Shown here: positions 1 to 27,275 of the stretch, piece by piece
How the letters are laid out: the number at the start of each line of letters is the position of its first letter
Position numbering within the stretch: position 1 is the stretch's first letter
Origin: a virus
IMG/VR virus record: IMGVR_UViG_3300051212_001400
Location: 1 to 27,275 of that record
DNA length: 27,275 nt
Direction: 5' to 3' (one strand)
Position numbers and translations under genes: made by a program
Notes under the pieces: generated by a model
Database searches by the model: none
What the model was told of the DNA's origin: nothing
The model's input: only the letters and a program-made list of their open reading frames with translations

Positions 1-124
1 TGCGCAACCACTTTGACATCGCCAATGTGCCGTGCCGCGTCATCAATGCCATCGGCTTCTCATCGTCGATGACCAAGGTCAACACCTTTGGTTCTGGCCA
101 CGTCATGACGACGGAGTGGACGAT
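1..124. repeat. terminal redundancy, left copy
   Basis: These bases match 27152-27275 with five substitutions (positions 8, 14, 38, 59 and 68); 69-124 is identical (56 bp). Both copies are in the same reading frame of the same gene, and all five differences are third-position silent changes. This is what a circular or circularly permuted genome looks like when assembled linearly with an overlap from a slightly different strain. It is not a biological duplication, because each copy would otherwise be a broken gene. Confidence 0.9.
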
Positions 125-359
125 TACGGACATCGCACTCATACGCAAAGCGGGCATGGGGCTTGGACTGAAAGACATTCAACCCGACCTCCAAGGCTAC
201 CTCGCAGCGTACCACGATGCGGTGCGCACCCTGGTGGCGAATCGGTGGACGTTGACACGGTGCCAGCTACGGTCGTCGGTGCTGGAGTGGCCGCAGGCGT
301 CGGGTGCGTGGCATGACGCAGTGACGGCGACTTTGACCATATCGGAAATCATCGAATAG
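1..359 (+). CDS. tail terminator/neck-like protein, 3' part
   Basis: This is the C-terminal part of a head-tail joining or tail terminator-like protein; the first complete codon begins at base 3. Its 5' end is at 27064 at the other end of the window. Joining the two across the overlap gives an uninterrupted protein of about 148 residues. The role is inferred from position (after a connector-like gene, directly before the tail tube gene) and from size, which fits tail terminator proteins that cap the finished tube and join it to the head. I recognise no diagnostic motif. An HK97 gp10-like neck protein is an alternative. Confidence 0.6.
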   Translation, partial: RNHFDIANVPCRVINAIGFSSSMTKVNTFGSGHVMTTEWTITDIALIRKAGMGLGLKDIQPDLQGYLAAYHDAVRTLVANRWTLTRCQLRSSVLEWPQASGAWHDAVTATLTISEIIE

Positions 360-369
360 GAGACTACAC

Positions 370-819
370 ATGGCACAGACATCAACCGCTGTAAATGGTG
401 CCGCCGCCACGGTCAGCATCTACTCCAGCGGCGCATACGTGGACATCAGCGGGTCATCGCAAAGCGTCGATGCGGTCACTGCGACCGTGACGACGGGCGA
501 GGCCTATACCTTCGACGGCAACTATGCCATCACCACCATCGGAAAGTACGAGCCCGTCGAAGTGACGGTGAACATCGTCTACACCGAGACATCGAATGAG
601 GCGTGGCAGCTTGCTCGCGCGCTCTTCGAAGGACGCACGGCCACACAGGTCAAGTGGGTACCCCTTGGCGCTGCGAGCGGTGCCGACACCTACGAGACAA
701 AGACCGTAGGCTACATCACATCCATCGACTACCCACCCATCGACGCTTCAAGCGCTGGACCAATCATGGTCAGCTTCACCGTGCGTGCGCCTGGCATTAC
801 CTACACCAGCGTCACGTAG
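370..819 (+). CDS. major tail tube protein
   Basis: A 149-residue, Ser/Thr/Val/Ala-rich, beta-strand-rich protein with almost no charged clusters, typical of tail tube subunits that stack as rings around the tape measure. The start ATG is preceded by AGGAG at 358-362, which overlaps the stop of the upstream gene. It lies between the tail terminator-like gene and the tail assembly chaperone genes, the usual place for the major tail protein in siphoviruses. It is followed by a strong GC hairpin (831-859) rather than by an immediate gene start, consistent with separate control of an abundant product. The call rests on order, size and composition, not on a sequence signature. Confidence 0.75.
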   Translation: MAQTSTAVNGAAATVSIYSSGAYVDISGSSQSVDAVTATVTTGEAYTFDGNYAITTIGKYEPVEVTVNIVYTETSNEAWQLARALFEGRTATQVKWVPLGAASGADTYETKTVGYITSIDYPPIDASSAGPIMVSFTVRAPGITYTSVT

Positions 820-830
820 TTCAGAGGGCA

Positions 831-859
831 GGGCGGAGGTCACGGCATCGCCTCCGCCT
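831..859 (+). other. intercistronic GC hairpin A
   Basis: Arms 831-839 and 851-859 pair over 9 bp (one G-U) around an 11-base loop, 11 bases after the tail tube stop. No U-run follows. It contains the octamer GCATCGCC (845-852), also found in hairpins at 9337-9366 and 26245-26266, which also sit just behind probably abundant products. Likely roles are mRNA 3'-end protection, partial termination or processing; this is inference. Confidence 0.6.
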
Positions 860-891
860 CGCCATGATGCCGAAGATGCCGAGGAGATGCC

Positions 892-1104
892 ATGTATACG
901 ATTGATGCCGACAAAGTGACCATCCGCGACATGATCGCACTGCAAAAAATCGGGGGCGACATTGAATTGGCCATGCCCATCCTGCGCAAGTGCGTCATCG
1001 TTGACGATGGACGAGAAATCGAGGACTTGCCTGCACGGCACCTGCGTATCATCATGCAGGAGCTGTCGAAGCGCCTCGGCGCCGACGCCTCACTGGGAAA
1101 CTAA
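892..1104 (+). CDS. tail assembly chaperone, short form (gpG-like)
   Basis: A 70-residue protein encoded between the tail tube and tape measure genes, where siphoviruses keep their tail assembly chaperones. GAGGAG at 881-886 supports the ATG at 892. In lambda-type systems gpG and its frameshifted form gpGT coat the tape measure protein and recruit tube subunits; they are absent from the finished virion. The protein is acidic to neutral and largely helical. The decisive feature is its end: the last sense codons GGA AAC are part of the heptamer GGGAAAC, and a -1 shift there enters an open frame running to the tape measure start. Confidence 0.75.
   Translation: MYTIDADKVTIRDMIALQKIGGDIELAMPILRKCVIVDDGREIEDLPARHLRIIMQELSKRLGADASLGN
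1095..1101 (+). promoter_or_regulatory. -1 ribosomal frameshift slippery site
   Basis: G GGA AAC in the zero frame is a canonical X XXY YYZ heptamer, ending one base before the stop TAA (1102-1104). Slippage of both tRNAs to GGG AAA gives CTA as the next codon and enters the frame that stays open to 1289. The site is at the junction of two tail assembly chaperone frames, where programmed -1 shifting is well known in phages. Confidence 0.85.
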
Positions 1105-1289
1105 AGGCGCAGACGATGGCGCACCTCTGGACGTCATCGCCTGCACCACTGGAATACATCGAACTCATTTTGTGTCGTGATGTGTATCACTGTCCGCCGT
1201 CACATCTGCCGCCGTGGCACATCTGCCAGCAGGCACTCACGATGATGCAGGTCGAGGCGGATGTGAGAAAGCGAAGGAATCGTGGCTGA
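1101..1289 (+). CDS. frameshift extension of tail assembly chaperone (gpT-like part)
   Basis: This is the -1 frame entered at the slippery site; the fusion would be 892-1101 joined to 1101-1289, 132 residues in all, the last 62 from this frame. An internal ATG at 1116 exists but has no good ribosome-binding site, so translation by frameshifting is more likely. The extension is aromatic- and cysteine-containing near the middle and ends with a basic stretch (RKRRNRG). Its stop overlaps the GTG start of the tape measure gene (1282). The extended chaperone is expected to bind tape measure and tube subunits during tail assembly. Confidence 0.75.
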   Translation, partial: LKAQTMAHLWTSSPAPLEYIELILCRDVYHCPPSHLPPWHICQQALTMMQVEADVRKRRNRG

Positions 1290-3120
1290 AGAAACGGTCA
1301 TTATACGATTTACTGGCGATGCGTCGAGCGTTGAGTCCGCCGCCGACCAAGCCTCGAAAGCCGTTGACGGACTATCGAAGACTGCAAAGTCGGCAGGCAG
1401 CGGCTTCGATGTTCTTGGCGAAATCGCCACCGGTGCGATGCGTCGCATCGGCGAAGCCGCCATCAATGCGGTCGGCACAGGGCTGTCGATGATTGGCAAC
1501 GTTATCGGCGACAGCATCAAAGAGGCGACGGAGTTTCAAAATGTGTTTGCACAGACCCAAGCCGTCATCGAATCCACGGGTGCGGCGGCGGGATTCACTG
1601 CCGAGGAGATGGCAGGCTTAGCCAGCGACCTCAGCGCCGCATCGGGCATGTCACTGTTCAGCGACGACGCCATCCTCGGCGCCACCAATGTGCTGGCCAC
1701 ATTCAAAGAAATCAAGGGTGTGCAATTCGAGGACGCTACGGCGGCAATCCTTGATATGTCCCAAGCCATGGGCATGGATTTGCAGTCGGCGACGGTGCAG
1801 GTCGGCAAAGCACTCAATGACCCCATCGGCGGAATCAGCGCACTCAGTCGTGTCGGTGTGCAGTTCACCGAAGACCAAAAGGCGATGATCGAGGAGATGG
1901 TCGCATTGGGCGACGTCGCAGGGGCGCAAGAGCTTATCCTCGGTGAACTCAATTCGCAGTTCGGTGGCAGTGCGGCGGCGGCGGTCAATACCTACGCTGG
2001 CCAGATGAAAGTCTTAGAAGAGCAATTCAACGACGTCAAGCAGGGCATCGGCGAGGCGCTGCTGCCCATCCTGCAAGAGCTTGGGCGCTTTGCAGTGCAG
2101 TACGTCGTGCCAGCGGTCGAACAGATGGCGGCGGCGTTCACGACGTGGCTCAATTCAGTGGACTGGGTTGGACTGATGTCACTCTTCGAGACCATCTTCA
2201 CTGCCATCTCCGATTCCATCACCAGCGTAGACTGGGACGGAATCTTTGCATCGATTGGCGACGCCGTCGGCACCGTGATGGAGACGTTTCAGACACTGCG
2301 TGCTGTCTTCTACCAAGTACTCGGCGCCATCACGACACAGATTGACATCTTCTGGGGCATCGTTGGGCCAGTATGGACACAACTCGTTGCCGTCTTTGAG
2401 GAGGCATCGAGACAACTCCAGCCCCTCGGCGATATCCTTAAAGAAACATTCGGCGGCATCGAGGAGCAAAGCCAAGCCATGGCGCCCATCGGCGAGTTCC
2501 TTGGTCACATCGTCAAAGCCGTTCTCAACGTGGTCGGGGTCTTAGTGCAGGTCTTGGTGCCCATCATCAAATTCGTCTTCCCGCTTATGGTGGACTACGT
2601 CAAAGACGTCATTCAAAACTTCATGAATCTGTACAATGCGATTCAATACGTCTTCTCTGGCCAACTAAGTCGTGACATCTCGACATGGTGGACCAACACG
2701 ATCAACAGCATCGTCAACTCCATCAACACCGTCATCACGAAGGCGACGCAGATGGGCAGGGATATCATGGGCGGCATCATCAGCGGCGTCGAATCCATGG
2801 CGCAAAAACTCCGTGATACCTTTGCATCTATCGTCAATGGGGCGGTGACCTGGCTAAAGAATCTGCTGGGCATTCGGTCTCCATCGAAGCTTTTCGCTGA
2901 TGCCATCGGACAGCCCATTGGCCAAGGCATCGCGGCGGGCATCGTCGCATCGGCGCCGTCCATCGCTGGCGCACTTGGTGGCACCATCGGAGCGGCGACG
3001 GCAGCAACCCAGCAGACGGTGCAAAACTTTTACCTCACCGCCAACTACGCAACGGCACAGTCGCAGTCGGATATCATGACCGATGTGCGCACGATGCAAT
3101 TACTCGCAGGGGGTGTCTAA
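1282..3120 (+). CDS. tail tape measure protein
   Basis: At 612 residues this is one of the longest genes. The tape measure protein sets tail length and occupies the tail lumen; by the usual scaling of about 0.15 nm per residue a tail of roughly 90 nm is expected (inference). The N-terminal 40 residues are typical of the family (VIIRFTGDASSVESAADQAS), followed by long helical, Ala/Ser-rich segments. A strongly hydrophobic stretch lies near residues 408-440, consistent with membrane-active segments known in tape measures. The C-terminal part has the commonly seen LGIRSPSKLFADAIG motif. The GTG start at 1282 has GAAGGA just upstream and overlaps the chaperone extension. Confidence 0.93.
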   Translation: MAEETVIIRFTGDASSVESAADQASKAVDGLSKTAKSAGSGFDVLGEIATGAMRRIGEAAINAVGTGLSMIGNVIGDSIKEATEFQNVFAQTQAVIESTGAAAGFTAEEMAGLASDLSAASGMSLFSDDAILGATNVLATFKEIKGVQFEDATAAILDMSQAMGMDLQSATVQVGKALNDPIGGISALSRVGVQFTEDQKAMIEEMVALGDVAGAQELILGELNSQFGGSAAAAVNTYAGQMKVLEEQFNDVKQGIGEALLPILQELGRFAVQYVVPAVEQMAAAFTTWLNSVDWVGLMSLFETIFTAISDSITSVDWDGIFASIGDAVGTVMETFQTLRAVFYQVLGAITTQIDIFWGIVGPVWTQLVAVFEEASRQLQPLGDILKETFGGIEEQSQAMAPIGEFLGHIVKAVLNVVGVLVQVLVPIIKFVFPLMVDYVKDVIQNFMNLYNAIQYVFSGQLSRDISTWWTNTINSIVNSINTVITKATQMGRDIMGGIISGVESMAQKLRDTFASIVNGAVTWLKNLLGIRSPSKLFADAIGQPIGQGIAAGIVASAPSIAGALGGTIGAATAATQQTVQNFYLTANYATAQSQSDIMTDVRTMQLLAGGV

Positions 3121-4020
3121 GTGGCATACTCACTGACCTACTCCGTTGGTGGCACGACGTACACGCTGTCAGGCTACGACGCCACCACGGGCATGACCAT
3201 CAACTACATGGGTGACCAAGGCTTCGGTATGGCGCCGATGCACCGCATTACCCAGCGCGGACCACTGCAGCAGGGTGACAGTGACATTGATTTTCGCCTT
3301 GACCCGCGGGTGCTGCAGGTGCCGCTCTTCGTCGATGCGACGACCATCGCAGAGCACTACGCCGTGCGGGCAAAGCTGATGCAGATTTTTACGCCGTCCA
3401 ACATCGTCGGCACGTTGACCGTGACGGTGGACTCATTCGTACGCAGTATCGATGTCGAGGTGCTCGGTGGACTGACGATGGACATCGATGTGAAAGCGGG
3501 CTACAGCGTGCGTGCCGTGGTGCAACTCCGTGCCGCCGACCCGACATGGTACGACCCGACACCGCAGGTTATCACGCTGACACCGTCGATTGCGGGCACC
3601 GCCTTCGCCATCCCGATGGCCATACCGCTGACCATGGGTACGGCGTCGATTAACTCGACGACCACGGTGTCCTACGATGGCACGTGGCTGAGCTACCCCA
3701 TCATTACGGCCATCGGTCCCATTACTGGGCTAAGCATCACGAACAACACGACGGGCGATGTCATCAGTCTCGGCGCCGTGGCAATCGGTGCGGGTACGAC
3801 GTACATCATTGACCTGCGCTACGGCTACAAGACGGTGAAGACGACGGCGGGGGTGAACAAAATCGCCGACGTGACGGCGGGGTCAAACTTGGCGACCTTT
3901 GCGATTGTGCCAGCACCGACGGCGACGGGTGGCGTCAACTCCATCACGGTCACCTCGTCATCGTCATCGTCACCGGCGGAAGTATCACTCACGTACTATA
4001 CACGCTACATTGGCATATAG
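3121..4020 (+). CDS. distal tail protein (Dit-like)
   Basis: A 299-residue protein directly following the tape measure gene; GTG follows the previous stop without a gap. The N-terminal half has the layout of siphovirus distal tail proteins: a strand-rich start, a segment on geometry and scaling (VRAKLMQIF), and the phrase RAADPTWYDP, close to a motif seen in many Dit proteins before the C-terminal domain. The rest is Thr/Val/Ile-rich beta structure. Dit forms the hub at the tail tip onto which the baseplate is built. The C-terminal Ser run (SSSSSS) looks like a linker before a last short strand. Function is by position and general resemblance. Confidence 0.75.
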   Translation: MAYSLTYSVGGTTYTLSGYDATTGMTINYMGDQGFGMAPMHRITQRGPLQQGDSDIDFRLDPRVLQVPLFVDATTIAEHYAVRAKLMQIFTPSNIVGTLTVTVDSFVRSIDVEVLGGLTMDIDVKAGYSVRAVVQLRAADPTWYDPTPQVITLTPSIAGTAFAIPMAIPLTMGTASINSTTTVSYDGTWLSYPIITAIGPITGLSITNNTTGDVISLGAVAIGAGTTYIIDLRYGYKTVKTTAGVNKIADVTAGSNLATFAIVPAPTATGGVNSITVTSSSSSSPAEVSLTYYTRYIGI

Positions 4021-4029
4021 GAGGCTCAA

Positions 4030-4956
4030 ATGGCAAGCACTGAACGATCTTTGGGATGGGCAACGTCGGGCACCGGAGACGGTCCCGCAGGTGGCTACGA
4101 TTCTACTCGCTGGCGTGCCAACGCACAAAAGTCGGACGGCACGGGCATCACGCTGTTCGGCTCATACATGGCGATGAGTGGCACGACGACATCGACGCTG
4201 ACCATCGCGGATGGCGCAATCATCATCAACGGCTACACCTACGAGACCAACGGGTCGGTCACGATTTCGACCTCGGGACTCACTGGCACCTACAGCGTGA
4301 TTGTTGTGGCCAACTCCACGGCGGGCACGGTGGCGGTGACACAGACCGGCGCTGGGGGCACCACGATTGCAGCATCGACGGTGCGGGCGGCGATTGCGAC
4401 GGCGGCACAGGTCACGACCATCACTACGGCGGTCGGTGCTGCCAACGTCATCACGCTGGGCACCATCGTCACCGCCGCCGGTGTCATCTCATCGATTACA
4501 CCAGCATATCCGTATAGCACCTCGCTGCAGGTGCCGTCGCAGGTCTACGGCTCAATGTATGCACCTGGTGTCACTAGCATTCCCAACGTCACCTCGACGA
4601 CGGTGCTCTGGGCGACGACGGCGACGTCAGGCGAGGGCATCATCACTGCCAACGGCGCCACAGGGGAGTTCACCGTCGCACTTGCGGGCATCTACCAGGT
4701 CGATGGACGTGTCGTATGGGACAGCAACACCGCAGGCGTGCGCCACATCCAAGTCGGCGGCACTGGCTTCACCTACGGAAGCATCGACGCACAGTACGAG
4801 TCGATGCTGGCCACAAATCTTACCTACGGACTGGCGATGCAGATGAGCGGCACCATTGCACTCAATGCGGGGGCGACGGTCAAGCTTGCGGTGTATCAGT
4901 CCAGTGGGTCAGCACGCACCATCACCGATGGCATCCTTAAAATTGTGAGACTCTAG
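4030..4956 (+). CDS. tail tip/receptor-binding candidate with C1q-like C-terminus
   Basis: A 308-residue protein with a good site (AGGAGG) before ATG 4030. The N-terminal third (TSGTGDGPAGGYDSTRWR) resembles the attachment parts of phage tail proteins. The middle is low-complexity Thr/Ala/Val-rich beta sequence. The last 110 residues follow the pattern of a C1q/TNF-like jelly roll: AGIYQVDGRVVW, then alternating strands, then ALNAGATVKLAVYQ and a final ILKIVRL strand. Such domains trimerise and often bind surface glycans or proteins. Its place between Dit and the Gp37-like hub supports a tail tip role. Receptor binding is inferred; a structural baseplate subunit is possible. Confidence 0.65.
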   Translation: MASTERSLGWATSGTGDGPAGGYDSTRWRANAQKSDGTGITLFGSYMAMSGTTTSTLTIADGAIIINGYTYETNGSVTISTSGLTGTYSVIVVANSTAGTVAVTQTGAGGTTIAASTVRAAIATAAQVTTITTAVGAANVITLGTIVTAAGVISSITPAYPYSTSLQVPSQVYGSMYAPGVTSIPNVTSTTVLWATTATSGEGIITANGATGEFTVALAGIYQVDGRVVWDSNTAGVRHIQVGGTGFTYGSIDAQYESMLATNLTYGLAMQMSGTIALNAGATVKLAVYQSSGSARTITDGILKIVRL

Positions 4957-4957
4957 C

Positions 4958-6043
4958 ATGGCACCGCAGTACGTTGTCCAGGTCTACACCTCGACGGGGA
5001 CACTGCAAGCCACCGTCGTGGACTACCTCGCACTGAAAATTCAGCGCATCGTCAACGGCATCGATGGGCTGACGATTTCGCTGGGTGGCACGTCGCCCAG
5101 TGCACAGTACATCAGCTATGGCGCCATCATCGAGGTGTACCGTAGTGACACAGCGGCGGGCATCGTCAGCTATCGTGAGTTTGCCGGCGTCATTCGTGAC
5201 ATCACGCAGACCATCACCGACCAGACCATCTACCAAGTCGTCGCCGTGGGGTGGAATGCGTTGCTCGCTGATCGCCAAGTCGCCTACTACGCCGGCGTCG
5301 CCAATCGCACACAGTTCACCGCGCAACCCAGCGAAACGATTCTGAAAACGCTGTGGAACTATAACGTGAGCACATCGGCCACCACGGCGAATGGGCGCTT
5401 TTTGTCTGGCGTACTGACTGGCGCATCGGCGGCGACGTCGGGTGGTGCGGGCACATCGCAGTCAATCAGCGTTGCCCAGCTCAATCTGCTCGTGGCGATG
5501 CAACGAGTACAGCTTGGGGCGGGCGGTGATTTCGCCGTGGTGTACACCGCCCCTGCAACGTGGGCGTTCACCTGGTACACGGGACAGCTGGGCACCGACC
5601 GCACGGCATCGGTGATTTTCAGTGTGGCCACTGGCACCATCGGCAAGCTCGTTGTGCGCACCGCACGCATCGACGACGTCACCGCCGTCATCGTCGCAGG
5701 GCAAGGCGAGGGCAGTGCTCGTGCCATCGTGACCCGTCCTGCATCACTGCCCACGGGGCTCGACCTGCGTGAAGGCTACGTCGATGCCCGCAATCAAAAG
5801 GCGACGGCGGAGTATCAGCAGGTCGGTACGGCGCTTATTACGCAGTATGAGCGCCAGCGCACCACGGTGGCGGCGTCGGTGCTGCAAAGCGATGCGCTGC
5901 GTTATGGCCGAGAATATTTCTTCGGTGATCTGGTCAGTGTGTACACGGGGTCAGCCACCGTGACCCGCAAGATTTCGTCGATTGAGCTCAGTGTCAGCAC
6001 TGAGGGAGCGGAGAGCATCAATGTCGGACTCAGTCCTAACTAG
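4958..6043 (+). CDS. baseplate hub/tail protein, Gp37-like
   Basis: A 361-residue protein starting one base after the previous stop. Its opening (QVYTSTGTLQATVVDYLALKIQRIVNGIDGLTISL) and the following segments on an external coordinate frame (YGAIIEVYRSD, FAGVIRDI, VVAVGWNALLADR) match the layout of siphovirus Gp37/ReqiPepy6-like and gp27/gp44-fold hub proteins. A Gly/Ser/Ala loop occurs at about residues 153-167. The C-terminal part (YGREYFFGDLVSVYTG and KISSIELSVSTEGAESINVGLSP) is the usual end of such hubs. It probably forms the ring or plug closing the tail tube. It overlaps the next gene by 23 bases. Confidence 0.7.
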   Translation: MAPQYVVQVYTSTGTLQATVVDYLALKIQRIVNGIDGLTISLGGTSPSAQYISYGAIIEVYRSDTAAGIVSYREFAGVIRDITQTITDQTIYQVVAVGWNALLADRQVAYYAGVANRTQFTAQPSETILKTLWNYNVSTSATTANGRFLSGVLTGASAATSGGAGTSQSISVAQLNLLVAMQRVQLGAGGDFAVVYTAPATWAFTWYTGQLGTDRTASVIFSVATGTIGKLVVRTARIDDVTAVIVAGQGEGSARAIVTRPASLPTGLDLREGYVDARNQKATAEYQQVGTALITQYERQRTTVAASVLQSDALRYGREYFFGDLVSVYTGSATVTRKISSIELSVSTEGAESINVGLSPN

Positions 6044-6503
6044 CGTTACCCGCACCGCACAGGCGGTCGGTGATCTGACACGCCAAGAGCGCCCCGCGGC
6101 GGCCATCACGTTGACGCGGTCGGCGACGCTGGCGATTGCGACGACGGGCACACTGATTACATGGCAGACACAGACGCGCGGTCAGGGCATCACGTGGTCA
6201 ACCACGGACATCACGATACCGACGGCGGGCTACTACCTCATCCAGGTGCGTCTCGCCACGGCAGCGAGTGTCACGATGCCGATACAGGTCACGGTCAACG
6301 GCACGGCGCTGGGGTACTTCGCTAACACCTTTGTGGCCACCACGTACCACACGGGCACGACCATGCGCTACCATGCCACTGGCGATGTCGTTCAAATTCG
6401 TCTGCTGCCATCGGCGAATACCACGCTGAATCAGGCAGCGGAAAACACGTTGACGGAATCGCCGTTCCTGCACATCGCACAGTTGACCAGCGTGGTCACC
6501 TAG
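6021..6503 (+). CDS. small C1q/TNF-like tail tip protein
   Basis: ATG 6021 is chosen because GGAGAG lies just upstream and the 160-residue product starts cleanly; an earlier in-frame start at 5982 would add 13 residues. After a 30-residue N-terminus the sequence shows a jelly-roll pattern: ITLTRSATLAI, TAGYYLIQVRLATA, VTMPIQVTVNG, and TTMRYHATGDVVQIRLLPS before a short terminal strand. It resembles the C-terminal domain of the protein at 4030-4956 in design but not closely in sequence. As the last tail gene it is a candidate receptor-binding or host-range protein. Promoter P1 is embedded in its 3' end. Confidence 0.6.
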   Translation: MSDSVLTSVTRTAQAVGDLTRQERPAAAITLTRSATLAIATTGTLITWQTQTRGQGITWSTTDITIPTAGYYLIQVRLATAASVTMPIQVTVNGTALGYFANTFVATTYHTGTTMRYHATGDVVQIRLLPSANTTLNQAAENTLTESPFLHIAQLTSVVT

Positions 6504-6511
6504 GGTATACT
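6483..6511 (+). promoter_or_regulatory. sigma70-like promoter P1 with palindrome over the -35
   Basis: TTGACC (6483-6488), 17-base spacer, TATACT (6506-6511), predicting a start near 6518. The -35 region is overlapped by a perfect dyad TGACCA-GCG-TGGTCA (6484-6498), a possible operator. It lies within the end of the last tail gene and would read into the early region, through the hairpins at 6541-6616. Confidence 0.6.
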
Positions 6512-6540
6512 GCACCTGGACATCTGAGACACTCCGCATG

Positions 6541-6616
6541 GACACCGCCGAGCGCACACGGCGGTGTTCGTGTATACACCGACCCCCACACCGTTGCTCG
6601 AGACAGTGTGGGGGTC
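6541..6616 (+). terminator. double hairpin after tail module
   Basis: Two hairpins in series. The first pairs 6542-6549 with 6560-6567 (8 bp, 10-base loop). The second pairs 6581-6591 with 6606-6616 (11 perfect bp, 14-base loop). Between them lies the perfect 10-bp palindrome GTGTATACAC (6570-6579). There is no long U-run after the second stem, so classic intrinsic termination is uncertain. Position after the last tail gene favours end of late transcription or RNA processing. Confidence 0.5.
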
Positions 6617-6718
6617 GATGCCGTTATTTAGTGCATCTCCGTCGAAAGGAACTCAAAACCAGAGACTCACCAAGAGCAGTATACCACGATTTTGGCTGTA
6701 ATTTTTCTGTCATGAAAA

Positions 6719-6739
6719 TATCAGGTAATTATCAGGTAA
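6719..6739 (+). repeat. TATCAGGTAA direct repeat, possible operator
   Basis: TATCAGGTAA occurs at 6719-6728 and 6730-6739, with starts 11 bases apart (about one helical turn), directly upstream of the P2 -35. A near copy, TGTCAGGTAA, lies at 7173-7182 just after the first ribozyme. Same-face spacing suggests cooperative protein binding; the binding protein is unknown. Confidence 0.5.
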
Positions 6740-6743
6740 ATAG

Positions 6744-6773
6744 TTGCATAAATGATATTACTCGTGATATACT
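6744..6773 (+). promoter_or_regulatory. sigma70-like promoter P2
   Basis: TTGCAT (6744-6749), 18-base spacer, TATACT (6768-6773), in the most AT-rich stretch of the window. Start of transcription is expected near 6780, giving a leader of about 50 bases before ATG 6829. This is probably the main early promoter, driving the ribozyme-bearing operon. Confidence 0.65.
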
Positions 6774-6828
6774 ACGTGCATGAGGTTGAACGCGAGAGTC
6801 AACCGAACGCCACAGAAAGGGAACGACG

Positions 6829-7104
6829 ATGAACAAGCCAATCCGCTACAGCAACAGCCAACAGAAAAAGCTCGACCACCTGTTCTTTTGTCACGCCGCT
6901 GCAATTCAGACCAGCAACACCGCCCGCGCCGAAGCGTTGATGGTCGAGATTGATGCACTCCGCGCCAAAGTCGCCGCCAACAAGGCTCGCGCCGCTGCCA
7001 GCGCCGAGGCGCGCCGCCAAGCCAGTCGCGAGAAGTGGCTCCAAGAGCAAATGGAGATTGCCGCCGCCGCCGAAGCGCAGCGCCAAGCAAGCCGCAGCAA
7101 GTAA
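6829..7104 (+). CDS. early small helical protein, coiled coil
   Basis: First gene behind promoter P2; 91 residues, unrecognised. From about residue 30 it is Ala/Glu/Arg/Gln-rich and almost certainly one or two long helices (EALMVEIDALRAKVAANKAR, then ASAEARRQASREKW), with a repeated phrase RRQASR/QRQASR at about 62-67 and 84-89. This suggests a dimeric coiled coil with a basic surface, perhaps binding nucleic acid or a host protein. AAAGGGAACG lies upstream of the ATG. Its TAA stop donates its last A to stem II of hammerhead ribozyme 1, so translation termination and ribozyme folding share the same bases. Confidence 0.7.
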   Translation: MNKPIRYSNSQQKKLDHLFFCHAAAIQTSNTARAEALMVEIDALRAKVAANKARAAASAEARRQASREKWLQEQMEIAAAAEAQRQASRSK

Positions 7105-7168
7105 GACGAAACTGGCGCCTTGATCTTCTCGGTGCCAGTCTGGCGGTGATGCCGCCACTGATGAGTCT
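7104..7168 (+). ncRNA. hammerhead ribozyme 1 (type II)
   Basis: All core elements of a hammerhead are present in order. Stem II 5' strand AGAC is 7104-7107, GAAA is 7108-7111. Stem III pairs 7112-7119 with 7131-7138 (8 bp, one G-U, 11-base loop). G7138 U7139 C7140 is the cleavage triplet. Stem I pairs TGGCGG 7141-7146 with CCGCCA 7152-7157 around loop TGATG. CTGATGA is 7158-7164 and stem II 3' strand GTCT is 7165-7168. The A15.1-U16.1, G10.1-C11.1 and C3-G8 pairs all hold. Ends open in stem II, hence type II. Predicted cleavage is between 7140 and 7141. A second copy with a covarying stem III makes chance very unlikely. Confidence 0.93.
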
Positions 7169-7230
7169 GGAATGTCAGGTAATGCACGGTGACCGAATCC
7201 GTGGTTGTGGCAAAGAAAGCAATCAGTGAG

Positions 7231-7306
7231 TCCCAGGGGTGACTGACGGTACACAGGGAAATACGCTGTGCGTTGCTCGCTTAGTACGCAGCGGTCACCA
7301 CTGGGA
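7231..7306 (+). other. long imperfect hairpin between ribozyme 1 and next gene
   Basis: Arms 7231-7242 and 7295-7306 pair over 12 positions with one G-A mismatch. Inside, CGCTG (7264-7268) can pair with CAGCG (7289-7293). Just upstream, CGGTGACCG (7187-7195) is a dyad whose right part is also complementary to CGGTCACC at 7292-7299, so alternative pairings exist. The stretch 7169-7335 has no gene; it acts as leader for the next one and looks like a structured regulatory RNA of unknown type. Confidence 0.45.
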
Positions 7307-7335
7307 ACATTGGCCAAACGACGAAAGGAACTGAG

Positions 7336-7539
7336 ATGACCGACACCACACAACGTCCCGCCGACCGCAATGAGCAACGCTACCTCGCCTCGATGTTCTG
7401 CTGGAACATGGCACTCGATGCAGGCACCAAGGCGCTACGCTGCAGCGAGGCAGGCGACGACGAAGGCGCCAAGCGCTGGGCGATGACAGTGCATCACTAC
7501 CTGAAGAACTACGCGCGGTTGCAGTACGGCAACGAGTAA
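7336..7539 (+). CDS. small early protein inside the ribozyme-bounded RNA
   Basis: A 67-residue unrecognised protein, helical and Ala/Arg/Tyr-rich (GTKALRCSEAGDDEGAKRWA), with two cysteines and no membrane segment. The start is set by the leader GAAAGGAACTGAG immediately before ATG; the same 16 bases including ATG recur before the next gene at 7619. The stop TAA (7537-7539) gives its last A to stem II of ribozyme 2, exactly as in the upstream gene. It is therefore framed by two ribozymes and would be the only protein encoded on the released RNA. It shows no similarity I can see to the 91-residue protein upstream. Confidence 0.72.
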   Translation: MTDTTQRPADRNEQRYLASMFCWNMALDAGTKALRCSEAGDDEGAKRWAMTVHHYLKNYARLQYGNE

Positions 7540-7602
7540 GACGAAACCGACGGGGCGTGCGATGCCCCACGGTCTGGCGGTGATGCCGCCACTGATGAGT
7601 CT
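7539..7602 (+). ncRNA. hammerhead ribozyme 2 (type II)
   Basis: Stem II AGAC 7539-7542 pairs with GTCT 7599-7602. GAAA is 7543-7546. Stem III pairs 7547-7549 with 7570-7572 and, beyond a small internal loop (7550-7551 opposite 7569), 7552-7558 with 7562-7568 around a 3-base loop. G7572 U7573 C7574 is the cleavage triplet. Stem I is TGGCGG 7575-7580 with CCGCCA 7586-7591. CTGATGA is 7592-7598. The 31 bases 7572-7602 and the 12 bases 7536-7547 are identical to ribozyme 1, while stem III is different in sequence but paired: covariation that supports function. Predicted cleavage is between 7574 and 7575. Confidence 0.93.
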
Positions 7603-7618
7603 AGTGAAAGGAACTGAG

Positions 7619-7900
7619 ATGGAAGGCAAGTACAACGCACACTTTCGGGAGTCATGGGGTATCGATGACCAAACCATGGTCGTCATCGAGTACACCAAGG
7701 CGCACGGGTCGCACACGTGGCACATCCACGCCATGCTCGATGTCGGTCATGCGGGCGTCGATATCCTGCGTACGCAGGCGTCGTCACGTAACGCCGTGGA
7801 ATTCGACGCCATGCTGCGGTTCGCACGCCAAGAAGTCGAAGCGCGGCTCAGCGCCATTGCGGCGCGCGTCGCACGTACAGGGGGCAACCATGTGGAGTGA
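7619..7900 (+). CDS. hypothetical early protein
   Basis: ATG 7619 is chosen because the leader GAAAGGAACTGAG precedes it, as for the gene at 7336; an in-frame ATG at 7562 lies inside ribozyme 2 and is rejected. The 93-residue product is unrecognised. The N-terminal half looks alpha/beta (MVVIEYTKAHGSHTWHIHAMLDVGHAG), with several histidines; the C-terminal half is one long helix (AVEFDAMLRFARQEVEARLSAIAARVA). After cleavage at 7574/7575 its mRNA would begin with the 5'-OH stem I hairpin of ribozyme 2, only 44 bases before the start codon, so ribozyme cleavage would define its leader. Confidence 0.7.
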   Translation: MEGKYNAHFRESWGIDDQTMVVIEYTKAHGSHTWHIHAMLDVGHAGVDILRTQASSRNAVEFDAMLRFARQEVEARLSAIAARVARTGGNHVE

Positions 7901-7979
7901 CATTGTGCTGATCGTGGCGTTCGTGATTCTTTGGCCACTGCTCTGTGCAGTCGCCGACAAAGTGAGGGGGAAGCGATGA
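7890..7979 (+). CDS. 29-residue single-pass membrane peptide
   Basis: ATG 7890 follows AGGGGG at a 5-6 base spacing and overlaps the end of the upstream gene. The 29-residue peptide consists of a short acidic N-terminus (MWSD), a hydrophobic helix of about 18 residues (IVLIVAFVILWPLLCAV), and a basic tail (KVRGKR), the classic layout of a small N-out/C-in membrane peptide. Its stop overlaps the next ATG (ATGA), and that gene also encodes a small membrane protein, so the two are probably translated together. Phage peptides like this often modify host membranes or exclude other phages; that role is inference. Confidence 0.6.
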   Translation: MWSDIVLIVAFVILWPLLCAVADKVRGKR

Positions 7980-8149
7980 CGGAGTTACTCGTGGGGTTGG
8001 GACTCATGGCAGGCGTAGTCGGTGCCAGCATCTCGCTGGTCCAGCTGATGCACTGGTCAGAGCAGAAGCGCGCGGAGCTACTCCGGCGCACGGTGATGCA
8101 GGCGTTTCGTGAGGGCTACGATGTCCGCAAGAGTGAGGAGATGCAGTGA
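7976..8149 (+). CDS. 57-residue membrane protein
   Basis: ATG 7976 lies in an ATGA overlap with the preceding membrane peptide gene and behind AGGGGGAAG. Residues 4-25 form a hydrophobic helix rich in Gly, Val, Leu and Ser; the rest is a charged amphipathic helix (WSEQKRAELLRRTVMQAFREGYDV) that would face the cytoplasm. It is far from the lysis cassette and is therefore unlikely to be the main holin. Exclusion, membrane anchoring of replication, or inhibition of a host membrane protein are possible. Unrecognised family. Confidence 0.65.
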   Translation: MTELLVGLGLMAGVVGASISLVQLMHWSEQKRAELLRRTVMQAFREGYDVRKSEEMQ

Positions 8150-8361
8150 TGACAGAGCAACGCTTAGTGTATCGCAAAGTGGGCGATGTGGAGGCATGGA
8201 TGAGTGTGGCCGATGACGGCATCGAGGTGACGGTGTACGACGCCTCGACCCAGCAGTGGACACGCACGCTGGTGAAGTCGTTCTCCACGGCGTATGCCAT
8301 GGTCAACGAGGCGGCTGGCGTCGGTGCGCAGCGACTGGCGGAGGTGTACCGTGGGGTATAA
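8149..8361 (+). CDS. hypothetical small protein
   Basis: A 70-residue unrecognised protein. ATG 8149 shares its A with the previous stop (TGATG) and has GAGGAG at 8135-8140; a GTG three bases earlier is possible but less well spaced. The sequence is beta-rich at first (RLVYRKVGDVEAWMSVADDG, then EVTVYDASTQQW) and ends with a helix (STAYAMVNEAAGVGAQRLAEVY). Composition fits a soluble cytoplasmic protein. It belongs to the string of overlapping early genes that leads to the SSB-like gene. Confidence 0.6.
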   Translation: MTEQRLVYRKVGDVEAWMSVADDGIEVTVYDASTQQWTRTLVKSFSTAYAMVNEAAGVGAQRLAEVYRGV

Positions 8362-8548
8362 TCCGGAGTACACGAAGACCGTCATCCAGTACCCCAAAGC
8401 CACCGCAGAGCACATCAAAATCATCCAGCGGTACTACCATGAGGTGGACGGGGTGAAACTCCCCAAAAGCGAAGTGTTCCGACGGGCAGTCCTGATTCTG
8501 GCCAATGAGATCAAGAAGAGCGAAGAGAAAGCGAAGGATGTGCGATGA
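8351..8548 (+). CDS. small DNA-binding candidate (ribbon-helix-helix-like)
   Basis: GTG 8351 follows GAGGTG and overlaps the previous gene by 11 bases; no better start is visible before the conserved-looking part. The 65-residue product has a short strand (YTKTVIQYP) and then helices, with the phrase LPKSEVFRRAVLILANEIKKS resembling the second helix pair of ribbon-helix-helix proteins, which usually bind operators as dimers. The sequence is not close to the two clearer ribbon-helix-helix proteins at 10636 and 11084. Its stop overlaps the start of the SSB-like gene (ATGA), suggesting a regulator for that operon. The family call is tentative. Confidence 0.5.
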   Translation: MGYNPEYTKTVIQYPKATAEHIKIIQRYYHEVDGVKLPKSEVFRRAVLILANEIKKSEEKAKDVR

Positions 8549-9324
8549 GTAACGATTTTAACTTGGATGGATTCGAGTACACGCCAGATAGCACGCAGCG
8601 CAACGCCGAGATGTACCCGCGCATCTGGTGGTACAACGGGGCAAAGCAGGCACAGACCGCAGGGCACTTCTACACCACCGAACGGGAATTCCCCACGGCG
8701 CCCTCTGGTTGGGCTCAGGTGGAGCGCTACGACGACGAGGTAGGTTACACCACGGATTCGGTGCGCATCGCCGTGATACGCAAGCGGAGCCAAGCCTACA
8801 GCGAAGACCGCTCATCGGGCATGACGGTCAAGACGTGGCACGAGCACTACAAGTTCAATTCGGGGTACCGCATCTACACGGAGCTGCTGTGTCTCGTCGA
8901 GGGCATCGACGAACCCGTCGTCTGGGTCGTCAAGGGCATGACGGGCAAAGCGGTCACGGGGCGCAAGACGGGACTGCTTGACGGATTCAACGAGGCGGTG
9001 TTGAAGCCAGCCGTCGCACTCTGGAAGCGCGGTGCCATGCCGTCGTGGGCGTTCTGGATGCCCGTGGCAGGGGCGAAGACCGACAAGGGCAAGCCGGTGT
9101 ACACTGACACTGGCTTCGGGTCGCACGTCACCCTGCCGACGCTGGCATTGCCGGCCACCGTAGACCGTGATGCACTCAAGGGGCTGTACATTGGGCGTGA
9201 CCTGCTCGACTACGGACTCGAGGTGTACAAAGCATCGGCGGAGTGGCAGAAGACCTTGCGCACCAACGAAGCGCCAGCCACGCCAGCGCCACAACCCAAT
9301 GATGATAGCGTCGAGCCATTCTAG
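8545..9324 (+). CDS. single-stranded DNA-binding protein candidate
   Basis: A 259-residue protein of the early operon. The body is rich in aromatic and Gly residues with many beta strands (residues about 20-110: IWWYNGAKQAQTAGHFYTT, WHEHYKFNSGYRIYTELLC), compatible with an OB-fold. The C-terminus is disordered and Pro/Asn/Asp-rich and ends in DDSVEPF, closely like the acidic tip (DDDIPF) that bacterial SSBs use to recruit repair and replication proteins. Together these suggest a phage ssDNA-binding or DNA-annealing protein. A strong hairpin (9337-9366) follows the gene, as for other likely abundant products. Without a family match this remains inference. Confidence 0.5.
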   Translation: MSNDFNLDGFEYTPDSTQRNAEMYPRIWWYNGAKQAQTAGHFYTTEREFPTAPSGWAQVERYDDEVGYTTDSVRIAVIRKRSQAYSEDRSSGMTVKTWHEHYKFNSGYRIYTELLCLVEGIDEPVVWVVKGMTGKAVTGRKTGLLDGFNEAVLKPAVALWKRGAMPSWAFWMPVAGAKTDKGKPVYTDTGFGSHVTLPTLALPATVDRDALKGLYIGRDLLDYGLEVYKASAEWQKTLRTNEAPATPAPQPNDDSVEPF

Positions 9325-9336
9325 GCCAGACCATAG

Positions 9337-9366
9337 GGCGGGGCGGTGCACACGCATCGCCTCGCC
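9337..9366 (+). other. intercistronic GC hairpin B
   Basis: Arms 9337-9349 and 9354-9366 pair over 13 positions (two G-U) with a 4-base loop ACAC, 12 bases after the SSB-like gene. It carries the GCATCGCC octamer (9354-9361) of this hairpin family and is followed at once by the ribosome-binding site AAGGAGG of the next gene. No U-run, so attenuation or mRNA stabilisation is more likely than full termination. Confidence 0.65.
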
Positions 9367-9379
9367 AAGGAGGACAGTG

Positions 9380-9655
9380 ATGAAGCGTAAAAAGAAAATC
9401 AGTGTGTACGATGCGAACAAGCTTTCGACGGTCATCGCGTTGCTGTGCACGAAACGGTCGCCAAAGTATAAGACCATGATCATGGCATTCGAGGATGGAA
9501 CATTCATCAACGGAAAATCACATCTGGAGTATGTCAACACGCAGAAGCTCGCCGAGTATGCCGAGGAAATTCAAGGGATGGATGACGAGCTACTCGCAGT
9601 AGCAAAGCGCGGCGCACAAGAGGCAATCGAGCGCTACATCTATGGAGGACAGTGA
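9380..9655 (+). CDS. hypothetical protein
   Basis: ATG 9380 is preceded by GGAGGAC and follows hairpin B; the 16 bases GGAGGACAGTGATGAA (9369-9384) recur exactly at the start of the next gene (9644-9659). The product is 91 residues, basic at the N-terminus (MKRKKKISVYDANK), then a mixed alpha/beta part and a long acidic helix towards the end. Unrecognised. The basic start may contact nucleic acid. It forms a translationally coupled chain with the next two genes. Confidence 0.62.
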   Translation: MKRKKKISVYDANKLSTVIALLCTKRSPKYKTMIMAFEDGTFINGKSHLEYVNTQKLAEYAEEIQGMDDELLAVAKRGAQEAIERYIYGGQ

Positions 9656-9864
9656 TGAAAGTCGAGGTCAATGACGTGGTCTACACCGTCGAAGCCAAGG
9701 GGCGAGCGCAAGCAGTGCGTCGCGCCGCGGAGCTGGCAACCAAGTCTCCAGCGGGGACAGCGAAGCAACCGACGTTCCGTGGCTTCATACCACACGGCGT
9801 CGTGTACAGCGTCGAGGTCAATGGGGTACGGATGTCAGCCATCGTCCGCAATGGGGGTGAGTGA
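9655..9864 (+). CDS. hypothetical small protein
   Basis: A 69-residue unrecognised protein, starting at the ATG that shares a base with the previous stop (TGATG); a GTG three bases earlier is less likely. Two similar beta segments occur: VEVNDVVYTVEAKGR near the start and YSVEVNGVRMSAIVRNG near the end, suggesting a small beta-sheet protein with an internal repeat flanking one helix (AQAVRRAAELATK). The duplicated leader suggests that this gene and its neighbour share the same translational control. Confidence 0.58.
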   Translation: MKVEVNDVVYTVEAKGRAQAVRRAAELATKSPAGTAKQPTFRGFIPHGVVYSVEVNGVRMSAIVRNGGE

Positions 9865-10412
9865 TGAGTGACCAAGAAACGCCGTACGAGGTATATCGCA
9901 TCGGCGCAAACGCGGCGCGCTTTTACTATGCCAAGAGCGGACTTCACGCCACGCTGCATGATGTAAACATCGTGCTATCGAATATGCAGTACAAGCATGG
10001 GAACAAATTCTACGACATACACTGCGTCTATGGTGATGACACTGTGACATGTCTACATGAACATGAGTGGGCGATTGGTGGCACACTATCCAGTGCCATT
10101 GCCACCATACGCAAGCTCTCATCACTTGACGCATATCACATGGGATTGAGCGTGGCATTTCATGCAGATACCTCGCGCACCTATGAGACATATGCAGGAT
10201 ACATTCGAGTGATGTACTCGCATGATCGCAAGCTCTTCTGCTATTTTCATGCTGAGGATTATAGCGACATTCCTGATGTAGAGTGGCGATATAAGCAGGA
10301 TGCAGCGGGATTATTTGCACTTGGACATGGCGTGTATCAAAGTGCGTTTTTCAAAGCAGGCAAGGCACATCTACGCAGGATATTGAGCTGTATTGAGGAA
10401 GCATCATTATGA
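9864..10412 (+). CDS. hypothetical protein, AT-richer than neighbours
   Basis: A 182-residue protein starting at ATG 9864, which overlaps the previous stop. It is unrecognised and rich in His, Tyr and Ala, with no membrane segment. Its codons use many more A/T third positions (for example GCA, GAT, CAT, ATA) than adjacent genes, suggesting recent acquisition or different selection. Its end overlaps the next start (ATGA). The position in the early region suggests a host take-over or defence-related accessory gene, but nothing in the sequence shows which. Confidence 0.6.
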   Translation: MSDQETPYEVYRIGANAARFYYAKSGLHATLHDVNIVLSNMQYKHGNKFYDIHCVYGDDTVTCLHEHEWAIGGTLSSAIATIRKLSSLDAYHMGLSVAFHADTSRTYETYAGYIRVMYSHDRKLFCYFHAEDYSDIPDVEWRYKQDAAGLFALGHGVYQSAFFKAGKAHLRRILSCIEEASL

Positions 10413-10603
10413 CCTACATCCAAGACGGCTACACCGTCGAAATCAAAGCCAATGTGTTTGGCTTCGTCGTCTACGTGACATCGCCAGACGACGACGTCCG
10501 ACGCGCGGAGGGAAATTGGGTCTTCATGGAGGGTGCGGTGGCAGCGGCGTCTCGCACCATCGAGGCGATGAAGAAAGAGGCGAGGGATCTGTCGGAGTCT
10601 TGA
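10409..10603 (+). CDS. hypothetical small protein
   Basis: A 64-residue protein in an ATGA overlap with the upstream gene. It has a strand-rich first half (YTVEIKANVFGFVVYVTSPDDDV) and a helix at the end (GAVAAASRTIEAMKKEARDL). Unrecognised, probably a small alpha/beta domain. Codon use returns to the GC-rich style of the phage, unlike the gene before it. A weak promoter-like pair lies at its 3' end (see rejected list). Confidence 0.55.
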   Translation: MTYIQDGYTVEIKANVFGFVVYVTSPDDDVRRAEGNWVFMEGAVAAASRTIEAMKKEARDLSES

Positions 10604-10635
10604 CGCATCTGCTACGATGGATATGAGGAGACACG

Positions 10636-11004
10636 ATGGCACCCAAGCGACGCACCCCCAACGCAGGCACTACACCACAGATACACCTTCGCCTGTCGGC
10701 GTATCTGACCACGGCGCTGTCTGCACTGGCCACCCTTCGCCAGCAATCGCGGAACGCCGTCATCGTGTCCCTCTTAACCAAAGCACTCCGAGAAGCGTAC
10801 AAAGAGTATCTCACCAGCGATGCATGGAAGGCGAAGCGCAAAGCGGTGCTCATTCGTGACGGGCTACGCTGCCAGATCTGCGGCCACGACAAGAATCTCC
10901 ATGTGCACCACATCACCTACGAGCGCATCTACGCCGAAGACCTCGACGACCTCATCACCGTCTGCCAACGCTGTCACGAGAAGGTACATAGCAAAACATC
11001 GTAG
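10636..11004 (+). CDS. ribbon-helix-helix/HNH endonuclease fusion
   Basis: GAGGAG precedes ATG 10636. The 122-residue product has two parts. Residues about 14-55 (QIHLRLSAYLTTALSALATL, then RNAVIVSLLTKALREAYK) match the pattern of a ribbon-helix-helix DNA-binding domain and resemble the separate protein at 11084-11272. Residues about 65-118 are an HNH nuclease: CQIC, then HVHHITYER, then CQRCHEKVH, giving two zinc-binding CxxC pairs and the HH catalytic core. HNH proteins serve as homing nucleases or help terminase and packaging. The fusion suggests a site-guided nuclease. It is not near terminase here, so a homing or replication role is more likely. Confidence 0.82.
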   Translation: MAPKRRTPNAGTTPQIHLRLSAYLTTALSALATLRQQSRNAVIVSLLTKALREAYKEYLTSDAWKAKRKAVLIRDGLRCQICGHDKNLHVHHITYERIYAEDLDDLITVCQRCHEKVHSKTS

Positions 11005-11046
11005 CTAGACTGGCTAGACGATGGAGTATTCGTTGGCTTGACAATG

Positions 11047-11055
11047 TGGTATAAT
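11047..11055 (+). promoter_or_regulatory. extended -10 promoter P3
   Basis: TGG-TATAAT at 11047-11055 is a perfect -10 with an extended TGn element, predicting a start near 11062 and a short leader before ATG 11084. TTGACA at 11038-11043 is too close (6 bases) to serve as its -35. It would drive the ribbon-helix-helix regulator and the replication genes behind it. A tandem GCTAGAC pair lies just upstream, around 11003-11018. Confidence 0.55.
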
Positions 11056-11083
11056 GATAGTCCAAACATAGAGAGGATAGACC

Positions 11084-11272
11084 ATGGGACGACGACGAAA
11101 AGACGCACCACCGACGCCGCCGATTCAGTCGGTGCATGTGCGCATACCGCTGCCGATGCTTCGTATTGTCGGCGCACTGGCAGACAAGAAAAAACAGAGC
11201 CGCAACACAATCATCGTGGACATTTTGGCCAAGGCGACGAAGCGGTATATGAAGGACGAGGTGCAAGGATGA
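11084..11272 (+). CDS. ribbon-helix-helix regulator
   Basis: A 62-residue basic protein behind promoter P3 and GAGAGGA. After a flexible start (MGRRRKDAPPTPP) it has VHVRIPLPMLRIVGALADK and then QSRNTIIVDILAKATKRY, the strand-helix-helix pattern of small operator-binding dimers. It aligns with the N-terminal half of the HNH fusion upstream (shared QSRN, VDILAKA/VSLLTKA and strand VHVRI/IHLRL), so one probably arose from the other by duplication. Given its own promoter and position at the head of the replication operon, autoregulation is likely. Confidence 0.7.
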   Translation: MGRRRKDAPPTPPIQSVHVRIPLPMLRIVGALADKKKQSRNTIIVDILAKATKRYMKDEVQG

Positions 11273-11838
11273 CGTACAAAGTATATTGCATTGAACATTT
11301 GGACACGGGTATGAAGTACATTGGCATCACTGGTGATGAATTGCGTATTCGATGGCGCCAGCACTACAACGACCCCAACAGCGCTGTCTACAAGGTACTG
11401 CGACGTGATGGTCATCGCATGACAATGACGGTGCTGGAGGAAGTGACGACGAAGGATCATGCGCTACGCCTTGAGCAAGAGTATATTCGTGACATGGGCA
11501 CCGCTGAGCCGTATGGATGGAATCGAAGGATAACAGCAATTAAGCCAAAGGTGTGGAATCGTATTGCAAGACCCCATTCACCCATCAGTTATCATGATGA
11601 TGATACATTGAAATTATTGTGCCAAGAATGTGGCGGCGAATGGACTCATATCGAGGATATGCAGTCAATGCCCAGCGGTGAGTACAAAAGTGATTCTTGG
11701 AAGTACAGTTGTCATGTCATTACATATTGGTGTGAAGGCTGTCATGAGGATGATAAGCCATATCAAGAAATTGTCATCGGTTCGCATAAGGGTCACACAT
11801 ATATTCGCTGTTACTACTATGCAGAGGCGACATCATGA
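11269..11838 (+). CDS. GIY-YIG nuclease with Cys-rich C-terminus
   Basis: ATG 11269 overlaps the previous stop (ATGA). The 189-residue protein begins with VYCIEHLDTGMKYIGIT, followed by RIRWRQHY and a later LRLEQEYI, which fits the GIY-YIG core: the two strands, the catalytic Arg and the metal-binding Glu. The second half has CQECGGEW and, further on, WCEGCHED, two CxxC pairs that may bind zinc. Codon use is AT-richer than the flanking genes. A free-standing homing endonuclease inserted before the replication gene is the likeliest reading. The first GIY tyrosine position reads VYC, a mild deviation. Confidence 0.78.
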   Translation: MTYKVYCIEHLDTGMKYIGITGDELRIRWRQHYNDPNSAVYKVLRRDGHRMTMTVLEEVTTKDHALRLEQEYIRDMGTAEPYGWNRRITAIKPKVWNRIARPHSPISYHDDDTLKLLCQECGGEWTHIEDMQSMPSGEYKSDSWKYSCHVITYWCEGCHEDDKPYQEIVIGSHKGHTYIRCYYYAEATS

Positions 11839-14009
11839 GCACCGCCAAAGCCGTCCTCGATGCGCTGATGCTTCGGGAAGTCGGTGAGAATCAATTCCGT
11901 GGCAATTCGCCGTTTCGTCATGGAAGCGACAGCGATTCATTCACACTGACCATTCACGACGACGAGCACGGCGCATACTATGACCACGTCGAAGGTATTG
12001 GCGGCACACTGTACGAATTGGCCAAGCGGCTCGACATCGCCATCACGTCGAAGCCCACCGATACCCGCAAGGCGCGGACCTTCGAGGACTTTGCGGCGGA
12101 TCATGGCGTGACCGTCGAAGACTATCGACGAGCCGGCTGGAGTGCCACCACGTACAAGGGCAAAGCCGCCATCAGCTTCACCACCGCCACAGGGACACGC
12201 TGGCGCATCCTCAGCGCCGATGGGTCCAAATACGAGTCACAGCGGGGCTACAAAGCATCCTGGTATCGGCTTGACCACGCTGTCGTTATGGCCAATGGCG
12301 GTGGCTTCCCATTGGTGCTGTGTAACGGCGAGGCATCGACGGTGGCTGCGCAAGTGCACGGTGTGCCCGCAACGTGCATCACGGGTGGCGCTGAGCGTCA
12401 AATCCCCGAAGCATTGCTCGAAGAGCTACAACGCCAGTACACGGGTGACATCATGGTCGCTCTTGACTGCGACGACAAGGGCAAGGCCGCAGCGCGCAAA
12501 CTCTACGCCCAGCTCAAAGGTGCGGGCTACGTCGTGCGCATGGTTGACCTCAACCTACCAGCGAAGGGCGACCTCGCCGACTACCTGCGCCTTTGGTCAC
12601 CAGCATCGTTGTATGCGCTGGAAGACGTTGGCCAGACTGAGTACCTGACCGCACTACCCAAGACCATCTCTGCGTCGGAGATGCAACGCCATGAGCCACC
12701 GCCCATCGAGTACCTCATCGATGACCTCATGGTGCCAGGGCTGTACCTCCTTGCAGGGGCGCCGAAGTCCCGCAAGTCATTCCTCGCCTTGCATTGTGCT
12801 ATCGCCGTGGCGACGGGTGGCAAAGTGTTTCAGCGATTCGAAGTACCCAAGGCGCATGGTGTCCTATACCTTGACCTTGAGATGAATTCCAACAGCGTGT
12901 GGCGTCGTATCAATGGCATGATGCCCAATGCAACGTGGCCATCACAGTTGTACTTCGGCTTTGGCGATGATTGGCCATATCGTGGCATGGATGCACTCAG
13001 CCAGCTCGATGCGTGGCTCGATGCGCACCGCCATGTGCGGGTCGTGGTCATCGACGTGCTGGCGCAATGGCGTGACCATGTTGACCCTCGCACGCCTGTC
13101 TACACCGCCGACTACGATGCACTCAAGCCCCTGCAACGATTCGCTGGCAAGCGCAACGTAGCAATCGTTGTGGTGCATCACACCAACAAGTCGAAGATCA
13201 TCAAAGGCGACGACCCCTTCGATAAAATCAGCGGGTCAACGGGCATCCAAGGCGCCGTCGATGCGATGTGGCTACTCACCAAAGACCACGACAATCCGTA
13301 CGCTACGATTCTCCAGACCCGTGACCGTAACATCAACGACGTCGAACGCGTGGACCTGACTTGGGATGAATTCCTTGGTGCACACGCTGTTGATCCGAAG
13401 CTTCGCCTACTCCAGTCGACCAGTGCCGAACGTCGCCAGATATACGACATCCTCAACGATGCCAGTGCCACGATGACCCCATCAGAGATTGCACAGCAGA
13501 TTAGTAAGTCCGTCGATGTAGTAAAGAAACTTCTGGCCAGACTCGTACAGGATAAGCTTGTTACGAAGTCTGGGTACGGTCTCTATACTGCTGTACCTAT
13601 ACTAAATACCATTCACTCTGTTCACTCTGTTCATTCTATTCACTCCGTTCACTCCGTTCACTCTATGGAGAGTGATATCCAAGAGGGAATGAAGAGTGAA
13701 CAAGAGGGAGTAAGAGTGAATGGGAGTGAATCAAGAGTGAACGGTGGTTCTACAGCATTGGAATCATCTGAAGTGGGCAAGAGTGAACAGAGTGAACGAT
13801 TATTATATAGAGAACGAATTTTGCAGACCATCGCACGGCTTCCGATGGCTTCGCGTGTCATGACCATCGTATCGCAAATCACTGTGCGTGCGAATTGGCC
13901 AGTATACGAAGCCGTCATCGATGAGATGCTCGCCGATGGTGCGTTAGTCGCCGAAGAGCGCCAAGGATGGAAGTATATTTCAATCCGCAAGCGCATCGAT
14001 GAAAAATAA
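11835..14009 (+). CDS. TOPRIM primase-helicase
   Basis: At 724 residues this is the main replication protein. The N-terminus (residues about 15-60) resembles a primase CHC2 region that has lost its cysteines. TOPRIM follows: Glu in CNGEAST at about 163-169 and LDCDDKGKAAA at about 209-219. An AAA/RecA-type ATPase domain has Walker A GAPKSRKS near 308-315, Walker B VVVIDVL near 400 and the HHT motif near 446. A winged helix (TMTPSEIAQQISKSVDVVKK) is near 547-566, and another DNA-binding-like domain ends the protein. Between them lies the unusual segment encoded by the TTCACTC/GAGTGAA repeats. It should unwind and prime phage DNA for a host polymerase. Confidence 0.88.
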   Translation: MSTAKAVLDALMLREVGENQFRGNSPFRHGSDSDSFTLTIHDDEHGAYYDHVEGIGGTLYELAKRLDIAITSKPTDTRKARTFEDFAADHGVTVEDYRRAGWSATTYKGKAAISFTTATGTRWRILSADGSKYESQRGYKASWYRLDHAVVMANGGGFPLVLCNGEASTVAAQVHGVPATCITGGAERQIPEALLEELQRQYTGDIMVALDCDDKGKAAARKLYAQLKGAGYVVRMVDLNLPAKGDLADYLRLWSPASLYALEDVGQTEYLTALPKTISASEMQRHEPPPIEYLIDDLMVPGLYLLAGAPKSRKSFLALHCAIAVATGGKVFQRFEVPKAHGVLYLDLEMNSNSVWRRINGMMPNATWPSQLYFGFGDDWPYRGMDALSQLDAWLDAHRHVRVVVIDVLAQWRDHVDPRTPVYTADYDALKPLQRFAGKRNVAIVVVHHTNKSKIIKGDDPFDKISGSTGIQGAVDAMWLLTKDHDNPYATILQTRDRNINDVERVDLTWDEFLGAHAVDPKLRLLQSTSAERRQIYDILNDASATMTPSEIAQQISKSVDVVKKLLARLVQDKLVTKSGYGLYTAVPILNTIHSVHSVHSIHSVHSVHSMESDIQEGMKSEQEGVRVNGSESRVNGGSTALESSEVGKSEQSERLLYRERILQTIARLPMASRVMTIVSQITVRANWPVYEAVIDEMLADGALVAEERQGWKYISIRKRIDEK
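13612..13796 (+). repeat. inverted iteron-like cluster, origin candidate
   Basis: Six 9-base units (TTCACTCTG-like) start at 13612, 13621, 13630 (variant TTCATTC), 13639, 13648 and 13657. Then the reverse complement GAGTGAA appears at 13694, 13714, 13724, 13735, 13781 and 13790, plus GAGTGAT at 13670. The left block encodes repeated HSV/HSI; the right block encodes a Ser/Glu/Gly-rich linker. Arms can pair over long distances, and iterons inside a replication gene are common in small replicons and phages. Use as an origin is inference. Confidence 0.55.
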
Positions 14010-14019
14010 GGAGGACCCA

Positions 14020-14457
14020 ATGACCCTACGACACCCACCCGACGCCTTTCAATGTTTCGTTTGTCGTGACCGCATTGATCTGGCCAATCCGTACCCGCAG
14101 CTATGCGTGGTGCACCGCATCGATGCCAGCGCCGCGCTTCGCCAGCTCGAAGACGACGCCGATGTCCTGAACGACGCTGTAACGCCGTCGCTTATCGCAC
14201 CGCACGAAGCGCGCTTCATGGCGATGCTCACCGCAGCGGCTGACCTCGAATTGCCAGGCATCCACTACGTCAAGACCAAGCGCATCGCCGAGTTCCTGCG
14301 ACGGGTCGAAGCGACGGTGGCCAAAGACGACGACTTTGCGCACGTGGTGCGGACATGGTGGAACGCACGGCAGACCAAGGTGGATGCGGAGAAGTTAGCA
14401 CTGCAACTCGCATGGGCGCCAGTGAGCGTCGAGATCAGAGCGGAGAAACAGCGATGA
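14020..14457 (+). CDS. zinc-finger-like hypothetical protein
   Basis: AAGGAGG at 14008-14014 fixes ATG 14020. The 145-residue product has a short Cys/His-rich start (QCFVCRDRIDLANPYPQLCVVH, with C-x2-C and a later C-x2-H) that could bind one zinc ion. The rest is predicted helical and hydrophilic (SAALRQLEDDADVLNDAV; KRIAEFLRRVEATVAK). Such small zinc proteins next to primase-helicase genes often contact DNA or the helicase. Unrecognised family. Its stop overlaps the next start (ATGA). Confidence 0.62.
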   Translation: MTLRHPPDAFQCFVCRDRIDLANPYPQLCVVHRIDASAALRQLEDDADVLNDAVTPSLIAPHEARFMAMLTAAADLELPGIHYVKTKRIAEFLRRVEATVAKDDDFAHVVRTWWNARQTKVDAEKLALQLAWAPVSVEIRAEKQR

Positions 14458-15512
14458 CCGCATCACGAGACCAACGGGCATGGCGACCCGAGGAGATTGA
14501 CATTGTGAATCGCCACGCCCACCTGACCGCCAAGGCGCTCGGTGCTATGCTTGGCCGAAGCGAGGGCGCCATCTGGAATATCCGTGGCAAGCTTCGCCAT
14601 GGCACGCTGTCACTCCGACCATTGAAGCGCCATCGCCAGTCATTGGTCAAGCCACGCTGGACCAAGCGCGACTTCGATACACTGCGGATGTACTGGGGTG
14701 ATTGGTCAATCCAAAAAATTGCAAGGGAACTTGGGCGCTCAGTTGAGTCTGTGCGTCAGCGTGCGTGGATGCTTGGCATTAGCCGAGAGTACGTCGATAG
14801 CATCAGCGAGTACGGCGTCGCCAGCTGGGGTGAGATGCTCGGCATTGACTTTGCAGCCATGCACGCCAATGTTAAGTCGTCGATGCCCCTGACGAGACGA
14901 GACCGTCGCTACGGCAACCGCCACATCATCAGCATCGAGACTATGACGAACTGGCTGCGTTCTGGCCATGCGTGCAAGTGCACCGTGAATTCTCAGACGC
15001 CGCAGTGGCTGGCGACGATCATCAACGAGGTCAAGGCGGAGTACATCACCGACGTTGCACTCAAGGCTATCGACGAATGGCTCGCACCGCATCACATATC
15101 AGGCATCAAGGGTATTGCCCAGATGCCACGCATGAAGCGCATCGTCAGTGGCAATGGTAGTGACGTCGAGCGTTTGTTCTGGTATAAGCGGAGTGAGGTC
15201 TACGCCCACCTCTACAACATCGCCCGCGATATCCCACGCAACATCAAAGACCCGTACATCAAGACGATTTGGCTTGCGTGGGAGTCCGTCTACGTGACGG
15301 CGTGGGAGCTGGAGCAGCACGGCGTCTATCCCACGACGACTCATCCACGTGCCATCGTGTATGGCGTGTACAATCGCCAGGAGATGGTCGAGTGGTTAAA
15401 GCGACGACGGCGCAAGGACTTTGCGGCCATCGCCCATCGCCTACGTCAAGACCCCGTCAGCTACCAAGAACTGCACGCCGACATCGAGCGACGAAAGCGA
15501 GCAGGATATTGA
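14454..15512 (+). CDS. tandem Myb/SANT-like HTH DNA-binding protein
   Basis: ATG 14454 overlaps the preceding stop; the frame extends upstream but inside the previous gene. In the 352-residue product two helix-turn-helix units of the Myb/SANT/GcrA-like type occur in tandem: WRPEEIDIVNRHAHLTAKAL with GRSEGAIWNIRGKL at about 9-47, and WTKRDFDTLRMYWGDWSIQK with GRSVESVRQRAWML at about 66-104. The remaining 240 residues are unrecognised, helical and rich in Trp, Arg and Tyr. Candidate roles are late-gene activator or origin-binding protein. It is the best transcription-factor candidate in the genome. Confidence 0.68.
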   Translation: MTASRDQRAWRPEEIDIVNRHAHLTAKALGAMLGRSEGAIWNIRGKLRHGTLSLRPLKRHRQSLVKPRWTKRDFDTLRMYWGDWSIQKIARELGRSVESVRQRAWMLGISREYVDSISEYGVASWGEMLGIDFAAMHANVKSSMPLTRRDRRYGNRHIISIETMTNWLRSGHACKCTVNSQTPQWLATIINEVKAEYITDVALKAIDEWLAPHHISGIKGIAQMPRMKRIVSGNGSDVERLFWYKRSEVYAHLYNIARDIPRNIKDPYIKTIWLAWESVYVTAWELEQHGVYPTTTHPRAIVYGVYNRQEMVEWLKRRRRKDFAAIAHRLRQDPVSYQELHADIERRKRAGY

Positions 15513-15781
15513 GACGCGCCGCCAAGATTGACCGCAACCACGTGGAAATCGTCGCCGCCCTGCGTGGTGTCGGTGCCAGTGTCCAAGACCTCGCCGCCGT
15601 GGGCAAAGGGTGCCCCGACCTGCTCGTCGGGTACCGTGGCCAGAACTTTGTCATCGAGGTCAAGGCACCGAAGGGGACTTCGACGCCAGCGCAGGTCGCA
15701 TGGCACGCCGAGTGGCGCGGCGATGTTCGCATTGTGCGAAGCGTCGATGACGCATTGAAAATCATAGGAGCGATACAGTGA
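15509..15781 (+). CDS. VRR-NUC nuclease
   Basis: The start is most likely TTG 15509, in a TTGA overlap with the previous stop, because family members begin MRRAAK-like and no ATG lies nearby. The 90-residue protein has the PD-(D/E)xK signature of VRR-NUC domains: GCPDLLVGYRG with D37, then FVIEVKAPKG with E50 and K52, and a downstream Gln (PAQVAWH). Stand-alone VRR-NUC proteins of phages are structure-specific nucleases that may resolve branched replication or recombination intermediates. Length is normal for the family. The protein ends with DALKIIGAIQ. Confidence 0.85.
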   Translation: MRRAAKIDRNHVEIVAALRGVGASVQDLAAVGKGCPDLLVGYRGQNFVIEVKAPKGTSTPAQVAWHAEWRGDVRIVRSVDDALKIIGAIQ

Positions 15782-16023
15782 AAACATCGTGGTATACCAT
15801 TGACGTTGAGGGCATTGATTACACACTAGAAATCCGAAACGACCGTCATCGTCCACATGCTCCTCATGCTGCATGGTTCGCTGTCCAGCATCACCTCAAG
15901 TGCAAGGTAACCGCAGTGAAGCGATGGCCACATGCAAAGGGATATTTCTACGTTGCTCAACTGGAGAATGGCAAAGCGATTTTGGTGCGAGTGCAGCGCC
16001 TTAAAGCAAAGGAGCAACTATGA
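15778..16023 (+). CDS. hypothetical protein
   Basis: An 81-residue product from GTG 15778 (GTGA overlap) with AGGAG upstream. It looks like a small beta-rich domain (YTIDVEGIDYTLEIRND, then GYFYVAQLENGKAILVRVQRL) with a basic C-terminus. Unrecognised. Several histidines and lysines suggest RNA or DNA contact, but nothing specific is seen. It couples to the secreted lysozyme-like gene through an ATGA overlap. Confidence 0.58.
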   Translation: MKTSWYTIDVEGIDYTLEIRNDRHRPHAPHAAWFAVQHHLKCKVTAVKRWPHAKGYFYVAQLENGKAILVRVQRLKAKEQL

Positions 16024-16397
16024 CCCTCATCATCGAAATCTTCATCGCACTCATCTGCCACGGCGGAGTCTGTCACGTTGACCGCCTACACATCAGCCGT
16101 GAAGCCATGGCCATCGCATCGTGTGAAAGCGGCGACGGCTACAACTTCGGCACCTATCAATTCGATGCCCGCAACGAAGTAACAGGCGACGGTGGCATGT
16201 GGCAGTTCAACGACGCCACCTACGTGTGGCTCACTGGCAAAGACCATGCAGAGCGTGACCATGTGGCCACACAGCACGCCGTCTTTGTGCGACTCTGGGA
16301 TAATGGGTATGGATGGCGTCATTGGCGAAGCAGTCAGCGCTGTTGGTCGCAGTGGCTGGACATCGTCAACGACCAAGCAGTATGGAGGGAACAATGA
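16020..16397 (+). CDS. secreted Rpf/lysozyme-like peptidoglycan hydrolase
   Basis: A 125-residue protein with a hydrophobic start (LIIEIFIALICHGG) that looks like a signal peptide or membrane anchor. The rest resembles resuscitation-promoting-factor/transglycosylase domains: IASCESGDG with a candidate catalytic Glu, then GGMWQFNDATYVW, and later HVATQHAVFVRLWDNGYGWRHW with a Cys near the end. Such enzymes cut the peptidoglycan glycan backbone. It lies among DNA-metabolism genes, far from the lysis cassette, so an extracellular or early role (exclusion, wall remodelling) or a second lysis enzyme is possible. Four Cys may form disulfides outside the cell. Confidence 0.65.
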   Translation: MTLIIEIFIALICHGGVCHVDRLHISREAMAIASCESGDGYNFGTYQFDARNEVTGDGGMWQFNDATYVWLTGKDHAERDHVATQHAVFVRLWDNGYGWRHWRSSQRCWSQWLDIVNDQAVWREQ

Positions 16398-16948
16398 TTC
16401 TCAACGACGACCAAATTCGCCAGCGCATTGAGGCGGGCATGATTGACGGTGCCGCCATGGAGCAAGTGCGCAAAGGATCGATTAGCTACGGTGTGTCCAG
16501 CTTCGGCTATGACATGCGTGTGGCCAACGAATGGCAACTGTGGCGTGGTGACAAAGTGTCGACCATCGACCCGAAGCGTCGTGACCTCCACACCAAGCTC
16601 GATGTCAAGGTGGCGCCGACGGTCATCATTCCCCCAGGTGAATTCGCCTTGTGTCGCAGTGTCGAATACTTCGTGATTCCCGAGGATATCATGTGCATTG
16701 TCGTCGGCAAGTCCACGTATGCCCGCTGCGGTCTCATCGTCAACGTGACACCGCTCGAACCTGGGTGGGAAGGCCACGTCACCATCGAGCTAAGCAACAC
16801 CGCCCCACTGCCCATCAAAGTCTACGCCTTCGAGGGCATCGCACAGGTGATGTTCTTCCAGGGCAAGCGACCACGTGCCACATATCGAGACAAATCGGGA
16901 AAGTACATGATGCAGCGTGGTGTCACGCTGCCCATCGTCGAGGAGTAA
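16394..16948 (+). CDS. dcd: dCTP deaminase
   Basis: GGAGGG precedes ATG 16394; the product is 184 residues, the normal length. It converts dCTP to dUTP (or dUMP in bifunctional forms), feeding dTMP synthesis for phage DNA. Family motifs are clear: SYGVSSFGYDMRVA near the start, GEFALCRSVEYFVIPEDI, the substrate-binding GKSTYARCGLIVNV at about 105-118, PGWEGHVTIELSN with the catalytic Glu near 131, and IAQVMFF near 156. Trimeric, cytoplasmic. No dUTPase or thymidylate synthase gene is seen, so the host must complete the pathway unless this enzyme is bifunctional. Confidence 0.93.
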   Translation: MILNDDQIRQRIEAGMIDGAAMEQVRKGSISYGVSSFGYDMRVANEWQLWRGDKVSTIDPKRRDLHTKLDVKVAPTVIIPPGEFALCRSVEYFVIPEDIMCIVVGKSTYARCGLIVNVTPLEPGWEGHVTIELSNTAPLPIKVYAFEGIAQVMFFQGKRPRATYRDKSGKYMMQRGVTLPIVEE

Positions 16949-16952
16949 CGCC

Positions 16953-17606
16953 ATGAGCAACCAACGTCCACCCGCCGTCTACCCTAACTACCCAAGCGCA
17001 AGCTGGGAGTACATCGTCGATAAGACGGGGGCAGTCTTCCAGACCATCACAGGTCGCCTCATCGCCAATGGCCCATGGGGCGTCCGTGTGTACCGCACCG
17101 CACCCAGTGAGAAGCCGCAACTTTTGTACTTCCTCCAAGACGGCAACGGCGACTTGGCCGTGGTGAATCGTCGCCTCGTTTTGTTGGCCACCGACAAGAA
17201 CTGGCAACAATGGGTCATCCCCATCGACGGCTACGTGCATGACAGCGAGTGCCCAGACGCTACCGTCGTGAGCATCGATGCGTCACAGCTGGCGATGATG
17301 AAGCAAAGCATTGCCACAGCGCAAGCGATGGCGGACAAAGCCTACGCCAAAGCGGTCAACGCCGAAATCGACGCCGATGGCACCACGTCCGCAGTCAAGG
17401 CGCTCCAAGCACAGATGGCCACAATGCAAACCCAAGTGAATGCGCTGCTCACACCAGCGCAAGTCGCCGACCTCGTGTGGCAGAAAATCAAGGACATCAA
17501 CTATCTGTATCGGTTGGCGTTCTTGGCATGGCCAAAGCAGAACCCCGATGCGGACATCGATGCCTATGTCGATGATCTGGTGGCACTGATTCGCAAGGTG
17601 AAGTGA
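16953..17606 (+). CDS. hypothetical protein with C-terminal coiled coil
   Basis: ATG 16953 follows GAGGAG. The 217-residue product is unrecognised. The first half (residues about 15-95) is a mixed domain rich in Trp, Tyr and Arg (ASWEYIVDKTGAVFQTITGR; WQQWVIPIDGYVHD). Residues about 110-165 are Ala/Gln/Met-rich coiled coil, followed by TPAQVADLVWQKI and a final helical segment. The N-terminal part is reminiscent of phage proteins that bind carbohydrate or form part of the virion. Its position before the methylase gene leaves the role open. Confidence 0.62.
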   Translation: MSNQRPPAVYPNYPSASWEYIVDKTGAVFQTITGRLIANGPWGVRVYRTAPSEKPQLLYFLQDGNGDLAVVNRRLVLLATDKNWQQWVIPIDGYVHDSECPDATVVSIDASQLAMMKQSIATAQAMADKAYAKAVNAEIDADGTTSAVKALQAQMATMQTQVNALLTPAQVADLVWQKIKDINYLYRLAFLAWPKQNPDADIDAYVDDLVALIRKVK

Positions 17607-18544
17607 TGCGGTCACAGGATTACAACCTCAAGTCAATGAGAGAAAAGTTCAAAAGCCAAGGACTTTTCTACACACCGCCCGAGCTGGCAGAATGGTTAAA
17701 AAGTCTGATACCACCAAAACCACGTCGGGTCTATGATCCGACGTGCGGTCGTGGTTCCTTGCTCAGTGTGTTTGCCGATGATGTGGCAAAGTATGGTCAA
17801 GATATCGACGCCGATGCCATCGCTGATGCAACGTACAACCTAACCAACTTCCGTGGTGCAGTCGGTGATGTCCTGCAAAGTCCTGCATTCATCGAAGAAC
17901 GCTTTGATGCCATTGTGGCCAATCCGCCGTTTTCGATTCGCTGGCAATCGACACATGACGGTTACTTTGCATTTGCGCCGACTGTGCCAACGGACAGTCG
18001 TGCCGACTATGCGTTTCTTATTCATATTCTCTGGATGCTCGATGACGATGGTACGGCAGCAGTCATTAACTTTCCTGGCATTGCATATCGTGGTGGTCGA
18101 GAATACACACTGCGTCGCTGGATGATTGAGCAGAATGTTATTGACCATGTTATCCATATTCCCAGCAACACATTTACCGACACTGCCATTGCGACAATTT
18201 GCATTGTGTTCAAAAAAGGACGTCAGCGAACCGACATTACATTCACCGACCGCGAGCATGGCATTACTCGAGAAGTTCCATTTACTGAAATCGTAGAACG
18301 TGACTTCACATTGTCAGTGCAATCGTATATCCAACAGGAAATCGAAAAGCCTGTCGTTGACACCATTGCACTTGAAGCTGATGCACGAGCAAAGGCAATC
18401 AAAAAAGTGCGTGACGAATTGCGCATGAGTTATCTCATCAGTCAAATCGAAGGATGGCCATTCGACGACTTTGTTGATGCGATGCGACGTGCAATCGATG
18501 AAACGGTCCAAGAACTACGCACACAAAATCCGATGGGACTGTGA
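17606..18544 (+). CDS. N6-adenine DNA methyltransferase (HsdM-like)
   Basis: ATG 17606 shares a base with the previous stop; 312 residues. Motifs of the N6-adenine methylase family are in order: GLFYTPPELAEWL near 19-31, the SAM-binding VYDPTCGRGSLL near 41-52, and the catalytic NPPF near 108-111. The C-terminal part is helical. It resembles the methylase core of type I/IIG systems without a specificity or nuclease subunit, so it is an orphan methylase, probably protecting phage DNA from restriction or regulating phage promoters. Third positions are AT-richer than in neighbours, consistent with horizontal acquisition. Confidence 0.88.
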   Translation: MRSQDYNLKSMREKFKSQGLFYTPPELAEWLKSLIPPKPRRVYDPTCGRGSLLSVFADDVAKYGQDIDADAIADATYNLTNFRGAVGDVLQSPAFIEERFDAIVANPPFSIRWQSTHDGYFAFAPTVPTDSRADYAFLIHILWMLDDDGTAAVINFPGIAYRGGREYTLRRWMIEQNVIDHVIHIPSNTFTDTAIATICIVFKKGRQRTDITFTDREHGITREVPFTEIVERDFTLSVQSYIQQEIEKPVVDTIALEADARAKAIKKVRDELRMSYLISQIEGWPFDDFVDAMRRAIDETVQELRTQNPMGL

Positions 18545-18568
18545 GGGGTGTACAAAAAGCCCTTGACA
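18545..18568 (+). promoter_or_regulatory. 24-bp repeat, copy 1, with TTGACA
   Basis: An exact match to 24536-24559, running from GGGG-TGTACA through AAAAAGCCC to TTGACA (18563-18568). It sits in the 54-base gap before the amidase gene, the start of the lysis/late operon. TTGACA suggests a -35, but only a weak -10 (TATGGA at 18-base spacing) follows, so an activator or another binding protein is likely. A 24-bp exact repeat in a 27-kb genome is not expected by chance. Confidence 0.6.
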
Positions 18569-18598
18569 GCATGGCCACAATAAAACTATGGAGGCACT

Positions 18599-19141
18599 AT
18601 GTCATTTGTCGCTGACGTTCGCCAGTGGAAATCCGTCGCCGAATTCACCGCGCACCTCGCCGTGCATAATCCTGCCATCGCTCCATGGGCGCATGGTGTG
18701 GTGCTCCATCACACATGGGCGCCGACGATGGGACAGTGGCGTGGTGCGATGACGATGCGCTCGATGCAACGCTACTACCAGCGCCTTGGCTGGGACCGAG
18801 GTCCACACCTCTTCATCGCCGTCGGTGCACAGAACCCCGACGATGACGGCATCTGGCAGATGACCCCGTTGAACGAGCGAGGCATCCACGCCGGCACAGC
18901 GAACTCGTGGGCGTGGGGTATCGAGGTCGTCGGCAACTACGATGTGCAGTCGTGGTCGCCAGCGATGGCCGACATGGTGCGAGGTGCGACGCTGGCACTA
19001 ATGAACTGGAAGGGCATCGGGGTCAGTCGCCTCACATTGATTGGCCACCGTGAAGTGCCCAGTCCAAAAACATGCCCAGGGCGATTGATTGATATGAACG
19101 TAGTACGACGATTATTCGCAGAAGCACAAGGAATGCAATGA
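18599..19141 (+). CDS. endolysin, N-acetylmuramoyl-L-alanine amidase
   Basis: A 180-residue amidase_2-type endolysin; ATG 18599 has TGGAGG upstream. The enzyme cuts the amide bond between MurNAc and the stem peptide. Zinc ligands and active-site motifs are visible: VVLHHTW with H37/H38, GIHAGTANSWAWGIEVVGN near 97-115, and LIGHREVPSPKTCPG near 147-161 (second His and Cys). No separate cell-wall binding domain and no signal peptide are seen, so export relies on a holin. Two holin-like genes follow directly, the first in an ATGA overlap, forming a compact lysis cassette. Confidence 0.92.
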   Translation: MSFVADVRQWKSVAEFTAHLAVHNPAIAPWAHGVVLHHTWAPTMGQWRGAMTMRSMQRYYQRLGWDRGPHLFIAVGAQNPDDDGIWQMTPLNERGIHAGTANSWAWGIEVVGNYDVQSWSPAMADMVRGATLALMNWKGIGVSRLTLIGHREVPSPKTCPGRLIDMNVVRRLFAEAQGMQ

Positions 19142-19341
19142 TGGAGTCACTCGAGGTTAAACTCGCACGGGTCGAGGAGAAAGTTGACCAAGTGCTGCGC
19201 CGTCTAGAGTCTGGCGACAAGCGCTTCATGGAACTCGACGCACGGGTATCGGAGTTAGAACGCAAGCTCACTGGCTACGCCTACGTCATCACGGCGATTG
19301 CCTTCATCGTGCCGCTGGCACTACGCTACATCGGAGGATAG
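19138..19341 (+). CDS. holin-like protein, XhlA type
   Basis: ATG 19138 (or 19141) overlaps the endolysin stop. The 67-residue product has an N-terminal coiled coil (about residues 3-45, SLEVKLARVEEKVDQVLRRL) and one C-terminal membrane helix (YAYVITAIAFIVPLALRYI), the layout of the XhlA haemolysin/holin family, which acts with a second small membrane protein in lysis. Its partner is probably the next gene. Whether it makes lesions itself or modulates the partner holin cannot be seen. Confidence 0.78.
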   Translation: MMESLEVKLARVEEKVDQVLRRLESGDKRFMELDARVSELERKLTGYAYVITAIAFIVPLALRYIGG

Positions 19342-19342
19342 T

Positions 19343-19543
19343 ATGAAACCGTGGTATGAATCGAAGACCATCTGGATTAACATGTTGACCGTCGCCGTCG
19401 TGCTCATCACCTCGATGACGTCATGGCCACAAATGCAAGCGTACGGCGCACAGCTGGCAACGGCGCTCGCCGTCGTCAATGTGCTGCTTCGCTTGATTAC
19501 CTCGGAGGCAATCGGTGACAAAAACGACGAAATCGACCGCTAA
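19343..19543 (+). CDS. holin
   Basis: CGGAGG precedes ATG 19343. The 66-residue protein starts KPWYESKTIWINMLT, a beginning common to small phage holins, and has two hydrophobic segments (about 11-25, and 37-53) separated by a short loop, with a charged C-terminus (GDKNDEIDR). Two-helix holins of this type form the membrane lesion that releases the endolysin. It overlaps the small terminase gene (GTG 19515), so lysis and packaging genes are in one operon. Confidence 0.75.
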   Translation: MKPWYESKTIWINMLTVAVVLITSMTSWPQMQAYGAQLATALAVVNVLLRLITSEAIGDKNDEIDR

Positions 19544-19976
19544 GCCCAACGCCGGTCAGCGCAACGTCATCGTCAGGAACGAGGCAGTGCAAGCGCTGAC
19601 CGACATCAAAGTCAAAGAGTTGCTCGATGCCGTGGAGACACTGGGCATCGTGCATCATGCCTGCCAAGCAATCGGTGTGAGCAACGCCATGGTGTATCGC
19701 CAGATTGCCAAGGACCCAACCTTCGCCGACCGACTTCGTGCGGCATCGGCCATCGGCACCGCACGACGGCGTGACTACCTTGAGAGCCTCGCCTACGAGA
19801 TGGCGACCGCGAATCCGACCATGGTCATGTTCTTGCTCAAGCGCGAAGACCCGTCATACAGGGAATCGTACAATGTCAATTCGACCTCTCAGCCTACCAC
19901 CTACGAAATCGACCTCGGACTCCCTGAGAATCCGACACCAATCGCAGACGTTACCCCAAAGACAATTCTGGAGTAG
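19515..19976 (+). CDS. terminase small subunit
   Basis: GTG 19515 lies behind CGGAGG within the end of the holin gene. The 153-residue protein has a helix-turn-helix of the small terminase type at about residues 45-70 (GIVHHACQAIGVSNAMVYRQ), followed by helical oligomerisation sequences and a flexible acidic C-terminus. It would recognise the packaging start on the phage DNA and load the large subunit. Its end overlaps the large subunit start by 104 bases in another frame, unusually long. Function follows from the HTH and from the gene directly downstream. Confidence 0.82.
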   Translation: MTKTTKSTAKPNAGQRNVIVRNEAVQALTDIKVKELLDAVETLGIVHHACQAIGVSNAMVYRQIAKDPTFADRLRAASAIGTARRRDYLESLAYEMATANPTMVMFLLKREDPSYRESYNVNSTSQPTTYEIDLGLPENPTPIADVTPKTILE

Positions 19977-21087
19977 CGCTGCACGGTTTCGTCTGTTCGT
20001 CGGTGGTCGTGGCAGTGGCAAGACAAGGGCGGGCGCCATTGAGGCACTCCGCCAACCCGAAGGCAGCACAGGGATGATCGTGGCCCCAACGTACCCCATG
20101 CTTCGCCTTGGTGCGATGGAGACGATATTGAAACTCGTCGCCCAAGCCGGCATCGCCACGTCATGGAACAAATCAGAGCTTGAGCTTCGCCTCCTCGGCG
20201 ACCGTCGCATCATCTTTCGCAGTGCCGACAACGCTGACCGCCTTCGTGGTGCCAACGTCGGCTGGCTGTGGCTCGATGAGGCGGCGATGATGAGCGACGA
20301 CGTCTGGCCACTGTCCATTGCGACACTTCGTGAATCACCTGGCAAAGCGTGGGTCACCACGACGCCACGTGGCAAAGACTGGGTCTATGACCTCTTCACC
20401 ATGGGCGGCGCTGAGTACGATGTCACTACCTCGAAGAGCACTGACAACGAATTCTTACCAGCGCACTTCATCGACACGCTCAAGCAATCGATGACGAGTG
20501 AGATGTACCGCCAAGAGGTCGATGGCGAATTCATCGACCCCAGCGGCGCGCTCTTCAAGCGCCAGTGGTTCAGCGTGGTGGACAGCGCACCGCTTGGGCT
20601 GAAGTGGTCGAGGTATTGGGACTTGGCCGCATCGACGAAGCAAAGTGCGGACTACACCGCATCGGTGCGGGTGGCACTGCATGACGGCATCGTCTACATC
20701 GCCGACGGCATCCACGTGAAAGCGGAGTGGCCAGATGTACGCAAGATTATCACCACCACGATGCGCACCGAGGCGGACACGACGCACGGCATCGAGGAGG
20801 CACTGCATGGACTGGCGGCGGTCCAAGACCTTCGTCGTGACCCACTACTTTCTGGAGTGACATTCAAGGGAATCAAGGTGGACAAAGACAAGGTCAGTCG
20901 TGCCATGCCATGGGCGGCCAGAGCCGAGGCGGGCACGGTGCGCATCGTGCGTGGCGAATGGGTCAAAGCATTTCTCGATGAGGTCGTGGCGTTCCCGAGT
21001 GGTGGCCATGACGACTACGTCGACGCAGTGTCAGGAGCGATGATGATGATGAGTAAACCGAAGTTCGACTGGGGGTGGACACAGTGA
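19873..21087 (+). CDS. terminase large subunit
   Basis: ATG 19873 is chosen as the only start that leaves a normal N-terminus before Walker A; it gives 404 residues. The packaging motor has the ATPase motifs GGRGSGKTRAG near 44-54, WLWLDEA as Walker B near 132-138 and TTTPRG as the coupling motif near 160. The nuclease domain has YWDLAASTKQSADYTASV near 250-267 and the C-terminal HDDYVDAVSGA near 380-390. It cuts concatemers and pumps DNA through the portal. The C-terminal layout is of the Terminase_6C type. Whether packaging is headful or cos cannot be decided here. Confidence 0.94.
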   Translation: MSIRPLSLPPTKSTSDSLRIRHQSQTLPQRQFWSSAARFRLFVGGRGSGKTRAGAIEALRQPEGSTGMIVAPTYPMLRLGAMETILKLVAQAGIATSWNKSELELRLLGDRRIIFRSADNADRLRGANVGWLWLDEAAMMSDDVWPLSIATLRESPGKAWVTTTPRGKDWVYDLFTMGGAEYDVTTSKSTDNEFLPAHFIDTLKQSMTSEMYRQEVDGEFIDPSGALFKRQWFSVVDSAPLGLKWSRYWDLAASTKQSADYTASVRVALHDGIVYIADGIHVKAEWPDVRKIITTTMRTEADTTHGIEEALHGLAAVQDLRRDPLLSGVTFKGIKVDKDKVSRAMPWAARAEAGTVRIVRGEWVKAFLDEVVAFPSGGHDDYVDAVSGAMMMMSKPKFDWGWTQ

Positions 21088-23084
21088 GCCTGAATATTCC
21101 TGGATGGCTGCAAAGCCTGAACCGTAGTGGGCGCATCGCCACTGCGAGCGATGCCTACGAAGTGGTGCCGATGTTGTACCGCGCGGTGAACCTGCGATGC
21201 GATGCGATCAGCACAGTGCCGTACACACTGACCCGCCGAGGTGAGACCGTGGACTGGCCATGGCGCCAATCGGTGAGTGAACTTATCCGTGCCACGGAGC
21301 GGTCAATGCTACTCACGGGTGGCGCATACTGGTACAAAGTGACCAAGGGTCGCACGATGACCGGCTTCGTGGTGCTGAACCCGACCACCATGGTCGTCGG
21401 CTTCGAGCCAACTGCGGCCACACTCGAAGACCCGTACAGCGGTGCGCTCTTCACGCAGTCGCAGATGGGCAAAGTGTACGGACCGTGGACCATCAACGAG
21501 ATTGTCTACTTCAGAGAACCGTCGTACCGTGACGACATTCGCCCAGGTCTCGCCCCTGCTGCCGTCGCCTTGCAAAGTGCACAGCTGGGTCACTACCTCG
21601 AGCGCTTCACCTCAGCGTTCTTCGAAGGCGGTGCACAGCCCGTGATGGTGATGAACCTACCCGAAGCGATGGACGATGCGGAGTTCGCGCGATTCCGTGG
21701 TGACTTCTCGCAGCGGGTCAACGGTGTGGCCAATGCGTTTCGCAGTCTCTTTGTGCGCACCCAAGAAATCAAGGTGCAGAAAATCACGCCGGACATCAAC
21801 ACCATGATGTTGCCAGAGTTGCAAGAGCGGGTCATCACCTCCATCGCCATGACCATGGGTGTACCTCGTACCATGCTCGAAGCCAGCGCCGCCAACTACG
21901 CCACGGCGGACTCTGACCGCCAAAGCTTCTGGCGTGAAACCGTCGTGCCTCGCCTCGGACTCTACGAGCAGGTGCTGAACAATCAACTCCTCGGACCCAT
22001 CGGCTATGAAATCCGCTTCGACCCTGAGAAGTTGGACGTCATGCAAGCCGACGAAGCCGACCGCGCCGACTCACTGCTGAAGCTGACACAGGCTGGTGTC
22101 GCACTGCCAGACGCCATGCGTATCCTCGGCTACGACAACGTCGATGAGATGTTCTTGACCCCAACCGTCGAGGCGCCATTGGCCGAGCTTCCCCAAGAGG
22201 CAACGCAACCCGCAGCGGACATCATCGCTGAGCCAGCGCTGTTGCCAGACACCAAGGCGATGCGCCAAGAACACTGGGGACTGCTGACAAAAAAACTTGA
22301 ACGTCGCATCAAAGCGGGGAAGTCACTCCGGTGCACTTTCGAGAGCGACGTCTTGACCGCTGATGAAGTCCATGCCGTTATGGCCAGAATCGAGGACGGC
22401 ATGACGGTGCACGATGTGCAGCACGTCGTCGCCGAGGTCAAAGCCGTCGATGATATGACCGACGATGAACGCCGTATCTACAACGACCTCATCGGAGAAT
22501 TCCGCAAACGTGGTCAGTCGTGGACACGCAAGATTATGCGTGGCGAAGACGTTGACCCAACCTTGGCAGACGTCGTTGCGCCAACGCTGAACCGAGAGCT
22601 GACTCGTGTGGCAGGACAGCGCATCGACGAACTGGGCAACGACATTGGCGTGGTCGCCACCGATGCCACTAACGACCGCATCGTTGATTGGCTCGTGGAC
22701 TACGTGCCAAAGGAAACACGACTCATCGACGCCACGACCGCAGAGCGCATCAAGAAGGTCATCGATGCCTATCGTCAGACCCCAGGCATGACCGCCGAAG
22801 ACGTCGCAGCAATGTTGAATCCTTCGGTAGACCCAGCACGTGCGCTGATGATCGCACGCACCGAAATCGTCAGGGCACAGACACAGGCAACGAACATCTA
22901 CCAAGGCTATCTCAAGGAGCGTGGGCTCAACTACGTGCGCATCTGGGTGACGGAACGTGATGACCTTGCATGTCCAATCTGTGGACCACTCGATGGCAAA
23001 CCCGAGTCAGAATGGGCAGGCATTGAACCGCCAGCACATCCGAATTGTCGTTGTGCCATCGCCATGCGATTGGTCAAGGAGTAA
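21084..23084 (+). CDS. portal protein fused to MuF-like head morphogenesis domain
   Basis: GTG 21084 (GTGA overlap with terminase, GGGGGTGG upstream) gives 666 residues; GTG 21075 is possible. Residues 1 to about 370 are an HK97/SPP1-type portal (DAYEVVPMLYRAVNLRCDAI, then AYWYKVTKGR, and the helical crown region). The C-terminal 100 residues are a MuF/SPP1 gp7-like domain: DPARALMIARTEIVRAQTQA, then DDLACPICGPLDGK and PPAHPNCRCAI. In most phages these are two genes; here one frame covers both. A helical linker of about 200 residues lies between. MuF proteins are minor head proteins delivered with the DNA. Confidence 0.9.
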   Translation: MSLNIPGWLQSLNRSGRIATASDAYEVVPMLYRAVNLRCDAISTVPYTLTRRGETVDWPWRQSVSELIRATERSMLLTGGAYWYKVTKGRTMTGFVVLNPTTMVVGFEPTAATLEDPYSGALFTQSQMGKVYGPWTINEIVYFREPSYRDDIRPGLAPAAVALQSAQLGHYLERFTSAFFEGGAQPVMVMNLPEAMDDAEFARFRGDFSQRVNGVANAFRSLFVRTQEIKVQKITPDINTMMLPELQERVITSIAMTMGVPRTMLEASAANYATADSDRQSFWRETVVPRLGLYEQVLNNQLLGPIGYEIRFDPEKLDVMQADEADRADSLLKLTQAGVALPDAMRILGYDNVDEMFLTPTVEAPLAELPQEATQPAADIIAEPALLPDTKAMRQEHWGLLTKKLERRIKAGKSLRCTFESDVLTADEVHAVMARIEDGMTVHDVQHVVAEVKAVDDMTDDERRIYNDLIGEFRKRGQSWTRKIMRGEDVDPTLADVVAPTLNRELTRVAGQRIDELGNDIGVVATDATNDRIVDWLVDYVPKETRLIDATTAERIKKVIDAYRQTPGMTAEDVAAMLNPSVDPARALMIARTEIVRAQTQATNIYQGYLKERGLNYVRIWVTERDDLACPICGPLDGKPESEWAGIEPPAHPNCRCAIAMRLVKE

Positions 23085-23086
23085 CG

Positions 23087-23545
23087 ATGGCAACCGAAAT
23101 CGAAGTACTTGGCCGAGTGACCACCGGTGCCATCCTCGAAGCGTGTCGCACCGTCACGCTGGCATATGCGCAAAGTGTGCAAGGCATTTTGCTCACGGAC
23201 AAGCCACCGCCCCCAGCACCTGGGTCAATGCAATTTGTCAGTGACCGCCAGCGCAAATTCGTGATGGCAAACATTCGCAAAGGATCGATCACGGTGCCCT
23301 ACGTGCGTGGTCGTGGCAACAAACTGCGAGGAAGTCAAAGCCTCTCACAGTCATACCGCACCAACCTCGATGGTGACGAAGCGGTGTTGACCTCGTCGGC
23401 ATCCTACGCCAACTACGTGGTCGGCGACCAGCAAGCACCGATACACCAAGGGCGCTGGACGACGGCACGCCAAGCCGCCGAACAGATGAAGCAAAGTGGC
23501 GACCTGCAATACATCGTGGACAAAGTTTTTGCGGAGGTGCAGTAA
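23087..23545 (+). CDS. head morphogenesis candidate
   Basis: GGAG precedes ATG 23087; 152 residues. The second half (SYRTNLDGDEAVLTSSASYA, then VVGDQQAPIHQGRW) resembles virion morphogenesis/neck proteins of the HK97 gp10 and Mu gpG kind. The location, between the portal and the capsid genes, is unusual for a neck protein, which would normally follow the capsid. It may be a minor head protein. Only the general pattern supports this. Confidence 0.55.
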   Translation: MATEIEVLGRVTTGAILEACRTVTLAYAQSVQGILLTDKPPPPAPGSMQFVSDRQRKFVMANIRKGSITVPYVRGRGNKLRGSQSLSQSYRTNLDGDEAVLTSSASYANYVVGDQQAPIHQGRWTTARQAAEQMKQSGDLQYIVDKVFAEVQ

Positions 23546-24627
23546 TGCCCTATCACATCGAAGAGAGCGCTGGCCAATACTGCGTGTACAAAGACGGCGA
23601 CAACACGCCGATGCAGTGCTACGACAACGAAGCCGACGCCGATGCGTACCTCACGGCGCTCACCATCGCCACCGCAGACGAGGTCAAGGCAGAGTCGTTC
23701 ACACCGCCAGCCACCGTGGCCGACAATGCTCGCATGGCACTCGAGGTCAGGGCATCGAAGCCACCGTCACAGCGTGGCATGACGAGCATCGGCATTGCCC
23801 GCGCATCGCAGTTGGCCAATCGACGACCGGTCAGCATCGACACCATCGAGCGCATGGTGGCGTACTTCGACCGCCACGAGGTGGACAAAGACGGTGCGAC
23901 GTGGAGTGAGCAGGGCAAGGGGTGGCAAGCGTGGATGGGCTGGGGTGGTGACGAAGGCAGGGCATGGGCAAATCAGATTATGAAGGAGTATGAAATGAGT
24001 GAGACCAAAGAATCGTACAAAGCAAGCCGTCGTCACAGCGAAGCGGACATGAAACTCATCCGCAGCGCTCGACGCATGGCCAGTGAAATCGTGAAGTCGA
24101 TGCACTTCCTCGGCGACGACGGTGAAGATGCCATGGTCATGGACGAAGAGCCCAAGGCGATCAAGGCTATCGAGATGGGCGCCGAGTTCAACACCCGCCA
24201 GCGCATGATGGTGTCGTCACTTGTCGAAGTGACGCACGAAGCCGGTAAGTTTGACACAGGCGTCGGCGCCAACGGGGCGCACTACATGCCTGCCGAGCAG
24301 AACCCCTTCGTCGCACAGGGCATTGCCTGTGAGCACTGCTTTTTCTACCAGCCAACGATACTTGAGGGCATGGGACAGTGCGCCATCGTCGAGGGCATGG
24401 TCGAAGAGTACGGTGTGTGTAAGCTGTGGATAATTCCCGAAGACACCATCATCATGGAGACCGTCGAAGCCGAAGCCGAGATGGTCGAAGATGCCGAAGA
24501 CGACGACATGATCGAAGAGGGCATGGCATCCGAGGGGGGTGTACAAAAAGCCCTTGACAATAGCGCAACAATGGAAGTAAGCGATGCGGCCAAGATGCTG
24601 GCACGTCGATTGCTGGGGAGAAACTGA
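23545..24627 (+). CDS. head-region protein with Trp-rich and Cys-rich domains
   Basis: A 360-residue protein sharing the last base of the preceding gene. Residues about 55-150 contain a segment I associate with phage head/protease-region proteins (VADNARMALEVRASKPP, VSIDTIERMVAYFDRHE, GWQAWMGWGGDEGRAWAN). A Cys cluster follows near 262-293 (CEHC, GQC, GVCKLW), similar to high-potential iron-sulfur-like motifs, possibly metal binding. An acidic low-complexity part (AEAEMVEDAEDDDMIEEG) resembles scaffolding. It lies directly before the protease-capsid gene, so a scaffold or capsid maturation role is plausible. Copy 2 of the 24-bp repeat lies in its 3' end. Confidence 0.62.
   Translation: MPYHIEESAGQYCVYKDGDNTPMQCYDNEADADAYLTALTIATADEVKAESFTPPATVADNARMALEVRASKPPSQRGMTSIGIARASQLANRRPVSIDTIERMVAYFDRHEVDKDGATWSEQGKGWQAWMGWGGDEGRAWANQIMKEYEMSETKESYKASRRHSEADMKLIRSARRMASEIVKSMHFLGDDGEDAMVMDEEPKAIKAIEMGAEFNTRQRMMVSSLVEVTHEAGKFDTGVGANGAHYMPAEQNPFVAQGIACEHCFFYQPTILEGMGQCAIVEGMVEEYGVCKLWIIPEDTIIMETVEAEAEMVEDAEDDDMIEEGMASEGGVQKALDNSATMEVSDAAKMLARRLLGRN
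24536..24559 (+). promoter_or_regulatory. 24-bp repeat, copy 2, with TTGACA
   Basis: An exact copy of 18545-18568, here inside the coding sequence (encoding GVQKALD), 68 bases before the protease-capsid gene. TTGACA is 24554-24559; no good -10 follows at normal spacing, but a similar ACAAT occurs 9-13 bases after TTGACA in both copies. It could be an internal promoter for the capsid gene or a site for another DNA-binding protein. Confidence 0.55.
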
Positions 24628-26231
24628 TGGACTTTGTCAAATCCTTCGGCGGCGGTGTCAAAGCCGTTGCAGACTATACGATTCGTGGTCGTGGCGTCGT
24701 GTACGGCGGTGAAGACCTCACCGGCGACACGTTCACCAAAGACACGGACTTCGGCGACTCTCGCCCCTTCATCGGCATGCCCGTCTACTACGACCACAGC
24801 CTCGGCTCAATGCGTGGCCAGATTGGCACGGTCAAGGCGTGGATGCCCGACGACGACGGCATCGACGTCGAAATCGAACTCGACCGTCGCAACAAATACA
24901 TTGACGACGTGATGAAGTTGGTCAAGTCGGGCGCCCTCGGGCTTTCGACGGGTGCACTCAGTCATCTCGTTGTCCGAGACGGTGGCGAAGTCAAGCGCTG
25001 GGTCGTCGGTGAAATCTCACTGACGCCAACGCCAGCCGAGCCCAGAACCCTATCCGCAGTCAAGCGCCATGAGGACACGGTGTCGAGCGATGCTGGCACC
25101 ACGTCAGGCGATGACCATACATCAGCATCACAGCAAGGAATCACACCTACCATGTCAGACATCAAAGACGCAGTCAAAGCCGCCATCAATGAATTGGCCG
25201 GCGAACCCGTCGCAGGCGGCACCTTCGTGCCAGCCCCACAGCCCACCGTGAAGTCCATCGCCGTCGATAACGACGAAGACCCCTTCGCCTCACGTGACTA
25301 CGAGCGTGCCTACAAGAGCCTGATCCGTGGCACCGCCACCGACGACTCCATGCGCATTCTTCGCAACGCCTCAGCCGTGGCATTCAAGACCATGACCGAA
25401 GGCACCAACAACAATGGTGGCTTCACCGTTCCCACCACGGTCAACCGTGACATCGTGGCACGCCGTGACGACATGTCACTCCTTGGCCAGTTCGCCTTTA
25501 CACGGGTGACGACTGAGTCATGGAAGCACATCATGCCCGCACAGAGCACCAAGGCGACCCCAGGGATTGTCGGCGAAGGCGTCACCGCCACTGCCAGCGA
25601 GCCAAACTTCGCCAACTCGAAGACCATTCAGCTGTACAAAGATACCCTCGAATTCGCCTTGTCCGATGAGTTGCTCAGCGACACATCGAGCAACCTCGAG
25701 CAGTTCTTGCAGGTGGAAATCGCGCGCGCCATGGCCGTGTCCGCCAATAGCTACATCATCCTCGGCACCGGCAGCGGTCAGCCCTACGGCTTGGTGACTC
25801 GTGTGACCAACTCGGTCACTCTCAGCGCCACCGCATACACCAACGCACAGGTCGTCGCACTCAGCACCGCCGTCAATGGCAACTACCTGCAAAACGGTGA
25901 GACGGGCTGGATCATGCGCAACGCCACCTGGGGCGCTATCCGCACCCTCGACCTGACCAACTACCATCCGTTGACCATGATTGAAAACGGCGTACGCAAA
26001 ATCGAAGGCTGGAACGTCGCCCTCAGTGAGAGCGTTGCGGCCATCGGTACAACCAACAAGTCGAGCTACTTCGGGAACTTCGCCTACTACGCATTCTGTG
26101 AGCGCACCTCGGGTGTACAGATTGACCGCTGGCGTGACGTGCGCACAGGCATCACGTACATCGTTGCGTCATGGCGCTACGGTGGCGACGTGACCCAGCC
26201 CGAAGCCTTCGCCGTCGGTACACACGCCTAA
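24627..26231 (+). CDS. prohead protease-major capsid protein fusion
   Basis: One frame of 534 residues. Residues 1 to about 150 form a prohead protease: YTIRGRGVVYGG, the candidate catalytic His57 in YYDHSLG and Ser near 107 in LGLSTGALSH, then EISLTPTPAEP. A low-complexity linker and a helical scaffolding-like delta region (about 175-215) follow. From about 220 an HK97-fold major capsid protein runs to the end (FTVPTTVNRDIVARRDDM; TPGIVGEG; GTGSGQPYGLV; FGNFAYYAFCERTSG). An internal ATG at 25152 with AAGGA upstream could give free capsid protein of 359 residues. Self-cleavage of the fusion is likely. Confidence 0.9.
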   Translation: MDFVKSFGGGVKAVADYTIRGRGVVYGGEDLTGDTFTKDTDFGDSRPFIGMPVYYDHSLGSMRGQIGTVKAWMPDDDGIDVEIELDRRNKYIDDVMKLVKSGALGLSTGALSHLVVRDGGEVKRWVVGEISLTPTPAEPRTLSAVKRHEDTVSSDAGTTSGDDHTSASQQGITPTMSDIKDAVKAAINELAGEPVAGGTFVPAPQPTVKSIAVDNDEDPFASRDYERAYKSLIRGTATDDSMRILRNASAVAFKTMTEGTNNNGGFTVPTTVNRDIVARRDDMSLLGQFAFTRVTTESWKHIMPAQSTKATPGIVGEGVTATASEPNFANSKTIQLYKDTLEFALSDELLSDTSSNLEQFLQVEIARAMAVSANSYIILGTGSGQPYGLVTRVTNSVTLSATAYTNAQVVALSTAVNGNYLQNGETGWIMRNATWGAIRTLDLTNYHPLTMIENGVRKIEGWNVALSESVAAIGTTNKSSYFGNFAYYAFCERTSGVQIDRWRDVRTGITYIVASWRYGGDVTQPEAFAVGTHA

Positions 26232-26244
26232 GAATGACCACGGG

Positions 26245-26266
26245 GGCGGCGATTTGCATCGCCGCC
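26245..26266 (+). other. intercistronic GC hairpin C
   Basis: Arms 26245-26253 and 26258-26266 pair perfectly over 9 bp with loop TTGC, behind the capsid gene; a flanking G-U can extend it. It carries GCATCGCC (26256-26263) and is followed by GAGGAGATGCC, as hairpin A is. CTGACGA just after it resembles a hammerhead core but the other core parts are missing. Confidence 0.6.
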
Positions 26267-26285
26267 TCTGACGAGGAGATGCCAC

Positions 26286-26465
26286 ATGGAAATCCAACTG
26301 ATTCATCGTCTTGTCCACAGTGATGGCAATGTGCACACCGTGTACGAGCCTGGCGATATCTACGAGTGCAGCGCCGCCGATGCGCAGATTCTCATCGAGC
26401 AGGGCAGTGCCGTCGCACTCGAGGAAATCAAGACCGAAAAGCCAAAGCCGAAGAAGGTGTCATAG
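26286..26465 (+). CDS. small head-tail connector-region protein
   Basis: ATG 26286 follows GAGGAG at a normal distance; the 59-residue product is below usual gene-calling cut-offs. It reads as a strand pair and a short helix (VHTVYEPGDIYECSAADAQI, then LIEQGSAVAL) followed by a Lys/Pro-rich tail. Small domains of this shape (a turn PGD followed by an A-A-Q-I-L helix) are common immediately after phage capsid genes. Probably a structural or head-decoration protein; exact role unknown. The next gene begins on its last base. Confidence 0.72.
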   Translation: MEIQLIHRLVHSDGNVHTVYEPGDIYECSAADAQILIEQGSAVALEEIKTEKPKPKKVS

Positions 26466-27064
26466 TGGCGTACATCACCGCAACCGACCTCAAAAACTAC
26501 ATGAAGATTTCGGGGAGCTCCGATGACACCCAGCTGGCACTCTTTGCAGACCGTGCCCAGCATGTCGTTGACAGCTACACGCACCGTGTCTTCGAGTGGG
26601 CAGGTGCAGGGACGGTGAAGAAGTTCACGCCAGTGTCGTACCTCGACGGCGGCGACCTCTATGATATGTACACGCTGTCCCTTGGGCTGAATGAGTGCTT
26701 TGAACTCACCAGCATCACCAACGGCGACGGTGTGGCCATATCGACCAGCGACGTCGTGTTGTTGCCACAGAACATCACGCCGAAGTACGCCGTTCGCATC
26801 AAGAGCAGTGCCAATGTCACATGGACGTACACGACGACCATCGAAGAGTCCGTCAGCGTGACGGCGAAGTGGGCGTACAGTGCCACACCGCCGGCGGACA
26901 TCGTGCAGGCTGCACTCCGCATCGGTGCATATCTGTATCGCCAGCGTGACGGCACGCCAGACAGCGACCGTCCCATCGTGTCCGCCGATGGCGTCGTCTT
27001 GTCGGCGCCACGGATTCCCTCGGACGTCCTCGAGTTACTGCGACCGTATCGGCGGAGGTCATAG
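26465..27064 (+). CDS. head-tail connector (gp6-like)
   Basis: GTG 26465 shares a base with the preceding stop (TAGTG). The 199-residue protein begins AYITATDLKNYMKISGSSDD, typical of the gp6/gp15-type connectors that add a ring below the portal. The phrase DTQLALFADRAQHVVDSYTHRVF and the C-terminal ADIVQAALRIGAYLYRQRD are common in the family. It is followed by the tail terminator-like gene on its last base. Confident by pattern and position. Confidence 0.8.
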   Translation: MAYITATDLKNYMKISGSSDDTQLALFADRAQHVVDSYTHRVFEWAGAGTVKKFTPVSYLDGGDLYDMYTLSLGLNECFELTSITNGDGVAISTSDVVLLPQNITPKYAVRIKSSANVTWTYTTTIEESVSVTAKWAYSATPPADIVQAALRIGAYLYRQRDGTPDSDRPIVSADGVVLSAPRIPSDVLELLRPYRRRS

Positions 27065-27275
27065 TGGGCAGTCAACTCTCCACCATCGTCACCGCCATCG
27101 CTGGCATGACCATCACGGGATACCCCTATGATGTCCACGTTGGCGATGAGATGCGCAATCACTTCGACATCGCCAATGTGCCGTGCCGAGTCATCAATGC
27201 CATCGGCTTTTCATCGTCTATGACCAAGGTCAACACCTTTGGTTCTGGCCACGTCATGACGACGGAGTGGACGAT
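27064..27275 (+). CDS. tail terminator/neck-like protein, 5' part
   Basis: GTG 27064 shares a base with the preceding stop. The frame runs off the window after 70 codons plus two bases and continues at base 125 when the circle is closed; the whole protein would be about 148 residues. The N-terminus (LSTIVTAIAGMTITGYPYDV) is typical of small head-tail joining proteins. See the entry at 1-359 for the rest. Confidence 0.65.
   Translation, partial: MGSQLSTIVTAIAGMTITGYPYDVHVGDEMRNHFDIANVPCRVINAIGFSSSMTKVNTFGSGHVMTTEWT
27152..27275. repeat. terminal redundancy, right copy
   Basis: The counterpart of 1-124: 119 of 124 bases match, and the last 56 are identical. All differences are silent in the shared frame. 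It shows that the window closes on itself. Confidence 0.9.

Follow-up and report, generated by a model that had tools for sequence, protein, structure and literature searches.

What do hammerhead ribozymes do for the phages that carry them? Reviews treat the roles of bacterial and phage hammerheads as an open question (PMC6155905, PMC10085705), and a locus that carries two of them around one small gene poses that question in concrete form. In the window analyzed here (a whole virus record of 27,275 bp), two complete type II hammerheads were located on the plus strand at positions 7104 to 7168 and 7539 to 7602, the coordinates given in a preliminary description of this DNA. The CUGAUGA and GAAA core, three stems, and an NUH cleavage triplet (GUC) were present in both copies, and the predicted cleavage sites lie 434 nt apart, as that description had also claimed. 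Its observation that the copies share one part and differ in another held as well: the 3' parts are identical over 31 nt (7138 to 7168 and 7572 to 7602), and stem III differs in sequence with its pairing kept. In both copies stems I and III are closed and stem II is open, the type II arrangement; core, stem order, cleavage triplet, covariation in relatives, and the best Rfam family all agree on this assignment. Coordinates are collected in Table 1.

Table 1. Genes, ribozyme elements, and predicted RNA product at the tandem hammerhead locus (window coordinates).
Feature	Position	Strand	Remarks
Gene A	6829..7104	+	91 aa; UAA stop 7102-7104 overlaps ribozyme 1; conserved in relative L014
Hammerhead ribozyme 1	7103..7168	+	Type II; predicted cut between 7140 and 7141
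Ribozyme 1 stem II	7104-7107/7165-7168	+	
Ribozyme 1 GAA	7108-7110	+	
Ribozyme 1 stem III	7111-7119/7131-7139	+	
Ribozyme 1 C17	7140	+	
Predicted double-cut product	7141..7574	+	434 nt; inferred from hammerhead chemistry
Ribozyme 1 stem I	7141-7146/7152-7157	+	Loop UGAUG
Ribozyme 1 CUGAUGA	7158-7164	+	
Gene B leader	7169..7335	+	167 nt; long imperfect hairpin, z -2.4; absent from L014
Gene B	7336..7539	+	67 aa; UAA stop 7537-7539 overlaps ribozyme 2
Hammerhead ribozyme 2	7538..7602	+	Type II; predicted cut between 7574 and 7575
Ribozyme 2 stem II	7539-7542/7599-7602	+	
Ribozyme 2 C17	7574	+	
Ribozyme 2 stem I hairpin	7575-7591	+	
Ribozyme 2 CUGAUGA	7592-7598	+	
Gene C	7619..7900	+	93 aa; ribosome-binding site GAAAGGAAC; start 16 nt after ribozyme 2

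Several lines of evidence indicate that the two elements are authentic. When each was folded in isolation, the minimum-energy structure consisted of the three expected stems, with z-scores of -3.8 (copy 1) and -2.8 (copy 2). With 40-nt flanks, competing pairings were predicted to reduce the probability of stem II in copy 2 to 0.02, so that folding would have to be co-transcriptional. A structural motif scan of the window returned exactly two matches, the two ribozymes, and the same scan returned none in 150 dinucleotide-shuffled windows. The covariance-model check that had been proposed for these elements was borne out in part: RF02276 was the top Rfam match, aligned over its full length, and neither copy matched at the gathering score (23.0 and 20.5 bits against 37, a curation cut-off rather than a structural feature). 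We attribute these low scores to a subclass bias of the Rfam model, since only 1 of 25 elements reached the cut-off across 20 loci found with a GAC pattern, compared with 49 hits across 20 GGC-pattern loci. A covariance model of our own, built from 16 ribozymes including the window's two, recovered 24 copies in 13 records, with at most 5 per record; four of the 24 came from a single record, near-identical copies at both its ends included. These relatives keep all three stems by compensatory change, with 97% of cells paired versus 79.5% in shuffles and a covariation score of 0.43 versus 0.11. Sliding the stem partners by 1 to 3 columns abolished the covariation signal.

The surrounding genes place the ribozymes in a tailed-phage setting. 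Terminase, portal, and major head protein genes in the window confirm the phage setting, and the record carries a 124-bp terminal repeat (96% identity). The tail genes are followed first by genes A, B, and C, with HNH and primase/helicase genes further downstream; the "early operon" suggested previously is plausible, judged from gene position. No Pfam or PHROGs family matched the three genes, and no DNA similar to the ribozyme region was found in named phages. The closest large terminases were only ~31% identical (archaeal psiM2), and therefore no host was assigned. Possible regulatory sequences were also seen. An operator-like ATCAGGTAAT/ATCAGGTAAA is repeated upstream of gene A (6720-6739), with a near copy, GTCAGGTAAT, just past ribozyme 1 (7174-7183). 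An extended -10-like TGATATACT was judged by eye at 6765-6773, and a 44-nt repeat (82% identical; 18545-18588 and 24536-24579; GGGGTGTACAAAAAGCCCTTGACA...) is a possible phage promoter pair.

The closest relative, L014 (~92% identical DNA around gene C), has a different gene order, B'-A-ribozyme-C. Its single ribozyme resembles the window's second, and B', the homologue of gene B, lies upstream of gene A and carries no ribozyme. Therefore, the window's A-ribozyme-B-ribozyme-C order arose, or was lost, by exchange. The sequence AGTAAGACGAAAC, common to both, is one possible junction. Judging from this one genome pair, gene units bounded by ribozymes could move, each keeping a defined 3' end.

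A pattern search of IMG/VR returned 14 stretches with related ribozymes, and wider patterns matched well over 200 viral-contig stretches, plus 11 from bacterial genomes. One of the loci comes from Xanthomonas phage Xp15. The placement counts that follow are samples, comprising viral elements among the matches listed plus a few bacterial-genome loci; the search patterns, which called for a GUC triplet and for G-C as the first pair of stem II, skew the elements sampled, and stop codons of long ORFs were called mechanically rather than from curated genes. This survey overturned the earlier impression that two hammerheads in tandem are unusual: at least two were present on one strand in 88 of 216 hammerhead-bearing loci, and tandem type II spacings ranged from 202 to 3380 nt (among the matches listed). 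Tandem copies around single genes, which had been called unusual, are common in phages, and a 2011 study (PMC3088659) already describes tandem type II hammerheads flanking phage genes. Several other arrangements were observed. Each of three short contigs (L161, L198, and L212) holds as many as about nine type II hammerheads at the Rfam threshold, and phages L006 (330-, 2145+, 2665+) and L015/L008 carry hammerheads in both divergent transcription units. The contigs L274 (labelled Phycicoccus jejuensis) and L276 (labelled Streptomyces iakyrus) carry hammerhead triplets whose internal spacing matches one another's and that of phage L013/L010, reflecting either a shared phage or assembly cross-contamination.

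Compared with the type II hammerheads of bacteria, phages, and prophages (RF02276; PMC3088659), the window copies are alike in core, in the GUC cleavage triplet, in having stems I and III closed and stem II open, and in tandem placement around genes in phage DNA. They differ in scoring below the family cut-off, in having no loop I-tail pseudoknot, and in combining a short stem I and UGAUG loop with bases common to the upstream stop codon. The same study showed in vitro cleavage for tandem hammerheads of phages and prophages, and gene-length processing was proposed there for prophage arrays. Like the hammerheads around ardA in an Agrobacterium tumefaciens prophage, the window copies would place several ribozymes on one transcript and yield gene-length pieces. 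Cleavage of the ardA array was seen in vitro and in E. coli. The genes differ, and the accessible text describes no stop-codon placement.

Both window ribozymes begin at the UAA stop codon of the upstream gene. This feature was absent from the preliminary description, and it is this anatomy that is new. The last base of UAA closes stem II (A7104 pairs with U7168, and A7539 with U7602), and the middle base (A7103 and A7538) is the near-invariant A just 5' of stem II. By its predicted pairing, then, the stop codon belongs to the functional ribozyme, with its last base forming the fourth stem II base pair. We observed the same placement widely. Among the matches listed, 390 non-redundant type II elements were examined, and in 63% of them a long upstream ORF had its stop 0 to 8 nt 5' of C11.1 (the innermost base of stem II), compared with 4.5% for random positions in the same contigs. 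In 21% of these 390 elements, versus 0.55% at random, the last base of the stop fell exactly at the fourth stem II position, a count in which offsets -1 and -2 are constrained by the search pattern and -3 is free. Compact genomes favor short gaps, which is a point against function, yet placement was tighter than uniform within the gap (112 observed versus 44 expected, among the matches listed).

Stop codon identity was skewed. Among the matches listed, UAG accounted for 36 of 61 overlapping stops but 37 of 253 further upstream (p = 8e-12), the bias predicted if pairing of its G in stem II is required. For elements with a short stem I whose stem II is of the GAC or GTC kind, the tally of overlapping stops among the matches listed was UAG 30, UAA 5, and UGA 0. 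An A was found directly 5' of stem II in 218 of 224 elements with a 16- to 19-nt stem I, and in 96% of short-stem-I elements whose ribozyme does not overlap a stop (both among the matches listed). The A is therefore a requirement of the ribozyme; that UAA and UAG supply it, and UGA does not, is incidental.

Two type II subclasses, split by stem I length, were seen among the matches listed. Stem I hairpins of 16 to 19 nt carry a U-N-A-N-G-like loop together with the A directly 5' of stem II, and longer hairpins, most of them in the GGC stem II class, have a mixed base at that position; the window copies belong to the short-stem-I subclass. A signal of a pseudoknot between loop I and the tail, a feature common but not universal in RF02276, was found in 57% of the GGC class versus 41% with tails swapped (among the matches listed). 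In the GAC class it was rejected (16% versus 14% with tails swapped, among the matches listed), and no 4-bp match was seen by eye in the window copies. We suggest that the middle A of the stop codon probably contacts the UGAUG loop of stem I, replacing the pseudoknot of the other subclass; we infer that this tertiary contact would resemble those of other hammerheads. The data also suggest that the subclass with short stem I, U-N-A loop, and stop-codon A is mostly missed at the Rfam cut-off, and phage hammerheads would thus be under-counted.

The three hammerhead permutations leave different hairpins on their products. The stem III hairpin stays on the upstream product in types I and II, type III leaving an open strand, and the stem I hairpin stays on the downstream product in types II and III but not in type I. 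Among the intercistronic matches listed, a stop codon overlapped or lay within 8 nt of the ribozyme 5' end in 71 of 105 type I and 214 of 325 type II elements but in only 3 of 41 type III elements (p = 2e-13). We rejected the idea that only type II is stop-anchored, given that type I is anchored too; about one-third of intercistronic type I and II elements among the matches listed are not anchored. In type III, a free-standing hairpin fills the space between stop codon and ribozyme. Of these spacers, 86% fold at -5 kcal/mol or below, with a mean z of -2.2 versus dinucleotide shuffles; the values were 46% and -0.6 for type II spacers of 12 to 70 nt, and 15 to 25% of the spacers after ribozymes of the three types reached that energy (all among the matches listed). 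At type III loci such as L285, L437, L465, and L600, the element between stop and hammerhead is a free-standing GC hairpin, often GGGGCTTCGGCCCC.

Between stop and cut, a hairpin of -6 kcal/mol or below was predicted in 93/93 type I, 314/314 type II, and 30/36 type III elements among the matches listed. Types I and II carry this hairpin by construction, so type III is the informative test, and it rests on 36 to 43 elements. Between cut and ribosome-binding site, the corresponding counts were 26/93, 313/314, and 36/36 (among the matches listed); types II and III carry the downstream hairpin by construction, and the low type I value is therefore the informative one. From these predicted folds, what all three types preserve is a hairpin behind the upstream stop codon. 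A 5' hairpin on the downstream mRNA is not supported as a general purpose, because type I goes without it. In type III, however, the hairpin lies directly against the ribozyme and not against the stop codon, and it may instead have a role in ribozyme folding. A literature search, mostly of papers outside subscription and including the accessible part of PMC3088659, found neither the stop-codon rule nor the type III hairpin; these two are new, and the ribozyme type was already known.

The ribozyme anatomy, covariation, stop-codon sharing, and hairpin-at-3'-end pattern read from these sequences are consistent with the hypothesis that intercistronic hammerheads make mRNA 3' ends, splitting the operon into gene-length messages by predicted cleavage. 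We give this hypothesis a probability of about 0.58. In line with it, cleavage is known for other tandem phage and prophage hammerheads (PMC3088659), and engineered insulators whose ribozyme leaves a hairpin at the RNA end increase both mRNA and protein (PMC6206723). Each ribozyme would cut the polycistronic phage mRNA immediately 3' of a stop codon. For genes A and B alike, the 5' product would end in UAA-GACGAA-stem III hairpin with a 2',3'-cyclic phosphate, leaving the stop codon intact with a stable hairpin at once 3' of it (-16.5 and -16.0 kcal/mol for the predicted window products) that should block 3' exonucleases. The 3' product would begin with a 5'-OH and the stem I hairpin. From 5' to 3', the 434-nt product is thus predicted to consist of 5'-OH, stem I hairpin, leader, gene B, stop codon, stem III hairpin, and 2',3'-cyclic phosphate. 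Such gene-length messages would be translated and decay separately without transcription ending. A ribosome terminating at UAA would cover the 5' strand of the ribozyme, so cutting may wait for its departure. For the wider proposal, that all three permutations are mRNA 3'-end makers and that termination and folding compete where the stop codon lies within the catalytic fold (the short-stem-I subclass), we consider the odds even.

Alternatively, the ribozymes could mainly serve the downstream gene, freeing its ribosome-binding site and giving the message a 5'-OH hairpin end as RiboJ does. The downstream ribosome-binding site and start are found at a median distance of 24 nt (among the matches listed), the new 5' end carries the stem I hairpin in types II and III, and RiboJ, likewise a self-cleaving element in bacterial mRNA (self-cleavage being predicted in the window) that leaves a terminal hairpin, raises downstream expression (PMC6206723). 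RiboJ was engineered into a 5' leader behind a promoter; the window copies sit at a stop codon between two genes. Against this reading, type I has no 5' hairpin and none has been added, type III has an added hairpin on the upstream side, and a 167-nt leader separates ribozyme 1 from gene B. We consider this explanation unlikely.

Slightly less likely still is that the elements are neutral or selfish repeats tolerating intergenic sites, with stop adjacency a product of compaction and the type III hairpin serving only to insulate folding. The 31-nt repeat shared by the window copies, the variable genes around the ribozymes, the displacement of gene B, and the position of the type III hairpin against the ribozyme fit such an origin. 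It accords poorly with covarying stems and an intact core across distant phages, with the excess of UAG at sites where stem II is closed by its G, and with the tightness of placement within the gap. Ligation of the 434-nt RNA into a retrozyme-like circle carrying gene B is very improbable: two cis cuts would give the right ends (5'-OH and cyclic phosphate) and circular RNAs of plant and animal retrozymes are bounded by paired hammerheads, but most type II loci among the matches listed have a single copy per strand, spacings are non-uniform across phages, L014 has one ribozyme, no motif copy beyond the two was found in the window record, unlike the multi-copy unit of a retrozyme, and the 2011 study (PMC3088659) sought circular products and detected neither these nor spliced ones.

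If hammerheads do form mRNA 3' ends, an upstream message would end in a stop codon followed by a hairpin, supplied by stem III in types I and II and by an additional element in type III. Ribosomal termination would then contend with ribozyme folding for the same nucleotides (UAG or UAA) in the short-stem-I subclass. The placement rule offers a specific and cheap test of function, in which translatable mRNAs would carry a hairpin directly behind the stop while transcription continues. Stop-codon sharing may thus be a clue to what phage hammerheads do.
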